The notes under the pieces: generated by a model
The model's input: the letters and a program-made list of their open reading frames with translations, nothing else
The model's database searches: none
What the model was told of the DNA's origin: nothing
Translations under genes and position numbers: made by a program
Assembly (NCBI GenBank): GCA_014695345.1
Contig: JACJOC010000017.1
Span: forward strand, 124,001-188,000
Length of the DNA stretch: 64,000 nt
Reading direction: 5' to 3'
Source: Cyanobacteria bacterium FACHB-471
GTDB lineage: Bacteria; Cyanobacteriota; Cyanobacteriia; Elainellales; Elainellaceae
Shown: positions 1 through 64,000 of the stretch, in pieces
How positions within the stretch are numbered: the first letter of the stretch is position 1
Layout: each line of letters starts with the position of its first letter

Positions 1-2082
1 CCGATCGTCTGGCATGAACAAGTCCAGCAGATTTATCCCAAAGCTGTAAGTGTTGGCGCTTTCGTCTACATCCTGGTTGGTGTAGTGTCCATAGCGGGCA
101 AACAGCCCCAGGTTGATACCGGGAATGAAATATTCGGCGTTGAGTCCAAAGGCTTCTTCGCGATCGCCCTCCTGCACGCCAAATGCGTCACCGCGATCGA
201 TGCCAAAAATCTCTTCAAAGCCGTCGCCGCTGCCCGGATCTTCTGCCGAAATGTAGGTGCCGCGCAAAATCAGATTGCCAGCCCGAAAACCCACTTCTCC
301 AGCAAACGCATCCAGGGCAAATTCGCTCAGGTCACGATTGGAGGAAAAAACAGTAGCTCTCACGTCCACGTTATCGGTTGGGTTCCAGGTTGCCATTGCT
401 CCAATCCGCGAAGACAACCCTGCCGCACTCAATGCCGGATTCGTTTGAAAGACTGGATTGAAGAAGTGAGTCACCACATCTTTGGCAAAACTGTTGCGGT
501 CAAAGTAGGAGGTTAAATCCATTAACCCTGCTGTAAACCGCAGCCCCGACGTTCCAGGTGGCAAAAACGTAGCGTATAGCTCGTTCAGTTCCAGCCCAAA
601 TCCGTCTGCGTTGCCAAATGCTTCACCGCCCGCCAGGTCTACCGTTGCGCCAAACAGCAAATTAGGACTGGAGGGATATAGCACCGTCGCTCGCGCCCGC
701 GCCGAAGACTCATCGCCTTGCAGCACATATGCCCCCTGAAGCTGAATGTAGGGCGCACCCAGGACTAGCGCACTTCCAGACGTAGCGGCTTCATCCTCCG
801 ACTCAGCCTGTCCAATAAGAATCGGATCAGGGGTTGATTCCTCAGCCACTTCAGATGAGGTTTGAACCAACTGCAACTCTGGTAGCGAAGCCAAATCAAC
901 CTCGCTCAACTCATAGCAGTCCGCAGTGTCGCAATCCCACATCAGCGGTTGCCAGCCTGGTTCAGCTTCTGCCCCCGTCCAGGCGATCGTTTCCACTCCT
1001 GAATTCAGCGCAATCACAATCGGATCACGCACAGTTACACCAGGGGCGATCGCCTCAGATCCTAATAATTCCTCAGGTGTAAACTGATACTCTTCAACTT
1101 GAGCCAGCTCCGGCTCATCCAGAGCTATATTCGTATTCGGCTCACTCTCAGAGTTAAAAAATTCTGCCTCTAGCGAAGCCAAAATTCTCGTCAGCTCACC
1201 CGTTTCATTAGAAGATGAAGAAACTGAAACTGTTTCACTATCTGATGTAAAGAATTCCGTCTGTAACGCGGTCAAAACTTGTGACCAATCATTCGCCGTG
1301 CTATCTATTACGGAGGGGATACGCAAAGAAGTTGCTGCCGTCTCAGATATCTCCTCGGCACTGGCTTCTCCAAACTCTATAGCTTCAGCAGGGTCTGGTT
1401 CCGTGTGTTCTGGTTCAGAATAATCTGATTCAGTTTCAGTTCTTTCAACGTTGCTCGTCTTCGCACCCGTCTCCGCATCATCCGTCTCCGCATCAATGAA
1501 CTCAATGCTGAAGTGACGAATAGTTTCAGTGTGCAGCCTGCTCAGTTCAAGGGAAGTCGGGGATGCATCTACCGCTCCTGACTCCGCTTCTAACTGTGAC
1601 TGAGCCAACGAAAGGCTTTGAGAACTTTCCCCCGCTTCATCTTCTGCCCCGATGATTTGCTGCCCTTCGTCCAAAGGATCTACCAGGGGTGTCGATGATA
1701 CTGACTCAGCATGTAATGCTTCAGCCGACAGTACTTCAGCAGAGGATGCTTCAACCGATTCCGTTACGGCTTCGATTACCTGCAAGCTGCTTTGGGGCTC
1801 TTCGGACGGTTGGGTAGACGTAGCAGCAGTCACGCGAATAGAGGCTTCCTGCCAAGCGATCGCCTCTGAGTCGATTTCGGCAACAGGTTCCAGTTCACGA
1901 GAAGGAACTGCGGAGCGATCGCCAACCGATATATCAGCTTGCGCTGCGGCAGCCAGACTCGATTCCAGCAGCAACACGAAACTGCTGGCTAGAACAGCAC
2001 TGCTCCAAAGCAAAGAATTGCGCCAGTCGGTTCGCCGTGGGGTGACTTGAGTTGAACTGGCATCAGTAGCGTTTACATTCAT
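1..2082 (-). CDS. OprB-like outer-membrane porin with long acidic linker (3' end beyond window)
   Basis: Read directly on the minus strand: an open frame of 694 codons from ATG at 2082, preceded by an AGGA ribosome site, still open at base 1, so the C-terminus is missing. Residues about 20-48 form a signal peptide ending in an alanine-rich stretch. Residues about 50-440 are low-complexity and rich in Glu, Ser, Ala and Thr. From about residue 445 the sequence turns into alternating amphipathic strands with porin-like phrases (AGLMDLTSYFDRNSFAKD, then an FFNP/NPALS segment and repeated LxLxATxF strands), as in carbohydrate-selective OprB-type porins of cyanobacteria. Those porins normally carry an N-terminal SLH domain; I see none here, and the acidic linker takes its place. 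Predicted role: diffusion channel in the outer membrane. Family assignment is by motif only; another beta-barrel family is possible. Confidence 0.7.
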   Translation of the reverse strand, partial: MNVNATDASSTQVTPRRTDWRNSLLWSSAVLASSFVLLLESSLAAAAQADISVGDRSAVPSRELEPVAEIDSEAIAWQEASIRVTAATSTQPSEEPQSSLQVIEAVTESVEASSAEVLSAEALHAESVSSTPLVDPLDEGQQIIGAEDEAGESSQSLSLAQSQLEAESGAVDASPTSLELSRLHTETIRHFSIEFIDAETDDAETGAKTSNVERTETESDYSEPEHTEPDPAEAIEFGEASAEEISETAATSLRIPSVIDSTANDWSQVLTALQTEFFTSDSETVSVSSSSNETGELTRILASLEAEFFNSESEPNTNIALDEPELAQVEEYQFTPEELLGSEAIAPGVTVRDPIVIALNSGVETIAWTGAEAEPGWQPLMWDCDTADCYELSEVDLASLPELQLVQTSSEVAEESTPDPILIGQAESEDEAATSGSALVLGAPYIQLQGAYVLQGDESSARARATVLYPSSPNLLFGATVDLAGGEAFGNADGFGLELNELYATFLPPGTSGLRFTAGLMDLTSYFDRNSFAKDVVTHFFNPVFQTNPALSAAGLSSRIGAMATWNPTDNVDVRATVFSSNRDLSEFALDAFAGEVGFRAGNLILRGTYISAEDPGSGDGFEEIFGIDRGDAFGVQEGDREEAFGLNAEYFIPGINLGLFARYGHYTNQDVDESANTYSFGINLLDLFMPDDR

Positions 2083-3199
2083 ATTTCCTACCAGGGGGCA
2101 CACGGCAACCCTAAAAATAGACATGCCGAATTAAATGGCAGGCAAAATCAAGCGCCTGTCGTGAGTGAATTAATGGCGATCGCTACAACAGAACCGACGC
2201 ATCAAGCTGCAAAACCAGGAAGCCAAAAGACACTGAGAACAAAGCTGAACCTGCTAGGAACAAGCCATCCTCTTAAAAAGCTCTGCCTTGTGATGCCAAC
2301 TGAAAAATTTCGCCTCCTGCCCGTTTCCCATAACGCTCCTGGATGTGGAGAAATTTCAGGTAAAAAAAGAATAAAGAGGACGAAGCAATCGTCTTGATGC
2401 GTGTAGTCGCTTCTAAAAGCTTCTTTCAGCCAAAATTTTGAAGGAGATGCACATCATTCACCTGTCGAATTACCGAACGAATAGAAATAGTCAGGTAAGA
2501 TGCATAGTCGCCGCAAGGCTTTTATCTAATCACTTTTATAGCCCATGTTTTTGAAAAAAGAATAAAGGAAATTCCGAACTTATATAAAGATGACGCGAAC
2601 TTCTTCAGCAAGAATATTATTCTTTCAATCAGGATTTTCTTTGTAGAAGATTAATTTAAGTTTGAGCTATGGCTAATCATTTTGAGGCTAAAAATCATAA
2701 CTTCTTTGAAAAAGATCCTGTTTTCACTCTCATCAACTGAATAATGGATTTTACTCCTGTCCAAAAGCGTTTTGTGAATTTCTTTAGACTGATAAAGACT
2801 TGCCAGATAGTGCTTTGTAGCTTGTTAATTTTAGGCTAATGACGATCGCTAACATTGAGCCAAAATCCCAATCCACCGCTCATTCAAATATTTCTTGTGC
2901 TTGCTGTGGTAGTTCTAAATCATTTTCAGGATTAGCAATTCCTAAGAAAAGACTCTTTTTAAGGCAGGTTTTTCACAATTCATTCGAGTTCCTACATTGC
3001 CCTGCAATTGATTAACTAGATCTGTGTTAAAAACTAGAATTAATATGAAAATAAGAATATTGAGTGAAGCAGCCTGTTTTTGAATTTACTTCAAGAATTT
3101 ATTAAAAAATAAGTCTATCCAGCACTAGGACTTACTAAGTAGAAACTTGAAAGACTGCGTAAGTTCCCTTTAAGCGTTTTTATTGAATTCTTGCTTCTT
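2083..3199. other. 1.1 kb A+T-rich intergenic region
   Basis: Between two divergently transcribed envelope-protein genes. From about 2400 to 3190 the base composition is much richer in A+T than the flanking genes and HIP1 octamers disappear. A GTG-initiated 78-codon frame at 2161 has no convincing ribosome site and no recognisable motif, so I do not call it a gene. Promoters for both flanking genes must lie here, but I cannot place them. Confidence 0.5.
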
Positions 3200-3988
3200 A
3201 TGGTTGCTCCATCCTTCCGCTCTTTGACCCAACGGCTGATTCATCAGCTCAGACCCAATGCCCGACTTAAACGGGTTGCTCAAAGTTGGCTGACTCTGGC
3301 GCTGGTGCTAATGCTGGCCACAAGTTGCACTCAAATCAAGCTGCCCGTTCAGCGAGGGGATGTCAGCCTTGATATTCGCACGGTGACAGCCCAACCCAAT
3401 GGGGTCTATACGATCGCCGGAAACACTGACTTGCCCAAAGATACTGAGATCACGGTTGCGGCTGTGCGGTTGCTTGCTCCAAATGGGGCGATCGCTGCCG
3501 ACCCTGACCCGGTTTATTCGCTGTTAGCCTACGAGTCCGTCAAAACGGAAGGTGACACCTGGCAAGCCGAGTTAAACCTGTGGGAAGTCGCCCCCGACGG
3601 TCGCTATCAGGAAACCTGGCAGCTAGAGCAGTCGCGCCTAGACATGACCTTTGAGCCAGACGGAAAAGTAATCTTTTTGGCAACGCTAGCTCCGCTGGAA
3701 ACGCTAACCCAGTTAGAACAACGCCTAGCCCAGCGCAACTTGGAATTTGCCAGCAATATTGTCCGCACTACTGCAGAAGGGGAGCAGTATATCCAGGCAG
3801 TTAGGGTAGAGGCGATCGCCCTTCCCACGGGCGCAACCACCCCACCCCCCACTCGTCCCGAAGACCTCAACGGTGGCTGGGGCAACCGCTACGTCCTAGT
3901 TCCCGAACCACCCACCGAAGTCGAGTACGAATTTCCCGAAGAACGCAAAACAGATGCACCGCCTCGGATTGGGGAATTCCTTCAGTAG
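3200..3988 (+). CDS. predicted lipoprotein of unknown function
   Basis: 262 residues. I use ATG at 3200 rather than the in-frame TTG at 3191. The N-terminus has a basic region, a hydrophobic stretch and a lipobox LATSC with the lipidated Cys at residue 43, so the protein should be an exported lipoprotein. The mature part is about 215 residues, apparently beta-rich, with no motif I recognise. It has a Pro-rich segment near residue 210 (TTPPPTRPED) and an acidic, Pro-rich tail. The preceding 1.1 kb is non-coding; the next gene is convergent, separated by a hairpin. Probably a cyanobacterial lineage protein; the function is unknown. Confidence 0.75.
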   Translation: MVAPSFRSLTQRLIHQLRPNARLKRVAQSWLTLALVLMLATSCTQIKLPVQRGDVSLDIRTVTAQPNGVYTIAGNTDLPKDTEITVAAVRLLAPNGAIAADPDPVYSLLAYESVKTEGDTWQAELNLWEVAPDGRYQETWQLEQSRLDMTFEPDGKVIFLATLAPLETLTQLEQRLAQRNLEFASNIVRTTAEGEQYIQAVRVEAIALPTGATTPPPTRPEDLNGGWGNRYVLVPEPPTEVEYEFPEERKTDAPPRIGEFLQ

Positions 3989-4001
3989 ACTTTCTGCGTA
4001 A

Positions 4002-4036
4002 TGGAGTGATGCGCAGCGGAGACACGCATCACTCCA
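4002..4036. terminator. bidirectional hairpin between convergent genes
   Basis: Perfect 12-bp stem (TGGAGTGATGCG / CGCATCACTCCA) around an 11-nt loop containing GCGGAG. It lies between the lipoprotein gene stop and the pentapeptide gene stop and slightly overlaps the latter. No long T-run, so it may be a weak terminator or a repeat element; its loop resembles that of the hairpin at 38231. Confidence 0.55.
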
Positions 4037-5045
4037 CCACCTCCACGCCCTCATCCTGCTGCAAAATTGTCCCCGTCAAATCTGCTTCGCTCAGGCTAGC
4101 ATCCGTTAAATCTGTGTCCGTTAAGTTGGCTCTGGTCAAATTTGCGCCCCAAAGGTTCGCTTTAACTAGATTTGCGCCCGTCAGATCAGCCTCTTCCAGA
4201 TTTGCTCCCCAGAGATCGGCTTCAGCTAGATTGGCACCGCTCAGGTTTGCGCCACTCAAATCCACCCCACCCAGCTTAAAACCACTCAAGTTAACACCGC
4301 GTAAATCTGCGCCTGCTTTAAGGACACACATTCCTGCAGCAGCAGGGTCAAATTCTTCAGGAAATTGGGTCGTGTCATCACACAGTGCGCCCTGCAAGTT
4401 TGCCTTCTGGCATTCTGTCCGCAGGTCTGCCCCTAACAAAATCGCTTTTCGCAGGTCGGCTCTAGTCAGATCAGCTTGCTGCAAATTTGCGTTACTGAGG
4501 TTTGCCCCAGCTAGGGTTGCCTCGCTCAAGTCGGCTGCTGTCAGATTTGTGCCAACTAATTTAGCGCCACTTAAATCACCGCCAAACAGATTTGCCTGAC
4601 TCAAGTTAGCTTCCGTCAAGTTTGCCTGACTGAGATCTACGCCACTCAAGTCTCTGCCGCTCAAATCGGCGGTGACTAAGGCAGCTTGGGGTGCAAGCAA
4701 ATAAGCCCCAGCATCAGCAGGGTCAAACTCTGGCGGAAACTGAGTTACTTCATCGTAAAGTGCGCCGTTGAGCGTCACGTCGTAGAGGATAGCACAGCTT
4801 AATTTTGCTTCCCTTAAATCTGCCTGACTCAGATCTGCGCCATTCAGATTTGCTTCGTCTAGAACCGCCTCTCGCAAGCTGGCTCTTTTAAAGCTGGTAT
4901 TGCTTAGGTTTGCTTCACTCAAGTTTGCATTCCAAAAGTCGCTTCCCTGCAGGTTAGCGTTGCTTAAGCTAATGCAGCTCAAGGTCACGCTGTTAAATTC
5001 TCGTTGTCCTGCTGCATATCGCTGTAAAAGTTCGCCAGCCTTCAT
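4029..5045 (-). CDS. pentapeptide-repeat protein with two spacer modules
   Basis: 338 residues, ATG start. After a short head (residues 1-20) nearly the whole protein is A(D/N)Lxx pentapeptide repeats, which in known structures build a right-handed quadrilateral beta-helix. The coil is interrupted twice by the same short insert, a GALYDEVTQFPPEFDP-type stretch (about residue 95) and GALCDDTTQFPEEFDP (about residue 225), so the protein is roughly two modules each made of spacer plus helix. The family has no enzymatic role; members act as protein-interaction or DNA-mimicking scaffolds, and no partner can be named here. Convergent with the lipoprotein gene. Confidence 0.85.
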   Translation of the reverse strand: MKAGELLQRYAAGQREFNSVTLSCISLSNANLQGSDFWNANLSEANLSNTSFKRASLREAVLDEANLNGADLSQADLREAKLSCAILYDVTLNGALYDEVTQFPPEFDPADAGAYLLAPQAALVTADLSGRDLSGVDLSQANLTEANLSQANLFGGDLSGAKLVGTNLTAADLSEATLAGANLSNANLQQADLTRADLRKAILLGADLRTECQKANLQGALCDDTTQFPEEFDPAAAGMCVLKAGADLRGVNLSGFKLGGVDLSGANLSGANLAEADLWGANLEEADLTGANLVKANLWGANLTRANLTDTDLTDASLSEADLTGTILQQDEGVEVVE

Positions 5046-5107
5046 GGTGCGATCGCCCGCCTTATTTCAATTTCAATTAACATCAGTTTGCTATGAGCCA
5101 GTGCAGC

Positions 5108-6265
5108 CTATGCCGTTACTTCATCGACGATGGCTTCAGCTTGCCAAATCCAGACTGCGTAGCCATTGTGAGTCTGCGTCACAATAGTCTTGTCGCCTCT
5201 ATGCTCTAATTTTGCTGCAATTTCTAAAGCGCTCTCCTGAGCCATGCCAGATCTAAAAAGACTGAAGTACTTTCCCTGAATGAGTACAGCAAACAATCGT
5301 CTTTTCAGATGAGGAACTCTAATGCGGCAGGTTTGGTACTGGTCATAACATGCCAACTCTGAAGCCGCAGTCAACCCTGAACCCCAATCAGCGTCCTGCA
5401 AAGCTTCGCTGTAGAAAGGCGAGTAGCCTGATTGAAGCGCATTTACAACTTCTTCCTCAGCAGGGGAATGCCCTCCATTACCCCCATTAAAAGAAGCGAT
5501 ATCAGTTGGGTCGGATTCCGTCTGAGCTGCTGGTAATGCCTCCTCTGGAGTAACCTTACCCTGGTTGAGGTCAACCAGGTTAGGCTCCTGTTGGGTTTTA
5601 GCAAGAGGAGCATGGCCATTTTGAACCGGTTCATCTTTACCCATATCCTGCTGAATAGCCTGTGCCCACAGCGACGCAGGCAGATCGGCAGTCGGATCAG
5701 CAGAAGAGGCGATCGCCTGCGTTACCTCAAGAGACTCAGTCAGCTGTTCAGACCGGACTAGCGGAAAAGCATCAAGGTTTTTTCCCAGGCTCTCCGCAGC
5801 GACGTACTGATCAAACGTTGAAGTTAACGACTCTGCCTCTTCATCCAGATCGGCATCAAAGCGATCTGCTGCATCGTGCGGCTCAGACAAATCAGAATCG
5901 TCTTCCGGGTCGAGTAACTGAGAACCATCGGCTTGACCCGATTTTTCTTGTAGGCTTAACTTTAGGCTAGAAAGCTGGTTCTTGGTTTGAGTCAATTCTT
6001 GGGCAGAATGTCTCGCCCGCAGCAACTCAACCGTACCAATGCCCGCTCCAACGCTAAATAGAATGGCAATGCCCACATAGCGAATCGCCACATCTTTATT
6101 TTCAGCATCAAACATTGGCTCGATGCGCCCACCACTGAGCAGCGGGGGAATATCAATGGTGATCGGTTCTTTAAGTAAAACGAATGGTAGAGTTAGCGTG
6201 GAAAAGACTGCACTGGAAACCAGTACAGCAGGTAAAATAACCGTTCGTAGGGGAAAGCTGCTCAT
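5108..6265 (-). CDS. membrane-anchored protein of unknown function downstream of mreBCD
   Basis: 385 residues. I start at ATG 6265, which has GGAG nine bases upstream; a TTG at 6278-6280 would add five residues. Two hydrophobic segments (about residues 8-30 and 60-80) are followed by a coiled-coil-like stretch, a long acidic low-complexity region (about 110-300) and a conserved-looking C-terminal domain of about 85 residues (ACYDQYQTCRIRVP to the end) with several aromatics. It lies 161 nt downstream of mreD on the same strand, so it could be co-transcribed with the cell-shape genes. Not recognised as a named family; the link to cell shape is only positional. Confidence 0.65.
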   Translation of the reverse strand: MSSFPLRTVILPAVLVSSAVFSTLTLPFVLLKEPITIDIPPLLSGGRIEPMFDAENKDVAIRYVGIAILFSVGAGIGTVELLRARHSAQELTQTKNQLSSLKLSLQEKSGQADGSQLLDPEDDSDLSEPHDAADRFDADLDEEAESLTSTFDQYVAAESLGKNLDAFPLVRSEQLTESLEVTQAIASSADPTADLPASLWAQAIQQDMGKDEPVQNGHAPLAKTQQEPNLVDLNQGKVTPEEALPAAQTESDPTDIASFNGGNGGHSPAEEEVVNALQSGYSPFYSEALQDADWGSGLTAASELACYDQYQTCRIRVPHLKRRLFAVLIQGKYFSLFRSGMAQESALEIAAKLEHRGDKTIVTQTHNGYAVWIWQAEAIVDEVTA

Positions 6266-6426
6266 CTGCGACCGCTCCAAAGTATCGACTTGAGCCAGCC
6301 CAAAGGCTGAAGAGCGGTAGATAACCCTTAAACTTCAATCCATCTCGCAAGATAAAAGTTTGACCACATTATAGACTAATCAGTCAAGTAGATTGCGGCT
6401 AGCAATTGGCAGCAATAGCTTCCAAT

Positions 6427-6960
6427 TCAAGGTTGAGATGGTTCAACAGCATTGGTCTGCTGCCACCAGCGATTCAGTGGATAGTAAACAACCGGTGCCC
6501 ACAGGCTGCTAAGAATCGCCGAACTTAAGGCAATTCGCTGATGGTAGAACCATATCTCTGCCAGTGCGCGATGGGCACTATGGGTCGATGCACCAATTCC
6601 CTGAAAACTAAATTGAATGGCAGTAATGGTTTCAGCTAAAACCGCCATACCAAACACAATCAGCGCAACTGAAATAAAGTCTTCCTGAATGTAGCGCTGC
6701 TTTTGAATACGGGCGGTCAACATTCCCACTACCGCAAGACTAATCGCGTGACTGGGATGAGGTGATGTCATGCCGTCTTGAATCAGCCCCAATACGAGTC
6801 CAGCGATCGCCCCCTGCCAAACTGTCCGCTGAATGCTCCAGGAAACTACCCAGATCAGCAGCCAATTTGGTCCAACCCCCAGCAGTTCCATACCAGGAAA
6901 CCGCGTCGGCAGAATGAACAGGCAAAGCAGAACCGAGAAAGCAGTCACAACCCAATTCAT
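6427..6960 (-). CDS. mreD: rod shape-determining protein MreD
   Basis: 177 residues from ATG 6960. The frame extends upstream into mreC, but that would make the proteins overlap; a GTG at 7017 is an alternative. The protein is almost wholly hydrophobic with about five membrane spans, including a PNWLLIWVVSW stretch and the GAIAGLVLGLIQDGM segment, the conserved G-x-x-x-D region of MreD. It is the inner-membrane partner of MreC and MreB in the elongasome that directs lateral peptidoglycan synthesis. The order mreB-mreC-mreD is the standard one, which supports the call. Confidence 0.9.
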   Translation of the reverse strand: MNWVVTAFSVLLCLFILPTRFPGMELLGVGPNWLLIWVVSWSIQRTVWQGAIAGLVLGLIQDGMTSPHPSHAISLAVVGMLTARIQKQRYIQEDFISVALIVFGMAVLAETITAIQFSFQGIGASTHSAHRALAEIWFYHQRIALSSAILSSLWAPVVYYPLNRWWQQTNAVEPSQP

Positions 6961-7042
6961 CACTTGGGAAGTGTAAATGCCAGACTGAGCGAAGTTAGAG
7001 AGTATCGACTTAATCACTTTCTCAATATGTAGAACCTTGACA

Positions 7043-7804
7043 CTAAGGACTACCGGGAACTTCAGTTCGACTGTTAGGGTACACCACGACCCACTCCAGA
7101 GCATGAATTGGAGCAGACAGCTCAATCACAGCTTCAGGAGCGGGACTTTTGCTCAGGTTGACCGACTCTACCCGACCAATTGGGAACCCAGGCGGAAAAA
7201 GCTGACTAAACGAAGAAGTTGACACCACATCGCCCGGTTGGACATCTGGCACTTTATCAAAAAACTCCATCACAGCCCGATTTGCCGCCTGTCCGCGCAT
7301 ATATCCCATATGACGCGAACGGCTGATTGTCACACCCACCTGGCTCGTCGGATCGCTAACCAACAAGACACGGCTCGTGCTGGGCGTAATATGCGTAATC
7401 CGCCCAACCAAGCCACCAGGGCCAGCCACAATGCCGCCTACTTCAATGCCATCTCGGCTGCCACGACCCAGCGTGACTTGCTGCCACCAGTGATCGGCAC
7501 TGCGCCCAATCACAGGAGCGGTAATGCCTCCAGTTGGACGGCTTTGAACGTAACCCAGCATTTCCTGAAGCTGTTGGTTCTGACTCTCTAACTCAGCGAG
7601 GCGCTGCTGCAATTCCTGCATTTCAGCACTTTCTATACGGTCTGCCGAAGCTGGCATTGATTCAAAAGGACGAGAAACCTGTTGATAGATTTCAAAAACG
7701 GCTGCCCCCTGAGTTTGCCGCAATACCCAAGCGCTACCGAGAGCCAGACAGACTAGCCCCATTCTTAATCCGTGTCGATCCCACCAGCGACGCAGCGTAT
7801 ACAT
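7043..7804 (-). CDS. mreC: rod shape-determining protein MreC
   Basis: 253 residues, the usual cyanobacterial length. An N-terminal membrane anchor (about residues 12-28) is followed by a coiled coil (about 55-85, rich in LQQRLAELESQNQQLQ heptads) and then the beta-barrel MreC core with its typical phrases PVIGRSADHWWQQVTLGRGS, GPGGLVGRI, VLLVSDPTSQVG and DVVSTSSFSQLFPPG. MreC is a bitopic periplasmic scaffold linking cytoplasmic MreB to the peptidoglycan synthases. Middle gene of the leftward mre cluster, 177 nt after mreB and 82 nt before mreD. Confidence 0.95.
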   Translation of the reverse strand: MYTLRRWWDRHGLRMGLVCLALGSAWVLRQTQGAAVFEIYQQVSRPFESMPASADRIESAEMQELQQRLAELESQNQQLQEMLGYVQSRPTGGITAPVIGRSADHWWQQVTLGRGSRDGIEVGGIVAGPGGLVGRITHITPSTSRVLLVSDPTSQVGVTISRSRHMGYMRGQAANRAVMEFFDKVPDVQPGDVVSTSSFSQLFPPGFPIGRVESVNLSKSPAPEAVIELSAPIHALEWVVVYPNSRTEVPGSP

Positions 7805-7981
7805 TCAGTCCAATCGTCTCTAAACTAGCGATGTCAATCTTTCCAGAGAACAAACTCCGACCTGACCAAGATTTCTAATACGAGAATCATCAGGTCACTC
7901 AGCGATGCAGCACCCGTCTTGCAAGCGAAACGCGATAGTTTAATGACTCGCTGAACCGGGGTGACGATTTTGAATGCTTTT

Positions 7982-9019
7982 CTACATATTGCGAGAGCGA
8001 CCGCTAAAGACCCGCTCAAGCTGTTTGAAGTTTTCTAGCACCCTACCTGTTCCTAGTACAACGCAACTGAGAGGATCTGCAGCCACATGGACAACGATCC
8101 CAGTCTCGTGACTAATTAGAGTATCCAATCCTTTGAGCAGTGCCCCACCACCAGCTAGCATGATGCCTCGATCGATGATGTCAGCTGCGAGTTCTGGCGG
8201 CGTGCGCTCTAAAGTGCGTTTAACAGCCTCAATGATGACGGAGAGGGGTTCTGACATTGCCTCTCGGATTTCAGGACTCTTGACCATAACGGTACGAGGT
8301 AACCCTGAAAGTAGGTGCAAACCACGAACATCCATCAAAGATTCGTCATCATCATCGGTGGGATAAGCCGAACCAATAGAGATTTTGATCTCCTCGGAGG
8401 TTCTTTCCCCGATTACTAGGTTATGCACTTTCTTCATGTACTGAGAGATTGCTTCACTCAGCTCATCTCCAGCGACCCGAACTGATTCACTCAAAACAGT
8501 TCCCTGTAAACTCAGAACTGCCACCTCGGTCGTGCCACCGCCGATGTCAATGATCATGTTTCCGGTCGGTTCAGCCACCGGCAGACCCGCGCCGATCGCC
8601 GCTGCCACAGGTTCATCAATTAGATAAACATCGCGTGCGCCTGCTTGCGAAGCTGCCTCCATAACTGCTCGACGCTCTACCCCTGTGACTCCGCTTGGAA
8701 TACCGATCACAATCCGGGGTGAAACCAACGTCCGCCCCTCATGCACCCGACGAATGAAGTGCTTGAGCATGAGTTCAGCGGTATCAAAATCTGCAATTAC
8801 TCCGTCACGTAGCGGACGCAGGGCAACTACGTTTCCGGGAGTCCGACCGAGCATCTTCTTGGCGTCCTCCCCAACGGCTAGAGGCACTTTGTTCTCTTGA
8901 TCCATTGCAACGACAGAAGGCTCTTGCAGTACAATGCCTTTGCCAGATACATAAACTAGCGTGTTAGCGGTACCGAGATCGATACCCATATCCCGCGAGA
9001 AGCGACTGAAGAACCCCAC
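7982..9019 (-). CDS. mreB: rod shape-determining protein MreB
   Basis: 345 residues, starting at GTG 9019; an ATG at 8989 would remove the FFSRFSRD peptide, which looks like the membrane-binding amphipathic start, so I keep GTG. Actin-fold motifs are complete: GIDLGTANTLVY (phosphate 1), LIDEPVAAAIGAG, IIDIGGGTTEVAV (phosphate 2) and GIMLAGGGALLKGL (adenosine). MreB polymerises under the cytoplasmic membrane and positions the cell-wall elongation machinery. First gene of the leftward mreBCD cluster, divergent from ssb. The DDDDE insert near residue 225 is a small acidic loop. Confidence 0.97.
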   Translation of the reverse strand: MGFFSRFSRDMGIDLGTANTLVYVSGKGIVLQEPSVVAMDQENKVPLAVGEDAKKMLGRTPGNVVALRPLRDGVIADFDTAELMLKHFIRRVHEGRTLVSPRIVIGIPSGVTGVERRAVMEAASQAGARDVYLIDEPVAAAIGAGLPVAEPTGNMIIDIGGGTTEVAVLSLQGTVLSESVRVAGDELSEAISQYMKKVHNLVIGERTSEEIKISIGSAYPTDDDDESLMDVRGLHLLSGLPRTVMVKSPEIREAMSEPLSVIIEAVKRTLERTPPELAADIIDRGIMLAGGGALLKGLDTLISHETGIVVHVAADPLSCVVLGTGRVLENFKQLERVFSGRSRNM

Positions 9020-9510
9020 TAGCTTTCTAAGCCCCCAAAGTCAAAATCTTGATCACTGCCAAATTCCTACCGCTATCAAAGTGCGGTCGAAGTGGATTCT
9101 ATTATGTTTTGTAGTTAGAGTCTAGTCAGATGTGCGACTGAATGTTTTAGTCTAACCTCAAGACTTGCTTCAGTCATCTGTATCCTCAAATTCTGTTCCT
9201 TGACAAAGAGTCCTTCTCTGAATAAATCAGAAGAGCAGACCCATTAAGTAAGTTGTCCTTATTCCTGGAATAAGCATCAGGATGAAATTAAGATTTCTGC
9301 TAACAGCTTTCCTGCCAGGTCATTCAAGCAGCGATCGCAGAGGCGAGGGAAATGTAGTGCGGTAGCTATAAAAGTTCGGTAGAATGTTTTCAGATAGAAC
9401 TTTTGTACTATACGGGCGATCGTCCATCAGCAGTGTAAACTCCTGCTAGTCCAGCAACATCATCGATACAAGTTTTATCGCATTCAATACAGAAAAAGTC
9501 AGAGGGCGCT
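9020..9510. promoter_or_regulatory. divergent mreB/ssb intergenic region
   Basis: 490 nt between divergent genes; it must contain the mreB and ssb promoters. It is A+T-rich near 9100-9300 and carries one HIP1-like GCGATCGC near 9330. A TAGAAT hexamer near 9380 could be a -10 box for ssb, but no good -35 is seen. No RNA gene is recognised. Confidence 0.4.
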
Positions 9511-9876
9511 ATGGGTTTGAATATAGTGACGCTAGTGGGTCGGGTAGGCGGAGATCCTGACGTTAAATATTTTGAGTCGGGCAGCGTTGTTTGCAATTTA
9601 ACCCTGGCCGTCAATCGCCGCACTCGCAACAGTGAACAACCTGACTGGTTTAGCCTGGAAATTTGGGGCAAAACAGCAGAGATTGCTGCCAACTATGTGC
9701 GTAAAGGCAGCTTGATTGGAGTGACTGGGGCACTTAAATTTGACTCTTGGAAAGACCGCAGCACAGGGGCCGATCGCTCAAAACCAGTTATTCGAGTCGA
9801 ACGACTAGACTTACTTGGGTCCAAGCGAGACAACGAAGCTTCTATGTCAGACGGATACGGCGACGAAGAATTTTAG
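9511..9876 (+). CDS. ssb: single-stranded DNA-binding protein
   Basis: 121 residues. ATG start with AGGG five bases upstream. The OB-fold signature is clear: MGLNIVTLVGRVGGDPDVKY, then NLTLAVNRR, WFSLEIWGKTAEIAANYVRKGSLIGVTGALK. The protein coats single-stranded DNA in replication, repair and recombination. The tail ends GYGDEEF rather than the classical DDDIPF, and the disordered linker is short, as in many small cyanobacterial SSBs. A MITE-like repeat begins immediately at its stop codon. Confidence 0.93.
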   Translation: MGLNIVTLVGRVGGDPDVKYFESGSVVCNLTLAVNRRTRNSEQPDWFSLEIWGKTAEIAANYVRKGSLIGVTGALKFDSWKDRSTGADRSKPVIRVERLDLLGSKRDNEASMSDGYGDEEF

Positions 9877-9980
9877 GCGTTGCTGAATGCGGGTATGATT
9901 CACGGATCTCAATTCCCTCTGTAGGGTCATGGCAATGCCATGACCCTACAAAACTTCATATATCAGAGATCAGGGATGCT
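9876..9980. repeat. MITE-like palindromic repeat, copy A
   Basis: Begins with GGCGTTGCTGAATGCGGG and ends in a diverged inverted copy (CAGGGATGCT side), enclosing a central perfect hairpin. The same architecture and left end occur at 28288-28390. It starts on the last base of the ssb stop codon, so it may also serve as the ssb terminator. No transposase is present. A second small hairpin (GATCAGGGATG / CATCCCTGATC) overlaps its right end and runs to about 10005. Confidence 0.6.
9920..9950. terminator. hairpin inside MITE copy A, downstream of ssb
   Basis: Perfect 14-bp stem (TGTAGGGTCATGGC / GCCATGACCCTACA) with a 3-nt AAT loop, 44 nt after the ssb stop. No T-run follows, so terminator function is inference. 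Confidence 0.5.
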
Positions 9981-10302
9981 CCTGCGACGCGGGATCATCC
10001 CTGATCCTTATAGTGGGAAGAGAATAGTAGGAAAAGAGTAAGCTCACAGAACCCAAGGCTAAATTCTGTCGGAACAGATTGGTGTTGGTCAATCAGCTCA
10101 TTCCCAAACTGTCGGGCACTAGCCCCTTAATCTGTGCTCTGATGTACGACTTCTGTACAGATGAGTACGTTATGCTACCTACAACGAATTGGTCAATGCT
10201 TGCTTTAATGTTTTAAGGGTGATCCTATCTAGAAGAGCAAACCTTGGTTAAAGGTGCGTTAGCGTTCATATCAGCCTTAGCCGCTTTAGCATCCATGCCT
10301 TT

Positions 10303-12711
10303 ATGTCTTTAGATACTCCGCCTCAGCAGGGCGATCGCTCCCCCAAGGCAGAGTTACAGCAGCTTCAGCTAGAACAGCAAAAGATGCTGCTGAGCGTCAT
10401 TACCAAAATTCGAGCATCGCTGGATTTAAGTACGATTTTGCAAACAGCGGTTGCAGAGGTTTGGCGTTTTTTGGCTCTCGATCGAGCCAGCGTGCTGCAA
10501 ATTCCTCGTTCCAATCCAACTAAGGATTGGAACGCAGGGCAGTTTGTAGCTGAAGAGGTCGCTGCTGGGTTTAGCTCAGTGTTAGTAGTAGATGCTTCAG
10601 TCCGCTCTTTGAGCCAATTTCTGTGGGCACAACACCATCCAAAACAGATTCCGCAAGGACAAATTCTAGCCATTGCTGATGTCAATGCGGCTAACCTCAC
10701 AACAGCCGATTTGCAGACATTTAGCCACTTTCAAGTCAAGGCCAGTCTAAGCGTGCCCCTTATGCAGGGCGATCGCCTGTGGGGGATCTTGTGTCTGCAT
10801 CAGTGCATTACTTCCCGCCAGTGGCAAGCGAATGAAATTGAAGCAATTGAGCAAATTGTGGCTCATCTCATCACAGCAATTCAGCAAGCGGAGCTATTGC
10901 GACATCAGCGCAATCTCAACAGCAAATACCTCGATACTGAAGCCGGAATGCATACGCTGTTTACAGCGACTATTACCCGTTTGCAGGCAGAAGTTCGCGA
11001 TCGCCAACAGGCAGAAGCAGCCCTCCGCCAAAGTGAAGCGACCTATCGGGCCCTGCTTAATGCGATTCCTGATTTGATGATCAGAATGACTCGAAAGGGT
11101 ATTTATTTAGACTTCATTCCAGCCAAAAATTTTGCCACCTTTAAGACACAGATGGAATGGCGAAACAAAAGCATTTTTGAGACGCTGCCTCCAGACCTAG
11201 CTCAGCTCCGAATGGCTAATGTAGAGAGAGCTTTGCAAACTTGTGAAACACAAATTTATGAGCATCAAATTTGTATTAACGGCAGAATTCAAGTTGAAGA
11301 AGTTCGGATTGTAGTCAGTGGTGAAGATGAAGTTTTAGTGATCGTGCGCGACATTAGCGATCGCAAACAAGCAGAGAATAAGCTAAAAGAATCGCAAGAA
11401 TTTTTACAGCTAGTCATTAACAATATCCCTCAATGGATTTATTGGAAAGATCACAACTCTGTTTATATGGGCTGCAATCGCAACCTTGCCCATGCCGTTG
11501 GGCTTGAAAAGCCTGATGATATTGTTGGAAAAACAGATTACGATTTTCCGATTCCTCAAGAACAAGCTGATCACTTTAGAGAATCTGATGCTTATCTAAT
11601 TGAAACAGGAATAGCTGCTCTGCATGTAATTGAAACTATGTTCTTGGCAGATGGTAGCCAAATTTGGATTGATTCCAGCAAAATTCCGCTGTACGATGCT
11701 GCGGGCAATGTTGTGGGCATTCTTGGCTCTTACGACGACATCACAGAACGCCAGCAGGCAGAAGCAGCCCTGCGCCAGTCAGAGACTCAATTGAGACAGC
11801 AGGCGCTCGATTTAGAAAAGACTTTACAGGAACTCAAGCAAACACAGACCCAGCTAATTCAGAGCGAAAAAATGTCTTCGCTAGGTCAACTTGTCGCTGG
11901 AGTTGCTCACGAAATCAACAATCCTGTTAGCTTTATCTACGGCAACCTCGCTCATGCCAAAGAGTACACCCATAACTTGCTGGCGTTATTAAATCTATAT
12001 CAGAAGCACTACCCCAATCCAGATTCAGAAATTCAAACTAAAGCAACAGCGATCGACTTAGATTTTTTAATCGAAGATTTGCCCAAGCTCCTAACTTCTA
12101 TGAAAGTAGGTGCAGATCGAATTGAGAAAATCATCGCTTCTCTTCGCACCTTCTCTCATACTGACCAGCTAGAAACTAAGACAGTCGACATTCATGAAGG
12201 AATTGATAGCACCTTGATGATTCTACAAAATCGACTTAAAGCTCAACACAACCGACAGGCAATTCAAGTACTCAGAGATTACGGCGACTTGCCGTTAGTA
12301 GAATGTTACGCCGGACAGATGAATCAGGTTTTTATGAACATTCTGAGCAATTCAATTGATGCTCTAGAAGAGTGTTTAGCTCAGCTTGAAGCTGAATCAA
12401 ATAGTTTTGCTCGAAATCAAAGAATTAAATCCTTCAAGCCTTTGATTCAGATTTCGACTCAAATGCTCAATGAAGACTGGATTCATATTCGACTTGCCGA
12501 TAATGGACTGGGCATGGCAGAAGCCGTTCAAAATCGATTATTTGATCCATTCTTTACAACAAAACCCGTCGGTAAAGGGACTGGAATGGGACTTTCGATC
12601 AGCTATCAAATCGTCACAGACAGACATGGAGGAACACTAAAGTGCAACTCCTTCCCTGGACGAGGAGCAGAGTTTGTCATCGAGATTCCGATTCAACAGC
12701 CAAGGAAATAA
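10303..12711 (+). CDS. sensor histidine kinase, GAF-PAS-PAS-HisKA-HATPase
   Basis: 802 residues. Domains in order: a short coiled head; GAF (about 30-190, with LSVPLMQGDRLWGILCLHQC); PAS (about 240-350, ATYRALLNAIPDLMIR); PAS (about 365-485); a coiled coil; HisKA with phospho-accepting His 536 in GVAHEINNPVSF; HATPase with an N-box (NILSNSIDAL), G1 (LADNGLGM), F-box (FDPFFTTKP) and G2 (GTGMGLSIS). No membrane span and no receiver, so it is a soluble sensor; the ligand is unknown, and the GAF lacks an obvious bilin Cys motif. The HEINNP form of the H-box is the class with an extended dimerisation domain. No cognate regulator is adjacent; it is followed by convergent genes. Confidence 0.92.
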   Translation: MSLDTPPQQGDRSPKAELQQLQLEQQKMLLSVITKIRASLDLSTILQTAVAEVWRFLALDRASVLQIPRSNPTKDWNAGQFVAEEVAAGFSSVLVVDASVRSLSQFLWAQHHPKQIPQGQILAIADVNAANLTTADLQTFSHFQVKASLSVPLMQGDRLWGILCLHQCITSRQWQANEIEAIEQIVAHLITAIQQAELLRHQRNLNSKYLDTEAGMHTLFTATITRLQAEVRDRQQAEAALRQSEATYRALLNAIPDLMIRMTRKGIYLDFIPAKNFATFKTQMEWRNKSIFETLPPDLAQLRMANVERALQTCETQIYEHQICINGRIQVEEVRIVVSGEDEVLVIVRDISDRKQAENKLKESQEFLQLVINNIPQWIYWKDHNSVYMGCNRNLAHAVGLEKPDDIVGKTDYDFPIPQEQADHFRESDAYLIETGIAALHVIETMFLADGSQIWIDSSKIPLYDAAGNVVGILGSYDDITERQQAEAALRQSETQLRQQALDLEKTLQELKQTQTQLIQSEKMSSLGQLVAGVAHEINNPVSFIYGNLAHAKEYTHNLLALLNLYQKHYPNPDSEIQTKATAIDLDFLIEDLPKLLTSMKVGADRIEKIIASLRTFSHTDQLETKTVDIHEGIDSTLMILQNRLKAQHNRQAIQVLRDYGDLPLVECYAGQMNQVFMNILSNSIDALEECLAQLEAESNSFARNQRIKSFKPLIQISTQMLNEDWIHIRLADNGLGMAEAVQNRLFDPFFTTKPVGKGTGMGLSISYQIVTDRHGGTLKCNSFPGRGAEFVIEIPIQQPRK

Positions 12712-12787
12712 ATTAACCTGTTAAGAATTCACGCCGTTATTGAGTTTATTTAGGACAAGAATTCAATTAAAAAACATTTTTGAAGGG

Positions 12788-13903
12788 TCAGGTACGGTAG
12801 AGCCGATTGGCATTGCCGTTAAGAATGGCGATCGCCCCCTCTTCTGCTTCTTTTGCAGTCAAATCTCCGTCTTGAATGGTTTGCTCTAGCACCTCACCCA
12901 ATACCGTTCGCCCCCATTTTGCTCCCAGATAATACAGTTCTGGAATCAGGTGAGCATCAGAGGAATACATCACTTTGCTCATAGGACTCAGCTCAATCAA
13001 CATTTGCACCGTCTGCCGCATTCCGGCAGTACTCAAAAACGGTACAGCCAAGCCAAAGTCAACATAAACGTGTGGATAGACCGCTGCTAGATAGCCTGCT
13101 TCACGCATAAAGGGGTAAGCGGCGTGGAGCAAAACGATTGGAGCCTGACGAAAACCCAGATCTTCTAACAGCGGTCGCAAGTGCAGCGGATTGGCTAGCC
13201 GTAAGTCCAGGTCAGGATCACCAAAACCTGTATGAAACTGCACAGGAAGTTGATATTGGTTGGCGATCGCCAATCCCTGGCAGAGCAAAAAGTCAATCAG
13301 CGGCTTGTTCGTCAACCGAATAGGCTGATCCGGAAATGCTTCTTTAATTGCATAAAACTGATCTTCTGCCAGATCGTAAGGGATGGGCTGAATGTCCAAG
13401 CCTGTTCGATAAGCTGCAATGCTTTTGAAGCCCACAACTCCTTGGGGTGGCGGGTCAAGCTCACTGCGAAACCACTCCAAAAATATGTCGAAGCGGCTAA
13501 CTTGGCTAATCAACTGCTCCGCCAAATATTCCAACCGCAGCAGCCGATGCACCGGAACAAACTGCTGATGCCACTCCGCAGGCAAAATTGTGTCTGGCAA
13601 AAATCCGTCGTCCAGCAAAATTGCTTCTAAATTAGCAGCCTCAAAGCATAGCTTCGTTAGTGGTTCTAACCCTAGCTCTGTGCGACGTGCCAAAATCGCC
13701 GCTTCAGCCGGTTCACAATTGAGCAGTGCGGCAATGTCTCTGAGGCTGCGCCGATAGCAGAGGGTATGCTGGGCGTGCTGAGTGAGAATCTGGGCATCAT
13801 AGCCTTCGGTAAAAGCTGCTGGGTAGGGCATTTGGGCAAAAGCTTCTGAACGCACCAGATTGTGGGCGTGCTGATCAATGGCTGGGATGCTTCCTAAATC
13901 CAT
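12788..13903 (-). CDS. amidohydrolase-2 family protein, FluG N-domain type
   Basis: 371 residues. Metal-dependent TIM-barrel hydrolase features: HxH near the N-terminus (His12, His14 in IDQHAHN), a central His in VQFHTGFGDPD, a further His in VLLHAAYPF and the catalytic Asp in YSSDAH. The ATG overlaps the stop of the upstream glutamine-synthetase-like gene by one base (TGATG), so the two are translationally coupled. In eukaryotic FluG/nodulin-like proteins the same two domains are fused in this functional pair. The substrate is unknown; a gamma-glutamyl or amide compound handled by the pair is inference. Confidence 0.85.
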   Translation of the reverse strand: MDLGSIPAIDQHAHNLVRSEAFAQMPYPAAFTEGYDAQILTQHAQHTLCYRRSLRDIAALLNCEPAEAAILARRTELGLEPLTKLCFEAANLEAILLDDGFLPDTILPAEWHQQFVPVHRLLRLEYLAEQLISQVSRFDIFLEWFRSELDPPPQGVVGFKSIAAYRTGLDIQPIPYDLAEDQFYAIKEAFPDQPIRLTNKPLIDFLLCQGLAIANQYQLPVQFHTGFGDPDLDLRLANPLHLRPLLEDLGFRQAPIVLLHAAYPFMREAGYLAAVYPHVYVDFGLAVPFLSTAGMRQTVQMLIELSPMSKVMYSSDAHLIPELYYLGAKWGRTVLGEVLEQTIQDGDLTAKEAEEGAIAILNGNANRLYRT

Positions 13904-15252
13904 CAGTAGCGCTCTAGCAATAGTTTGACTTCTTCTTCAAGCGTAAATTGCTTCATAGCTTCCCACTCAGCAGTGCGAACTGCGAGAAATGCCTGTGCCA
14001 ACCCAGGTTCTAGTGCCTGAAGCAAAACTTCGTCTTGCTGGAGATGGGCGATCGCCTCTCCTAAATTTTCGGGCAGTCGATCAATCCCTCGCTGCTGGCG
14101 CTCTGCTGCTGGCAGCGTTCCTGGATCAACCGAGATGGGTTCTCCGGGATCAAACCCACGTCGGATGCCGTCCAATCCAGCGGCGATCGCTGCCCCCAAA
14201 GCCAGATAAGGATTAGCAGACGCATCCACCGTCTTTAGCTCAAAGTGGGTCGGGCTGGGAGGCGCAGGATTACTAGGTACTCGCACCGCCGCTTCTCGAT
14301 TGTCTACTCCCCAGCAGCGAAAAGCACCGCTCCAAAAGTGGGGCTGCAGCCGACGATAGGAGTTGGGGCTAGGGGTCGTCAACGCCATCAGTGCAGGCAG
14401 ATGATGCAAAATTCCGGCAACAAAAGCCTTAGAAATGGGGGAAAGTTCGCCTATTTCATTTGCGTCGGGTAAAAGGTTTTGCCCGTCTCGCCAGAGGCTC
14501 AAGTGCAGGTGACAGCCACTTCCAGCCTGATCTACAAAAATTTTAGGCAAAAAAGAAGCCCGCAGCCCATGCCGCAATGCTACGCCGCGTACCGTTTCAC
14601 GAAAGGCGGTCTGCCAGTCGGCTGCCTGAAGCGCATGGGTATAACGAATAGAGATTTCGTGCTGTCCTGGTCCCGACTCCGGATAGTAGCGCTCTACGGG
14701 GATCTTTTGGGCGATCAGGGCATCAGCGATCGCATCAATCACGGTCTGATTCAAATCCATCCCTAGCGTTGACGCAAATACCGTATGGTCTACGGGAATG
14801 GGTTTAGCATCTCGCTCAGCATTTAAACCAGCGGCCTGGAGTAAATAAAACTCATTCTCAAATGCCGCTATGATTTCTAGCCCTTCCACCGCCGCTGCCG
14901 CAATCATTCGCCGCAAAAATCCGCGCGGGCAAAGCGCCCAGGGCACTCCATCTGTGACCAAATCACCCATCACACGAGCGTGTCCAGGCGCATAGGGCAA
15001 AGGGTTAAACGTAGACCAATCAGGCGCTAGCCATGCTTCTCCCACGGGACCTAAGCCGCTGCCAGGAGCAACAGCATCGTACATCACGGGGATCGCCTGC
15101 TGTGCCACCGAAATCCCAATGCCGTGTTTTTGATGTTCTGCCAGAAATCTTGTGTGAAATGCCTTTCCCCGAATCACATTGGCATTATCGCACCAGAGCA
15201 GTCGCACAAAGCGGACGTTCTGTAAGTCTAAATCTGGCAGTTGGTTTTCCAT
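13903..15252 (-). CDS. glutamine synthetase family protein (type I-like, not canonical GlnA)
   Basis: 449 residues from ATG 15252, seven bases after the upstream gene's stop; the frame extends to 15360 but would overlap that gene. GS signatures are present: short beta-grasp head (VRFVRLLWCDNANVIRGKAF), GPGQHEISIRY, the ATP-binding GCHLHLSLW, RCWGVDNREAAVRV and FELKTVDASANPYLALGA. It ligates ammonia or an amine to glutamate or a related acid. The departures from housekeeping GlnA and the coupling to an amidohydrolase suggest a gamma-glutamyl-amine ligase or FluG-like role rather than nitrogen assimilation. The substrate cannot be read from sequence. Confidence 0.85.
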   Translation of the reverse strand: MENQLPDLDLQNVRFVRLLWCDNANVIRGKAFHTRFLAEHQKHGIGISVAQQAIPVMYDAVAPGSGLGPVGEAWLAPDWSTFNPLPYAPGHARVMGDLVTDGVPWALCPRGFLRRMIAAAAVEGLEIIAAFENEFYLLQAAGLNAERDAKPIPVDHTVFASTLGMDLNQTVIDAIADALIAQKIPVERYYPESGPGQHEISIRYTHALQAADWQTAFRETVRGVALRHGLRASFLPKIFVDQAGSGCHLHLSLWRDGQNLLPDANEIGELSPISKAFVAGILHHLPALMALTTPSPNSYRRLQPHFWSGAFRCWGVDNREAAVRVPSNPAPPSPTHFELKTVDASANPYLALGAAIAAGLDGIRRGFDPGEPISVDPGTLPAAERQQRGIDRLPENLGEAIAHLQQDEVLLQALEPGLAQAFLAVRTAEWEAMKQFTLEEEVKLLLERY

Positions 15253-15259
15253 CGGCAGC

Positions 15260-15619
15260 CTAATCGCGATCGCGTCTATGCTTATCTCGTCCCCGGCGTT
15301 TTTCTTCGCGTTCTCTCGGTTCATCCGCTTCTTCAGTCCGATCAGCTTCAGTCTCCTCAATTTCAGTCTGATTGCTACTCTGTTCAGCTGCAGGTGGCAC
15401 TGAAGACGGAGGCTGTACTGAAGATGGAGGTTGCACTGAGGACGTTTGTGGTGCAGGTGTAGCTGGACTGACTACAGGAGCAGGAGACAAAACTCGTTGA
15501 ACAATTAGCGGAATTGCAGTTGCACCTACCAGCGAAATTGCACCAACGACCCCTCGTACAATTAGCCCTTTTAATTTTTGGCTGTCCTTAGGTTGGGAAG
15601 AACTTGAGTTTTCTACCAT
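15260..15619 (-). CDS. small single-span protein with Pro-rich and charged tail
   Basis: 119 residues. A short hydrophilic head, one membrane segment (about residues 24-44, VGAISLVGATAIPLIV), then a Pro/Ser/Val-rich linker with repeated SSVQPPSSV units and a highly charged C-terminus (REREEKRRGRDKHRRDRD). The stop lies seven bases before the GS-like start, so it is probably the first gene of a three-gene operon. Its low complexity gives no function; it could be a membrane tether. Confidence 0.6.
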   Translation of the reverse strand: MVENSSSSQPKDSQKLKGLIVRGVVGAISLVGATAIPLIVQRVLSPAPVVSPATPAPQTSSVQPPSSVQPPSSVPPAAEQSSNQTEIEETEADRTEEADEPREREEKRRGRDKHRRDRD

Positions 15620-15748
15620 AAAAGCTTACCTGCTCTTCAGTGAATGTGGCGATCGCAAAAACTAGATCTTCGACGGATAACTCCCAAAGTTGTTGCTGGA
15701 TCTGCTTCACCCATTACCAACGCTTTATAAAACTGCTACCCAAATAAA

Positions 15749-15777
15749 AAGAAGGGGAAGTTTACCTTCCCCTTCTT
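15749..15777 (-). terminator. intrinsic terminator of the chaB-like gene
   Basis: Perfect 12-bp stem (AAGAAGGGGAAG / CTTCCCCTTCTT) with a 5-nt loop. On the minus strand it is followed by a T-rich run (plus-strand AAATAAAA), 25 nt after the stop codon at 15802. Confidence 0.8.
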
Positions 15778-15801
15778 GCCTAACTTCGCTAATTACCGAA
15801 A

Positions 15802-16047
15802 TTAGTTGCCGCCGGACTGCACAGCTTTGTTGGTAATGTTAGTCTGCTGGGGAACCCGTCGCCAGCAGCCGTCATTACCCTGCACGTAGTCTTGCTTTAC
15901 GGTATTCCAAGCAACTCGTTGAGCCGCGTTTTGATCCATTCCGTTTGACTCGGCGCTGTTAAAAGCTGCCACAAAAATTTGTGCTGAACCTTCTAATAGC
16001 TTGTCTTTTACGTCAGCTGGCAATTCATCTACTTGTTGATAAGGCAT
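15802..16047 (-). CDS. ChaB family protein
   Basis: 81 residues, ATG start. The ChaB pattern is complete: MPYQQVDELPADVKDKLLEGSAQ at the start (exceeding the usual five-residue head), a helix with FNSAESN, and AAQRVAWNTVKQDYV. ChaB proteins are small soluble proteins named for a proposed cation-transport regulatory role in E. coli, but the biochemical function is unsettled. It stands alone between a terminator hairpin and the tgt gene. The C-terminal NITNKAVQSGGN tail is an extension beyond the domain. Confidence 0.85.
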   Translation of the reverse strand: MPYQQVDELPADVKDKLLEGSAQIFVAAFNSAESNGMDQNAAQRVAWNTVKQDYVQGNDGCWRRVPQQTNITNKAVQSGGN

Positions 16048-16155
16048 TTTTAATGCTCCTACTTTAATCTTTTGCCTTATCTTAAGAGGCTAATATCATC
16101 TGCTCCTCTTTCGGCTGGTAGAGAATGAAATCTCCCTACAGTAGCTATTTTGCGT

Positions 16156-17356
<1,201 letters not shown>

Positions 17357-17384
17357 ATCAAGAACCACTCAGGATTTTTGTATC

Positions 17385-17843
17385 TTAGAGAGAGAAATTT
17401 TCTTCATCATCAATTCGCACATCCCAATTGGCGGAAAGTACTTCGGCAACAACTGCTTCTAGGGCTGCAGCATTGAGACTCCGGGTACTCTGTTCTTGAA
17501 GCGGATTGGAGAGTGGAATCAGCCGCAAAACGCTGCCGTCTTGCATTAAGTCAAAGCAGGGTTGCTCGTCAGGGACACGCTTAAGCTCTAAATAATCAAA
17601 GCTCTGAACGTTGAGGTAGAGCGTATGGTTGGCTACAAGTGTTGACCGTTGAGGATCAGCAAACACTTCTAACACATACCCTTCGTCTTCCGCTAGCAGC
17701 TTGCCGTCTTGACTGTAGCTGTAATGAACCCGACTCAAGTCAGCCAGCAGCCTCTGCATATCTTGCTTGTTGACGACGATGCCATTGTCAACAATGCAGG
17801 GGGCTGGCAATTTGGTGTTTCCAGAAAGTTGATCGTGACTCAT
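17385..17843 (-). CDS. conserved-looking protein of unknown function
   Basis: 152 residues from ATG 17843; a TTG at 17903 would add a 20-residue head lacking similarity to the body. The protein is soluble and acidic, with alternating strands in the middle (YVLEVFADPQRSTLVANHTLYLNVQSFDYLELKR) and an amphipathic helix near the end (AALEAVVAEVLSANWD). I do not recognise the family. It has its own terminator hairpin and is not obviously in an operon. Confidence 0.6.
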   Translation of the reverse strand: MSHDQLSGNTKLPAPCIVDNGIVVNKQDMQRLLADLSRVHYSYSQDGKLLAEDEGYVLEVFADPQRSTLVANHTLYLNVQSFDYLELKRVPDEQPCFDLMQDGSVLRLIPLSNPLQEQSTRSLNAAALEAVVAEVLSANWDVRIDDEENFSL

Positions 17844-18400
17844 AGAATGAAAAAGCCCTTGGTCTAGGAAGACCTCAGGTTTGCTAACAACTAAATGATG
17901 CAACTATTGAGGAGTTATCCCATTGAGGGGTTGTCTCCAGCACTGTCTAGATCAGAAGTAACAGCAGAATTCGCCTGGGCGAATCGCAGTTTGAACCATG
18001 AATCTGAAAAACAGCTAACTTATCATGCTGGGCTGGATACACTACTTCAGGACAAAGCGTTTCAGGAAAAAGCGTTTAACGAAGGATAAGTTGGCTCTAT
18101 TGCCCTAGCTTTGGTCGTTAGTAGTGAGAATGACGAACAGAAGGAAGACTGACAAGCAACGAAACCAGGAGAGAAAAAGTAGTGCATGAGACAGTGTTAT
18201 TCCAGGATTCTAGCCTACTTCTTAATGAAATTTACGGAACTTATCTTTGTGACACTCGTCTAATTGGATTTTTGAGATTTTCCTGTCGTCAGTGACTAGA
18301 TTATGGCTCCCGCCCTGTACTAAAACATTCGGCCATTAGGCTGAATCCAACACATTAGCAAATAATTGTGGGAGATGCACAGTCTTGGAGATAGATAGTT
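17844..18400. other. 557-nt intergenic region upstream of cobS
   Basis: Contains a 64-codon plus-strand frame at 17895 that has no motif and a Ser/Leu-rich composition; I reject it as a gene. I looked for a cobalamin riboswitch before cobS and saw no B12-box (GCCACTG-type) element. Otherwise nothing is recognised. Confidence 0.4.
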
Positions 18401-19222
18401 TTGTCCGATAAACAGCCTTCAACGCAGTTGAACAGGCAAAGTTGGCGATCGCTCTCCAGCAAAGCAGTAGGATCTTTATCTAGCTTGGTTGCTGCGATTG
18501 CCTTTTACACCTGCATCCCCATTCCGATAACCGGAAAATTAGAATTTCAAAACGTCGCCCGACTTGCACCTCTGGTTGGGCTAATCATTGGCGGAATATT
18601 AGGACTTCTTCATCAAGGCTTGCATCTGCTGGGAGTGCCCGACCTGACCCGTAATGCCGTCATCGTCATTGCCTGGGTCGCGGTCACAGGAGGGCTCCAC
18701 CTGGATGGAGCAATGGATACGGCTGACGGGTTAGCTGTGTTAGATCGGCAGCGCCGACTTGAGGTGATGGCAGATAGTGCGACGGGTGCATTTGGCGCAA
18801 TGGCGGCGATCGCCATTCTCTTGCTGAAAGTCACCGCTCTGAGCGATCTCACCGCCTGGCATGAGCTAGCTTTGCCCTTAGCAGCAGGTTGGGGGCGATG
18901 GGGGCAGCAAGTGGCGATCGCCCGTTACCCTTATCTAAAGCCAACGGGCAAAGGAGCCTTTCACAAAGCTGCGATTCGCTCACTCAAAGATGTGATGCCC
19001 GGGTTTTGCTTGCTGTTGGGATTGAGTTGCATCCCTGTCTTTTGGGATTCTGCTCTGTGGGCTGTGACACTTGGCTCAGTGGCAGCAGGAAGTGCGATCG
19101 CTCTGCTCACCGCAGCCTGGTTCAACTGTCAATTAGGAGGACACACAGGCGATACCTATGGAGCAGTCGTAGAGTGGACAGAAGCCCTGTGGCTAGTCGT
19201 GTTCACAACCCTACAAAGCTGA
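18401..19222 (+). CDS. cobS: adenosylcobinamide-GDP ribazoletransferase (cobalamin synthase)
   Basis: 273 residues from TTG 18401, with GGAG upstream; there is no ATG nearer the conserved region. An integral membrane enzyme joining adenosylcobinamide-GDP to alpha-ribazole in the last steps of B12 (in most cyanobacteria pseudo-B12) synthesis. Diagnostic segments: FYTCIPIP near residue 36, the acidic motif [14 protein letters not shown], then [15 protein letters not shown] and the C-terminal [17 protein letters not shown]. About seven hydrophobic segments. Followed immediately by the ferredoxin-like gene. Confidence 0.93.
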
Positions 19223-19242
19223 TCCAGGAAAGGAATTTGAAC

Positions 19243-19267
19243 GGATCTAGATCTAGATCTAGATATA
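19243..19267. repeat. short tandem hexamer AGATCT
   Basis: Three to four head-to-tail copies of a CTAGAT/AGATCT hexamer a few bases after the cobS stop. Self-complementary units may fold, but the tract is short. Confidence 0.5.
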
Positions 19268-19342
19268 GTTAAGGTGGATAACGGGTTAAGTCCATAGCCT
19301 GAAATCCTAAGTTTTTTTCCCGGTCTTCCACTCTATAGATTC

Positions 19343-19777
19343 ATGACTTCTGACTGCGATCGCTCAGCACCTAATTCATTGACAGCCTGCTCCCAGTCTC
19401 TCGGCTTGCCCCAAATCCAACGACATGTCTTTATATGTGCCGATCAAACTGTGCCTAAGTGCTGCGATAAGGCGGTCAGTCTAGTTGCTTGGAATTATCT
19501 CAAGCAGCGGTTGAAAGAATTAAAACTAGATGTGCCAACTAGCGATCGCCCGACCTGTATCTTTCGTACCAAAGCCAACTGTTTGCGCGTGTGTCAGCAA
19601 GGGCCAATTATGGTCGTCTACCCGGACGGAGTTTGGTATCACAGCGCCAACCCAGATGTGATCGAGCAGATTATTCAAGAGCATTTGATCGGCGATCGCA
19701 TTGTGTCAGAGTACGCATTTCTAGTCCATCCTTTGCCTGAATCAGCCCAGGTTTCTGGCTCTGAACCGAGTAGGTGA
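19343..19777 (+). CDS. thioredoxin-like [2Fe-2S] ferredoxin
   Basis: 144 residues. After a 27-residue variable head the fold shows [15 protein letters not shown] with the first cluster cysteines, then a helix, and [20 protein letters not shown] with the second pair, as in shethna-type/NuoE-like thioredoxin-fold ferredoxins. The protein should carry one [2Fe-2S] cluster with four Cys ligands and act as a small soluble electron carrier; the partner is unknown. It lies 120 nt after cobS on the same strand and could be co-transcribed, but no functional link is established. Confidence 0.85.
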
Positions 19778-20104
19778 TAAAACCTAGAAAATTGCTGTTT
19801 TAAGTAGCACCTTCCCATAGGCTTAAAAAGCAAAAAATTATCTTATTGAGGTAACTTATTTCCATATCCGGTTAATTTATTTCTTTATATGGAAATAAAT
19901 TGCCGGATGTAGAAACCTGGAAATTAAAAAATAAGAAAAATTGGGTGATGGGCTGTTGCAACCCGACAAAATGAAGGGCAGCATATTGAGGGAAGGGTCG
20001 AAATAAACCGAACTCTTCTCAAGCAAGCTCAAAAGTCCTGTGAGAACACCAAATACTCTGTCTGTAAGTGTTACTCTTGACCTATGCGTGGCGAGTAGTA
20101 AAGC
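19778..20104. other. intergenic region upstream of the NarL-type regulator
   Basis: 327 nt. It includes an A+T-rich inverted sequence around 19850-19895 (TTTCCATAT ... ATATGGAAA), which may terminate the preceding gene or act as an operator. No gene is recognised. Confidence 0.4.
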
Positions 20105-20752
20105 ATGAAGGAAACCAGTGCCGGAGATCATAAACAGCTTTTGCTGATTGATGATGATCCGAATCTAATTTTGTTAGTCAAAGACTACCTGGAGTTTCGT
20201 GGGTATGAAGTGATTACGGCTGAGAATGGTCGTGAAGCACTGGAAGTGCTAGAGAATGCTACTCCGGACATGATCATCTGTGATGTGATGATGCCTGAGA
20301 TGGACGGATATTCGCTGGTCGAGCATGTGCGAAAGGACGCACGGACAAGCTGGATTCCAGTGCTGTTTTTGTCAGCTAAGGGACAAAGCCAAGATCGGGT
20401 CAAGGGTCTAAACACCGGAGCCGATGTCTATATGGTGAAGCCGTTTGAGCCAGAAGAACTGGTGGCTCAGGTTGAGTCTTCTCTAAAGCAGGCTTCACGA
20501 CTGATTCAGCACCAAAACAAGGGGACAGATAGTGGACCTAAAATCCAAGTTCCATTTGATGTGGAGTTGACTCCAACCGAGCTAAGAGTGGTGCAATTTG
20601 TGGCGCGCGGTATGGCAAATCGTGAAATTGCTGAAGAGCTAAATGTGAGTCAGCGAACGATTGAGAGCCACGTCAGCAATATGCTAGGCAAAACCGGGTT
20701 ACACAACCGAACGGAGCTGGCTCGTTGGGCGATCGAAAACAGCATGGCTTGA
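20105..20752 (+). CDS. NarL/LuxR-type response regulator
   Basis: 215 residues. A receiver domain (about 10-125) has an acidic pocket Asp16-Asp17, phospho-acceptor Asp60 (IICDVMMPEMDG) and conserved Lys112. A linker is followed by a LuxR helix-turn-helix (about 155-210, PTELRVVQFVARGMANREIAEELNVSQRTIESHVSNML). It is a phosphorylation-controlled DNA-binding regulator. The C-terminal NRTELARWAIEN phrase recalls the Ycf29/Rre1 group of cyanobacteria and red-algal plastids, which is a tentative placement. No kinase is adjacent in the same direction; the kinase at 21987 is over 1 kb away on the opposite strand. Confidence 0.9.
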   Translation: MKETSAGDHKQLLLIDDDPNLILLVKDYLEFRGYEVITAENGREALEVLENATPDMIICDVMMPEMDGYSLVEHVRKDARTSWIPVLFLSAKGQSQDRVKGLNTGADVYMVKPFEPEELVAQVESSLKQASRLIQHQNKGTDSGPKIQVPFDVELTPTELRVVQFVARGMANREIAEELNVSQRTIESHVSNMLGKTGLHNRTELARWAIENSMA

Positions 20753-20817
20753 GCCAGGGCATAGCCCTAAAGTGAACTGATCAAAAAGACCGAGCAAGCA
20801 GCAGGACAACAAACCTG

Positions 20818-21903
20818 CTATTTTGTCAGGTCGGCTTGAATTTGATCGAAAACTCCACCCTCATCAAAGAATTTTTGCTGAACGGTATTCCACCCTCCCA
20901 GATCTGCGATTGTGAACAGATTGGTGACAGGAGGAAACTGGTCAGCAAATTCTGTATTGATGGCTTCATCTACAGGACGAAAGCCAAACCGTGCAAATTC
21001 TCGCTGCGCTGCTGGGGTAAAGAGAAACTGAACAAATGCTTCAGCGACCTCACGGGTACCGTGCTGATCGACATTGGCATCAATGACTGCGACCGGATTG
21101 TCAATCGAGATGTTGGTTTCAGGAACTAGATAAGGAATGTCCTGTCCGTTTAGTTTTGCCAGGATGATTTCGTTTTCGTAGTTAATCAGCACATCCCCCT
21201 GCCCTTGCTGAAAGAAAGCGTCGGTTGCTTCGCGGGCATCTTTAGGTAGGATGGGAATATTTTCAAAAACCTGAGTGGTGTAATTGAGGGCAGTTTGCTG
21301 ATCGCCGCCCGCTTGTGTGATCGACCCCCACAATGCCAGGAAATTCCATCTGGCTCCTCCTGAGGTGTGTGGGTTGGCGGTGATAACGCTGACACCGTTT
21401 TGCGCTAAATCTGCCCAAGTTGATATTGATTTGGGGTTACCGCTGCGGGTGACTAAGGCGGCTACAGACTGATGAGCGATCGCCCCATTCGGCACTCGAT
21501 CTTGCCATCCCGGTTGGATCAACCCTGCTGCTTCAATTTTCTCGACATCCAGTTCCAAGCCCAGGTCTACAATATCTGCTGGTAGACCTTCGATTACCGC
21601 CCGAGCCTGAGTTCCTGAGCCGCCGTAGCTCTGGTTAAACACTACTTTTTGCTGGTGCTTTTGTTCCCAATCTGCGGCAAATAAGGGCATGATTTCTCGA
21701 TAAGCAGCCTCCGTAACCGCGTTGGATACCAGCGTGAGTTCGACAACGTTGCCATTGTCAACGACGGAACAGGCACTAAATCCAGTTGAAACGAAAGCTA
21801 AAAGTAGGCTCAGGACAAAGCCGGTCGAGAGGAAAGAGAGGAATCTTTGAGGCGATCGCCCCTTTAGCCTTGCAGCAAGTCGTCGTAGAGATGAGAAAAG
21901 CAC
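20818..21903 (-). CDS. sulfate-type ABC transporter substrate-binding protein
   Basis: 361 residues. Basic head and hydrophobic segment with FSAC at the signal end (lipobox-like, VSTGFSAC, Cys about residue 45), so probably a lipid-anchored periplasmic protein. Signature phrases of the Sbp/CysP family are clear: YGGSGTQARAVIEGLPADIV, GNPKSISTWADLAQNGVSVITANPHTSGGARWNFLALWG, GQGDVLINYENEI, and AEAFVQFLFTPAAQREFARFGFRPV. It should bind sulfate or thiosulfate and pass it to a CysT/CysW/CysA complex; none of these is in this window, so it is a solo binding protein working with a transporter elsewhere. Confidence 0.9.
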   Translation of the reverse strand: MLFSSLRRLAARLKGRSPQRFLSFLSTGFVLSLLLAFVSTGFSACSVVDNGNVVELTLVSNAVTEAAYREIMPLFAADWEQKHQQKVVFNQSYGGSGTQARAVIEGLPADIVDLGLELDVEKIEAAGLIQPGWQDRVPNGAIAHQSVAALVTRSGNPKSISTWADLAQNGVSVITANPHTSGGARWNFLALWGSITQAGGDQQTALNYTTQVFENIPILPKDAREATDAFFQQGQGDVLINYENEIILAKLNGQDIPYLVPETNISIDNPVAVIDANVDQHGTREVAEAFVQFLFTPAAQREFARFGFRPVDEAINTEFADQFPPVTNLFTIADLGGWNTVQQKFFDEGGVFDQIQADLTK

Positions 21904-21986
21904 GGTTAACCGACTGGAATAGTGTGTTTGCAGCTACAAGGTTGAATGGTACACCAAAAATTCCAACACTGGTGAAGGCATCCTCT

Positions 21987-22853
21987 TCAGACATCCTCTT
22001 CAGGCATTATCCAGGGAATGGAACATTGAATTTGGGTGAGAGGGGCAGCGATCGCAGCATCTTCTGAAACGGCTGCTGGTCGTGTAAAAACTTCTAGCCG
22101 ACCGTTCATCTTCTCGATTAAAGACTGATTGACTAGCAAAGACAGCCCGAAGGAAGGTTTGATGGACTTCTGTGAATTCGTGGCAGGGAGCTTCGTTGAC
22201 GGGGACACTCCTTCAGGCTCAGGACTGGACTGCGATGGGTTAAGTAGCTCTCTCCATAAGTGGTCTGGCCGCTGATCTTGAATCTGAATGTGAACCTGTT
22301 GAAGCTCTGGAGCGACCTGAGTGGTCAGTCGAATGCTGCCCTCCATCACTTGAGAAACGGCTGGATCGACTAGATTGACCAGAACTTGCCTGAGCCAGCG
22401 CGGATCAGCCAGGACGTAAATTTCTGGATCGGGAGGGTCAATTTCTAGCCGCAATCCGCGATCTTGAATTTGCAGGTGGGTGAGCGCATGAACTTCTTCG
22501 AGCACGTCTGCCAATTGCAGCGGCTGAATTTGCATTTCGTAGGTGCCGTGCTGCACTTTAGCAATGCTGATTAATTCATCCAACAGTGCCAACATCTTCG
22601 AGGCAGATGCTTGCGCTTGAGCGATCGTTTCTCGCTCCTCCTCTGGGCTGTCACACAGATCGGACAGGATCAGCTGATGCAGGCTAATGATGTTGTTGAG
22701 GGGCGATCGCAACTCATGGGAAGTGCGTGCCAAAAACCCTGCTTTGAACTGCCCCATCTCAACTGCCATGTGGTACGCCAGCTGAGTTTGCTGAAGTTGA
22801 GCAAGTAGTTCTTGCTCCGGCAGATTCTTTTGCTGAAAATTATCCTCCGGCAA
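21987..22853 (-). CDS. histidine kinase-like protein with degenerate ATPase domain
   Basis: 288 residues, TTG start with GAGGG seven bases upstream. A short coiled head leads to a HisKA domain with the H-box His46 in ARTSHELRSPLNNIISLHQL, so the phospho-acceptor His is intact. The ATPase domain aligns in order but its motifs are lost: the N-box position reads NLVDPAVSQ, the G1 DxGxG is replaced by IQDQRPDH, and only a weak G2 remains (FGLSLLVNQSL). A 40-residue Ser/Pro-rich insert sits between. It probably cannot autophosphorylate and may act as a phosphotransfer or dimer partner (inference). Confidence 0.75.
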   Translation of the reverse strand: MPEDNFQQKNLPEQELLAQLQQTQLAYHMAVEMGQFKAGFLARTSHELRSPLNNIISLHQLILSDLCDSPEEERETIAQAQASASKMLALLDELISIAKVQHGTYEMQIQPLQLADVLEEVHALTHLQIQDRGLRLEIDPPDPEIYVLADPRWLRQVLVNLVDPAVSQVMEGSIRLTTQVAPELQQVHIQIQDQRPDHLWRELLNPSQSSPEPEGVSPSTKLPATNSQKSIKPSFGLSLLVNQSLIEKMNGRLEVFTRPAAVSEDAAIAAPLTQIQCSIPWIMPEEDV

Positions 22854-22890
22854 ATTTATCCCTCATGTTTCATGCTTCATCTTTCCCAGG

Positions 22891-23820
22891 CTACCCCGTT
22901 GCCAATACCTTCTGCCACGCCAATTTTGCGGCTCCTACGATCCCTGCTTTGTTGCCCAACTGAGCTGACAATAGCTGTAGACCCGTGCGGGAACTGGGCA
23001 AAACTCGACGCTCAACTTCCGCTAGCGTCGCCGGGAAAAAGTATTCAGCACTCGCGCTGATGCCGCCACCGATGATTACCGCTTCGGGCGTGAGGACATA
23101 GATTAGGCTAGCTAGACCTGCTCCCAAATGGCAACCATAATCTTGCCAAAAGGCGATCGCTTCAGCATCTCCGGCTTTGGCTCTGCGACCTAGCTCATCA
23201 GGCTCTAGCCCCGTGCGGCGACGAATGGCTTGAATCGAAGCGTACTGTTCTAGAGAGCCACGATTGCCGCTATTGCATTCTGGCCCGTCCATGTTGAGCG
23301 TCACCAGTCCTAGCTCTCCAGCGGTGCCATGATGTCCAGTAAACAGTTTGCCATCTAGAATCACGGCTCCGCCAACACCCGTTCCTAGCGTCAGCAAAAT
23401 CAGATTGCGAAAATAGCGACCTGATCCCAGCCAAAATTCTCCTAATCCAGCGCAGTTGGCATCGTTGGCAAGGGTAGTCTGAATGCTGAGTTTCGACTCT
23501 AGCCAGTCTGCTAATGGAATATCGTGCCAACCCTCCAGGTTAATTGCAACTCTGGCAATTCGCCCTTCCGCATCGGTCGGGCCAGGAGTGCCAACGCCGA
23601 TCGCCCCACTTTGCCCCAGCGGATCAATTTGGGCGATCGCATCTACCATTGCTGCCAGTACTAGTTCTGGATAGGCGGGCTGTGGAGTCGGCACAGTCAA
23701 AGTTTGAAGGCAAGTGCCATCCGCCCCAAAGCGTCCCAGTTTAATCGCTGAACCACCTAAATCAACCCCAATAACGTGTTGACAGGAATGCTGGCAATCG
23801 GCGGCGTTCGGATTCCCCAT
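22891..23820 (-). CDS. ROK family sugar kinase (glucokinase-like)
   Basis: 309 residues, ATG start. N-terminal phosphate loop VIGVDLGGSAIKLGRF, GVGTPGP, catalytic region LANDANCAGLGEFWLGSG, LTLGTGVGGAVILDGKLFTG, HHGTAGELGLVTL. The position of the ROK zinc site reads GPECNSGNRGSLEQYAS: only the first Cys remains, so the zinc-binding CxCGxxGCxE motif is absent. Predicted to phosphorylate glucose or a related hexose with ATP in the cytosol. About 130 nt downstream of the peptide-transporter permease on the same strand; could be read through, but no functional link is evident. Confidence 0.88.
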   Translation of the reverse strand: MGNPNAADCQHSCQHVIGVDLGGSAIKLGRFGADGTCLQTLTVPTPQPAYPELVLAAMVDAIAQIDPLGQSGAIGVGTPGPTDAEGRIARVAINLEGWHDIPLADWLESKLSIQTTLANDANCAGLGEFWLGSGRYFRNLILLTLGTGVGGAVILDGKLFTGHHGTAGELGLVTLNMDGPECNSGNRGSLEQYASIQAIRRRTGLEPDELGRRAKAGDAEAIAFWQDYGCHLGAGLASLIYVLTPEAVIIGGGISASAEYFFPATLAEVERRVLPSSRTGLQLLSAQLGNKAGIVGAAKLAWQKVLATG

Positions 23821-23951
23821 ATTTTGAGCTACTCAGTGCAGTGGATTGGTTAACTTGCGGCTTACCTGACTGCCAATTATACGGGGAGGCTAGGGGTTGT
23901 TAATACTTCGTTGAAAACGGAAATTAGGAATTTTGTGGAGACTTTGAGTTC

Positions 23952-24851
23952 TTAATTCTTTTGGCTCCAATTTTCTCGTCGTAGTAATGGATTGACCCAT
24001 TCATTCAGTCCTTCGCCGATGAGGGAAAGCCCTACCACTAGAAGGGTCAATGCCAAACCGGGGAATAGGGCTGTCCACCAGATTCCGGTAGGCAGGGCAT
24101 CCAGCGCCTGACGCAAATCAGAACCCCAGTCGGGTGTAGGTTCAGGTAAGCCTAAACCAAGGAAGCCAAGGCTACCTAGCGTGAGAACGGCATCAGCGGC
24201 GTTCATTGTAAACAGGACAGGGACACTCTGGATCACGTTAAAGAACAGATAGCGGGATAACACCGTCCAGGTTGAGGCTCCCATTGCCTGGGCTGCTTCA
24301 ATGAAAACTTCGGTTTTGACGCTGACCGTGTGGTTGCGAACAACGCGGTAGTACAGCGGAATGTAGGCAATGCTGATGGCGATCGCCGCATTCAATACAC
24401 CTCGCCCCACGATAAATGCGAGCGTCACTGAAAGTAGGAGTCCGGGCAAGGTGTAGATGGTATCCATAAGAAACACCAAGACCCGATCAAGCCTGCCGCC
24501 CAGATAGCCACTCAACATTCCCAGCGGAACCCCGATCGCCAGACTCAGCGCCGTTGCTAAAACCACCACCAGCATTGCCGATTGCGCCCCAAATAGCACC
24601 CGTGAGAAAACGTCGTACCCTTGACGACTGGTGCCAAACCAATATTCAGATGAGGGGGGCTGGTGTAGTGGATTCGTCAAAGTCTCGGTTGGGTTTCGCA
24701 ACCAGCCCCAAGATTCTATGGTTGGAGCAAAGAGCGCAACCAACAAAAACAGCAGGGTAATAACGATGCCCACCCACATCATCTGGACGGAGAGACTGGG
24801 GTTTTGGGAGGTTTGGAGGAAGCGGGGAAAGCGGAGCCTGGTAGGGGTCAT
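23952..24851 (-). CDS. peptide/nickel-type ABC transporter permease, DppC-like (second copy)
   Basis: 299 residues, ATG start. Six hydrophobic segments with the extended periplasmic loop of the DppC/OppC group (NPLHQPPSSEYWFGTSRQGYDVFSRVLFG) and the cytoplasmic EAA loop (EAAQAMGASTWTVLSRYLFFNVI) that contacts the ATPase. The G-x-DAVLTLGSLGFLGLG stretch is typical. It forms a heteromer with a DppB-type subunit; the only such gene nearby is at 27201. It is separated from the other DppC-type gene (26237) by the WD40 gene, and both share the transcription direction, making a four-gene run. Substrate likely peptides or glutathione-like molecules (inference). Confidence 0.9.
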   Translation of the reverse strand: MTPTRLRFPRFLQTSQNPSLSVQMMWVGIVITLLFLLVALFAPTIESWGWLRNPTETLTNPLHQPPSSEYWFGTSRQGYDVFSRVLFGAQSAMLVVVLATALSLAIGVPLGMLSGYLGGRLDRVLVFLMDTIYTLPGLLLSVTLAFIVGRGVLNAAIAISIAYIPLYYRVVRNHTVSVKTEVFIEAAQAMGASTWTVLSRYLFFNVIQSVPVLFTMNAADAVLTLGSLGFLGLGLPEPTPDWGSDLRQALDALPTGIWWTALFPGLALTLLVVGLSLIGEGLNEWVNPLLRRENWSQKN

Positions 24852-24861
24852 TGGGAAGGAA

Positions 24862-24889
24862 GGGGCTAGGAGCTAGGGATAGATTAGGG
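24862..24889. repeat. short heptamer tandem repeat (3-4 units)
   Basis: GGGGCTA GGAGCTA GGGATAG plus a partial unit, in the gap between the WD40 gene stop and the downstream permease start. Same unit family and phase as the longer array at 27132. Confidence 0.55.
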
Positions 24890-26086
24890 TTGCTTATAAG
24901 TGGTGCGTCGCCACTGTAGAACTACTCCAAGGAGAACGAGGGCGATCGCCATTGTTGCACCAGTTTTAGCGTTCAGGTTACTGAGTAAGCTTTGAAGAGA
25001 GTTTTGTTCTGGATTAGAGATTGACCAGAGCTTGATTGTACCGTCTTCACTAGCTGTTACTATGTACTGTCCATCCGGTGAAAAGTCAATGTATTCCACG
25101 CCCTGGGTATGTTCAGTGATTTGCTGTTGAAGGCTGAAGTCAGAGACGCGGTAGAGTCTGAAGCCAAAGTTTTCGTTGGGGTCTTGACGTTCCGAGCCGC
25201 CGCCACCCGTAGCGAGATATTTCCCGTCGGGCGAGAAGGCAACGGCTTCTACCAAAGAGGTGCCATGCTCTAGCTCGGCGATCTGTTCGCCTGTGTCAAA
25301 GCGAAAGACTTTAGCGACATCTTCATTACCATTAGCAGTGGCGATTAACTCTCCATCAGGCGAAAGGCGAACAGACTTAACCGAGCCGCCATTGTTTGCC
25401 GCCCGGACAGTTCTGACTAGGCGACCGTCCGAGGTGCGAGAAATTTTAACGGTGCGATCGGCTGAACCTGACAGGACATACTCACTATCTTGGGTGAAGT
25501 CGATGGAGTTGATGTCCCGACGGTGCGAGATGCGATCGCCATATCGCAAGGACCAGTCGCCTGGGTCATACATCTTCACCTGACTGTTGTTGCCGTGACT
25601 GGGGGCAGCAAAAAACTGTCCATTTGGAGAAAAAGCAATTCCGTCTGCGCCATCTCCTTCTAGAGTGGTGAGAAGGCTACCATCCCTGGCTCGATAAATT
25701 TTAATGCCGTCAGTATTGCCTGAAACCGCGATTTGCTCACCATCGAGTGAAAAGAAAACTGCTTCAACTTCGCCCTGTTTGTCATCGAGCGAACCGTCCC
25801 AGTAAACTCCTTCCCAAATTAGGGAGCCATCCGCAACCCGCCACAGCCGAAATTTGCCGTCTCCCCCACCTGAGACAATAAACTGACTATCTGGAGAAAA
25901 TTCTGCGGTTTCTGAAGTCCCAGCTTCACCACGCGGATCGGCAGCAGCAGTCCATACTAGCGTCAGTGAGGGAGTTTCTGCTTCTGCACTGGCGATCGCT
26001 TGATCTTTGACGGTTAATGCTGAAGCAGCAAGAACGCCTAGACCAATCCAAGGAAGCAGCCAGCCCAAATTTTTTCTAAACTGCAT
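24884..26086 (-). CDS. exported WD40 seven-blade propeller with C-terminal membrane anchor
   Basis: 400 residues. A hydrophobic N-terminal segment (about 8-32, ending in ASA-type alanines) looks like a signal peptide. Seven WD40 repeats follow (about residues 60-365), each with an FSPDGxxI/L core and a terminal strand such as GKFRLWRV, GIKIYRA, QVKMYD, RTVKISRT, AKVFRF, FRLYRV and GTIKLWS: one complete seven-blade propeller. Near the end a hydrophobic stretch (about 375-393, ATMAIALVLLGVVLQW) plus basic RRTTYKQP suggests a membrane anchor with the propeller outside the cytoplasm. It sits between the two DppC-type permease genes in the same direction. WD40 proteins are scaffolds; here it may present or gate substrates for the transporter (inference). 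Confidence 0.82.
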   Translation of the reverse strand: MQFRKNLGWLLPWIGLGVLAASALTVKDQAIASAEAETPSLTLVWTAAADPRGEAGTSETAEFSPDSQFIVSGGGDGKFRLWRVADGSLIWEGVYWDGSLDDKQGEVEAVFFSLDGEQIAVSGNTDGIKIYRARDGSLLTTLEGDGADGIAFSPNGQFFAAPSHGNNSQVKMYDPGDWSLRYGDRISHRRDINSIDFTQDSEYVLSGSADRTVKISRTSDGRLVRTVRAANNGGSVKSVRLSPDGELIATANGNEDVAKVFRFDTGEQIAELEHGTSLVEAVAFSPDGKYLATGGGGSERQDPNENFGFRLYRVSDFSLQQQITEHTQGVEYIDFSPDGQYIVTASEDGTIKLWSISNPEQNSLQSLLSNLNAKTGATMAIALVLLGVVLQWRRTTYKQP

Positions 26087-26236
26087 AGATGTTTTATCTT
26101 TTTGGAAGCTTATTCGTAGAGACGTAATTCCATCGCGTCTTTACCGGGGCATCTATGGCCGAAACAATTTTTGGTTTCTGTCATCGTGCCTGTCTAAGTC
26201 AGCCCCAAGATAACTCATCCAAAAAGTACTGGCATC

Positions 26237-27124
26237 TCAACGATTTGCCCTAGGATCAAGGCTGTCGCGCAAACCATCCCCCAGCAGGTTAAATGCCAGA
26301 ACAATCAGAGTAATTGCTAAACCCGGAAACACAATTGTCCAGGGCGAGGAAAGGGAATAACCGCCTCGAAACGAGTCTGACAGCATCGTGCCTAGCTCTG
26401 GTGTCGGTGGTTTTGCACCTAAACCCAGAAATCCTAAACCAGCCGCCTCCAGGGTTGCCGTACCCAATGCCAGAGTCGCCTGCACGATAAGAGGAGCAAG
26501 ACTGGCTGGCAAGATGTGGCTAATGATGATGCGATCGGAAGTTGCACCAAAAGCTCTGACGGTTTGGATAAAGTCTTGTTCGCGTAGAGATAGCACCATG
26601 CTGCGGGTCAGGCGAATGAAGATCGGAATTTGGACTACGCCAACCGCAATCATGACGCTGGGAAGGCTAGGGCCGGTGACGGTGACGACGGCGATCGCCA
26701 GCAAAGTGGGCGGAAAAGCCAGCAAAATGTCTGTAACCCAACCGATCACCGTTTCCAGCCAGCCCCGAAAGTAACCTGCGACCATTCCTAGAAAAGTGCC
26801 AATCAGCAAACCTGACCCCACCGAAATCAAGCTAATCGTTAGCGAGATGCGAATGCCGTACCAAATTGCGGTTAACATATCCCGCCCTAACCCATCTGTA
26901 CCCAGCCAAAATTCCAAATCGGGTGGGCTGAGGCGAGAGGCATAGTTTCGTGCTGTCGCAGCATCATAAGGACGAATCAGCGGAGCCAGCACTGCCAGCA
27001 ACAGCAACGCCACTGTGAGAAATAGCCCAATTCTGCCAGAACTGGATTTAAGGAACTGGCGATAAACGCGCTGTAAAGGTTTCGATGCAGCCTGTGTGGA
27101 GACTTCAGGGGAAAGGGTTTCCAT
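26237..27124 (-). CDS. peptide/nickel-type ABC transporter permease, DppC-like (first copy)
   Basis: 295 residues, ATG start. DppC features: hydrophilic N-terminal head, first membrane segment LFLTVALLLLAVLAPL, the loop RLSPPDLEFWLGTDGLGRDMLTAIWYG, EAA-type cytoplasmic loop (IQTVRAFGATSDRIIISHILP) and the LEAAGLGFLGLGAKPPTPELGTMLSD tail common to this subfamily. Six membrane segments predicted. It lies 76 nt downstream of the DppB-type gene, with the heptamer array between them. Its closeness to that gene suggests it is the primary partner; the second DppC-like gene at 23952 is then an alternative subunit. Confidence 0.92.
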   Translation of the reverse strand: METLSPEVSTQAASKPLQRVYRQFLKSSSGRIGLFLTVALLLLAVLAPLIRPYDAATARNYASRLSPPDLEFWLGTDGLGRDMLTAIWYGIRISLTISLISVGSGLLIGTFLGMVAGYFRGWLETVIGWVTDILLAFPPTLLAIAVVTVTGPSLPSVMIAVGVVQIPIFIRLTRSMVLSLREQDFIQTVRAFGATSDRIIISHILPASLAPLIVQATLALGTATLEAAGLGFLGLGAKPPTPELGTMLSDSFRGGYSLSSPWTIVFPGLAITLIVLAFNLLGDGLRDSLDPRANR

Positions 27125-27131
27125 GAGTAAA

Positions 27132-27200
27132 GGGGCTAGGGACTGGGGACTAGGGGCTAAGGGTTGGAGGCTAGGGGTTGGGGGTTGGAGACTAGGGTTA
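27132..27200. repeat. heptanucleotide tandem array, about 9.5 units
   Basis: In-phase units read GGGGCTA, GGGACTG, GGGACTA, GGGGCTA, AGGGTTG, GAGGCTA, GGGGTTG, GGGGTTG, GAGACTA and a partial GGGTTA. The array fills the gap between two permease genes. Units are degenerate but keep a 7-base period. Confidence 0.8.
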
Positions 27201-28211
27201 TTATTTGTATTGGATTCTGGGGTCGAAGAAGGCGTAGGAGAGATCGACCAGGAGGTTGATCAGGACAAAGGTGATGGAAACGAAAACTACACCTCCTTGA
27301 ACAACCGGATAGTCTCTGGCGAGAATGCCGCCGTAAATCCATTCGCCGATGCCGGGCCAGGAGAAAATGGTTTCGGTGAGGACGGCGCTGCTGAGCAGGG
27401 TGCCAAATTGCAGCCCAATGATAGTGATTACGGGTAAAAGGGCGTTCTTGAGCGCATGTTTGAGAATGACCCAGCGTTCTAAGAGGCCCTTTGCTCTGGC
27501 GGTGCGGATATAGTCTTGGGACAGGACTTCTAGCATGGCGCTGCGAGTGAGCCGAGCGACGATCGCCAAAGGAATGGTGCCAAGGGCGATCGCAGGCAAA
27601 ATCAGGTGAGCCAAAATATCTCTCAGCGCCGTAAAGTTGAACCGCAATAGCGCGTCCAGCACATAAAAGCCCGTGATCGGCTGAAAGCCAAACCCTTCAC
27701 TGATGCCAATTCGTCCGCTGGGCGGCAGCCAGCCTAGATTCACCGCAAATAGGTAAATCAACAGCAAGCCTAACCAGTAGACAGGCATGGAAACGCCGAC
27801 CAGCGAAACCGTCATTGCCAGGTTGTCTACCCAACTGTTTTTACGAACTGCGGCAATAATTCCTGCTGGCACTCCAACCAAGATTGAGAACAGCACAGCA
27901 GAGGCCGTTAATTCAAAACTGGCTGCCCAACGTCGTCCAATTTCAGCGGCGATCGGAATTCCGGTGACGATGCTGTTGCCAAAATCAAGCCGCAGCAGGC
28001 TTCCCAAAAAAGTGAGGTATTGAATCGGCAACGGTTCGTTTAACCCCATCTGCTCTCGAAAGGCAGCGATCTGGTCAGGCGTTGCCCTTTCTCCCATTAA
28101 AAACACGGCTGGGTCACCGGGAATTGCATGGAGCAGGGTAAATACGAGCAGGGTAATTCCCAGAAATACGGGCACCAGTCCGAGCAGTCGTCTAACGATG
28201 TATCGCAGCAT
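27201..28211 (-). CDS. peptide/nickel-type ABC transporter permease, DppB-like
   Basis: 336 residues. DppB signatures: MLRYIVRRLLGLVPVFLGITLLVF at the start, HAIPGDPAVFLMGERATPDQIAAFREQMGLNEPLPIQYLTFL, and the EAA loop YIRTARAKGLLERWVILKHALKNALLPVITIIG with DYPVVQGGVVFVSITFVLINLLVDLSYAFFDPRI at the end. Six membrane segments. It is the only DppB-type gene in the locus and lies about 300 nt downstream of the binding-protein gene, with a MITE-like repeat between them. Its position between SBP and DppC follows the usual opp/dpp/gsi order. Confidence 0.95.
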   Translation of the reverse strand: MLRYIVRRLLGLVPVFLGITLLVFTLLHAIPGDPAVFLMGERATPDQIAAFREQMGLNEPLPIQYLTFLGSLLRLDFGNSIVTGIPIAAEIGRRWAASFELTASAVLFSILVGVPAGIIAAVRKNSWVDNLAMTVSLVGVSMPVYWLGLLLIYLFAVNLGWLPPSGRIGISEGFGFQPITGFYVLDALLRFNFTALRDILAHLILPAIALGTIPLAIVARLTRSAMLEVLSQDYIRTARAKGLLERWVILKHALKNALLPVITIIGLQFGTLLSSAVLTETIFSWPGIGEWIYGGILARDYPVVQGGVVFVSITFVLINLLVDLSYAFFDPRIQYK

Positions 28212-28287
28212 GATTAGCTATTTGCTAGCAAAAACTCCAAGCGTGAAACTAATTGCAAGAAGAGAAAGATAGGGAGCAGCAAGTTTT

Positions 28288-28390
28288 GGTGTTGCTGAAT
28301 GCGAGTATGATCCACGGGCATTGATCCCACCTGTAGGGGGCGTTTCGCGAAACGCCCCTACGCAATTCATATCCCAAATCAGCAATGCCC
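28288..28390. repeat. MITE-like palindromic repeat, copy B
   Basis: Left end GGTGTTGCTGAATGCGAG, right end an inverted match (CAGCAATGCC), about 103 bp, with a central inverted repeat of about 13-14 bp per arm (GGGCGTTTCG / CGAAACGCCC core, one bulge). Homologous to copy A at 9876 in layout and left end, but the central stem sequence differs. Inserted between the binding-protein and permease genes of the transporter operon. Confidence 0.65.
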
Positions 28391-28514
28391 AAATTTTGAA
28401 GGGCGCAGCATTCGGCAGCTATGCTCTGCTCTGCAATAGAGCTTTTGCCTGAATGCCACGCCCCTACACTGCTTCATCACTCCTCCGTCCTGAAGGCGCT
28501 GTTCCCTGAAAGGT

Positions 28515-30179
28515 TTATTCCTTGCTAACCGTGTTGAAGGGTTCAGATCCTAAGGGGCTAGGGTTCCAACCCTGGATGTTGGTGCGCTGTGCTAGGAGGG
28601 GCTGTGAGTGAACGATGGGAATTCGCACAACTTCGTCGTAGAGAATTTTGTCTACTTCAGCGTATGCCTGTTCCCTTGCACCCTGGTCGTCTTCGGCACG
28701 AGCCTGATTGAGTAGCTCAATTACGCGATCGCTTTTCCATTCACCGATATCAGTGGTGCCACCTGGTCCAAAGTGATAGTAGTAGAAGTTATCAGGGTCA
28801 CCATAGTCGCCTGTCCAACCCAACATGAAGGATTGAAATCCGGGTGGCTTTTTGCTGTCTTCGATGTAGACAGCCCAGTCTTTGGTTTGTAACGAGACGT
28901 TAATGCCGATCGCACTCAGGTCAGCCGCAAATGCTTCAGCGATCGGTTTGGGCGTAGGAAAGTAAGGACGAGAAACAGGCATGTAGTACATTTCCAGGTC
29001 AAAGCCGTCGGCGTAGCCCGCTTCACTCAACAGTTGCTTTGCCTGTTCTGGGTCATAGGGATAAACTTCCAGGTCGTTAGCGTTGAAGTTTTCCATGGAA
29101 GGAGGCAAGAAGTGCGGATCAGATACGCCTAGCTCACCCCAGAAAGCACTAACAATTTCTGGACGGTTGATTGCTAAGGCGATCGCCTTCCTCACTCGCA
29201 CATCTGCCAGCGGCTCAAAGCCAGTATTTAGTCCTAAATAGCCAACATTGAAGGATTCGCGGAAAACTGCTTCTAGATTATCGTCACCTTCAATTTCCTG
29301 AAGCTGGTCTGGCGCTAGCTCTACCGTAAAGTCAATGCTTCCGGCTCTTAGCTCAGCTAATCGAGCTGAGGGGTCAGTGATAAAGCGGACGACAAGCTGC
29401 TCTTCAGCGGGTGCTCCATCCCAATAGTCAGGGTTGGCTGAGAGAATGACGCGATCGCCCGATCGCCATTCGTCCAAAACGTAAGGACCGGTTCCAACTG
29501 CGGTCGATCCAGGAGTTCCATAATCAGGTCCAGCTTCCTCGATCGCGGTTGGGCTAGCAATGCCAAAATAACCAGAACCGATCGCCACCGGGAAAGCAGC
29601 AAACGGCTGATTTAAAACAAACTCGATGGTGTAGTCATCCACTACATTTAGAGACACCAGTGAAGAGGCTTCGTCTCCTTTAAAGCCGCCAAATAAACCG
29701 GGCCAGATTTCGTATCCTCTGCCCGCATCGCGATATCCGGTTGGACTAGCCGGGTCCCACCAACGCTCAACATTAACTCTGACTGCCTCCGCGTTAAAAG
29801 GAGTGCCATCATGAAACGTTACCCCTTCCCGTAGCGTAAATGTCCAGGTCAAACCATCCTCTGAAGCTGACCACTCTGTGGCTAAACCTGGGACGGGAGA
29901 AGTGGTTCCTGGCTCAAAGTGAACCAGGCGATCGTAAATCTGTTCGTGTACATAAATTGAATTGTTGTCCGTGATATTGCCAGGTTCGAGGTTGGCAGGT
30001 TGTCCTCCCAGCCCAAACACAAGTGCCTGCTGTTCTGAAGATGCGGCAGGGCTGCTTGCTTCTGGAGAATCAGTCGCGTCTGGAGAGCCACCACAGTTTG
30101 AAAGAACTATGGTTAGAGCAAACACCATGCTTAGCAGCACGGGTTGCCACCGCCTCCATCGTTTCCATCGTCTGATCAT
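28515..30179 (-). CDS. ABC transporter substrate-binding protein, family 5 (peptide/glutathione type)
   Basis: 554 residues from ATG 30179, which has GAGGA upstream; the frame extends to 30251 without ribosome-site support. Basic head RRWKRWRRW, hydrophobic segment and lipobox LSNC (Cys about 28), so a lipoprotein. Family-5 features: YDRLVHFEPGTTSPVPGLATEWSASEDGLTWTFTLREGVTFHDGTPFNAEAV, NPDYWDG, VRKAIALAINRPEIV, and the C-terminal ARAEDDQGAREQAYAEVDKILYDEVVRIPIVHSQPLLAQR. Binds an oligopeptide, glutathione or Ni-chelate type ligand in the periplasm and delivers it to the permeases downstream. Divergent from the ATPase gene, so one control region may serve both. Confidence 0.93.
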   Translation of the reverse strand: MIRRWKRWRRWQPVLLSMVFALTIVLSNCGGSPDATDSPEASSPAASSEQQALVFGLGGQPANLEPGNITDNNSIYVHEQIYDRLVHFEPGTTSPVPGLATEWSASEDGLTWTFTLREGVTFHDGTPFNAEAVRVNVERWWDPASPTGYRDAGRGYEIWPGLFGGFKGDEASSLVSLNVVDDYTIEFVLNQPFAAFPVAIGSGYFGIASPTAIEEAGPDYGTPGSTAVGTGPYVLDEWRSGDRVILSANPDYWDGAPAEEQLVVRFITDPSARLAELRAGSIDFTVELAPDQLQEIEGDDNLEAVFRESFNVGYLGLNTGFEPLADVRVRKAIALAINRPEIVSAFWGELGVSDPHFLPPSMENFNANDLEVYPYDPEQAKQLLSEAGYADGFDLEMYYMPVSRPYFPTPKPIAEAFAADLSAIGINVSLQTKDWAVYIEDSKKPPGFQSFMLGWTGDYGDPDNFYYYHFGPGGTTDIGEWKSDRVIELLNQARAEDDQGAREQAYAEVDKILYDEVVRIPIVHSQPLLAQRTNIQGWNPSPLGSEPFNTVSKE

Positions 30180-30387
30180 GCTGTCCTCGCTTAGTTGAAA
30201 GTTTTTTATTAAAGATTCCGTTTTTTTGGCGGATCTAGCTGGAAATTCCATTTACACCGGACAATGCTAGAGGGATGAACTGGCAACAAACTGTATCAGT
30301 TGTGATAAATGAAGCAACTGTTCTAGCTCTAGTGTTGATAGCGGCTATTGTGAAGATACTTACCACTCGCGATCGCCTTCCAAGTTT

Positions 30388-32214
30388 ATGAACTTTCCTG
30401 TTCTGGATGTCCGCAATCTGTCTATCAGTTTCCCTACCGATGCAGGCATTGTGAGAGCGGTGCAAGATGCATCTTTTACTCTGGCAGCGGGTGAAACTCT
30501 GGGAATTGTGGGTGAGTCTGGCTCAGGTAAATCAGTCACTTCCCTGGCAACGATCGGGCTGTTGCCCAAATCTGTTCAGGTTAATGGAGAAATTTGGTTT
30601 CACGATCCTCGCTCCGTATCAGCAGAGCCTGTAAATTTGCTGGGTTTGCTAGCAGGCGATCGCCGCACCTACCGAGGTGGGCAAATCTCAATGGTGTTTC
30701 AGGAGCCGATGACTTCCCTGAATCCAGTTTTTACCTGCGGCGATCAGGTGGTGGAAGCAATTCTGCTTCATGCGGAAGTTTCCCAGGAGGAAGCCCAAAA
30801 GCGGGCGCTCGATCTGTTTCGAGAAGTCAAGCTGCCCAACCCAGAAGCGATGATGAACCGATACCCGCATCAGCTTTCAGGCGGGCAACAGCAACGAGTC
30901 ATGATCGCAATGGCGCTGAGCGGCAATCCGGCAGTGCTGATTGCAGATGAGCCAACCACAGCACTAGATGTAACGATTCAAGCCACAATTCTAGAGTTGC
31001 TGAGGGAAATTCGCGATCGCCGGGGCATGTCGATCCTATTCATCACCCATGACATGGGCGTAGTCGCCGAAATTGCCGATCGCGTCATGGTGATGTATCG
31101 CGGTCGAGTTGTAGAAACTGCAAATGTTTATGAGCTGTTTGCTCAGCCTCAGCACCCTTACACCAAAGGGCTACTCAGTTGCCGTCCTCGCCCCGATCAG
31201 CAGCTAAAACGGTTGCCTACGGTCGCAGACTTCATGCAGGTACAAACCAACCCGGCAGGACAACTCGAAATTCTCGCTAAAACGCTTGACTCCAATCAAA
31301 CGGAAACACTTTGGTCGGAAGTGCCCACAACCGAGCGTGACAACCGATATCACAGTCTACTTCAACAAAAACCGCTGCTCTCGGTTCGCAACCTGACCAA
31401 AAGTTTTCCGATTAGAACGGGGCTGTTTGGTCGTAAAACCATGCTCAATGCAGTCGATGATGTCAGTTTTGACGTGTACCCCGGAGAAACGTTGGGTCTG
31501 GTCGGTGAATCGGGCTGCGGCAAGTCGACGCTGAGTCGAGTGCTGCTCCGGCTAATTGAACCAACTTCAGGAGAAGTCATCTTTGACGGACAATCCGTGT
31601 TTAACCTAAATGCTGCTCAGATGAGGCGGCTGCGACGGGAAATGCAGATCGTGTTTCAGAATCCGTTTGGCTCAATGGATGCGCGTCAGAGTATTGGTGC
31701 TGCTCTAATTGAGCCAATGGTGATTCACAACATCGGCAACTCGCGAGACGATCGCTGGCAGCGGGCGATCGCCCTCTTGGAGCGAGTTGGACTAGACGGC
31801 AGCGCTATGCACCGGATGCCTCACGAATTCTCTGGTGGGCAACAGCAACGAATCTGCATTGCCCGCACCCTGGTTTGCCAGCCACGCTTCATTATCTGCG
31901 ACGAGTCGGTTTCTGCCCTGGATGTGTCTGTGCAGGCGCAGGTACTCAACTTGTTGAAAGATTTGCAGCAAGATTTTGGCTTGACCTATATTTTCATTTC
32001 CCATGATCTGAGCGTGGTGAAATTCGTCAGCGATCGCATTATGGTGATGAACCAGGGCAAAATCGAGGAAATTGGAGCCGCTGACGCAATCTACAACACA
32101 CCTCAGCAGGACTACACACGCCAACTGATCCAGGCAATTCCCGATACTCGGCTAGAAGATCTTCAGGCAAGACAGACACAGCGGTCGGCGAAAGTAAACA
32201 GCTTTCGTTCCTAA
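30388..32214 (+). CDS. double-ATPase subunit of a peptide-type ABC transporter (GsiA-like layout)
   Basis: 608 residues. Two complete ATPase domains in one chain: Walker A GESGSGKS with Lys48, signature [15 protein letters not shown] and [19 protein letters not shown]; then a second Walker A GESGCGKS with Lys379, [15 protein letters not shown] and [18 protein letters not shown]. Each domain is followed by the family-specific HPYT/DYTRQL oligopeptide C-terminal extension. The first corresponds to DppD, the second to DppF; fusion of both is the GsiA arrangement. It energises the permeases encoded on the other side of the divergent promoter. Ends 4 nt inside the convergent GTPase gene. Confidence 0.95.
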
Positions 32215-32741
32215 GCTGGAACATTGATCATCTCACGAGTCAGAATTAACAAACTTCTCAGGACTGACTCTGGCTGCGTTGCATTAACGATGACCAGAGG
32301 GGAGCAATATCGATCGCTCTTAAGACCCAAGGCCAGCTCTGCATTAGCAAGTGTCCACGCATCCGGACAATCTGCATGAGTCAGACCAACAATCATGGGC
32401 ACCTTGCTCCGCCGACTCAAGTTACTCAGAATACGACGAGTCGAGCGAAAATCTCGGGGACGCTGAGCATCCATCAAAACCACACAGGCATGGGCTCGAC
32501 GCAGTAAAATGTCCCACATAAAATCCAGATGAGGACTTTCGGGAATACCGTACAAGTGCAGCATTTGATAATCGCCGAAGGTCAGCCGACCAAAATCGAG
32601 CGTTGACATACTTTGCTTCTGCAAATCAACATTCGTGGGTTGTCGCTCTAGACTAGCAACATCGATTTCGCTAACCGCACGAATAAAGCTTGTTTTTCCG
32701 GCTCCCGTGGTGCCTGTAACAACAACACGTAGAATTTCCAT
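32211..32741 (-). CDS. small Ras-like GTP-binding protein
   Basis: 176 residues, ATG start. P-loop GTTGAGKTS at residues 10-18, an LDFGRL switch region, and THAD at the usual NKxD guanine-specificity site. The switch-II DxxG is replaced by a YGIPES segment, as in the bacterial MglA/CvnD-like group of GTP/ATP-binding proteins (COG2229-type). Such proteins often pair with roadblock/LC7 partners; none is adjacent here. It is convergent with the ABC ATPase and overlaps it by 4 nt. Role unknown; polarity or signalling is inference. Confidence 0.8.
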   Translation of the reverse strand: MEILRVVVTGTTGAGKTSFIRAVSEIDVASLERQPTNVDLQKQSMSTLDFGRLTFGDYQMLHLYGIPESPHLDFMWDILLRRAHACVVLMDAQRPRDFRSTRRILSNLSRRSKVPMIVGLTHADCPDAWTLANAELALGLKSDRYCSPLVIVNATQPESVLRSLLILTREMINVPA

Positions 32742-33131
32742 TTAAGTTTTGCTCCTTGGGTAGCTCACCAAATTCCACAAAAGTGAAAGGGGGGTTTCTG
32801 GTTGATCCTTAAGTTTTTTTACCCAGAAATGGTCAGAAAATCTCAAGGGTTTTCACTTTAAAAGTGCTATGTAGCTGTTATAAAAACTTTGGGGCAATTG
32901 CGTCTCAGCATTCAACTCGATATTGACTCCGCAATATCGCTGGTTTTTAGCTACCCATTCGTCAGATATTAATTTAAATTAAGAATTGCGCCTCAACCTT
33001 ACGAAACGTACATTTTTAGTATTTTTCAGTTTTTCTAAGAAATTTAAGTAAATGGACAAATACAAGGAACGGGGTACTCCCCCATTTTTTTCAACAGTGT
33101 TTAATGAGGTCTACTTACTTAGTACAGCTAT
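32742..33131. promoter_or_regulatory. 390-nt divergent control region before the GTPase and GGT genes
   Basis: A+T-rich. Near 33071 there is a short GGGG-TACT-CCCC hairpin followed by seven T residues, shaped like a small terminator or attenuator about 40 nt before the GGT start. No leader peptide is recognised. Confidence 0.4.
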
Positions 33132-34688
33132 ATGATTCAGAAAACTCGTGGGGCGATCGCGGCCGGAAATTTGCAAACGGCTGAAGCAGGAATAGAAATG
33201 TTGCGGTTAGGTGGAAATGCGTTTGATGCTGCAGTCGCCGCAGTTTTAGCCTCATGTGTCACAGAAGCAACGCTCACTTCTTTGGCAGGTGGTGGTTTTC
33301 TACTTGCTCATACGCAGCACAACGAAAACATTTTATTTGACTTTTTCACTCAAACTCCAGGTCAAAAGCGAGACGTTAAAGACATTGATTTTTGTCCTGT
33401 TTCAGTCAATTTTGGCAGCGTTGCTCAAGAGTTTCATGTTGGACTAGGGGCGATCGCCGTCCCTGGAACTGCGAAAGGGCTTTTCCACGTTCATAAACGA
33501 TTGGGCAGACTACCGCTTGAGGTAATTGTTGAACCTGCAATTCACTATGCTAAAACGGGTGTCCTGTTAGATGATTTTCAGTCCTACTGTCTAAAAATTT
33601 TAGAACCGATTTTGCTGCGTACCGCAGGAGCGCGGGAGATTTTTGCTCCTAATGGAGCGTTACTTCAAGCTGGCGAAACCTTTGCAATTCCAGATCTGGC
33701 AGACACCTTAAATTGTTTGGTTGAAGAAGGAGTTGAAGCTTTCTATGAAGGCGAAATTGCTCAACAACTAGTTAAGGATTGTCAGGAAAACGGAGGATAT
33801 TTAACTTTAGAAGATCTCAAAAACTATCGGGTGATTGAACGGAAACCCTTAAAGACTAGCTATCGAGGCAACACATTTTTAACGAATCCTCCCCCTAGTT
33901 CTGGCGGTAGCCTGATCGCATTTACCTTATCACTACTATCTCAGTTAGATTTATCTACCGTTGGCTTTGGCACAACCGAACACCTGAAAACTCTATCCAA
34001 CGCAATGCGCTTGACCAATCAGGCCCGAACAGATGGATATGACGCTAACTTATATCAACCCGATGTAGCGCAAAACTTCTTATCTGCTGAGCATATCAGC
34101 CAATACGCTAATCAACTCACTCCTGTAACCAATAAGTGGGGTAGTACAACGCACCTGAGTGTTGTTGATGCAGAGGGAAATGCCGCTAGCGTCACCTCAT
34201 CCAATGGGGAAGGCTCTTCTCATGTCATTCCTGGAACTGGAGTAATGACAAACAACATGTTGGGCGAGGCAGATTTACATCCCACTGGGTTTCATCAGTG
34301 GCAAAACAATGTAAGAATCTCTTCAATGATGGCACCTACAATGGTGCTACAACAGAACCAGCCTGAGATTGTTTTAGGTTCTGGTGGTTCCAATCGAATC
34401 AGGACTGCTATCCTTCAAGTCATTTCCAACATCATTGATTTTGATATGTCGGTAGATGATGCAGTCAACAGTTCTCGGATGCATTGGGAGAACGATGTGC
34501 TCAGCCTAGAGCCTGGCTTTCATCACTCAGACTTCGAGAAAACATCTTTTCCTTTCAATGGAGAACTGGTGTTATGGGAAAACCATAATATGTTTTTTGG
34601 TGGAGTACATACTGTGATGCAACACCCTGATGGAACAATTAGTGGAGCGGGCGATCGCCGTCGAAACGGTTCAGTTGCCACCAGTTAA
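33132..34688 (+). CDS. ggt: gamma-glutamyltransferase family protein
   Basis: 518 residues. GGT proteins hydrolyse or transfer the gamma-glutamyl group of glutathione and related amides and self-cleave at a Thr. Seen here: GNLQTAEAGIEMLRLGGNAFDAAVAA, LTSLAGGGFLL, PPPSSGGSLI, the cleavage/nucleophile site WGSTTHLSVVDAEGNAAS (Thr339 first of the TTH pair), and GSGGSNRIRTAILQVI. No signal peptide is visible, so it is probably cytoplasmic or exported by another route. Located directly after the transporter and GTPase genes; together with the GsiA-like importer this fits uptake and breakdown of glutathione or gamma-glutamyl peptides (inference). Length is near the family norm. Confidence 0.92.
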   Translation: MIQKTRGAIAAGNLQTAEAGIEMLRLGGNAFDAAVAAVLASCVTEATLTSLAGGGFLLAHTQHNENILFDFFTQTPGQKRDVKDIDFCPVSVNFGSVAQEFHVGLGAIAVPGTAKGLFHVHKRLGRLPLEVIVEPAIHYAKTGVLLDDFQSYCLKILEPILLRTAGAREIFAPNGALLQAGETFAIPDLADTLNCLVEEGVEAFYEGEIAQQLVKDCQENGGYLTLEDLKNYRVIERKPLKTSYRGNTFLTNPPPSSGGSLIAFTLSLLSQLDLSTVGFGTTEHLKTLSNAMRLTNQARTDGYDANLYQPDVAQNFLSAEHISQYANQLTPVTNKWGSTTHLSVVDAEGNAASVTSSNGEGSSHVIPGTGVMTNNMLGEADLHPTGFHQWQNNVRISSMMAPTMVLQQNQPEIVLGSGGSNRIRTAILQVISNIIDFDMSVDDAVNSSRMHWENDVLSLEPGFHHSDFEKTSFPFNGELVLWENHNMFFGGVHTVMQHPDGTISGAGDRRRNGSVATS

Positions 34689-34693
34689 TCCTC

Positions 34694-34743
34694 TTGTAGA
34701 GACGCAATTAATCCAAAGGCAAAGATTAATCACGTCTCTACAA
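34694..34743. terminator. bidirectional hairpin between GGT and the small partition-type gene
   Basis: Stem TTGTAGAGACG / CGTCTCTACAA with an inner ATTAATC / GATTAAT pairing, separated by a two-base mismatch, loop about 10 nt. Flanked by AAAAT, between converging genes. Confidence 0.7.
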
Positions 34744-34759
34744 AATTGAAAATTGTGGC

Positions 34760-35017
34760 TTACATTGCCAATAAGTCTTCTAACTCATTCAGTGCTTCAC
34801 ATCCGCTGCTCGGTCCTTGGTTAAACGTAGTCGAGTCCAAAAAGTGAACATTTGACGCTTCATCCATAGACTTCCCGCGTCCATACAGATACTCATCTGA
34901 GTAGCGACGGAAGACTGCTTCCACAGCAGCACGGGCATTTTTGAGTCCCCACTCGGCAGCAATGAGTTCAGCCTTATCAAGGACATCCTGGCTTAGCCTT
35001 ACTTTGTTGTCATACAT
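34760..35017 (-). CDS. small ribbon-helix-helix-like protein, partner of the ParM-like gene
   Basis: 85 residues. The N-terminal part (DNKVRLSQDVLDKAELIAAEWGLKNARAAVEAVFRRYSDEYL) has the short strand plus two helices expected for a ribbon-helix-helix DNA binder; the C-terminal 35 residues are acidic and unstructured-looking. It overlaps the ParM-like gene by 19 nt (in-frame shift), so the two are coupled, as in parMR-type segregation cassettes where ParR binds the centromere. The ParR-like call is by position and shape, not by close motif match. Confidence 0.6.
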   Translation of the reverse strand: MYDNKVRLSQDVLDKAELIAAEWGLKNARAAVEAVFRRYSDEYLYGRGKSMDEASNVHFLDSTTFNQGPSSGCEALNELEDLLAM

Positions 35018-36021
35018 AGCTGTGTATCGTTAGATAAAAGAAACAAACCACGAACATTTGCAAACTGAGGATCACCCATCACAGCAAACAATTTCCGCCC
35101 TGCCAACCGCTCTGCGATCAGGTGAGAACCTCCCCCTGTCACCAAAAATCGGGTCACTCTCGCCATGTAGGGCGTATATTGAGCCTTGATGGTTTGAAAA
35201 ATTCCTTTAAACCAGGAATCTAAATGCTCTTCCAGCCAGGGTGCCCAAGTTAACTCGGTATCTGCATAGGTATGTCCTACCCGAAAGCCATCCATTACAA
35301 TGCTGGGGTCTGCGGTTGTGCCGAGAATATCGGTCAATCGTCTGTCGAAGCTAATCGACGCAGCTAACTCATAAGTTCCGCCCCGATCCATGACGTTTTC
35401 ATCAATCACGTCACCTTCTGCATCAACCAGACGAGTTAGCCAAGTTCCTCCCCCAATATCAACCACAATCGTGTATCCGTTGTTGGGAATGTGTCCCTGC
35501 TTACGCGCGTAGTGGTAAGCCCCCATGCCTTCCCGCTCAACCTCAACCTGCTCTACATTGACCTGAAACTCAACGCCATTCCGAACAAACTCATGCCTTC
35601 CCAAAAGTTGCTCTCGAATCGCGTCTTCGTTTCTAGCAGGTTCAGGAGTAGAAACGTAAAGGTTTAAGGGGAACTCAGAAACTTCTGCACCTGTAGGTTC
35701 GAGACAAGCGTACAAGTGTAGCTTTGCCAGCTCAACTTTGTTTTCGACTACAGTTTGCTGCTGCCTTCTGTATTTATAAGCCTGTGCGCCAAAGTGGTAC
35801 CGTGTACCATCAGGTAGCGCAATGAGAGGCGAGGCTTCAGAATAACGAACAGCATCTCGACCTTGAGGTAACTGGAAACGTACAGATCGAATCGCTTTTG
35901 GATGCCCCGTGCCGTCATAAAACTTAAGGTCATAGTTACCCGCATCCAGTGCCAGGGTCCGAGTCGCCGTCACAGGAGTTGGATCTTTACTAACTCTTCT
36001 CTGTCTGGTACCTATAGTCAT
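34999..36021 (-). CDS. ParM/StbA-like actin-family ATPase
   Basis: 340 residues. Actin/Hsp70 fold motifs: LALDAGNYDLKFYDG (phosphate 1), TIVVDIGGGTWLTRLVD (phosphate 2), and RFLVTGGGSHLI (adenosine). Length and motif spacing resemble plasmid-segregation ParM/Alp proteins and not MreB or DnaK. In such systems polymerising ATPase filaments push DNA copies apart via a ParR-centromere complex. It overlaps the small downstream gene and starts 190 nt from tRNA-Thr in the opposite direction. Cyanobacterial chromosomes do carry isolated ParM-like genes, so a plasmid origin is not certain. Confidence 0.78.
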   Translation of the reverse strand: MTIGTRQRRVSKDPTPVTATRTLALDAGNYDLKFYDGTGHPKAIRSVRFQLPQGRDAVRYSEASPLIALPDGTRYHFGAQAYKYRRQQQTVVENKVELAKLHLYACLEPTGAEVSEFPLNLYVSTPEPARNEDAIREQLLGRHEFVRNGVEFQVNVEQVEVEREGMGAYHYARKQGHIPNNGYTIVVDIGGGTWLTRLVDAEGDVIDENVMDRGGTYELAASISFDRRLTDILGTTADPSIVMDGFRVGHTYADTELTWAPWLEEHLDSWFKGIFQTIKAQYTPYMARVTRFLVTGGGSHLIAERLAGRKLFAVMGDPQFANVRGLFLLSNDTQLCMTTK

Positions 36022-36062
36022 ATGTCTCCCCCTGTTTCCAGGTGTGCAGGTTTGTCCCCATC

Positions 36063-36076
36063 AGTACATACGTACT
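36063..36076. promoter_or_regulatory. AGTAC-N4-GTACT inverted repeat upstream of the ParM-like gene
   Basis: A 14-bp palindromic box 42 nt ahead of the ATPase start. A candidate operator or part of a centromere for the small partner protein; the short arms make chance occurrence possible. Confidence 0.3.
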
Positions 36077-36213
36077 ATAGCACCATAGACAAAGATGTGG
36101 GTCATCGGACGTTGACTAACTGTTATGGAAGCTTCATCTACAAATTCTTCAATCTCTCAACGCGCTTTGTAGAAACTTGGCAAGGAAGACTGCTATACTT
36201 GTCTACTGTCTAT

Positions 36214-36285
36214 GCCGATGTGGCTCAGTGGTAGAGCACTCGATTCGTAATCGAGCGGTCGCGGGTTCAAATCCCGCCATCGGCT
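36214..36285 (+). tRNA. trnT: tRNA-Thr (CGT anticodon)
   Basis: 72-nt cloverleaf: acceptor GCCGATG / CATCGGC, D arm GCTC-GAGC, anticodon stem CTCGA / TCGAG with loop TTCGTAA (anticodon CGT at 36246-36248, reads ACG), T arm GCGGG-TTCAAAT-CCCGC, discriminator T. CCA is not encoded. A TATACT hexamer 15 nt upstream may be its -10 box. Confidence 0.95.
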
Positions 36286-36291
36286 TTAAGG

Positions 36292-36337
36292 TTGTAGAGT
36301 GATGCTTTATTTAGACAAATAAAGCATCACTCTACAA
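36292..36337. terminator. hairpin terminator downstream of tRNA-Thr
   Basis: Perfect 21-bp stem starting TTGTAGAGTGATGC with a 4-nt AGAC loop, seven bases after the tRNA. Long and perfect; its GAGTGATGC core resembles the stem at 4002. Confidence 0.75.
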
Positions 36338-36383
36338 TCTGCTTGGCAAGCCGAACCTTCGACGTGGAGATCACTGACTATAA

Positions 36384-36803
36384 CTATCCGTCGCGATTTA
36401 TCGACTTCTAATGAGAGAGCAAGGGGCTCGGCTGCGTCAGATTGCCGTTCTCGGTGGCTACACGCACCACATCGCCAGAGCGGTCGATCGCCTTCGTAAA
36501 GACTTTAACCAGCCGCTTCGGATTGAAAACATTGCACGAGAGCTTGGCATGAGTGTTTCGGGCTTTCATCATCACTTTAAGTCGGTTACTGCCATGAGTC
36601 CTTTGCAGTTCCAAAAGCAACTGCGGCTTCAGGAGGCTCGCCGTCTAATGCTGGGGCAAAATCTGGACGCGACCACTGCGGCGTACCAGGTGGGGTATGA
36701 CGATCCTTCACACTTTAACCGAGAGTATAAGCGGCAGTTTGGTGCACCCCCAATGCGCGATGTGGAGCGGCTAAGAGAAGTCGCAAAAATCGGTTCAACT
36801 TAG
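36384..36803 (+). pseudogene. 5'-truncated AraC-family regulator
   Basis: An ATG at 36411 gives 130 residues, but the frame continues upstream to the stop at 36381, and the codons there read VAIYRLL just before MREQGARLRQIAV, exactly the end of the AraC N-terminal ligand domain. So the remnant begins mid-domain. The C-terminal half is intact: both helix-turn-helices (RIENIARELGMSVSGFHHHFKSVTAMSPLQFQKQLRLQEARRLML and DATTAAYQVGYDDPSHFNREYKRQFG). The N-terminal ligand-sensing part is missing, and the break falls about 45 bp after the tRNA terminator. It could still be translated as a DNA-binding fragment. Confidence 0.75.
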
Positions 36804-37026
36804 TTCTTCACAGGTCTACTTCAGGCTCCGTAAAACGTCTGTCTCACATCTGTTGTGCTCTTGTCGCTGCGTTTAATTGAGCACGAAAATGCGGTTTCCT
36901 GCTCAGAATTATCCCTTATCATAAAGCCATTCAGTAGAAGAGCAGTCAACAGGGCACAGATTGCAAATGAGTATCCATAAGTGAGTATCTATAAAAGATA
37001 TTTCTTCAAGAGTGAGGTAGTTCAAC

Positions 37027-38127
37027 TTGACTTATAGAAGACAGTTTATGGCACTCTCGGTGTCCACTCTGCTTGGGTTCGTAGTATCTGATACAGGTAA
37101 AGTAGTTGCCTTGCCTTATTTGCAGCAATTGCTAACTCAAAGTCAAACTCAAGTTGGAACAACGTTTAGCCAACTTCAGTGCCAATACATTAACTTGAAC
37201 TATCAAGAAGCCTTTCGTCAGATTTGCTCTCTTGGACTTAAGAGAATTCGCTTATGTAGCTACTGGCATGAGATTGAACCATTAGAGAACTCGTTTGATT
37301 TCACGACTCTTGATTGGTTGCTTGATGAAAGCCACAGACACGGAATCGAAGTGATACTTACAGTTGGCATGAAAGCACCACGCTGGCCAGAGTTTCACTT
37401 CCCCAGTTGGCTAGCTGCCCAACAGGATACTTCTATCACTTCTCAACCTGTTGATCACAATGCAGCGATCGCCAATTACACATTACGCTTCATTCAAAAA
37501 GTTATTGAACATACCCGCGATGCGCCCAATCTTAAATACTGGCAGATTGAGAATGAACCGTTCACTCGACTAGCCATTACATCGGGGCGTTATTTGAGCT
37601 ATGAATTTGTGCGTCAAGAGGTTGAGTTAGCCCGTACACTAGCGCTGCCGAGACAGAAACTGTTGCTAACTAATGCAATTACACTACCCGATGCAGGCTC
37701 GAATGAGGACGATCGAGCATTCCAGGAAAGCCTATCGCTTGCTGATGCAGTTGGAATCAATGTTTACACACAGGTTCCAGATGGCAATCTATCTAGTTAC
37801 CTACAACCATCCCCTGCATACTGGTACAAACTCAATGCATGGCAACAACAACTGTCTACGAGCGGCAAAGAAGCATGGGTTTCGGAAGCACAAGCGGAAC
37901 CTTGGGAACCGAATCACCTTGTTGCCCTGGATGCTGTTCAGTATCCCAGTTCATCTCCCCAACAAACTTCTGGGCTTGTAAACCTGTTAGTGGATTTAGG
38001 CTATCGCACTATTTTGCTGTGGGGGTGCGAATACTGGTACTGGCATCAACAAAATGGGCGCGATCGCTGGTGGAACACGATCGAACAATTGTCAAAAGCA
38101 CCTTCTCAATCTATCCAGGAAGTTTGA
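37027..38127 (+). CDS. secreted glycoside hydrolase, TIM-barrel (clan A type)
   Basis: 366 residues from TTG 37027, with GAGG nine bases upstream; ATG at 37048 is an alternative. The head (TYRRQF plus a hydrophobic run) looks Tat- or Sec-like. Two glutamates sit where clan-A retaining glycosidases have them: Glu177 in QIENEPF (acid/base, after Asn) and Glu287 in WVSEAQAEPW (nucleophile). SYWHEIEP and LLWGCEYWYWH are other barrel-strand phrases. It probably cleaves a polysaccharide outside the cytoplasm; family and substrate (GH5/GH39/GH42-like) cannot be fixed by eye. Stands alone. Confidence 0.75.
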   Translation: MTYRRQFMALSVSTLLGFVVSDTGKVVALPYLQQLLTQSQTQVGTTFSQLQCQYINLNYQEAFRQICSLGLKRIRLCSYWHEIEPLENSFDFTTLDWLLDESHRHGIEVILTVGMKAPRWPEFHFPSWLAAQQDTSITSQPVDHNAAIANYTLRFIQKVIEHTRDAPNLKYWQIENEPFTRLAITSGRYLSYEFVRQEVELARTLALPRQKLLLTNAITLPDAGSNEDDRAFQESLSLADAVGINVYTQVPDGNLSSYLQPSPAYWYKLNAWQQQLSTSGKEAWVSEAQAEPWEPNHLVALDAVQYPSSSPQQTSGLVNLLVDLGYRTILLWGCEYWYWHQQNGRDRWWNTIEQLSKAPSQSIQEV

Positions 38128-38230
38128 TATCCCACAAATATCATTGTTCTGACTGTTGATCGGGTAGCCCCTTTTTTGCCCTGTTCTGTATTCACTCTGT
38201 ATTCAATAGACCTCTGAATCACTTCTTAAG

Positions 38231-38271
38231 GCGTGAATGGTAGCGCAGCGGAGCCGCACTACCATTCATGC
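38231..38271. terminator. hairpin with GCAGCGGAG loop downstream of the hydrolase gene
   Basis: Stem GCGTGAATGGTAG / CTACCATTCATGC (one G-T pair) and inner GC pairs around a loop of AGCGGAGCC. About 100 nt after the stop. The loop recurs in the hairpin at 4002 although the stems differ. Confidence 0.55.
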
Positions 38272-38426
38272 TGAAGGTCTACCACGACCACAGATGGACA
38301 AACTGGAAAAATAAACAGTAACAAAGATTACAAAATAGAATATTTTTTAGAAAAACGGCTAGTCTGGCCATAGGGATCAATAAATAGACATTCAGTTCGT
38401 GGAATTCCACGATTGCGAGAAGATTT

Positions 38427-39716
38427 ATGGTTTTATCACCGCTGGTACCGTTAGAAGCACCTTCTCCAGCTCACATTTGCCCAGCCGATCAAGCCTGTAG
38501 CTATCTTGAGGCGGCAGCTAGAGAATTGCATTTAGATCAAGGTGTTCTAACTATTCTGAGCAATCCGCGTAAGGTCGTCACTGTCTCCATTCCCATCAAG
38601 TTAGATAATGGCGAAGTGCGGGTTTTTGCGGGACATCGCGTTCAGCACTGCGATATTCTTGGACCTTATAAAGGCGGGACTCGCTATCACCCAGCCGTAA
38701 CGTTGCAAGAGGTTTCGGTGCTGGCCATGCTGATGACGTGGAAGTGTGCGCTGTTAGGCATTCCTTATGGTGGAGCCAAGGGAGGAATTGCGCTCGACCC
38801 CAATCGTTATAGCGTGAATGAATTGGAGCGGATTACGCGCCGCTATACCAGTGAGTTAATTAAAGACATTGGCCCATCTGTTGATATCCCGGCTCCTGAT
38901 GTGGGCACCTCAGCCCGCGAAATGGCATGGATGATGGACACCTACTCGATGAATGTGGGCCATGCGGTGCCAGGAGTAGTAACGGGTAAGCCCATTTCAA
39001 TTGGTGGGTCGCGCGGGCGCGAAATGGCTACCGGACGAGGAGTGATGATTGTGGTACGGGAAGCGTTGGCAAAGCAGGGAAGGGCGATCGCCGATTCCCG
39101 GATTGTCATTCAGGGTTTTGGAAATGTTGGCAGTGCCGCAGCTCTATTGCTACATCAAGCTGGAGCTAAAATCCTGGCAGTATCTAGAGGCTCTGGCGGA
39201 ATTTTTGCGGCAGATGGGCTCGACATTCTAGCGCTCAAGGCCTACTCTGCAGAACATGACAAAAACCTGAAAGGCTTTCCTGGCTCCGTTCCCATTAGCA
39301 ATGCTGAGTTACTGGCTTTACCGTGCGATGTTCTCATTCCAGCCGCTCTAGAAAACCAAATTACTGCGGACAATGTTGACCAGGTAAAAGCCAGCATCGT
39401 TGCAGAGGCGGCAAACGGACCAGTTTCCTTAGAAGCAGACCGGGCGCTAGAAGCACGAGGAGTAACCGTTCTTCCAGATATCCTGGCGAACGCAGGCGGA
39501 GTAGTGGTGAGTTATCTGGAGTGGGTGCAAGGACTTTCCTACGTGTTTTGGGATGAAGAACGAGTTAACCGAGAAATGGAAGGATTAATTGTCCACGCCT
39601 TCCAGCAGGTAATGGAACAGTCCCAGATGAGACAGGTGCCAATCAGGCTTGCCGCTTACATGCTAGGGGTAGGGCGGGTTGCTCAAGCTCTGCTCGACCG
39701 AGGACTTTACCCGTAA
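38427..39716 (+). CDS. gdhA: glutamate dehydrogenase family (Glu/Leu/Phe/Val type)
   Basis: 429 residues, ATG start. Converts glutamate and 2-oxoglutarate with NAD(P) and ammonia. Visible: substrate region GPYKGGTRYHPAVTLQEVSVLAMLMTWKCALLGIPYGGAKGGI with the catalytic Lys, DVGTSAREMAWMMDTYS, nucleotide loop RIVIQGFGNVGSAAALLLH, and NAGGVVVSYLEWVQG. Length is that of the hexameric class. Cytosolic enzyme linking nitrogen and carbon metabolism; cyanobacteria use it beside GS-GOGAT. Followed by a strong hairpin and standing alone. Confidence 0.94.
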   Translation: MVLSPLVPLEAPSPAHICPADQACSYLEAAARELHLDQGVLTILSNPRKVVTVSIPIKLDNGEVRVFAGHRVQHCDILGPYKGGTRYHPAVTLQEVSVLAMLMTWKCALLGIPYGGAKGGIALDPNRYSVNELERITRRYTSELIKDIGPSVDIPAPDVGTSAREMAWMMDTYSMNVGHAVPGVVTGKPISIGGSRGREMATGRGVMIVVREALAKQGRAIADSRIVIQGFGNVGSAAALLLHQAGAKILAVSRGSGGIFAADGLDILALKAYSAEHDKNLKGFPGSVPISNAELLALPCDVLIPAALENQITADNVDQVKASIVAEAANGPVSLEADRALEARGVTVLPDILANAGGVVVSYLEWVQGLSYVFWDEERVNREMEGLIVHAFQQVMEQSQMRQVPIRLAAYMLGVGRVAQALLDRGLYP

Positions 39717-39731
39717 TAACGTTTCTCTAAA

Positions 39732-39792
39732 AAGAGGCTACGGGTAGAAGGGCACTCTGCTGAGCGGGGTGCCCTTCTACCCGTAGCCTCTT
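39732..39792. terminator. 24-bp-stem hairpin after gdhA; repeat family member 1
   Basis: Perfect stem (AAGAGGCTACGGGTAGAAGG... with full complement) around a 13-nt CTGCTGAGCGG-containing loop, 15 nt after the gdhA stop. Strongly similar, including the upstream flank, to the hairpin at 45109. Confidence 0.8.
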
Positions 39793-39831
39793 CTTGGAAT
39801 TGATATAACGTGAGGGTGACTTAAAAATAAA

Positions 39832-39853
39832 GCGGAAGTATGTACACTTCCGC
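39832..39853 (-). terminator. terminator of the Psb35-like gene
   Basis: GCGGAAGT / ACTTCCGC stem with a 6-nt loop; on the minus strand it is followed by a T-rich stretch (plus-strand TAAAAATAAA). Confidence 0.65.
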
Positions 39854-39917
39854 CACTGCTTCCTCGATTAAAAATTGATATAAGTTACGAACTTAGCCGT
39901 CGGTTGCGAAACCGACT

Positions 39918-40112
39918 TTAGAGACCAGGGTTTTGGTCTTTATCAACTTTAGGTACAACGTCTGGACGCTCTTTGCCTTCCCAACCAGGAGGACGCTTCG
40001 AGTTATACCAGGCGATCGAACCAATGGTCACAGCGGCAATAAACCCGACGACGTAAACTAGCGTAGCGGAAATTGGAAAATGAGGTCCGGCAACTTCCGT
40101 CATTAAAGTCAT
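39918..40112 (-). CDS. small single-span membrane protein, Psb35-like
   Basis: 64 residues, ATG with GAGGAG ten bases upstream. One membrane segment (about 15-35, SATLVYVVGFIAAVTIGSIAW) followed by YNSKRPPGWEGKERPDVVPKVDKDQNP, a positively then negatively charged stroma-side tail. Size, topology and the WYNSKRP junction resemble Psb35, a small protein associated with the CP47 assembly module and Hlip proteins in photosystem II assembly. The match is from memory; if wrong, it is an unassigned thylakoid small protein. Own terminator, own promoter. Confidence 0.55.
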   Translation of the reverse strand: MTLMTEVAGPHFPISATLVYVVGFIAAVTIGSIAWYNSKRPPGWEGKERPDVVPKVDKDQNPGL

Positions 40113-40201
40113 TGGCTATCAGCTCCTCTATAAAACATTAGATAACCATACAAAAAAACGCTAAAGAATACATCCACCTTTCTAGGTATCCACCGATACG
40201 C

Positions 40202-42640
40202 TTACTCTGCTGCGGCTTCTGGTGGCGGTGCAGGTTCGGAGACGGGCTCAGTTGGCACAACTACAGGAGGTAATGGTTCAGGTGGGGCGGGTTCTGCTGC
40301 GGGAGCAGGTTCAGGGGCAGCAGCCTCTGGCGGAGCAGCGGGAGCAGGAGCTGAGTCACCACCAGAGTTACCGGAATCGCCACTATCTCGCAAGCGCTCT
40401 CGCAAATCCTCGGTCTTCTCCTCTTCCTCATTACTGCGCGATCGCTCTCTCCGTGAAGGCTCAGATCGTCTCTCGGTGCGATCGCCGCCCTCGTCGTCGT
40501 TATTATCATTATTCCTAGCACTACTCGCCGAAACGCGTCTCGGTCGCACAGGGTCAGCTTCAATACTGCCCCTACGCCCCTCTAGTCGAGGTAGTTCAGG
40601 AAATTCTTGAACCGGTAGCCATTGCACAATCGTACCCATAAAGTCCCGCCAGGTACGAGCAGCCGTACTGCTGGCTCCGTACGTTGGGCGGCTGTCATCA
40701 TTTCCTAACCAAACGCCAGTTACAAGCTGAGGTGTGTAGCCGACAAACCAAAGATCCCTTCTTTCCTCAGAAGTGCCCGTTTTTCCAGCGACCGGGCGAC
40801 CCAGTTGAGCTCGTGCTCCAGTTCCATTTTGGACGACTCCTTGCAGCATCCAGGTCATGATGGCTGCGCTGGTTTCGTCCACCACACGCTTGGGTTCAAC
40901 CTCCGATTCATAAATCACTTCGCCAGAGCGATTGATGACTCTAACAACGCCGTGTGGTTCGGCATAATTTCCTTGCGTTGCCAGGGTGCCATAGGCACTG
41001 GTTAGCTCTAGCAGGTTAACCTCAGAGGCTCCCAAAGCCAGCGAATAGGTGGGCAACAATTCTGATTTAATCCCCATGTTGCTTGCCATCCTGATCACGG
41101 GGTCAAACCCAACATCGATCAGGGCTTTTACTGCAACGATGTTAATCGAAGAAACTAGAGCATCTCGAATGGAAACGCTGCCTCTATAACCCCTGCTGTA
41201 GTTCTGCGGTTCGTAGCCGTCTACAACAAATTTGGCATCTACATAACTCTTGTATGGAGAAGAACCAGAGGCGATCACCGCTGTATAAACGAAGGTTTTA
41301 AAGGTAGAACCAGGTTGCCGCTGTGCTTGAGTCGCTCGGTTGAACTGACTTTCAGCAAAATCATCACCCCCAACCAGGGCTCTGATTTCGCCATTACGCG
41401 GGTCGATGCAAACCAAGGCTGCTTGCTCAAAGTTTTGCCCCGGCCCGTAGTTGGCGATCGCATTTCTCACCGTATTTTGAGCAATTCTTTGCCATTCCAG
41501 GTTCACGGTTGTTTCAACGGTAAGACCACCGACTTTTAGTTCTTCTTCTGGAATAAGCAGGGGAAGCTGTTGCTGAATATAAGAGGTGAAGTAGGGAATC
41601 TCGCTGTAAAGCCGCTTTGGAATGCTGGGGTTAACCGTTAGCGGAGTGGCGATCGCCGCATCCATTTCAGCTTGCGTGATGAATTCTGAATCTAGCATTC
41701 GGGCTAGCACCACGTTGCGCCGCTGCTCGGCCGCCACCGGATCAACCAACGGAGAGTAAACGCTAGGAGCCGGAGCCATGCCTGCAATCATCGCCATCTC
41801 TGACAGCGTTAGCTGATCGGCAGTTTTACTGAAATAGACCCAGGCTGCATCTGCTACCCCATAGGCACTAGATCCGAGATAAACCAGGTTGAGGTAATAC
41901 TCTAAGATCTGCTGTTTATCTAAATCGCGCTCAATCTTTTGGGCCAGTAAGGCCTCCCGCAGTTTTCGCTGAAAGCTGCGTTCTTGAGAGAGAAAAACGA
42001 TTCGGGCCAACTGCTGGGTGATGGTGCTACCACCTTCTACTAATTCACCTGCTGAAACGTTGGCGATAACTGCTCTGGCGATCGACTGATAATCAATCCC
42101 GTTGTGTTCATAGAAATCCTGATCCTCAGCCGCCAAAAATGCCTCGATCAGTTGCGGCGGAATCTGGTCAAAAGTCAGCTTATCGCGAGTTGCGGGACCA
42201 AGCTGCTGCAAGATAGTGCCATCCGCTGCTTTGATGGTCATCGTTCCATCGCGGACAAAGGTCAAGATGTTGCCTGTGTCAGGCAGCTTTTGATCAACAG
42301 CCTGCACCGTTCGATAGGCATAAACTCCGCTACCAACAACGCCGACGCCAAGTCCCAGCAATACCCAGGGCCACCAACGCCGATAGAGCGGCTTTTTGTG
42401 CCCAGGCTGGGGAGTACCCTGCCCTGGAGACTCCGAGCGGCGACGAAGTTTAGAGTTGGTCATTGACTGCAATTTTGCAAACAACGGCGCGGTAGGAGAC
42501 TTTGAGCGCCGCCTATTTCGTCTAGCAGAAGAATTTTGACGCGAACTGCCAGACTTGTCAGATGCTCTATTAGATTGAGTTGAACCAGAATTGTTGAACT
42601 TAGCCGACATGGCTTTGAGCTTGGAAATAAAATCTGCCAC
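40202..42640 (-). CDS. class A penicillin-binding protein (PBP1A-type)
   Basis: 812 residues from GTG 42640, with GAGAGGA six bases upstream; a TTG at 42670 adds 10 residues. Order: Ser/Asn-rich cytoplasmic head, one membrane span (about 92-112, WWPWVLLGLGVGVVGSGVYAY), glycosyltransferase-51 domain (FLAAEDQDFYEHNGIDYQSIARA with catalytic Glu, EGGSTITQQLAR), transpeptidase domain (QPGSTFKTF active Ser, SSINIV, KTGTSEERRD), then a long Arg/Glu and Pro/Ala/Glu-rich tail. Builds and crosslinks peptidoglycan in the periplasm. The tail is low-complexity. Head and tail are unlike standard PBP1A and may interact with other envelope proteins. Confidence 0.95.
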   Translation of the reverse strand: MADFISKLKAMSAKFNNSGSTQSNRASDKSGSSRQNSSARRNRRRSKSPTAPLFAKLQSMTNSKLRRRSESPGQGTPQPGHKKPLYRRWWPWVLLGLGVGVVGSGVYAYRTVQAVDQKLPDTGNILTFVRDGTMTIKAADGTILQQLGPATRDKLTFDQIPPQLIEAFLAAEDQDFYEHNGIDYQSIARAVIANVSAGELVEGGSTITQQLARIVFLSQERSFQRKLREALLAQKIERDLDKQQILEYYLNLVYLGSSAYGVADAAWVYFSKTADQLTLSEMAMIAGMAPAPSVYSPLVDPVAAEQRRNVVLARMLDSEFITQAEMDAAIATPLTVNPSIPKRLYSEIPYFTSYIQQQLPLLIPEEELKVGGLTVETTVNLEWQRIAQNTVRNAIANYGPGQNFEQAALVCIDPRNGEIRALVGGDDFAESQFNRATQAQRQPGSTFKTFVYTAVIASGSSPYKSYVDAKFVVDGYEPQNYSRGYRGSVSIRDALVSSINIVAVKALIDVGFDPVIRMASNMGIKSELLPTYSLALGASEVNLLELTSAYGTLATQGNYAEPHGVVRVINRSGEVIYESEVEPKRVVDETSAAIMTWMLQGVVQNGTGARAQLGRPVAGKTGTSEERRDLWFVGYTPQLVTGVWLGNDDSRPTYGASSTAARTWRDFMGTIVQWLPVQEFPELPRLEGRRGSIEADPVRPRRVSASSARNNDNNDDEGGDRTERRSEPSRRERSRSNEEEEKTEDLRERLRDSGDSGNSGGDSAPAPAAPPEAAAPEPAPAAEPAPPEPLPPVVVPTEPVSEPAPPPEAAAE

Positions 42641-42983
42641 TTCAGTTCCTCTCGCACCACCACAAGCCAAGCCGCTTCTGTCGATCTATAGGGCTTGGGA
42701 AGAATCTACACCCCAGTGTATCTAGTCCGTTCCAGGTTGCAGCTTTGGGTTGGAAGGCGATCGCTCCCTTCACAGCTACAGCACAATTTCCTGGTTCCTC
42801 CGGACGAATTATCGTTAAGTCTAGTGCATCAACAAATGAATTCATCCTTAGCTGCTCAGAATTGGCTCGGATCAATGAAACCTGGAAACTAGAATTTAGT
42901 CGGTCTAAAGTCTAAGGGCTAAAGCCTGAATTCCACAAGCGAATTTGACCAGAACTGATGGTATGAATTGCACCCCAACGCCC
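42641..42983. other. intergenic region between PBP1A and chlG
   Basis: 343 nt separate the PBP1A start from the chlG stop, both on the minus strand; probably carries the PBP promoter and the chlG terminator. No gene or RNA is recognised. Confidence 0.4.
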
Positions 42984-44051
42984 TCAAACCCCTGCATGTC
43001 CAAGTGCTAGAGCCGTGACCAACATGCCAAAAACCAAAAATGGCTGTGCGCTAGCTTGATACTTTACGTCGTTTTCTACGGGATTCCGCAAGAAATACAT
43101 ATCCTGAAACGTAATTTGCGGAATGATCAGCAAAATCAGGATGACAGCATAGAGATTTTGGTGAATGCTGATTAGATAAGCTGCAACCCCAGATTGAAAT
43201 ACGTCGATCATCAAGACGCAAATCCAAGCAGCCGTACCAATGCCAAACATCACGGGTAAGGATTTGAGACCGAGTTGGCGATCGCCTTCCACACTCTTGA
43301 AATCATTCACAACCGCAATGCCCAACCCCGACAAGCTGTAAAACAGCGTCAGCACTACAATTGTCGGATTCAAATCGCCAAACAGAGCATGACCTGCCCA
43401 CCAAGGTAGCGCAATATAGCTAGCTCCCAATGCATAATTGCCCAACCAGCCATTCTTCTTGAGCTTGAGCGGCGGAGCAGAATAGATATAAGAAATGAAA
43501 CATCCTCCCAGCGCCAGCACTGCGATTGTGGGGAATTCATGACCTGCCCATACGTCAAGGAGGTAGGCAACACCCAACCCAGCACCCAGCAGAACAAGAA
43601 TTTGAACCACCACCTGGGGCACGGAAATTGCACCAGAAGGAATGGGGCGATAAGGCTCATTGATCGCATCAATATCGCGATCGTAGAAATCATTTAGCGT
43701 CTGAGTATAACCGGTCAGCAGCGGTCCAGACAGCAGCATACAGGCAGCAGCCAGCAGCACGTTTTCTAGCGTCCAGGTATAGCCACCCGATGAAGCTGCC
43801 CCACAAACTACGCCCCAAATTAATGGAATCCAGGTAATCGGCTTCATTAGCTGCAGCCGGATCTTCCAGATCGAAGTTTCTCCAGCTTCTGCACCCTTCA
43901 TGCCTAAAAGCTGACGGGCTTTGCCACTACGGTTTACAGCAGCGGGTGTAGCAGCCTCTAGGGGTGAATTCGGATCTACGCCATCAAGGGGGCTGTCCTG
44001 AATTTGCTCTGATGAGTCTGCCGAAAACTGAGGGGAAGTGGGTTCAGCCAT
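42984..44051 (-). CDS. chlG: chlorophyll synthase ChlG
   Basis: 355 residues. UbiA-type prenyltransferase with the two aspartate-rich loops: TLNDFYDRDIDAINEPYRPIPSGAIS and VVNDFKSVEGDRQLGLKSLPVMFG. Eight to nine membrane segments. It esterifies chlorophyllide a with phytyl or geranylgeranyl diphosphate, the last step of chlorophyll synthesis, in the thylakoid membrane. N-terminal 60 residues are hydrophilic and variable, as usual. The presence of this gene confirms a phototroph. Leftward, divergent from the sugar-transferase gene. Confidence 0.97.
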   Translation of the reverse strand: MAEPTSPQFSADSSEQIQDSPLDGVDPNSPLEAATPAAVNRSGKARQLLGMKGAEAGETSIWKIRLQLMKPITWIPLIWGVVCGAASSGGYTWTLENVLLAAACMLLSGPLLTGYTQTLNDFYDRDIDAINEPYRPIPSGAISVPQVVVQILVLLGAGLGVAYLLDVWAGHEFPTIAVLALGGCFISYIYSAPPLKLKKNGWLGNYALGASYIALPWWAGHALFGDLNPTIVVLTLFYSLSGLGIAVVNDFKSVEGDRQLGLKSLPVMFGIGTAAWICVLMIDVFQSGVAAYLISIHQNLYAVILILLIIPQITFQDMYFLRNPVENDVKYQASAQPFLVFGMLVTALALGHAGV

Positions 44052-44384
44052 GAGGTTAATCCGATATGAAAAAGCTTGAGAATCAAGAACGCTTCATTTA
44101 ATAGCGTAGAAGACTTCCTGTAATAGCGTAAAAGACTTCCTGCCAAAAGCACGAATCTTCTAAGGGCTCTTCTAACTTCTAATTGGATTGAATGATACCA
44201 ATCTGATTCCTAAGCTTTACATAAACTTCACAAACTTCCGCCATCTTGATTCTCAATGACAAGTTTCTGCAAAGACTGGGTGTCACCCTCTCCTCCGTTC
44301 TGGAGAGCAGACTATATTCTTTGGATAGCTTCTTAAGTATTTACACGGTCATTGTTTTCAAGCATTGATGGCAGGAAGGTTAGG
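44052..44384. promoter_or_regulatory. divergent chlG / sugar-transferase control region
   Basis: 333 nt including a 22-bp near-perfect tandem duplication TAATAGCGTARAAGACTTCCTG at 44099-44142, directly upstream of chlG. The duplication may be a doubled regulator site. No other element is recognised. Confidence 0.45.
44099..44142. repeat. 22-bp direct repeat x2
   Basis: Two adjacent copies of TAATAGCGTA(G/A)AAGACTTCCTG differing at one base, about 50 nt upstream of the chlG start. Confidence 0.8.
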
Positions 44385-45068
44385 ATGACCCAATATACAG
44401 TCTCAGAGGCAACCCTCTCAAACTCTCTAGCACCTTCCATTCAGTTGGGAAGAGACGTTCATCCGTCAGCTTATTCCGTTTTCAAGCGGTTGCTTGATAT
44501 CGTAGGTAGCCTGGTGGGGTTGCTAATTTTGGCGGTAGCGTTTGTTCCAATTGCGATCGCCATCAAGCTAGACAGCCCCGGTGCAGTCTTTTATGAGCAA
44601 GAGCGCTTTGGCTTGCAGGGTTCCCGCTTCAAAATCCGCAAGTTTCGCTCAATGGTTGACAATGCTGACCTCCTTAAGGCACAGGTTGCTAACGAAGCTA
44701 AGGGAATGATCTTCAAAAACGAACAAGATCCCAGAGTTACCAAAGTTGGGAAGTTTTTACGGAAGACCAGCCTGGATGAGCTGCCCCAGTTTTGGAATGT
44801 GCTGGTTGGCGAAATGAGCCTTGTAGGAACTCGTCCTCCTACTTCTGATGAGGTTAAGCATTATGGCGATCGCCACTGGCAGCGCCTTAACGTCAAACCC
44901 GGATTGACGGGCGAATGGCAAGTCAGCGGTCGTTCTTCAATCAAAGATTTTGAGCACATCGTAGACCTGGATCTGCGCTACCAGAGCCTCTGGAACCCAA
45001 TGTATGACCTGGTGATCATCTGGAAAACGGTTCAAATCCTATTCTCTCGTCGCTCTGGTGCTTGCTAG
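44385..45068 (+). CDS. polyprenyl-phosphate sugar transferase (WcaJ/WbaP type, short)
   Basis: 227 residues from ATG 44385 with AGGAAGG nearby; the frame reaches a TTG at 44352. One membrane segment (about 40-62, IVGSLVGLLILAVAFVPIAIAI) then the catalytic cytoplasmic domain: EQERFGLQGSRFKIRKFRSM, VGKFLRKTSLDELPQFWNVLVGEMSLVGTRPP, KPGLTGEWQVSGRS. It transfers a sugar-1-phosphate to undecaprenyl phosphate, starting exopolysaccharide or O-antigen units at the membrane. Members with only the catalytic half are common; no glycosyltransferase cluster is adjacent, so it acts with genes elsewhere. Confidence 0.92.
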   Translation: MTQYTVSEATLSNSLAPSIQLGRDVHPSAYSVFKRLLDIVGSLVGLLILAVAFVPIAIAIKLDSPGAVFYEQERFGLQGSRFKIRKFRSMVDNADLLKAQVANEAKGMIFKNEQDPRVTKVGKFLRKTSLDELPQFWNVLVGEMSLVGTRPPTSDEVKHYGDRHWQRLNVKPGLTGEWQVSGRSSIKDFEHIVDLDLRYQSLWNPMYDLVIIWKTVQILFSRRSGAC

Positions 45069-45108
45069 AGCAATTTCTGGGAAAAGTTATAACGTTGCTT
45101 TAGAAAGA

Positions 45109-45161
45109 GGCTACAGATGGAAGGGCACTCCGCTCCGCAGAGTGCCCTTCCATCTGTAGCC
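45109..45161. terminator. 22-bp-stem hairpin after the sugar-transferase gene; repeat family member 2
   Basis: Perfect stem starting GGCTACAGATGGAAGGGC, loop CGCTCCGCA, followed by a T-rich run (TAATTTTT). Lies between converging genes. Homologous to 39732 with compensating stem changes. Confidence 0.85.
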
Positions 45162-45177
45162 CTAATTTTTGGACTTC

Positions 45178-46887
45178 TCACTCTTCAAGCCTTTTAGTCT
45201 CCAAAGGCAAGAAGATCGTCAACACCTCTCCCTGCTCAGGACGCTGTCGCACAATCAGCTTACCGCCCAATGCCTGAAACAGATTCTTGGTAACCGACAT
45301 ATTTAAGCTGAGACTACCTGTTTCTGGCTGGAACATCAGCAATCGACCCACAGATTTAAGCCCAGTTGCAAAGCTCGACTGTACCGTTTTCCTAGAGCCT
45401 CTTCCGTTTGAGCTTTCTACGTCGTCTTTAGGCTGAGACTGAAGCTGTAGCTTGAGCTGGTGTCCCGCCAACATAACTCGCACCTGAATGTGGCTTCCAG
45501 ACGGCAGACTATGGGTGATTTGATCCATTAGCCCAGTCAGCACTTGATTTAACATGGTTGGATCACTGACCACCAGTGGCAGCTTTTGCGGCAAGATGAC
45601 TTCTAGCGTCAATCCTCGCTGACTCGCCTGCTTTTGCCAGCGAGGTACATTGTCCTGAAACACCTGAGTCAGGGAAATTGCTGCCAACGGACTTAACGGA
45701 TGCTTAACAGCGGATGTTTCTAGCTCGACCGCCCTGAAAATTAAGCTAAAGCGGTCAATCTGCTCCGTACATTCCCGGTCGATGACTTCCAACCGTTTAA
45801 CCGCATCTGGGCTGAGGTCTTTTCGCTTTAACAACAGCCGAGTCAAGGTGCGAATGGTGGTTAGAGGCGTGCGAACTTCATGGGCGATCGCCTGCAACAG
45901 CTCTGCGTCTGAGCCAAGTTTCGCTTGAGCCAGTTTCTCTAATGAAGAATCATACGGTCGCCCTTTAGTAGCTATCTTCAAGGGCTGATTTGGTTTTGAC
46001 AGAGGATGACGAGTATTTGGCTTTGTCCCGACTGTCAGGTTGTCGTTCTGCCCCTGAGATGTAGACGATTGGTTGGCAGAAGACAGGGTGTAAGAAACTT
46101 GTCGAATCGGTACGCCAGCGCGATCGCCTCCCATCTCCCAGTCCAGCGGCTCAGGCAGGTGTGCCAACATCAGTTGGCTAAATTGCATGACCAATCGGTA
46201 GTCCGGTGGCTTAGGCAAAAATTGCTTGACCAACGTATCCAGATGTTCAAAAGATTGAGGATTAGTCAGCAGCAAGCGTGATTGCAGCGATCGCCAAGAC
46301 TGCCAGACGACTTCAGGTTCAAACGAAAACAAAAAGGCTGGCTTGGCATCCGCATCTTCACCCAACACCATCACCAGGCTAAACTCAGAAGTTAAGACCA
46401 GACAAAACTGCTCTGCTGCCAGCGGATCATTGGGCAACAGAGGCAGCGTCGAAGAAGTAGGGCGAGATTGAGTCACCTTGCCAGCCGCCGGAAGCAACTG
46501 AAACGGCATCAGGCTCAAAGCGCCCATGGGCTCAGTCGTAAATGTCCAGGTTGAGAAACTTGAAACCAGATTTGGCTGGTCTAGTACAGGCAAAGGACCC
46601 GACAAAACTAGCCCTTGCTCCTCCTGCTTAAGGGAAGCTGTCTCTTCTAAATTAGCTGAATTAGCTGAAGCAGCTAAACCATCAGGAGTAGCTACCGATC
46701 TAGATTGGAGCAAAGAGTTGAGAGCGGCGATCGCACCACACCACTCTCGTTCTGCTCTAACTCGTCGCTGTGCCTCAAAACCAGATCTTTCAGCGGTTTG
46801 AGCTGATTCACTCACCGCTAAAATTTCACCTAGAGTTGGCAAATACCACTTATACACCTGACTTACCCAGATAGTCGTTAGGAACAC
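45178..46887 (-). CDS. histidine kinase-like sensor with degenerate ATPase motifs
   Basis: 569 residues, GTG start at 46887. The N-terminal 330 residues have no domain I recognise (a KWYLPTLGEILAVSESAQTAERSGFEAQRR start, then Leu- and Pro-rich stretches). HisKA follows with intact His336 in AIAHEVRTPLTTIRTLTRLLLKR. The ATPase half has lost its N-box Asn (VLTGLMDQITHSL), shows no G1 DxGxG, and its G2 site reads TGSLSLNMSVTKNLF; the final GEVLTIFLPL strand remains. Kinase activity is therefore doubtful, although such motif loss may be ancestral in a cyanobacterial family. No adjacent receiver; the OmpR-type gene at 48614 is transcribed the other way. Confidence 0.8.
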   Translation of the reverse strand: MFLTTIWVSQVYKWYLPTLGEILAVSESAQTAERSGFEAQRRVRAEREWCGAIAALNSLLQSRSVATPDGLAASANSANLEETASLKQEEQGLVLSGPLPVLDQPNLVSSFSTWTFTTEPMGALSLMPFQLLPAAGKVTQSRPTSSTLPLLPNDPLAAEQFCLVLTSEFSLVMVLGEDADAKPAFLFSFEPEVVWQSWRSLQSRLLLTNPQSFEHLDTLVKQFLPKPPDYRLVMQFSQLMLAHLPEPLDWEMGGDRAGVPIRQVSYTLSSANQSSTSQGQNDNLTVGTKPNTRHPLSKPNQPLKIATKGRPYDSSLEKLAQAKLGSDAELLQAIAHEVRTPLTTIRTLTRLLLKRKDLSPDAVKRLEVIDRECTEQIDRFSLIFRAVELETSAVKHPLSPLAAISLTQVFQDNVPRWQKQASQRGLTLEVILPQKLPLVVSDPTMLNQVLTGLMDQITHSLPSGSHIQVRVMLAGHQLKLQLQSQPKDDVESSNGRGSRKTVQSSFATGLKSVGRLLMFQPETGSLSLNMSVTKNLFQALGGKLIVRQRPEQGEVLTIFLPLETKRLEE

Positions 46888-47030
46888 ATAAATGCATTAC
46901 GTTGTCCTCTGTTACGACAATAACGGCATGTGCTGATTAGGTGTACCCGCAAAACCGAACTGAGTTAGTCGCAATCCCCGTGCAAGCGAACTATCTCCTG
47001 CACTTAATTTACATTTGCTTCAGCAAAACC

Positions 47031-47387
47031 TCAACCAAACCAATTAGATGGGGCAAAAGCAGAACTTGTCTCTTGGGGAATACGACGCTCGATCCAATCC
47101 ATATTCTCCTGGAGAATGTGCTCAATCCCTTGACGAACCAAATTCTCGATCTGAGTTCGCTGTTCCAAAGAATTGCACAAGGACTTAGGATTCATCGCTG
47201 CTTGGTCGGCTTCTTCAACTACTGTGTACACTCCAGGTACCCGACAGAGTACGTAAGAAATTAGCTTCTTCCGTAAATCAGGAATTGAAAATGCTTGCTG
47301 ATAAGGATGATAAGGGTAAGTATCAAGTACATCCTCAGCTTCTTCCACTACTACAGGTAAAGTTAAATTGACGATTGTTTTACTCAT
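47031..47387 (-). CDS. small protein, possibly ComFB-like
   Basis: 118 residues, ATG start. Mostly helical, with FSIPDLRKKLISYVLCRVPGVYTVVEEADQA in the middle and IENLVRQGIEHILQENMDWIERRI near the end. The DLRxKLxxYVLxRVPxxY stretch is reminiscent of the DIxxYALNRLPPxY core of the ComFB family, but the similarity is weak and the call is tentative. Lies between the kinase gene and a non-coding region with a strong palindrome. Confidence 0.6.
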   Translation of the reverse strand: MSKTIVNLTLPVVVEEAEDVLDTYPYHPYQQAFSIPDLRKKLISYVLCRVPGVYTVVEEADQAAMNPKSLCNSLEQRTQIENLVRQGIEHILQENMDWIERRIPQETSSAFAPSNWFG

Positions 47388-47865
47388 CTTTCAACTCCAA
47401 ATTAAATGGGATTAAGCCAATAAAATTGCTTCCGAATGTTGCTTGTGATACTGAGACGTAAACTCAACCAAGCACTCCTAAAAAGGAAGGGAACAATTTA
47501 TATTTCCTCACTCCCACACCCACCTGTAATTCCTAAATAGACTGCTCTTTGCCAATGTGAGCAGCTCCTTCAGCACCTTAGACATCAAAGTTTGTTTACA
47601 AAGAATCTATTTAAGAAGACCGTTCTTTGAAAGAGGATTGCTTAAGAATTTCTTAGAGCGTAAGTTAACTTTTGCTGAACTTTTCAAGAAGCTGTAATCA
47701 AATTATGCGATGACATCCAGAGAATACGTAAAGGAAGTACTTAAAAGTTACTGTTTGTTTTCACTACTTTACAAATGCCTTAGATTCTGCCGCAAAGATT
47801 AAGCGGGAGTGTAGCAGTGCTACACTCCCGCTTAATCTTTGCAGATTTAGGATCTGAGGACCTTT
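47388..47865. other. 478-nt intergenic region with large palindrome
   Basis: A+T-rich; no open frame of note. It contains the near-perfect 51-bp palindrome at 47792-47842. Promoter for the gene at 47031 lies near its left end. Confidence 0.4.
47792..47842. terminator. 51-bp near-perfect palindrome downstream of the 47866 gene
   Basis: 25-nt arms (starting GCAAAGATTAAGCGGGAG) separated by a single G. On the minus strand it follows the stop at 47866 by about 24 nt, so it can act as a terminator. Confidence 0.8.
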
Positions 47866-48108
47866 TTAGTAATAGTCTGGCTCTGACTGTGGAACCTCAA
47901 AATTAGACGGATCGTACAGATAGCGAGTGGCTTCTTCTTCTAAGCGGTGAATTAAATAAGGCTCAATTGCGTTGCTATGACGCAAGGCAGCTAGGTAGCC
48001 GTCTAGATAGAGCCGCAGGTCGTCAAAACGATAACCCCGGTTCCACTGTTCAGCCAGAGCATCGGTGATTCTCTGGTAGTAGCGAATAGTTTGAGTGTCT
48101 CGAAGCAT
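47866..48108 (-). CDS. small conserved-looking cyanobacterial protein (DUF6761-like)
   Basis: 80 residues, ATG start. All-helical with MLRDTQTIRYYQRITDALAEQWNRGYRFDDLRLYLDGYLAALRHSNAIEPYLIHRLEEEATRYLYD, an acidic C-terminus (PQSEPDYY) and no membrane segment. The opening phrase resembles an uncharacterised cyanobacterial family annotated DUF6761 (from memory). Function unknown. Confidence 0.7.
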   Translation of the reverse strand: MLRDTQTIRYYQRITDALAEQWNRGYRFDDLRLYLDGYLAALRHSNAIEPYLIHRLEEEATRYLYDPSNFEVPQSEPDYY

Positions 48109-48613
48109 AGTTAGTGATGAGGATTCTTATACCTTGTAAACACAAAATTTATTCAGACAGATACTTAAGCAGGTCTTGACGGAGCAGAGGTCAGAGTATA
48201 GGACGGGCCCTAACTTGGTCCTTTGAATGTATCGTAAATAGGCAATCGTAAACAAGTAACCGCTAATAAGCTGATTTTTTACTATCTAAACTACAGGGAT
48301 TGGCGGACTGGTAGGAACACACTTTTGTGACAGCTAGTAGGATGAGTTGTGAGGCGCGAGCGCCAGCAAAACGGAGATTAAGTAACCTTGGTAGAGCTAA
48401 TCCACTAAATTCATTCTAACCTCAGGTGCTTCTATCTACCGTCCCTCAATTGGATTATGCCCAAATGGACATTACATCTCCAGCTCAAATATTTAAGCTA
48501 CAGAACGGAATAGCTCGGAGATACAGTGACGGGTTAGGGTAGCAGCAGTTACAAAACCTTGACAGTTGCTCTGATAACCTTAAATCCGCTGACTTCGAGG
48601 AAAGCTTAGCATT
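48109..48613. promoter_or_regulatory. 505-nt divergent control region before the OmpR-type regulator
   Basis: A TTGACG at 48176 and TATAGG at 48197 (15-nt spacer) are a weak promoter candidate. No gene or RNA is recognised. Confidence 0.35.
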
Positions 48614-49381
48614 GTGGGATCTGTTTGCATCCAAATTGTTGAGGGAAATCCTCATTTGCGATCGCTGCTCGGCTGGCACTTGCAGCAAGTAGGCTATTGG
48701 GTTCATCAATCGGCTGACATTCATCAAGCCCGAGAGGTGTTTCACAATCGTCAACCAACGCTGGTGATCCTGGACTCTGAGCTGCCGGACGGAGATGGGT
48801 TAGAGTTTTGTCGCTGGCTTCAACAGCAGCAGCAGGCATTAATCTTGATGCTGTCTGCTCGAAATACTGAAGCAGATATCGTGAATGGGTTACGTGCGGG
48901 TGCTGATGACTACCTAACCAAGCCCTTTGGGATGCAGGAGTTTTTAGCTAGAGTCGAGGCTCTGACTCGCCGCAGCCGCACAACTGCTGCTCCAGCTTTG
49001 CTTGACTACGGCGATTTAAAGATAGACCTGATCCAGCGTCGAGTTCGCTTTAAAAGCGATCTCATTGAGTTAACTCCTCAGGAATTTAGTCTGCTCTATG
49101 TTTTAGCCCAGGCAGGAGGTTTGCCGCTCAGCCGTTCAGAGCTGTTGCGGAAAGCCTGGCCTGACGCCATCGACAACCATCGTACGGTTGACACCCATGT
49201 TCTTTCGCTACGCAAAAAAATTGAGGTCGATCCCAGGCAGCCTAACCTGATCCAGACAGTTCGTAACGTGGGCTATCGGTTCAACGTCGAAGTAGTGGGC
49301 TCCAACGGAATACCGGGCGATCGCCACTCCGTCTCAAAGAATGCCATACGTCCGCTATCGAAAGTAGTGGAAAGCCGCTGA
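48614..49381 (+). CDS. OmpR/PhoB-type response regulator with altered acidic pocket
   Basis: 255 residues, GTG start with GAGGAAAG upstream. Receiver domain with phospho-acceptor Asp54 (LDSELPDGDG) and conserved Lys in LTKPFG; the usual paired acidic residues at the magnesium site read Glu10-Gly11-Asn12, so one acid is lost. A winged-helix DNA-binding domain follows (about 135-235, DLIELTPQEFSLLYVLAQAGGLPLSRSELLRKAW, DTHVLSLRKKIE, IQTVRNVGYRF). The C-terminal 25 residues are a basic tail. Divergent from the small 47866 gene; no kinase in the same operon. Confidence 0.9.
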   Translation: MGSVCIQIVEGNPHLRSLLGWHLQQVGYWVHQSADIHQAREVFHNRQPTLVILDSELPDGDGLEFCRWLQQQQQALILMLSARNTEADIVNGLRAGADDYLTKPFGMQEFLARVEALTRRSRTTAAPALLDYGDLKIDLIQRRVRFKSDLIELTPQEFSLLYVLAQAGGLPLSRSELLRKAWPDAIDNHRTVDTHVLSLRKKIEVDPRQPNLIQTVRNVGYRFNVEVVGSNGIPGDRHSVSKNAIRPLSKVVESR

Positions 49382-49388
49382 AGCAGGG

Positions 49389-50153
49389 CTACTCCCATTC
49401 TTTAGCTATCTCAGCCTCGGCTTGAATTAAAGTCTGTTTCAGGTCGTTCCAGTCTGCCTTTTCGGCATTCAAGTCTTGAGCTAACTTGCCCTGTTGCAGA
49501 TATAGCACTCTGGTACAAAACTGCTCAGCTAACTCTAGCTGATGATTCACCATCAAAATCGTCATTTGACCAGATTTAGCCCAGTCTGATAGAACGCTAA
49601 CCACGTAAGCCGCCCGACCCGCATCCAGGGCAGAGGTAGGTTCATCTAACAGCAGCACTTCAGGCTGAGCGACCATAGCCCGGGCGATCGCTACAAGCTG
49701 TCGTTGCCCTACAGAAAGCTGTAGTTCTGTCCGGTCTAGCCACTCTAGAGGAATGTGCAAGCGCTCAGTCCACTCATCAACCCGTTGCTGCATTTGGGAG
49801 CGCTCCATGCCCCGCAGCCGCAGCGGATACATTAGTGCCTCTCGCACAGTCATTCCCAAAAGTTTAGACTCTTGCAGCACCAGCATAATTTGCTGCCGCA
49901 ACTGTAAGACCGGGATCTGTCGAATCTCGCGATCGCCAAAATAGATTTGCCCTTGGGTGATTTCGCTTAACCGATTGAGCAACTTCAGCAAAGACGTTTT
50001 GCCTGCCCCAGATGGTCCGATTAGAGCGATGCGATCGCCGCGAAGAATTTCACAGGAAATATCTTGTAAAAGACATTGTGAACCTATGCCAGATACCAGA
50101 CTGACTTGCTGTAGTCGCAGTTGAGTAGAACCTGAACGAGCTGAACTGGGCAT
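49389..50153 (-). CDS. ABC transporter ATP-binding protein
   Basis: 254 residues, ATG start. Walker A GPSGAGKTS (about residue 43), Q-loop VLQESKLLG, signature LSVGQRQLVAIARA (a V for the usual G in LSGGQ), Walker B VLLLDEPTSALD and H-loop VNHQ. Similar in layout to YbbL/phosphate-type ATPases of small exporters. The neighbouring gene 15 nt upstream encodes a small membrane protein, so the two may form a transporter or ABC-like regulator; no permease with six spans is present. Substrate unknown. Confidence 0.85.
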   Translation of the reverse strand: MPSSARSGSTQLRLQQVSLVSGIGSQCLLQDISCEILRGDRIALIGPSGAGKTSLLKLLNRLSEITQGQIYFGDREIRQIPVLQLRQQIMLVLQESKLLGMTVREALMYPLRLRGMERSQMQQRVDEWTERLHIPLEWLDRTELQLSVGQRQLVAIARAMVAQPEVLLLDEPTSALDAGRAAYVVSVLSDWAKSGQMTILMVNHQLELAEQFCTRVLYLQQGKLAQDLNAEKADWNDLKQTLIQAEAEIAKEWE

Positions 50154-50168
50154 CCGTAATAATTGCGA

Positions 50169-50786
50169 TTAAATTAAGTTTCCTTGAAGCAAGGCAGCCC
50201 AGATTGTCCAGCCATCGACTATCAGCAACAGCAGCGTAAATACCAACAAAATTAGGTACATCCAGGGTTGCGCCAGAGGGCGAACATCCGTCGTATCAAT
50301 TCCCGTTTCAGCTTGCACTCGCTCAACTAGCTTGGCAAATCCAGTCACTCGCATAGGCAGTAGATAGGCTTCCCCCGATTGACTCAAGAAATAATAAACT
50401 AGCCCACCCTGTCCGGTAGAACGAGGCTTTAACGCTTTCATCTCTGACCAAGGCAAAGACCATCCCTTTCGCCAAAAATTGGGGACCCAGCCTGGGTATG
50501 CAACTTGAATCCCCTGATCGTTCAAAATCACGCCCTCACTCAAGGCTGCGTAGAGTCCTAGCCAGCCGATTATCAACCCTATTGTCAATAGTTGGGGCGG
50601 CACAGGAGACGCTGTTACCTGTGCTAAAAACGGCAGCGGTAAGGTGAGTGCCAGGTATAGCAACGTTAGCGTCAGCCGAATTAATGGTGAAATTCTTAGC
50701 ACTAATTCGGCTTGTTGATTAGCCGCAGTTTGGCGAGAGGTTTGAAGGTTAGGGGGTTGAGTTGGATCAAGCTGAGGCTGATTCAT
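50169..50786 (-). CDS. small membrane protein upstream of the ABC ATPase
   Basis: 205 residues from ATG 50786; the frame reaches 50843 but the ATG gives a plausible Pro/Gln-rich cytoplasmic head. Two membrane spans close together (about 40-85), a hydrophilic middle (VPNFWRKGWSLPWSEMKALKPRS) and a C-terminal span (about 180-200, WMYLILLVFTLLLLIVDGWTIW). The middle has the look of a PH-like membrane-associated domain. Fifteen nucleotides before the ABC ATPase gene, so co-transcribed. Function unknown. Confidence 0.7.
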   Translation of the reverse strand: MNQPQLDPTQPPNLQTSRQTAANQQAELVLRISPLIRLTLTLLYLALTLPLPFLAQVTASPVPPQLLTIGLIIGWLGLYAALSEGVILNDQGIQVAYPGWVPNFWRKGWSLPWSEMKALKPRSTGQGGLVYYFLSQSGEAYLLPMRVTGFAKLVERVQAETGIDTTDVRPLAQPWMYLILLVFTLLLLIVDGWTIWAALLQGNLI

Positions 50787-51000
50787 GGAAGCGCAACACA
50801 ATGAGGAAAAAAGAGCAAACTTTAACAAGACTCCGAAAGTCAACGAGCAGATTTACGGAGTTCTGATGTTAACGAACTAGTATTTTCACCAGAACACCCT
50901 ACTTCACCCAGCAAAGAAAGACAGAGTCTCACCGATGCTAGATCAGCGGTCCATCCAGTTATATCGAATTATCTAACCTCATTACCTATTTACTCCTCCT

Positions 51001-51288
51001 ATGACCTCTACCTATGCATTAGTGACAGTTCGTGTACCAAAACGGGTTGATGCTTGGACAGCTCCTTTTCTTGCACAAGATTTGGAAGAGAAGATTCAAG
51101 AAGGCATCTCCATCGTGCTTGACCTGACTCAAACCCAGTTCATGGAACCCAGTAGCGCCAATGTTTTGCTTGAAGGGTTGATCAAGTCTAGGGCGCGTCA
51201 CGCTCGAATGACGTTACGCGGGGTTAGCCCTCAAGTCAAAGTTGTCTTAGAAATGGCAGGGGTATTAAAACACTTTCGCCGCAAATAA
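51001..51288 (+). CDS. STAS-domain protein (anti-anti-sigma factor-like)
   Basis: 95 residues. STAS fold shape: LVTVRVPKRVDAWTAPFLAQDLEEKIQEGISIVLDLTQTQFMEPSSANVLLEGLIKSRARHARMTLRGVSPQVKVVLEMAGV. The phospho-serine motif usually D-S-S-G appears as E-P-S-S, so Ser is kept but its context is changed. Such proteins bind anti-sigma factors or sit in stress-signalling complexes; no kinase or phosphatase partner is adjacent. It ends 23 nt before a hairpin. Confidence 0.8.
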   Translation: MTSTYALVTVRVPKRVDAWTAPFLAQDLEEKIQEGISIVLDLTQTQFMEPSSANVLLEGLIKSRARHARMTLRGVSPQVKVVLEMAGVLKHFRRK

Positions 51289-51310
51289 AGCCTATATACA
51301 CACTCAGTGA

Positions 51311-51343
51311 TTGAGGGTGAGAGGTTAATCGTCTCGCCCTCAA
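51311..51343. terminator. hairpin between the STAS gene and the convergent DUF4079 gene
   Basis: 12-bp stem TTGAGGGTGAGA / TCTCGCCCTCAA (one G-T pair), 9-nt loop, 22 nt after the STAS stop. Confidence 0.65.
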
Positions 51344-51359
51344 CCATTTGAGATCCGGG

Positions 51360-51797
51360 TCAGGGTAAATACTTTTGCACAACGTTCCAGCCCGTTAGCG
51401 AAACGGCAACGAAACCTAGTAGGAGAGTGATGTTAGTACCGATGTGGAGCGGGCGTGCCCAGGGGTGTTTTGGACTAATTTGCGTTGCACTCCAAGCTGA
51501 GAGCAGCGTTAACGCCACCACAGTCAGTCCGGCTGGTAAATGTACAGAATGTCCTAGATTGCCGTAGTAACCAACTGTACCAACTAAACCAACCGCCAGC
51601 AGCAGCAAGACTAGCACAACCATCGTCCCTCCTATTCCGTAATGGAGAGGGCGCAGCCACTTAGGTCGTCCTTGCCGCTGCTGACGACTGTAAAAAAGCC
51701 AGGTTCCAGTTGCCGCTAGCAGAACATAAGCCAACAGGGATAATCCCATTGACCAAGCTGCAATGCGCCACAACCAAAGGAAGGAGGGTAGATTCAA
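51360..51797 (-). CDS. four-span membrane protein, DUF4079-like
   Basis: 145 residues. Four hydrophobic segments with His and Trp near their ends (LHYGIGG, GHSVHLPAG, PLHIGTN). This arrangement resembles the DUF4079 family, the same family as the gene at 56950, suggesting b-type-haem or redox-related membrane proteins (family-level inference). Convergent with the STAS gene. Exact role unknown. Confidence 0.7.
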   Translation of the reverse strand: MNLPSFLWLWRIAAWSMGLSLLAYVLLAATGTWLFYSRQQRQGRPKWLRPLHYGIGGTMVVLVLLLLAVGLVGTVGYYGNLGHSVHLPAGLTVVALTLLSAWSATQISPKHPWARPLHIGTNITLLLGFVAVSLTGWNVVQKYLP

Positions 51798-52046
51798 GGG
51801 ACGGATTCGAGAGACAGCTTCCTATAATCTTATAGCGGTTCGTATTCGCACTAAAACCGAAGCATGAATTTTGGAGGATGGATGCCCTAACACCTCACAT
51901 GCATAGGAAACTGCTATTTCTGCCTGCTTTTATAGATAATGATCCTAAAAAAATTGCGAAAGCACACCTAACCTAAGCAGACCTTTCAAAACCCACTGTA
52001 GGGATACATTTGCTTAAATGCTCTACTGGCTTTCTAGATTTTTTCA

Positions 52047-52388
52047 TCAACACGTAACTTTTGCCAAAGGCTCTTCAATCGCCAGGGTGGCGATCGCCTC
52101 TGTCTCTACTAGGTCAGGTTCCTCTTCTATTTCTTCTTCGACTTGGAGGCGATCGCACGGGATGCGATCAGACAAAATCGCACTAGCCATCATGCCAGTA
52201 TGAATTTCCAAATGAGCATGGGGTAAGGATTCAAACACCAAACGCTGTCCTGGAAAAACTACGCGCTCAAAGTACCAGTTAGGAACGTTGGTCACGCGGA
52301 CAATCTGGATCTTGTTCGTTGCATTCACGTAGCAGCAAAGGATTTGGCTTGAGCTATCGGAAGGTAGGGGATCAAAGATTTGTGCCAT
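52047..52388 (-). CDS. DUF1830 family protein
   Basis: 113 residues, ATG start. The cyanobacterial DUF1830 signature is strong: ILCCYVNATNKIQIVRVTNVPNWYFERVVFPGQRLVFESLPHAHLEIHTGMMASAILSDRIPCDRLQV, followed by an acidic tail. A small soluble protein of unknown function found across cyanobacteria. Preceded by a 521-nt gap on its 5' side. Confidence 0.88.
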   Translation of the reverse strand: MAQIFDPLPSDSSSQILCCYVNATNKIQIVRVTNVPNWYFERVVFPGQRLVFESLPHAHLEIHTGMMASAILSDRIPCDRLQVEEEIEEEPDLVETEAIATLAIEEPLAKVTC

Positions 52389-52909
52389 GACTGTGGGAGG
52401 AGCTTTGCACCGGAACTAAGGGTCGTATCGGAACATTAACATTCCGCGATCCCTGCTGCTGTAAACCCGACTACCAACCCCCAGCGCCTGATGCTCCACA
52501 GATCAGATTCAAGTCAAGTCACCTAAAGTGCTTGAGTTTGGCGGTTCCAAACGATTTTCGGCTATTCTTTCGACCCAGACGCGAACCAACTATCTAATAA
52601 GGGTAAATTCGCCTGATCTTTGGCTGAGTCTGCAATTTGTCTCCGAGGATGAGCATACTCCAATTCGGGATTATTTTTGAGCATCATGCAACAGCCGAGA
52701 GTCAGTGGTATCGTAAAGTTATATAAATTAGTTTTCAGAATCTTACCAAAACAAACTCAGGTCGTGAAGATGGGAAGCGATCGCTCTTAGGCTAGACTCA
52801 CCAATTAAAATCTTCAGCCCCCACTTGATCCAAACTTTTCAGATCCTTGTTATTTTTCTCCATTGCTGATTTCTCCTCTGTTTACTGTCAATAGCGCCTT
52901 AGACTGCTA
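52389..52909. other. 521-nt intergenic region before the radical SAM gene
   Basis: Divergent control region; no structured element or small gene is recognised. A 12-bp match to the MITE end (CATTGCTGATTT near 52861) is probably chance. Confidence 0.4.
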
Positions 52910-54520
52910 ATGAACCCGCAAGAGCTACCGTTAAGCAAAGTTTCCTCAGAAGATCGAATTCTGTACGTGCGGCTACCCTGTAATCCAATCTTTCCGATTG
53001 GTGTAGTTTACCTAGCTGACCACGTTCACAAACTGTTTCCAACCGTTGCACAGCGAATCTTTGACTTAGGCACTGTACCGCCTTTAGACTTCAGCTCCGC
53101 TCTAGATGCTTGCATCGATGAGTTTCAGCCAACGCTATTGGTGTTCTCCTGGCGAGACATTCAGATCTATGCTCCCGTAGGTGGGCGGGGCGGAAACCCG
53201 TTGCAAAACGCTTTTGAGTTTTATTACGCTCGTAACCCGCTACTCAGGCTACGAGGGGCGATCGGCGGACTACGGATGGCAACCTCCTATCTTGTAGAGC
53301 TTCAGCGCAACTCAAATTTGATCAGACGCGGCTTACAGCGAGCTAGAAAACATCAGAGCAACGTTCGCATAGTCGTGGGTGGCGGAGCTGTTAGTGTCTT
53401 TTATGAGCAGCTAGGTACAATGCTGCCAAAAGGCTCAATCATCTCAGTCGGTGAAGGAGAAGTTCTGCTGGAGCGGCTCTTGCAAGGTCAAGACTTTTCC
53501 GATCAGCGTTGCTATGTCGTCGGTGAGACAACTCCCCGTGAACGGATGGTTCACGAGCAGCCTGATCCCATTGAGAAAACTGCTTGTAATTACGATTACA
53601 TCGCAAGCATCTGGACGGAGTTTGAATACTACCTACAAGAAAGCGACTTCTACGTTGGCGTACAAACTAAACGCGGCTGTCCCCACAACTGCTGCTACTG
53701 CGTTTACACCGTCGTTGAAGGAAAGCAAGTGCGGATCAATCCTGCCGATGAAGTGATAAAGGAGATGCGCCAGCTTTATGACCGGGGTGTACGAAACTTC
53801 TGGTTTACTGATGCTCAGTTCATTCCAGCACGACGATTTATGGATGATGCAGTCGAGCTACTGCAAAAGATCCTGGATGCGGGTATGACAGATATTCATT
53901 GGGCTGCTTACATTCGGGCAGATAATCTGACCCCAGAACTGTGCGACCTGATGACAAAAACAGGCATGAACTACTTTGAGATCGGCATCACCAGCGGTTC
54001 CCAGGAGCTTGTTCGGAAGATGCGGATGGGCTATAACCTGCGAACTGTGCTGCAAAACTGCCGTGATCTGAAAGCGGCCGGATTCAACGATTTGGTTTCC
54101 GTAAATTACTCCTTTAATGTGATCGACGAAACCTTTGACACGATTCGGCAGACGATCGCCTATCACCGTGAGCTAGAGCGCATTTTTGGAGTAGACAAAG
54201 TAGAGCCTGCCATTTTCTTTATCGGACTACAACCTCACACTCACTTAGAGGATTACGCCTTTAAACACGACATCCTTAAGAAAGGCTATGACCCTTTGGC
54301 AATTCATTTACCTTGGGTAGCCAAAAAGCTACTCTGGAATCCAGAACCACTTGGCTCTTTTTTCGGGGAAGTTTGCCTGCAAGCTTGGCGGCGCAATCCT
54401 AATGATTTTGGACGAGAGGTCATGAAAATCTTAGAAGAACGGTTAGGAGTTGCTGATCTGGAAGAGGCTTTGAGTGCACCAATCGCCACTTCCGATCGAC
54501 AATTAGCTGCCATATCGTAG
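52910..54520 (+). CDS. B12-binding-type radical SAM protein
   Basis: 536 residues. N-terminal Rossmann-like cobalamin-binding-type region (about 1-230, ILYVRLPCNPIFPIGVVYLADHVHKLFP then VRIVVGGGAVSVFYEQ and GEGEVLLERLL), then the radical SAM barrel with the [4Fe-4S] motif C257-P-H-N-C261-C-Y-C264. GNXXF-type elements are present (VRNFWFTDAQF and FEIGITSGSQELVRKMRMGYN). The reaction is unknown; members modify small molecules or cofactors using SAM and often cobalamin. Followed by the DICT gene with a 46-nt gap, same direction, so possibly co-transcribed. Confidence 0.88.
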   Translation: MNPQELPLSKVSSEDRILYVRLPCNPIFPIGVVYLADHVHKLFPTVAQRIFDLGTVPPLDFSSALDACIDEFQPTLLVFSWRDIQIYAPVGGRGGNPLQNAFEFYYARNPLLRLRGAIGGLRMATSYLVELQRNSNLIRRGLQRARKHQSNVRIVVGGGAVSVFYEQLGTMLPKGSIISVGEGEVLLERLLQGQDFSDQRCYVVGETTPRERMVHEQPDPIEKTACNYDYIASIWTEFEYYLQESDFYVGVQTKRGCPHNCCYCVYTVVEGKQVRINPADEVIKEMRQLYDRGVRNFWFTDAQFIPARRFMDDAVELLQKILDAGMTDIHWAAYIRADNLTPELCDLMTKTGMNYFEIGITSGSQELVRKMRMGYNLRTVLQNCRDLKAAGFNDLVSVNYSFNVIDETFDTIRQTIAYHRELERIFGVDKVEPAIFFIGLQPHTHLEDYAFKHDILKKGYDPLAIHLPWVAKKLLWNPEPLGSFFGEVCLQAWRRNPNDFGREVMKILEERLGVADLEEALSAPIATSDRQLAAIS

Positions 54521-54566
54521 ATCAAGAGATATTTCAACGTTGTAAATCCTTCATTTAACCGCTGGC

Positions 54567-56021
54567 ATGTTACAAGGCTCAATTTTACAAAAGCTAGGAT
54601 CGGCCCACCAATCTGAAAAAACCGGAAAAAGACCACTCAATTTTGGCGTGTATTACAAAAATACATTGGTAGCACTCTGTCATGCGTTGGAAGATGCCAT
54701 CCTTGATTCTGACTCTGCCCCCCTGGTGATTACAGCGTTTCAGCAAGGAAAGTGGTATTTACAAGAAGCCGATCGCTACGGTGAAATTGCTGATCAAGCC
54801 AGTCAAATTGTAATCATGGCGGCGGCTGGCACAGGTTTTGCCGAGCATCCGACCAGCCAGCGCTCGAACGTGGCTTTAGTAAACCTGGACAAAACAGACC
54901 CAGTAGCGCAGGAATGGCACCTGATCATTTTGTCGCCCAGTTACACAGCGATGGTGCTGTGTCAGGAGTTATCCGAGGCAGATTATGGTGCTGCTGGAGT
55001 GCCCCAGAACGATCTAGAGCGCAAGTTTTATGGGTTTTGGACGTTTGAGTCGGGTTTGGTGCTAGAAACAGCAGAGCTAGCGATCGCCCACATTCACCGC
55101 TACGACCCAGAGCTACAGCAAGCTCTGGCAGGTCAAGTCGAAGCGATCGCCACCTTAGCTCAGAACCAGGAAGCACGTTGTAACCAGCCATCTGCTGAGA
55201 ACTTGGGTGAAATTGTTTTCCGGGTAGTGGATTATCTGCAAACTAGCCAGCAAAACCTGTCACAGCCCACTAGCTATGCTCTAAATGCCCAGCAGGGGCT
55301 AGACAACAATCTGGTTTCTAACGAATTGCAGGCCTACCTGCGGGTTGCACAACTGATCGACCAGTCAGATGTGAATAATCCAATGGCAGCAGCAGAGGTG
55401 GCGACCCTTGCAGAAGTAGTGGGTCAATTATTAGATCTTCCCGCATGGCAACTACACCGACTACGTTTAGCGGGGTTGCTGCATCGAATGGCCTTTCTAC
55501 AAACCTTTGAGAGTGACCTGATATCTGGAACAGTTCACTACGATGACGCTCCTGGCGTACCGCTTAGCTGCCCACTTGTGCCTGGAACACAGGTGCTAAG
55601 AAAAATGCAGCGGCTCAGAGCGATCGCTACCATCATTACGCACCAAACCGAGTGGTGGAATGGCTCTGGTCAACCTGCCGGACTAGCTGGAGACGAAATT
55701 CCAGTTGAGTCCAGAATTTTGGGACTGGTAGCAGAATTTCAGCACTATCTAGCAGGATTTCGAGCAGAGGATAGCTCAGACAGCCTATCGAGGGCATTGA
55801 GTGAATGTCAGACCCAACAGGGCGATCGCTGGGACCCTAAAATTGTGGAAGCCTTGCAGCTTCTAGTCAGTGGACTTCAACAAGGCATAGACCTGTCCAT
55901 CTCTCTACCTAAAATTGCTGCAGGACTGTGGATGTTAGATTCCCACTCTGAAGAAAATTTGCTTAACTTAGACAGCTACAGCGAAGCAGAACAGAATGCC
56001 TCCCTTAAAGTCAGTCAATAG
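54567..56021 (+). CDS. DICT sensory domain plus degenerate HD-GYP-like domain
   Basis: 484 residues. The first 190 residues carry a DICT domain (DIguanylate Cyclase and Two-component systems sensor; ILQKLG...FGVYYKNTLVALCHALEDAI to YGFWTFESGLV). The C-terminal half (about 265-430) follows HD-GYP layout: VVGQLLDLPAWQLHRLRLAGLLHRMAF in place of the HD-bearing LLHDIG, and ITHQTEWWNGSGQPAGLAGDEIPVESRILGLVAEFQHYL in place of HHExWDGSGYPxGLxGxxIPLxARI. HD is lost and GYP reads GQP, so the phosphodiesterase is likely inactive and may bind c-di-GMP or partners (inference). Linker 190-265 Gln-rich. Confidence 0.8.
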   Translation: MLQGSILQKLGSAHQSEKTGKRPLNFGVYYKNTLVALCHALEDAILDSDSAPLVITAFQQGKWYLQEADRYGEIADQASQIVIMAAAGTGFAEHPTSQRSNVALVNLDKTDPVAQEWHLIILSPSYTAMVLCQELSEADYGAAGVPQNDLERKFYGFWTFESGLVLETAELAIAHIHRYDPELQQALAGQVEAIATLAQNQEARCNQPSAENLGEIVFRVVDYLQTSQQNLSQPTSYALNAQQGLDNNLVSNELQAYLRVAQLIDQSDVNNPMAAAEVATLAEVVGQLLDLPAWQLHRLRLAGLLHRMAFLQTFESDLISGTVHYDDAPGVPLSCPLVPGTQVLRKMQRLRAIATIITHQTEWWNGSGQPAGLAGDEIPVESRILGLVAEFQHYLAGFRAEDSSDSLSRALSECQTQQGDRWDPKIVEALQLLVSGLQQGIDLSISLPKIAAGLWMLDSHSEENLLNLDSYSEAEQNASLKVSQ

Positions 56022-56092
56022 ATTACGGATGCATTCCCTGCATTAACCTACCTGTCAACCCAGTTCCTGTGAATAGCAAAGTGTAAATAGCA

Positions 56093-56731
56093 ATGGATAT
56101 TGAAGCAGTTCGTATAGGAAAACTTAAACAGCTAGCAGGAGTTGATCTGGAAGATGAAGACTTGACTCGTGCCGACTTGAGCGGGATAAACTTGGCAGGT
56201 GCTAATCTCGTAGGCGCTGACTTTAGCAACGCTGATCTCAGAGGAGGGCGGCTCGACGGAGCAAATCTGGTTGGCGCTAAGCTGATCGGCTCGGATCTGC
56301 GAGCAAGCTTTCTGGGCGCAAACCTGATGCAAGCAGACTTGACCGAAGCCGATTTACGGGGCAGCAATCTGCGTGGTTGCAATCTAATGCAAGCTCGGCT
56401 AGCCCGAACAACCTTTGCCGGAGCGTTCCTCAGTGGCGCAAACCTGATGGGTGTCAACCTTCAAGGAGTTGATCTGCGGAGTGCCGATCTACGGGGCGCG
56501 AACCTAAGTAACGCAAATCTTCAAGGTGCTAATCTCAATCAAGCTGACCTGCGCGGTGCAAACCTAAGTGCAGCCAATTTAGAAGAGGCCGATCTGCGAG
56601 GTTCTAATCTAGCTGGTGCTGATTTAACTGAGGCAAATTTGCTTTGTGCTGACCTAGAGGGAACGAACTTGAGCGGCACTAGCTTTTCAGGAGCTTGTCT
56701 AATCGGTACAGCCTTGACCCCGACTATCTGA
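56093..56731 (+). CDS. pentapeptide-repeat protein
   Basis: 212 residues, ATG start. After a 25-residue head almost all of the chain is A(D/N)Lxx repeats (about 36 copies) forming a right-handed beta-helix, without the TQFP-type inserts seen in the protein at 4029. Role unknown; could be a scaffold or DNA mimic. 71 nt after the DICT gene, same direction, so the three genes 52910-56731 may form one operon. Confidence 0.88.
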   Translation: MDIEAVRIGKLKQLAGVDLEDEDLTRADLSGINLAGANLVGADFSNADLRGGRLDGANLVGAKLIGSDLRASFLGANLMQADLTEADLRGSNLRGCNLMQARLARTTFAGAFLSGANLMGVNLQGVDLRSADLRGANLSNANLQGANLNQADLRGANLSAANLEEADLRGSNLAGADLTEANLLCADLEGTNLSGTSFSGACLIGTALTPTI

Positions 56732-56855
56732 AACTCCTATGTCTGGAGTGATCTGCCATTAAAAAGTGGAGACACAGCTGCCTTCACTTCTTCACTCAAG
56801 AATTTAAGGACTTCGTTTTCATACTGATTTGATTTAAAGATACTGCAGATACGGG

Positions 56856-56879
56856 AGGGGCGCACTACGGTGCGCCCCT
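56856..56879. terminator. GC-rich hairpin with TACG loop
   Basis: AGGGGCGCAC / GTGCGCCCCT stem closed by C-TACG-G, a very stable tetraloop. Lies between the pentapeptide gene and the convergent DUF4079 gene. Confidence 0.65.
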
Positions 56880-56949
56880 AGAGAGATTAATGTGTCGCGG
56901 AATCGGTTTAAATCGGTATCGCCAGCGCTGATAGAACGCTAGAGATGCT

Positions 56950-57426
56950 CTATGCCGTCATGTTCTCCAAAATGCGCTGAATAATTTGCATTCCTGTAAC
57001 AGCCTGCCAGCCAAACAAAGCTAACAGCCCAACGTTGAGCAGGATATGAGTGTAGCGTGCCCAATCCTGCCCTTTCTGCATGAAAGGAGAGAGTGAAGCA
57101 GAGGTAGCGACTAAACCCGTCATTCCCAAACCAACCAGTAGATGGGGTCCAAAGAACAACTTTCCGTTGTTAATGTAAGTTGCTGCCATCCCACCAATCG
57201 TACCGATGACCATAAAGGCAAGTAAAGCAGAACCGATTTGGTAGTGCTTAATGTTGAATTTTCCTTTAATCAGTTCTTTTTTGGCATCTCCCTCAGCTTT
57301 GCGAGTACGACGGATTTGAAAGCCTAAGTAGAGCGCATAGATGGCGATCGCCAACAGCACCCACATAATCACAGGGTGAACAAAGTTAAGCCAGGGTTTA
57401 ATAGACTCAGGGATATCTAGACTCAT
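56950..57426 (-). CDS. DUF4079 family membrane protein
   Basis: 158 residues. Four membrane segments with the family pattern: LNFVHPVIMWVLLAIAIYALYLGFQIRRTRKAEGDAKKELIKGKFNIKHYQIGSALLAFMVIGTIGGMAATYINNGKLFFGPHLLVGLGMTGLVATSASLSPFMQKGQDWARYTHILLNVGLLALFGWQAVTGMQI. Conserved His residues at segment edges suggest haem or metal binding, as in cytochrome b561-like folds (inference). Probably in the thylakoid or plasma membrane. Single gene with its own promoter region. Confidence 0.85.
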   Translation of the reverse strand: MSLDIPESIKPWLNFVHPVIMWVLLAIAIYALYLGFQIRRTRKAEGDAKKELIKGKFNIKHYQIGSALLAFMVIGTIGGMAATYINNGKLFFGPHLLVGLGMTGLVATSASLSPFMQKGQDWARYTHILLNVGLLALFGWQAVTGMQIIQRILENMTA

Positions 57427-58009
57427 AAAGCATTTAAGAGCGGTTAAGGAACTTTATAAAAGTTAGTACATTTTCGTTCATAAAACCAAGCTAGTTCAGC
57501 ACATTTCTAAAGAAACTCTAAAATTTCTTAGCTTTTTGTTCTGATACGAATATTGCCTAGCAAAATTACCCCTCACATCAAAAAAGTTTGTTTAAGAGAA
57601 ACGTCTAAAAATATGAGACTTTGTGATAGATGTCACATCCTTCTCGCACATCAGTTCAGTACAGGTGGAAGAGTAAGTTTTGGCTATCTGGATGGGCGAT
57701 CGCTGCCTTCATTCCGTCCAGGTCTTTTCTAAGTCTTTAATCCAAAAATTCTTAACCCCAAACTACGAGCAGATTCCGTTTTAGGACATTCTTCAACATA
57801 GTGATTAGTCATCTAGTTAGTGCAGAGCTCAGAGGTTAGCTTTGCTCAATATTTGGGATAACTAAGTGAAGGATTAGGACTCAACAAGTTTTGTCGGTTT
57901 CCAGATGCTCAAGTGCAAAGAGGTCTAAGTAGAAATGCTCAATGGCACTCAAAACCTGTTCAATTTTTCTGAACTTCCCTAACAGGGCAGCTTTACTTTT
58001 GATCCGGTT
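57427..58009. promoter_or_regulatory. 583-nt divergent control region before the large kinase gene
   Basis: A+T-rich, no open frame of note, one HIP1 site near 57708. Promoters for both flanking genes must lie here. Confidence 0.35.
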
Positions 58010-60559
58010 ATGAACCAGACACAACAGACAGCAATTACTCAACCTATTCTTCAAGCTCTTCAGGGTTTACGAAAAACAGACGAGGCACTGCAAGCTACCG
58101 TCAATCAACTACATCTAGCTCTAAATGTTAGTTGTTGTCTGTTAGTTAGACCGGGTGCTGGACAAGTAATTATTAGTCAAGCCACCCCAAAAACCGATCT
58201 TTTTGCGGATACCCACTGCCTCCAATCTCATTTTCAGCTACAGCTAACTGAGGGAGATGCAGTAGTGTGCGATCGCCTCGACACCATCCTTTCCCCAGAA
58301 ATTCAGCAATTTATTCAAACTAGTGAGATTGGTGCCACAGTTATAGTCCCGCTGGTCTGTCATCAATCTTATCTAGGAGAAATCAGCCTTTATCAGTGCA
58401 ACCGTCCTCGTCAATGGACAGCAGCAGAATTAGATTTAGTGCAGCTAGCTGCAAAATACATGGCGATCGCCCTCTATCAAACGGAATTACACAAGCGTTT
58501 AGAACAAGCAGAGCAAACAGAAATAGCCCTGCGAGAAAGCGAAGAGCGTAAGCAGACAGAAATTGCGCTACGTCGGCGAGAGCAAGAATTTAGAGCTTTG
58601 GTTGAGCATTCCCCCGATGTGATTGCTCGCTTTGACCGAGACCTGCGACATCTTTACATTAATCCTGCTGTCACTCAAGCAACTGGCTTGTTGCCCGATT
58701 GCTTGATTGGTCGTACAAACCGAGAAGTATGGGGATCTCAGAACACTATAGCGATGTGGGAGAGGTCCTTGAGGGACGTTTTCTCAACAGGGCAATCCAA
58801 AACTATTGAATTTGAGTTTTCTACACCAGTAGGTACAAAATATCACCAGTCTCGTCTAGTTCCAGAGTTTGATAGCCAGGGCAAGGTTGAGTTTGTCCTT
58901 ACGGTTTGTCGCGACGTCAGCGCCCTAAAACAGGTAGAATCAGCCCTCCGCCAAAGTGAAGAACAGTTTCGTCAGCTCGCTGAGAATATCGGTGAAGTTT
59001 TCTGGATCACTAGCTCAAATCGCAGCCAACTCATCTATGTCAGTCCTGCTTACGAGATGATTTGGGGACGTAGCTGTGAAAGCCTTTACGCTAACTCGCA
59101 GACTTGGATAGAGTCTATCCACCCAGAAGATCGTGAACACGTAGCAAACTTAGTTCAAGAGCAAGAACTACAGGACTGGGAAACAGAATATCGCGTGGTT
59201 CGTCCTGACCAGACTGTGCGTTGGATCCGAGATCGCGCCTTTCCCATTCGAGATGAATTAGGTGAAGTCTATCGCTTTGCTGGTATTGCAGAAGATATTA
59301 CCTTAAGGAAGCAAGCAGAGCAGGAGTCTAAGTTACTCCAAACTATGACTCAAGCGATTCTTGAGTCAGAAGACTTTCACTCGGCGCTTCAGGTAGCGCT
59401 GCAAAAAGTTTGTGAAGCAACAACTTGGGCTATTGGAGAAGCATGGGTTCCCAATGCGGAAAAATCGGTCCTCGAATGTAGTCCTGTCTGGTACAGCAAA
59501 GTAGAAGGTTTGACTGAGTTTAGAACTATAAGTCGGGAGTTTGTTTTTCCACTTGGAGTTGGTCTTCCAGGTCGAGTTTGGGCAGCCAAGTACCCAGAAT
59601 GGTGCCGTGATGTTTCAACTGAAGCTAGCAACGTTTATCTGCGGGCTAAGCTCGCTTTGAATGCAGGACTCAAAGCTGCTCTAGGTATCCCGATTGTGGC
59701 AAACGATCGCGTGCTAGCAGTTCTAGTGTTTTACATGTTTGAAGCACGTGAAGAAGACCAACGACTCATTGAGTTAATTTCTGCCTCAGCAGAGTTGGGC
59801 TTATTCATTCAACGCAAACAGGCAGAAGGCGAAATTCGTAAATCTCTGCTCAAAGAAAGAGAACTGAATCGGCTCAAATCTGACTTCATCTCGATGGTGT
59901 CCCACGAGTTCCGTACACCTTTAAGCAGCATTGTTTTGTCAGCCGAGCTTCTAGAAACCTATGGGCAACGGTGTACCGAGGAAAAGAGGCAAATTTATTT
60001 TCGGCGAATTCAAAACTCTACTCAACGCATTACCCAGCTATTAGAAAATGTGTTGTTCCTGGGACAATCCGAATCGGGAAGACTAGAGTTTAATCCCCAA
60101 TTGGTGAACTTAGGGCACTTTTGCCAAAATTTGGTAGAAGAGCTACAACCCGATGAGGGTAGCCAACACTCCATTGTCTACATAAGTCAGGGAAATGGGG
60201 AGCAAGTTTATATGGATGAAAAATTGCTTCAACATATTTTTGGTAATTTGCTCTGCAACGCAATCAAGTACTCGCCGAAGGGTGGAGTGATTCGATTTGA
60301 ACTTTTAACTCAAGTAGAAGAAGCGGTTTTTAAGGTGCAGGATACAGGCATCGGTATTCCTCTAGTAGATCAACTTAAATTGTTCGAGCCCTTTCATCGA
60401 GCAACCAATGTTGAAAAAATTGGCGGCACTGGGTTAGGGCTATCTATCGTTAAACAGTGTGTAGACTTGCACCGTGGACAGATTACGGTACAAAGTGAGG
60501 TAGGAGTGGGAACAACATTTACGGTTCGCCTTCCTTTGGGTCAATCAGTCGGAAGGTAA
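58010..60559 (+). CDS. sensor histidine kinase, GAF-PAS-PAS-GAF-HisKA-HATPase
   Basis: 849 residues. Domains: GAF (about 18-165), PAS (about 195-305, FRALVEHSPDVIARFDRDLRHLYINP), PAS (about 320-435, QFRQLAENIGEVFWITSSNRSQLIYVSP), GAF (about 445-605), HisKA with His632 in MVSHEFRTPLSS, HATPase with N-box GNLLCNAIKYS, G1 VQDTGIGI, F-box LFEPFHRA and G2 GGTGLGLSIV. All catalytic motifs are intact. Soluble. It lies 14 nt before the REC-GGDEF-EAL gene, so it is presumably the kinase that phosphorylates that receiver, coupling its input to c-di-GMP turnover. Confidence 0.95.
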   Translation: MNQTQQTAITQPILQALQGLRKTDEALQATVNQLHLALNVSCCLLVRPGAGQVIISQATPKTDLFADTHCLQSHFQLQLTEGDAVVCDRLDTILSPEIQQFIQTSEIGATVIVPLVCHQSYLGEISLYQCNRPRQWTAAELDLVQLAAKYMAIALYQTELHKRLEQAEQTEIALRESEERKQTEIALRRREQEFRALVEHSPDVIARFDRDLRHLYINPAVTQATGLLPDCLIGRTNREVWGSQNTIAMWERSLRDVFSTGQSKTIEFEFSTPVGTKYHQSRLVPEFDSQGKVEFVLTVCRDVSALKQVESALRQSEEQFRQLAENIGEVFWITSSNRSQLIYVSPAYEMIWGRSCESLYANSQTWIESIHPEDREHVANLVQEQELQDWETEYRVVRPDQTVRWIRDRAFPIRDELGEVYRFAGIAEDITLRKQAEQESKLLQTMTQAILESEDFHSALQVALQKVCEATTWAIGEAWVPNAEKSVLECSPVWYSKVEGLTEFRTISREFVFPLGVGLPGRVWAAKYPEWCRDVSTEASNVYLRAKLALNAGLKAALGIPIVANDRVLAVLVFYMFEAREEDQRLIELISASAELGLFIQRKQAEGEIRKSLLKERELNRLKSDFISMVSHEFRTPLSSIVLSAELLETYGQRCTEEKRQIYFRRIQNSTQRITQLLENVLFLGQSESGRLEFNPQLVNLGHFCQNLVEELQPDEGSQHSIVYISQGNGEQVYMDEKLLQHIFGNLLCNAIKYSPKGGVIRFELLTQVEEAVFKVQDTGIGIPLVDQLKLFEPFHRATNVEKIGGTGLGLSIVKQCVDLHRGQITVQSEVGVGTTFTVRLPLGQSVGR

Positions 60560-60573
60560 ACAGGATAAAGATT

Positions 60574-62325
60574 ATGCCCAAAATTTTGGTGATTGAAGAC
60601 GGACTAGATGTCCGAGCCTGCATCATTGAGCTACTTGAAGTAGAGGGTTTTGAGGTAATTGCCGCAGAAACCAGCCCTGAGGGAATACGGCTTGCTCAGG
60701 AACTGTTACCAGATCTAATTTTGTGCGATGTCATGATGCCAGAGCTAGATGGCTATGAGGTGCTAACGGCTCTGCGACAGCACCCCATAACAGAGACAGT
60801 ACCGTTTGTTTTTCTCACAGCTAAGGCAACCAAGTCTGATTTGCGGTATGGTATGGAATTGGGTGCTGATGATTATTTAACTAAACCTTTTACTCGTTCG
60901 GAACTGTTGGGTGCGATCGCCACACGCTTGGCTAAACGAAAAGCCTTTTCTCATCGATATGCAACCGATCTAAGTCAAGCAACTGAGTCTCTCAACCAAC
61001 TCGCTTACTATGACAGCCTAACGGGTTTGCCTAACCGACTGATGCTAAGTGAACGCTTTCATCAGGTATTAGCTGAAACTGATGGAGTTCATTTACCCAT
61101 TCCAGTTTTATATCTAGATATCAGTCAGTTCCGCCGAGTCAATAGCACATTAGGATATGAACTAGGCGATTATCTGCTTAGGACGATGGCAGAACGTTTG
61201 CAAGCTTTTGTTGGCTCTAGGAACTTAGTTGTTCGTTTGGGAGATGACGAGTTTGCCATCGTTTTGGGGACAATGGGCTTGGAATTATCTCAAACCCAAG
61301 ACATTCATTCAGCGATCGCCCGTGTTGCTCAAAACTTGTTATGGGCCATGAGCCAGCCTTTTACGGTACAGGAGCGAACAGTTTTCTTAACAGGTTGCTT
61401 AGGAATTGCGGTCTATCCCGAAGATGGGAATGATATCGATACCCTGATTCGCCATGCAGACATTGCCATGCACGAGGCTAAAAGCCAGGGCAGTAGTCAG
61501 TTCAAAGTTTATCAACCAATAACCAAAGTTACATCTGACCAACTTGCGATTGAAGCCGATTTGCGTTATGCGTTAAAACGTTCAGAGCTTCAAGTCTACT
61601 ATCAGCCTCAGATCAATCTCAAGACAAAAATGATCACAGGTGCAGAGGCTTTGCTGCGCTGGAAACATCCTCAACGAGGAATGATCTCACCAGCCGAATT
61701 TATTCCCTTGGCTGAGGCTACAGGTCTGATTGTTCCAATCGGGGCATGGGTTCTACAAACAGCCTGCCAGCAAACGAAGTTGTGGCAGGCTGAGGGATTT
61801 GACAATCTCCAAATTGCTGTTAATTTGTCGGCACATCAGTTTGGGCAACCCAAATTGTGCGAGGCGATCGCCCGAACACTTCAGCGAACTGGGCTTGACC
61901 CTGCTCTGTTGGACTTGGAGTTGACTGAGAGTGCTTTAGTCCAAGATGTTGACTCCGCTATTGAAACCTTAAAACAATTGCGATCGCTAAGCATTAGAGT
62001 CTCTGTAGATGACTTTGGCACAGGCTATTCTTCCCTAAGTTATCTACAAAGATTTCCCTTTAATACTCTAAAAATCGATCGCACTTTTGTTAAAAGCATT
62101 AGCCAGGATGCCAAAAACGGTGCAATTACAACTGCAATCATTCAAATGGCACACCAACTTCAGCTACAGGTAATTGCAGAAGGCGTAGAAACCCCCGCAG
62201 AACTAGCATTTCTCAGCCAACATGATTGCGATCTAGCGCAAGGCTATTTGTTTAGTCCACCAGTGTCAGCAGAAGCATTCACCGAACTACTGCACCGTCA
62301 AGCTCTAAGTTCCCAAAGGCAGTAA
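60574..62325 (+). CDS. response regulator with GDDEF and EAL domains
   Basis: 583 residues. Receiver with Glu8-Asp9 acid pair and phospho-acceptor Asp52 (LCDVMMPELDGYEVL). GGDEF domain about 140-305: the active-site motif reads Gly223-Asp-Asp-Glu-Phe227, the second Gly being Asp, so cyclase activity is doubtful. EAL domain about 320-580 with Glu358-Ala-Leu (GAEALLRW), DDFGTGYSSLSYL and ELTES intact, so likely an active c-di-GMP phosphodiesterase. The degenerate GDDEF may be a GTP sensor for the EAL domain (known for such tandem proteins). Same operon as the upstream kinase. Confidence 0.93.
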   Translation: MPKILVIEDGLDVRACIIELLEVEGFEVIAAETSPEGIRLAQELLPDLILCDVMMPELDGYEVLTALRQHPITETVPFVFLTAKATKSDLRYGMELGADDYLTKPFTRSELLGAIATRLAKRKAFSHRYATDLSQATESLNQLAYYDSLTGLPNRLMLSERFHQVLAETDGVHLPIPVLYLDISQFRRVNSTLGYELGDYLLRTMAERLQAFVGSRNLVVRLGDDEFAIVLGTMGLELSQTQDIHSAIARVAQNLLWAMSQPFTVQERTVFLTGCLGIAVYPEDGNDIDTLIRHADIAMHEAKSQGSSQFKVYQPITKVTSDQLAIEADLRYALKRSELQVYYQPQINLKTKMITGAEALLRWKHPQRGMISPAEFIPLAEATGLIVPIGAWVLQTACQQTKLWQAEGFDNLQIAVNLSAHQFGQPKLCEAIARTLQRTGLDPALLDLELTESALVQDVDSAIETLKQLRSLSIRVSVDDFGTGYSSLSYLQRFPFNTLKIDRTFVKSISQDAKNGAITTAIIQMAHQLQLQVIAEGVETPAELAFLSQHDCDLAQGYLFSPPVSAEAFTELLHRQALSSQRQ

Positions 62326-62336
62326 CCCCAAACGAA

Positions 62337-63212
62337 TTAGCCGTTGACTACGGTACCACCGTTAGGATGAATCACCTGTCCAGTAATATAGGATGAGTCA
62401 TCTGACGCTAGAAACACGTAACTTGGAGCAACTTCTTCTGGCTGTCCGGCTCGCTTCATCGGCACCTGCTGCCCAAAGCTTTCTACTTTATCTTCAGGGA
62501 AAGTCGCAGGGATCAGAGGTGTCCAGATCGGACCAGGAGCAACTGCATTCACTCGGATTTTTTTCTCGACTAATGCTTGAGACAAAGAGCGAGTAAACGC
62601 AACAATGGCACCTTTTGTAGAAGAATAGTCCAGCAGTTCAGGGCTTCCCTTGTATGCGGTTACAGAAGTTGTGTTAACGATCGCACTGCCTTCTTTTAGG
62701 TGAGGTAGAGCAGCTTTGGTGAGATAAAACATTGAGAAGATGTTAGTTCGAAAAGTTCGCTCTAGTTGCTCTGCACTAATCTTTTCAATGCTATCTTGTG
62801 GATGCTGTTCGGCAGCGTTGTTGATCAGGATATCGATTTGTCCAAATTCGTCGACAGTTTGCTGAATTAACTGCTGACAAAACTGCTCGTCTCCAATGTC
62901 GCCCGCCATTGAGACACACTGAGCACCTTCCTGCTCAACTTGCTGTTTTGTTTTCTCAGCATCCTCGTGTTCATTTAGGTAGGCAATCGCGACTTTTGCT
63001 CCTTCTTTAGCAAAAGCAAGTGCAACAGCACGCCCAATCCCGCTATCACCACCCGTAATCAAAGCAACTTTATCTTTGAGTTTATTGCTGCCTTGATAGC
63101 TCGAATCTTGAGCTTGAGGTTTAGGATTCATTGCCTCCTCGCTTCCAGGTTGCTGCTCCTGATGCTGAGGGGGTTGCTGTGCTTTTTCCTTGGTTTTCTG
63201 CTTCTGAGGCAT
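62337..63212 (-). CDS. SDR family oxidoreductase
   Basis: 291 residues. A hydrophilic, Gln- and Pro-rich 45-residue head, then the classical short-chain dehydrogenase fold: TGGDSGIGRAVALAFAKEGAKVAI (nucleotide loop), NNAAEQHPQ, INTTSVTAYKGS, catalytic YSSTKGA (Tyr and Lys) and PGPIWTPLIPATFPEDKVESFGQQVPMKRAGQPEEVAPSYVFLASDDSSYITGQVIHPNGG. The head and tail match the general-stress-type SDRs (YhdG/GSP39-like). Substrate unknown. Convergent with the c-di-GMP gene 11 nt away. Neighbour of the acidic stress-type gene at 63354. Confidence 0.92.
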   Translation of the reverse strand: MPQKQKTKEKAQQPPQHQEQQPGSEEAMNPKPQAQDSSYQGSNKLKDKVALITGGDSGIGRAVALAFAKEGAKVAIAYLNEHEDAEKTKQQVEQEGAQCVSMAGDIGDEQFCQQLIQQTVDEFGQIDILINNAAEQHPQDSIEKISAEQLERTFRTNIFSMFYLTKAALPHLKEGSAIVNTTSVTAYKGSPELLDYSSTKGAIVAFTRSLSQALVEKKIRVNAVAPGPIWTPLIPATFPEDKVESFGQQVPMKRAGQPEEVAPSYVFLASDDSSYITGQVIHPNGGTVVNG

Positions 63213-63281
63213 TGTTTTATATCCTAACTATTGGGAACTAAACTGCAATTTATTCAAACATTCACTTTGGCATGCACACCA

Positions 63282-63330
63282 ACTAAGAGTTTCAGTAGTG
63301 CAAATTAAACTCACTACTGAAACTCTTAGT
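63282..63330. terminator. hairpin between the SDR and acidic-protein genes
   Basis: Perfect 19-bp stem ACTAAGAGTTTCAGTAGTG / CACTACTGAAACTCTTAGT, 11-nt loop, 23 nt after the stop at 63354 on the minus strand. Confidence 0.75.
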
Positions 63331-63353
63331 AATTCAGGACTACTTGTCTTTAC

Positions 63354-63704
63354 TTACCACCAGACACGGTTGCCATCTTCATCGACACGAGCTTGGCGAA
63401 TGACATCTGAAATCTCTTCTGCATCTTTTACATGATGTAGAGCTTTCTTTTCGCCATCCGGTTCATCTACGATGAAATAAGTTGGAACGGTGATGTGATC
63501 ACCTGTAATATCTGCAGTATCTACAGCGACCTGTTGTGCTTTTTCTTCAATGGTTTGAGGTTCATCGGAAATGCGATCGCCAGGGTTAGCTGTCAGGTGC
63601 TTTCCACCCTTACGCATCTCTTCCTTAATCGCTTTTTTCTGCTCTGGTTTAACGTCTTCTGGTTGGGTGGGTTGTTTAATTTGATCGTTGTTTTGCTTAT
63701 CCAT
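63354..63704 (-). CDS. small acidic hydrophilic protein of unknown function
   Basis: 116 residues, ATG start. Gln/Glu/Lys/Asp-rich and without hydrophobic segments; the C-terminal half (TADITGDHITVPTYFIVDEPDGEKKALHHVKDAEEISDVIRQARVDEDGNRVWW) could be folded, the first half (residues 1-60) looks disordered. No family recognised. Located with the stress-type SDR gene on the same strand, with its own hairpin terminator. Confidence 0.6.
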   Translation of the reverse strand: MDKQNNDQIKQPTQPEDVKPEQKKAIKEEMRKGGKHLTANPGDRISDEPQTIEEKAQQVAVDTADITGDHITVPTYFIVDEPDGEKKALHHVKDAEEISDVIRQARVDEDGNRVWW

Positions 63705-63823
63705 AACAGAAGCTTTAATGAGTTGATATGGTTGTCTTTTCTGTCATAATGCTAGGAAAACAGAGACAATCATACCTCCTTCAAATGGAGTAGCTTAAAC
63801 TGTTTCAGCCCCTTGACTAGTAT

Positions 63824-64000
63824 TCAAGAAGTGGGAAATTGAACCGTAAACTGAGCCCATCCTGCTTCACTCGTGACCTCGATGTTGCCGTCGAGTCGTT
63901 CAACAATTTTTTTAACTAACGTTAACCCTAAACCACTGCCGCCTTGTTGCCAGCGATCGGCATTTGGCACTCGGTAAAACTTGTCAAACAGACGTGGCAG
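63824..64000 (-). CDS. histidine kinase, C-terminal end only (start beyond window)
   Basis: Read on the minus strand: 58 residues plus stop. The F-box LFDKFYRVPNADRW and the G2 box GGSGLGLTLVKKIVERLDG, followed by IEVTSEAGWAQFTVQFP, identify the end of a HATPase domain. The rest lies beyond base 64000, so sensor domains are unknown. Confidence 0.85.
   Translation of the reverse strand: MPRLFDKFYRVPNADRWQQGGSGLGLTLVKKIVERLDGNIEVTSEAGWAQFTVQFPTS

Follow-up and report, generated by a model that had tools for sequence, protein, structure and literature searches.

What does a WD40 β-propeller do when its gene lies between two permease genes of the peptide-transport type, and does it belong to the transporter? 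The question is raised by a stretch of 64,000 nucleotides from Cyanobacteria bacterium FACHB-471, the whole of which is called the window here. WD40 propellers are usually regarded as interchangeable interaction platforms. The first-pass annotation of the window had described an exported, membrane-anchored, seven-blade WD40 protein whose gene lay between two permease genes said to belong to one transporter. It had suggested that the protein was a transporter accessory. The genes and the repeat at this locus are as follows.

23952-24851, minus strand: dppC2, a DppC-type permease gene, widespread in cyanobacteria and mostly unlinked to dppABC1
24884-26086, minus strand: WD40 propeller gene, 400 aa (open reading frame, Pfam match and model)
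26116-26144, no strand assigned: palindromic dispersed repeat GTAGAGACG...CGTCTTTAC in the gap between dppC1 and the WD40 gene
26237-27124, minus strand: dppC1, the DppC-type permease gene of the dpp operon
27201-28211, minus strand: dppB permease gene
28515-30251, minus strand: gene of a dppA-type solute-binding protein
30388-32214, plus strand, divergent from the dpp genes: gene of a double ATP-binding subunit with two ABC_tran domains

On the minus strand the genes ran in the order dppA, dppB, dppC1, WD40, dppC2 and, beyond dppC2, a gene at 22891-23820 which we take to be ROK-type. The annotated position of the WD40 gene was borne out: a DppC-type gene flanks it on either side, all three on the same strand, with gaps of 150 bp to dppC1 and 32 bp to dppC2. 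A scan for a promoter or terminator of its own performed no better than shuffled sequence (3 found and 3.2 expected; 5 found and 5.3 expected). Its base composition (GC 0.508, GC3 0.466), set beside that of five neighbouring genes (GC 0.505-0.546, GC3 0.475-0.599), gave no telling sign of horizontal origin. A mobile or viral cassette was also rejected as the source, since viral contigs gave 25 loci with identity of up to 32% and plasmids gave 261 records with 31-35% identity among the 12 matches listed, with no close relative in either set. The 7.1-Mb genome had four occurrences of the palindrome, GTAGAGACG...CGTCTYTAC, and the window accounted for two (26116-26144 and 34696-34741).

The product was confirmed as a WD40 repeat protein with a predicted seven-blade fold, and the coordinates, strand and length given by the annotation were exact. 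The Pfam WD40 family (PF00400) matched it with an E-value of 1.1e-42 (143 bits against a cut-off of 27), and the AlphaFold2 model, built from a 10-sequence alignment, had seven blades with a mean pLDDT of 87.0 and a pTM of 0.81. In the model, blade 7 was closed by the N-terminal strand of residues 40-48. The helices at residues 10-36 and 359-396 were of low confidence (block pLDDT 51-70). Structural alignment of the model with VIA-align returned seven-bladed WD40 structures, the best match being 7big_A (Z 43.2, rmsd 1.4 over 284 residues), followed among others by 2ymu_A (Z 42.4), PkwA (5yzv_B, Z 42.3) and WDR5 (5ear_B, Z 39.9). The propeller and the segments that flank it are placed as follows.

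25979-26086, minus strand: signal-like segment, residues 1-36 (hydropathy; cleavage site placed by eye)
25016-25969, minus strand: seven-bladed propeller, residues 40-357 (AlphaFold2 model and structural alignment)
24914-24970, minus strand: C-terminal membrane span, residues 373-391 (hydropathy)

The signal-like segment consisted of the n-region MQFRK, a hydrophobic stretch at residues 8-26 and the small-residue c-region AIASAEA, and the C-terminal span was followed by the tail WRRTTYKQP with its two arginines. Two hydropathy peaks were found, at residues 8-26 (KD19 1.64) and 373-391 (KD19 1.67). Membrane proteins follow the positive-inside rule in their orientation, and under this rule the MQFRK before the first peak and the WRRTTYK after the second suggest export at the N-terminus, an anchor at the C-terminus and a propeller in the periplasm. 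The annotated location outside the cytoplasm with a membrane anchor is supported as a prediction by hydropathy, charge pattern and relatives. In the genome G011, one relative alone (L034:7406-8530) had both the signal-like start and the C-terminal span. In Opitutales, an order within Verrucomicrobiota, three copies (L031) had strong N-terminal hydrophobic segments by hydropathy, and five other copies had N-terminal signal-like segments judged by eye only. Further relatives carried RTX, Calx-beta or PA14 domains, which are features of exported proteins. The hydrophobic ends of the window protein could also be of little significance and the protein an ordinary WD40 protein of the cytoplasm; to our knowledge most cyanobacterial WD40 proteins have no obvious export signals. 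This explanation is extremely unlikely given the two membrane-type segments and the predicted export architecture throughout the family.

Whether the propeller belongs to the transporter was judged from synteny in 60 genomes, the window's own (G000) and 59 relatives, with occurrences counted by hand from listings. With orthologues defined by at least 51% identity over the full length for dppC2 and at least 60% identity for dppC1, dppC2 was present in 51 of the 60 genomes (a dppC2 fragment of G044 was left out of the count) and dppC1 in 24, two of these being partial. The two permease genes of the annotation's "same transporter" proved to be mostly apart. Both occurred in 23 genomes, and they were adjacent in only three of these (G000, G003 and G009), distant on one contig in G004, G014 and G025, and on separate contigs in the remaining 17, where fragmentation of the assemblies may conceal some pairs; of the 51 genomes with dppC2, 28 had no dppC1 orthologue at all. 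A single transporter with both permeases was therefore not supported, and dppC2 may not belong to this transporter. The ROK-type gene adjoined dppC2 in 13 of 30 dppC2 loci (22891-24851 in the window), a more lasting pairing than that of dppC1 and dppC2. In G009, two frames of 87 and 126 aa, toxin-antitoxin-like by eye, lay between dppC1 and dppC2 (L063 1544-2305).

The accessory role suggested for the propeller fared no better. Such a role would resemble that of AztD: a propeller in the periplasm would take up a ligand and pass it on, to the solute-binding protein or, here, to the DppC2 permease. It is favoured by the WD40 gene lying on the same strand 32 bp ahead of dppC2, by the G011 relative with both hydrophobic ends, which also adjoined dppC2, and by AztD itself, a published case of a propeller that is exported and whose gene lies in an operon for an ABC transporter (PMC6689063). 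However, the WD40 gene was missing from 23 of 24 dppC1 loci, the window's own being the exception, and from 28 of the 30 dppC2 loci fetched, being present only in G000 and G011; the loci were viewed with flanks of up to about 1.5 kb, and several were ended by contig ends. The nearest equivalent operon, in G003, had the order dppA-B-C1-C2 without a WD40 gene. The annotation had itself named absence from homologous transporter loci of near relatives as a finding that would refute it, and absence was what we found. Retention in orthologous DppABCDF loci thus came to one of 24 dppC1 loci, that of the window, and a conserved subunit of DppABCDF was not upheld by synteny. With its gene missing from the other orthologous dpp loci, the propeller does not count among the conserved parts of the transporter. 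The congener G002 kept dppC2 and its ROK neighbour and had lost dppA, dppB, dppC1, the WD40 gene and most of the ATPase gene; a short remnant of the ATPase gene lay between a GTPase-like gene and dppC2 (L038, contig C181, 1097-1448; compared with window 24870-31991).

The arrangement in G011 needed separate weighing. Its relative of the window propeller adjoined dppC2 (L034:6220-7164) at a distance of 241 bp. The chance that one of the five G011 copies in 8.1 Mb would do so is about one in a thousand by a post hoc estimate, so that the neighbourhood is unlikely to be pure chance and hints at a link between propeller and permease. Against an accessory, the two genes were convergent and are therefore not co-transcribed, and the dpp operon of G011 lay on another contig, where dppB-dppC1 was adjoined by dppA- and ATPase-like frames (by eye) and neither the WD40 gene nor dppC2 was seen at the dppB-dppC1 locus. 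The tree did not show the window and G011 copies to be orthologues: the best tree paired the window copy with the RTX-bearing copy of G000 (support 84/90, not starred), and a tree constrained to join the window and G011 copies was not rejected either (p-AU 0.124). A gene-sized inversion could interconvert the two arrangements of propeller and dppC2. Taken together, these observations leave the transporter reading weak and an AztD-like accessory unlikely; although its gene adjoins genes for peptide transport, the propeller probably forms no part of the transporter. Function should not be read from place in an operon: at this locus the histories of the neighbouring permease gene, of the transporter and of the propeller are separate.

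Relatives of the window protein were sought in genomes with a profile of ten propellers (A2). In the 36 genomes of the window's order, seven copies scored 430-497 bits, two in G000 and five in G011, and the next match scored 202 bits. The same two genomes and seven copies made up the family among the 388 cyanobacterial genomes of the window's class; four further genomes of the class passed the A2 threshold at 213-237 bits with proteins that lacked the ring described below. In 273 Opitutales genomes, eight copies were found at 233-391 bits, three each in G388 and G695 and one each in G664 and G716, and the enclosing class of the order that holds L031 was searched too (286 genomes). A scan of contigs by peptide patterns found only the Opitutales record L031, and these patterns were so narrow that the scan sets no bound on the family. 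The mean pairwise identity of the 15 members was 37% (range 24-86%). On these sequences the window protein belongs to a rare family of propellers, predicted to be exported, of two cyanobacteria and several Opitutales. No named family with its ring was found in Pfam or NCBIfam, and searches of open-licence papers on prokaryotic, exported, exoproteome and Verrucomicrobia WD40 proteins listed none that names it.

The partners of the family point to the cell exterior. The G000 paralogue carried RTX repeats (PF00353, 1.1e-9) and the type I secretion domain TIGR03661 (28.8 bits, cut-off 17.6), and among the G011 copies one each carried RTX repeats (9.8e-27), Calx-beta (1.9e-108) and PA14 (3.7e-32). 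Three copies with RTX or Calx-beta domains lay within 9 kb of G011 contig C2 (L033 8115-16923), a local expansion. In Opitutales, genes for sulfatases, TonB receptors or enolase-superfamily proteins were near five of the eight copies. The G664 copy was flanked by TonB receptor, sulfatase and capsule-type genes, that of G716 by a sulfatase and an MR_MLE (enolase superfamily) gene, and the three of G388 lay with MR_MLE, dehydrogenase and sodium:sulfate-symporter genes, with TonB receptor, GH42 and sulfatase genes further on in the same contig. Around the three copies of G695 there was no clear glycan cluster; one of these copies had two large frames next to it that gave no Pfam match at 1e-8. 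A sister subfamily, represented by four Opitutales copies (L168:5978-7069, L168:12146-13225, L169:10727-11893 and L170:4845-7457), lay in or near the same gene clusters.

What set the family apart was one position of each blade, at the start of the inner strand V-x-S-V-x-F-S-P, where x (offset 0 of strand a) was taken as the ring site. The window protein read E-E-D-N-x-E-E at this offset in blades 1-7, which is the pattern of the family. Its residues are as follows.

25910-25912, minus strand: E59, blade 1, invariant in 15 of 15 members
25763-25765, minus strand: E108, blade 2, invariant in 15 of 15
25643-25645, minus strand: D148, blade 3, invariant in 15 of 15
25508-25510, minus strand: N193, blade 4, invariant in 15 of 15
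25376-25378, minus strand: K237, blade 5, with K in 9, I in 5 and T in 1 of 15
25247-25249, minus strand: E280, blade 6, invariant in 15 of 15
25094-25096, minus strand: E331, blade 7, invariant in 15 of 15

Offset 0 was identical in all 15 members for six of the seven blades, and each of the other 19 offsets, from -6 to +13, was invariant in just 0 to 2 blades. The 15 members comprised ten from A2 and five absent from the alignment that had defined the ring; neither the four sister copies nor any protein lacking the ring was counted. Proteins of at least 700 aa were left out of one alignment and covered separately from some nine loci. In blades 1, 2, 4, 5, 6 and 7 the DSSP string places the ring residue second in strand a, with blade 3 less clear, so in the model these residues should face the central channel. 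The sister subfamily, from G388 and G664, read D-N-D-N-K-E-E, and D148, N193, E280 and E331 were therefore constant in 19 of 19 while two of the six vary more widely.

The ring was not a habit of WD40 repeats at large. In a generic background of 49 WD40 frames, from which the loci with family members had been excluded by a hand-made list, the site was acidic in 14 of 352 repeats, and W and R were commonest. The ring was absent by eye from 10 of 10 full-coverage aligned stretches of ordinary WD40 proteins scoring at least 165 bits. At the same score of 232 bits, an ordinary WD40 protein (L127) read S-I-N-N-N-Y-W and a member (L178) had the full ring. Among 38 generic frames that had at least five matches, one acidic-rich case stood out. 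This was L164 of G428, a long WD40 protein outside the family: of its seven strictly matched strand-a sites (E-R-E-E-E-E-R) five were acidic, but its best-matching stretch aligned to the family read T-E-R-S-E-L-P. The blade-specific ring E59-E108-D148-N193-x-E280-E331 is a new observation from the aligned sequences. One position fixed in nearly every blade, across two phyla and at a mean identity of about 37%, indicates a definite, testable site for binding or catalysis in a WD40 protein predicted to be exported. We infer that a fixed, blade-specific E/D/N ring at the channel mouth would be a binding site with a definite orientation and not a generic platform.

These observations suggest a working model. 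The protein would be exported by Sec, its C-terminal span would hold it in the inner membrane, and the seven-blade propeller would fold in the periplasm. Blade 7 is where both ends leave the model, so the propeller would rest on the membrane and turn its ring face outward. The central channel would be the working site, to which blades 1, 2, 3, 4, 6 and 7 give one fixed residue each, and the ring would capture either a cation by itself or a ligand that is positively charged or bridged by a cation, for example a piece of sugar-acid or glycan or a basic peptide. The channel is perhaps metal-binding, and a cation in the channel during periplasmic ligand capture is favoured by analogy. A lineage-specific event would have brought the gene to the dpp locus, where it may be co-transcribed with dppC2. 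An exported, membrane-held, ligand-binding propeller with an acidic channel ring, placed at the dpp locus by such an event, is in our judgement slightly better than an even bet.

The same ring admits a partner in place of a small ligand. WD40 domains are mostly interaction platforms, and the acidic channel might grip an arginine or lysine of a protein or peptide partner with neither metal nor transport. WDR5 (5ear_B) aligned to the model with an rmsd of 1.8 over 294 residues (Z 39.9), and its negatively charged central channel anchors H3 Arg2 (PMC9329655). However, no partner gene co-occurred across the family, and the Opitutales neighbours were mostly catabolic enzymes and receptors. Such a scaffold we consider improbable.

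A second use of the ring would be catalysis, with the E/D/N residues holding a divalent metal and the propeller hydrolysing a lactone or ester in the manner of SMP30, DFPase and paraoxonase. In SMP30, Glu18, Asn154 and Asp204 bind the catalytic metal in the propeller cavity and Asn103 is close (PMC3551927). The ring has the same residue types as this metal site, and MR_MLE genes form part of the clusters in two Opitutales genomes, G388 and G716. Yet the three enzymes are six-bladed members of another family with no sequence link found, E, D and N are also ordinary binding residues, and no activity is known; a hydrolase by this analogy is very unlikely. The wider conjecture, that the ring is a metal-dependent active site and the exported propeller an enzyme secreted to hydrolyse lactones or esters of sugar acids and glycans, we rate as quite unlikely. 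If true, it would place catalysis on a fold regarded as a pure binding platform; according to the AztD paper, no WD40 protein was known to have enzymatic activity (PMC6689063).

The preferred reading, periplasmic ligand capture by the ring, can be set against known propellers. AztD, encoded with an ABC transporter in the aztABCD operon, is likewise a β-propeller that is exported. Ligand-binding residues sit in its central pore, where zinc is held before it is passed to the solute-binding protein; it has eight blades, three pore histidines as zinc ligands and a conserved disulfide (PMC6689063), whereas the window protein has seven blades, the ring sites E/E/D/N/K/E/E and, in 400 aa, no cysteine and four histidines. 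With no histidine at the ring sites either, it was not placed among the AztD zinc chaperones. SMP30/gluconolactonase, DFPase and PON have E, N and D inside the cavity, as in the window ring (PMC3551927), but they are six-bladed and the window model is seven-bladed, no sequence relationship was found, and catalysis in the window protein is only conjectured; membership of this group was rejected on blade number. SMP30-type and AztD structures were absent from the 50 structural matches listed, which excludes nothing. PkwA from Thermomonospora curvata (5yzv) was the closest natural bacterial seven-blade structure listed (Z 42.3, 27% identity), and its WD40 domain is part of a kinase as named in the PDB listing. 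WDR5 and other seven-blade WD40 interaction domains share the fold (Z about 39.9 for WDR5), and the WDR5 channel is negatively charged; WDR5 is nuclear, whereas the window family is predicted to be exported and has a ring of other residues, particular to each blade.

Prokaryotic WD40 proteins are known to be enriched in cyanobacteria (PMC5587647). The window protein scored 23 bits against the NCBIfam equivalog cut-off of 343.15 for TolB and 32.7 bits against 287.3 for PQQ_ABC_repeats (TIGR03866), and was assigned to neither. Exported propellers are already known, and those of TolB and PQQ_ABC_repeats are bacterial examples. Judged by its sequences, the ring-bearing family would be a novel variation within the exported and prokaryotic WD40 propellers known so far.
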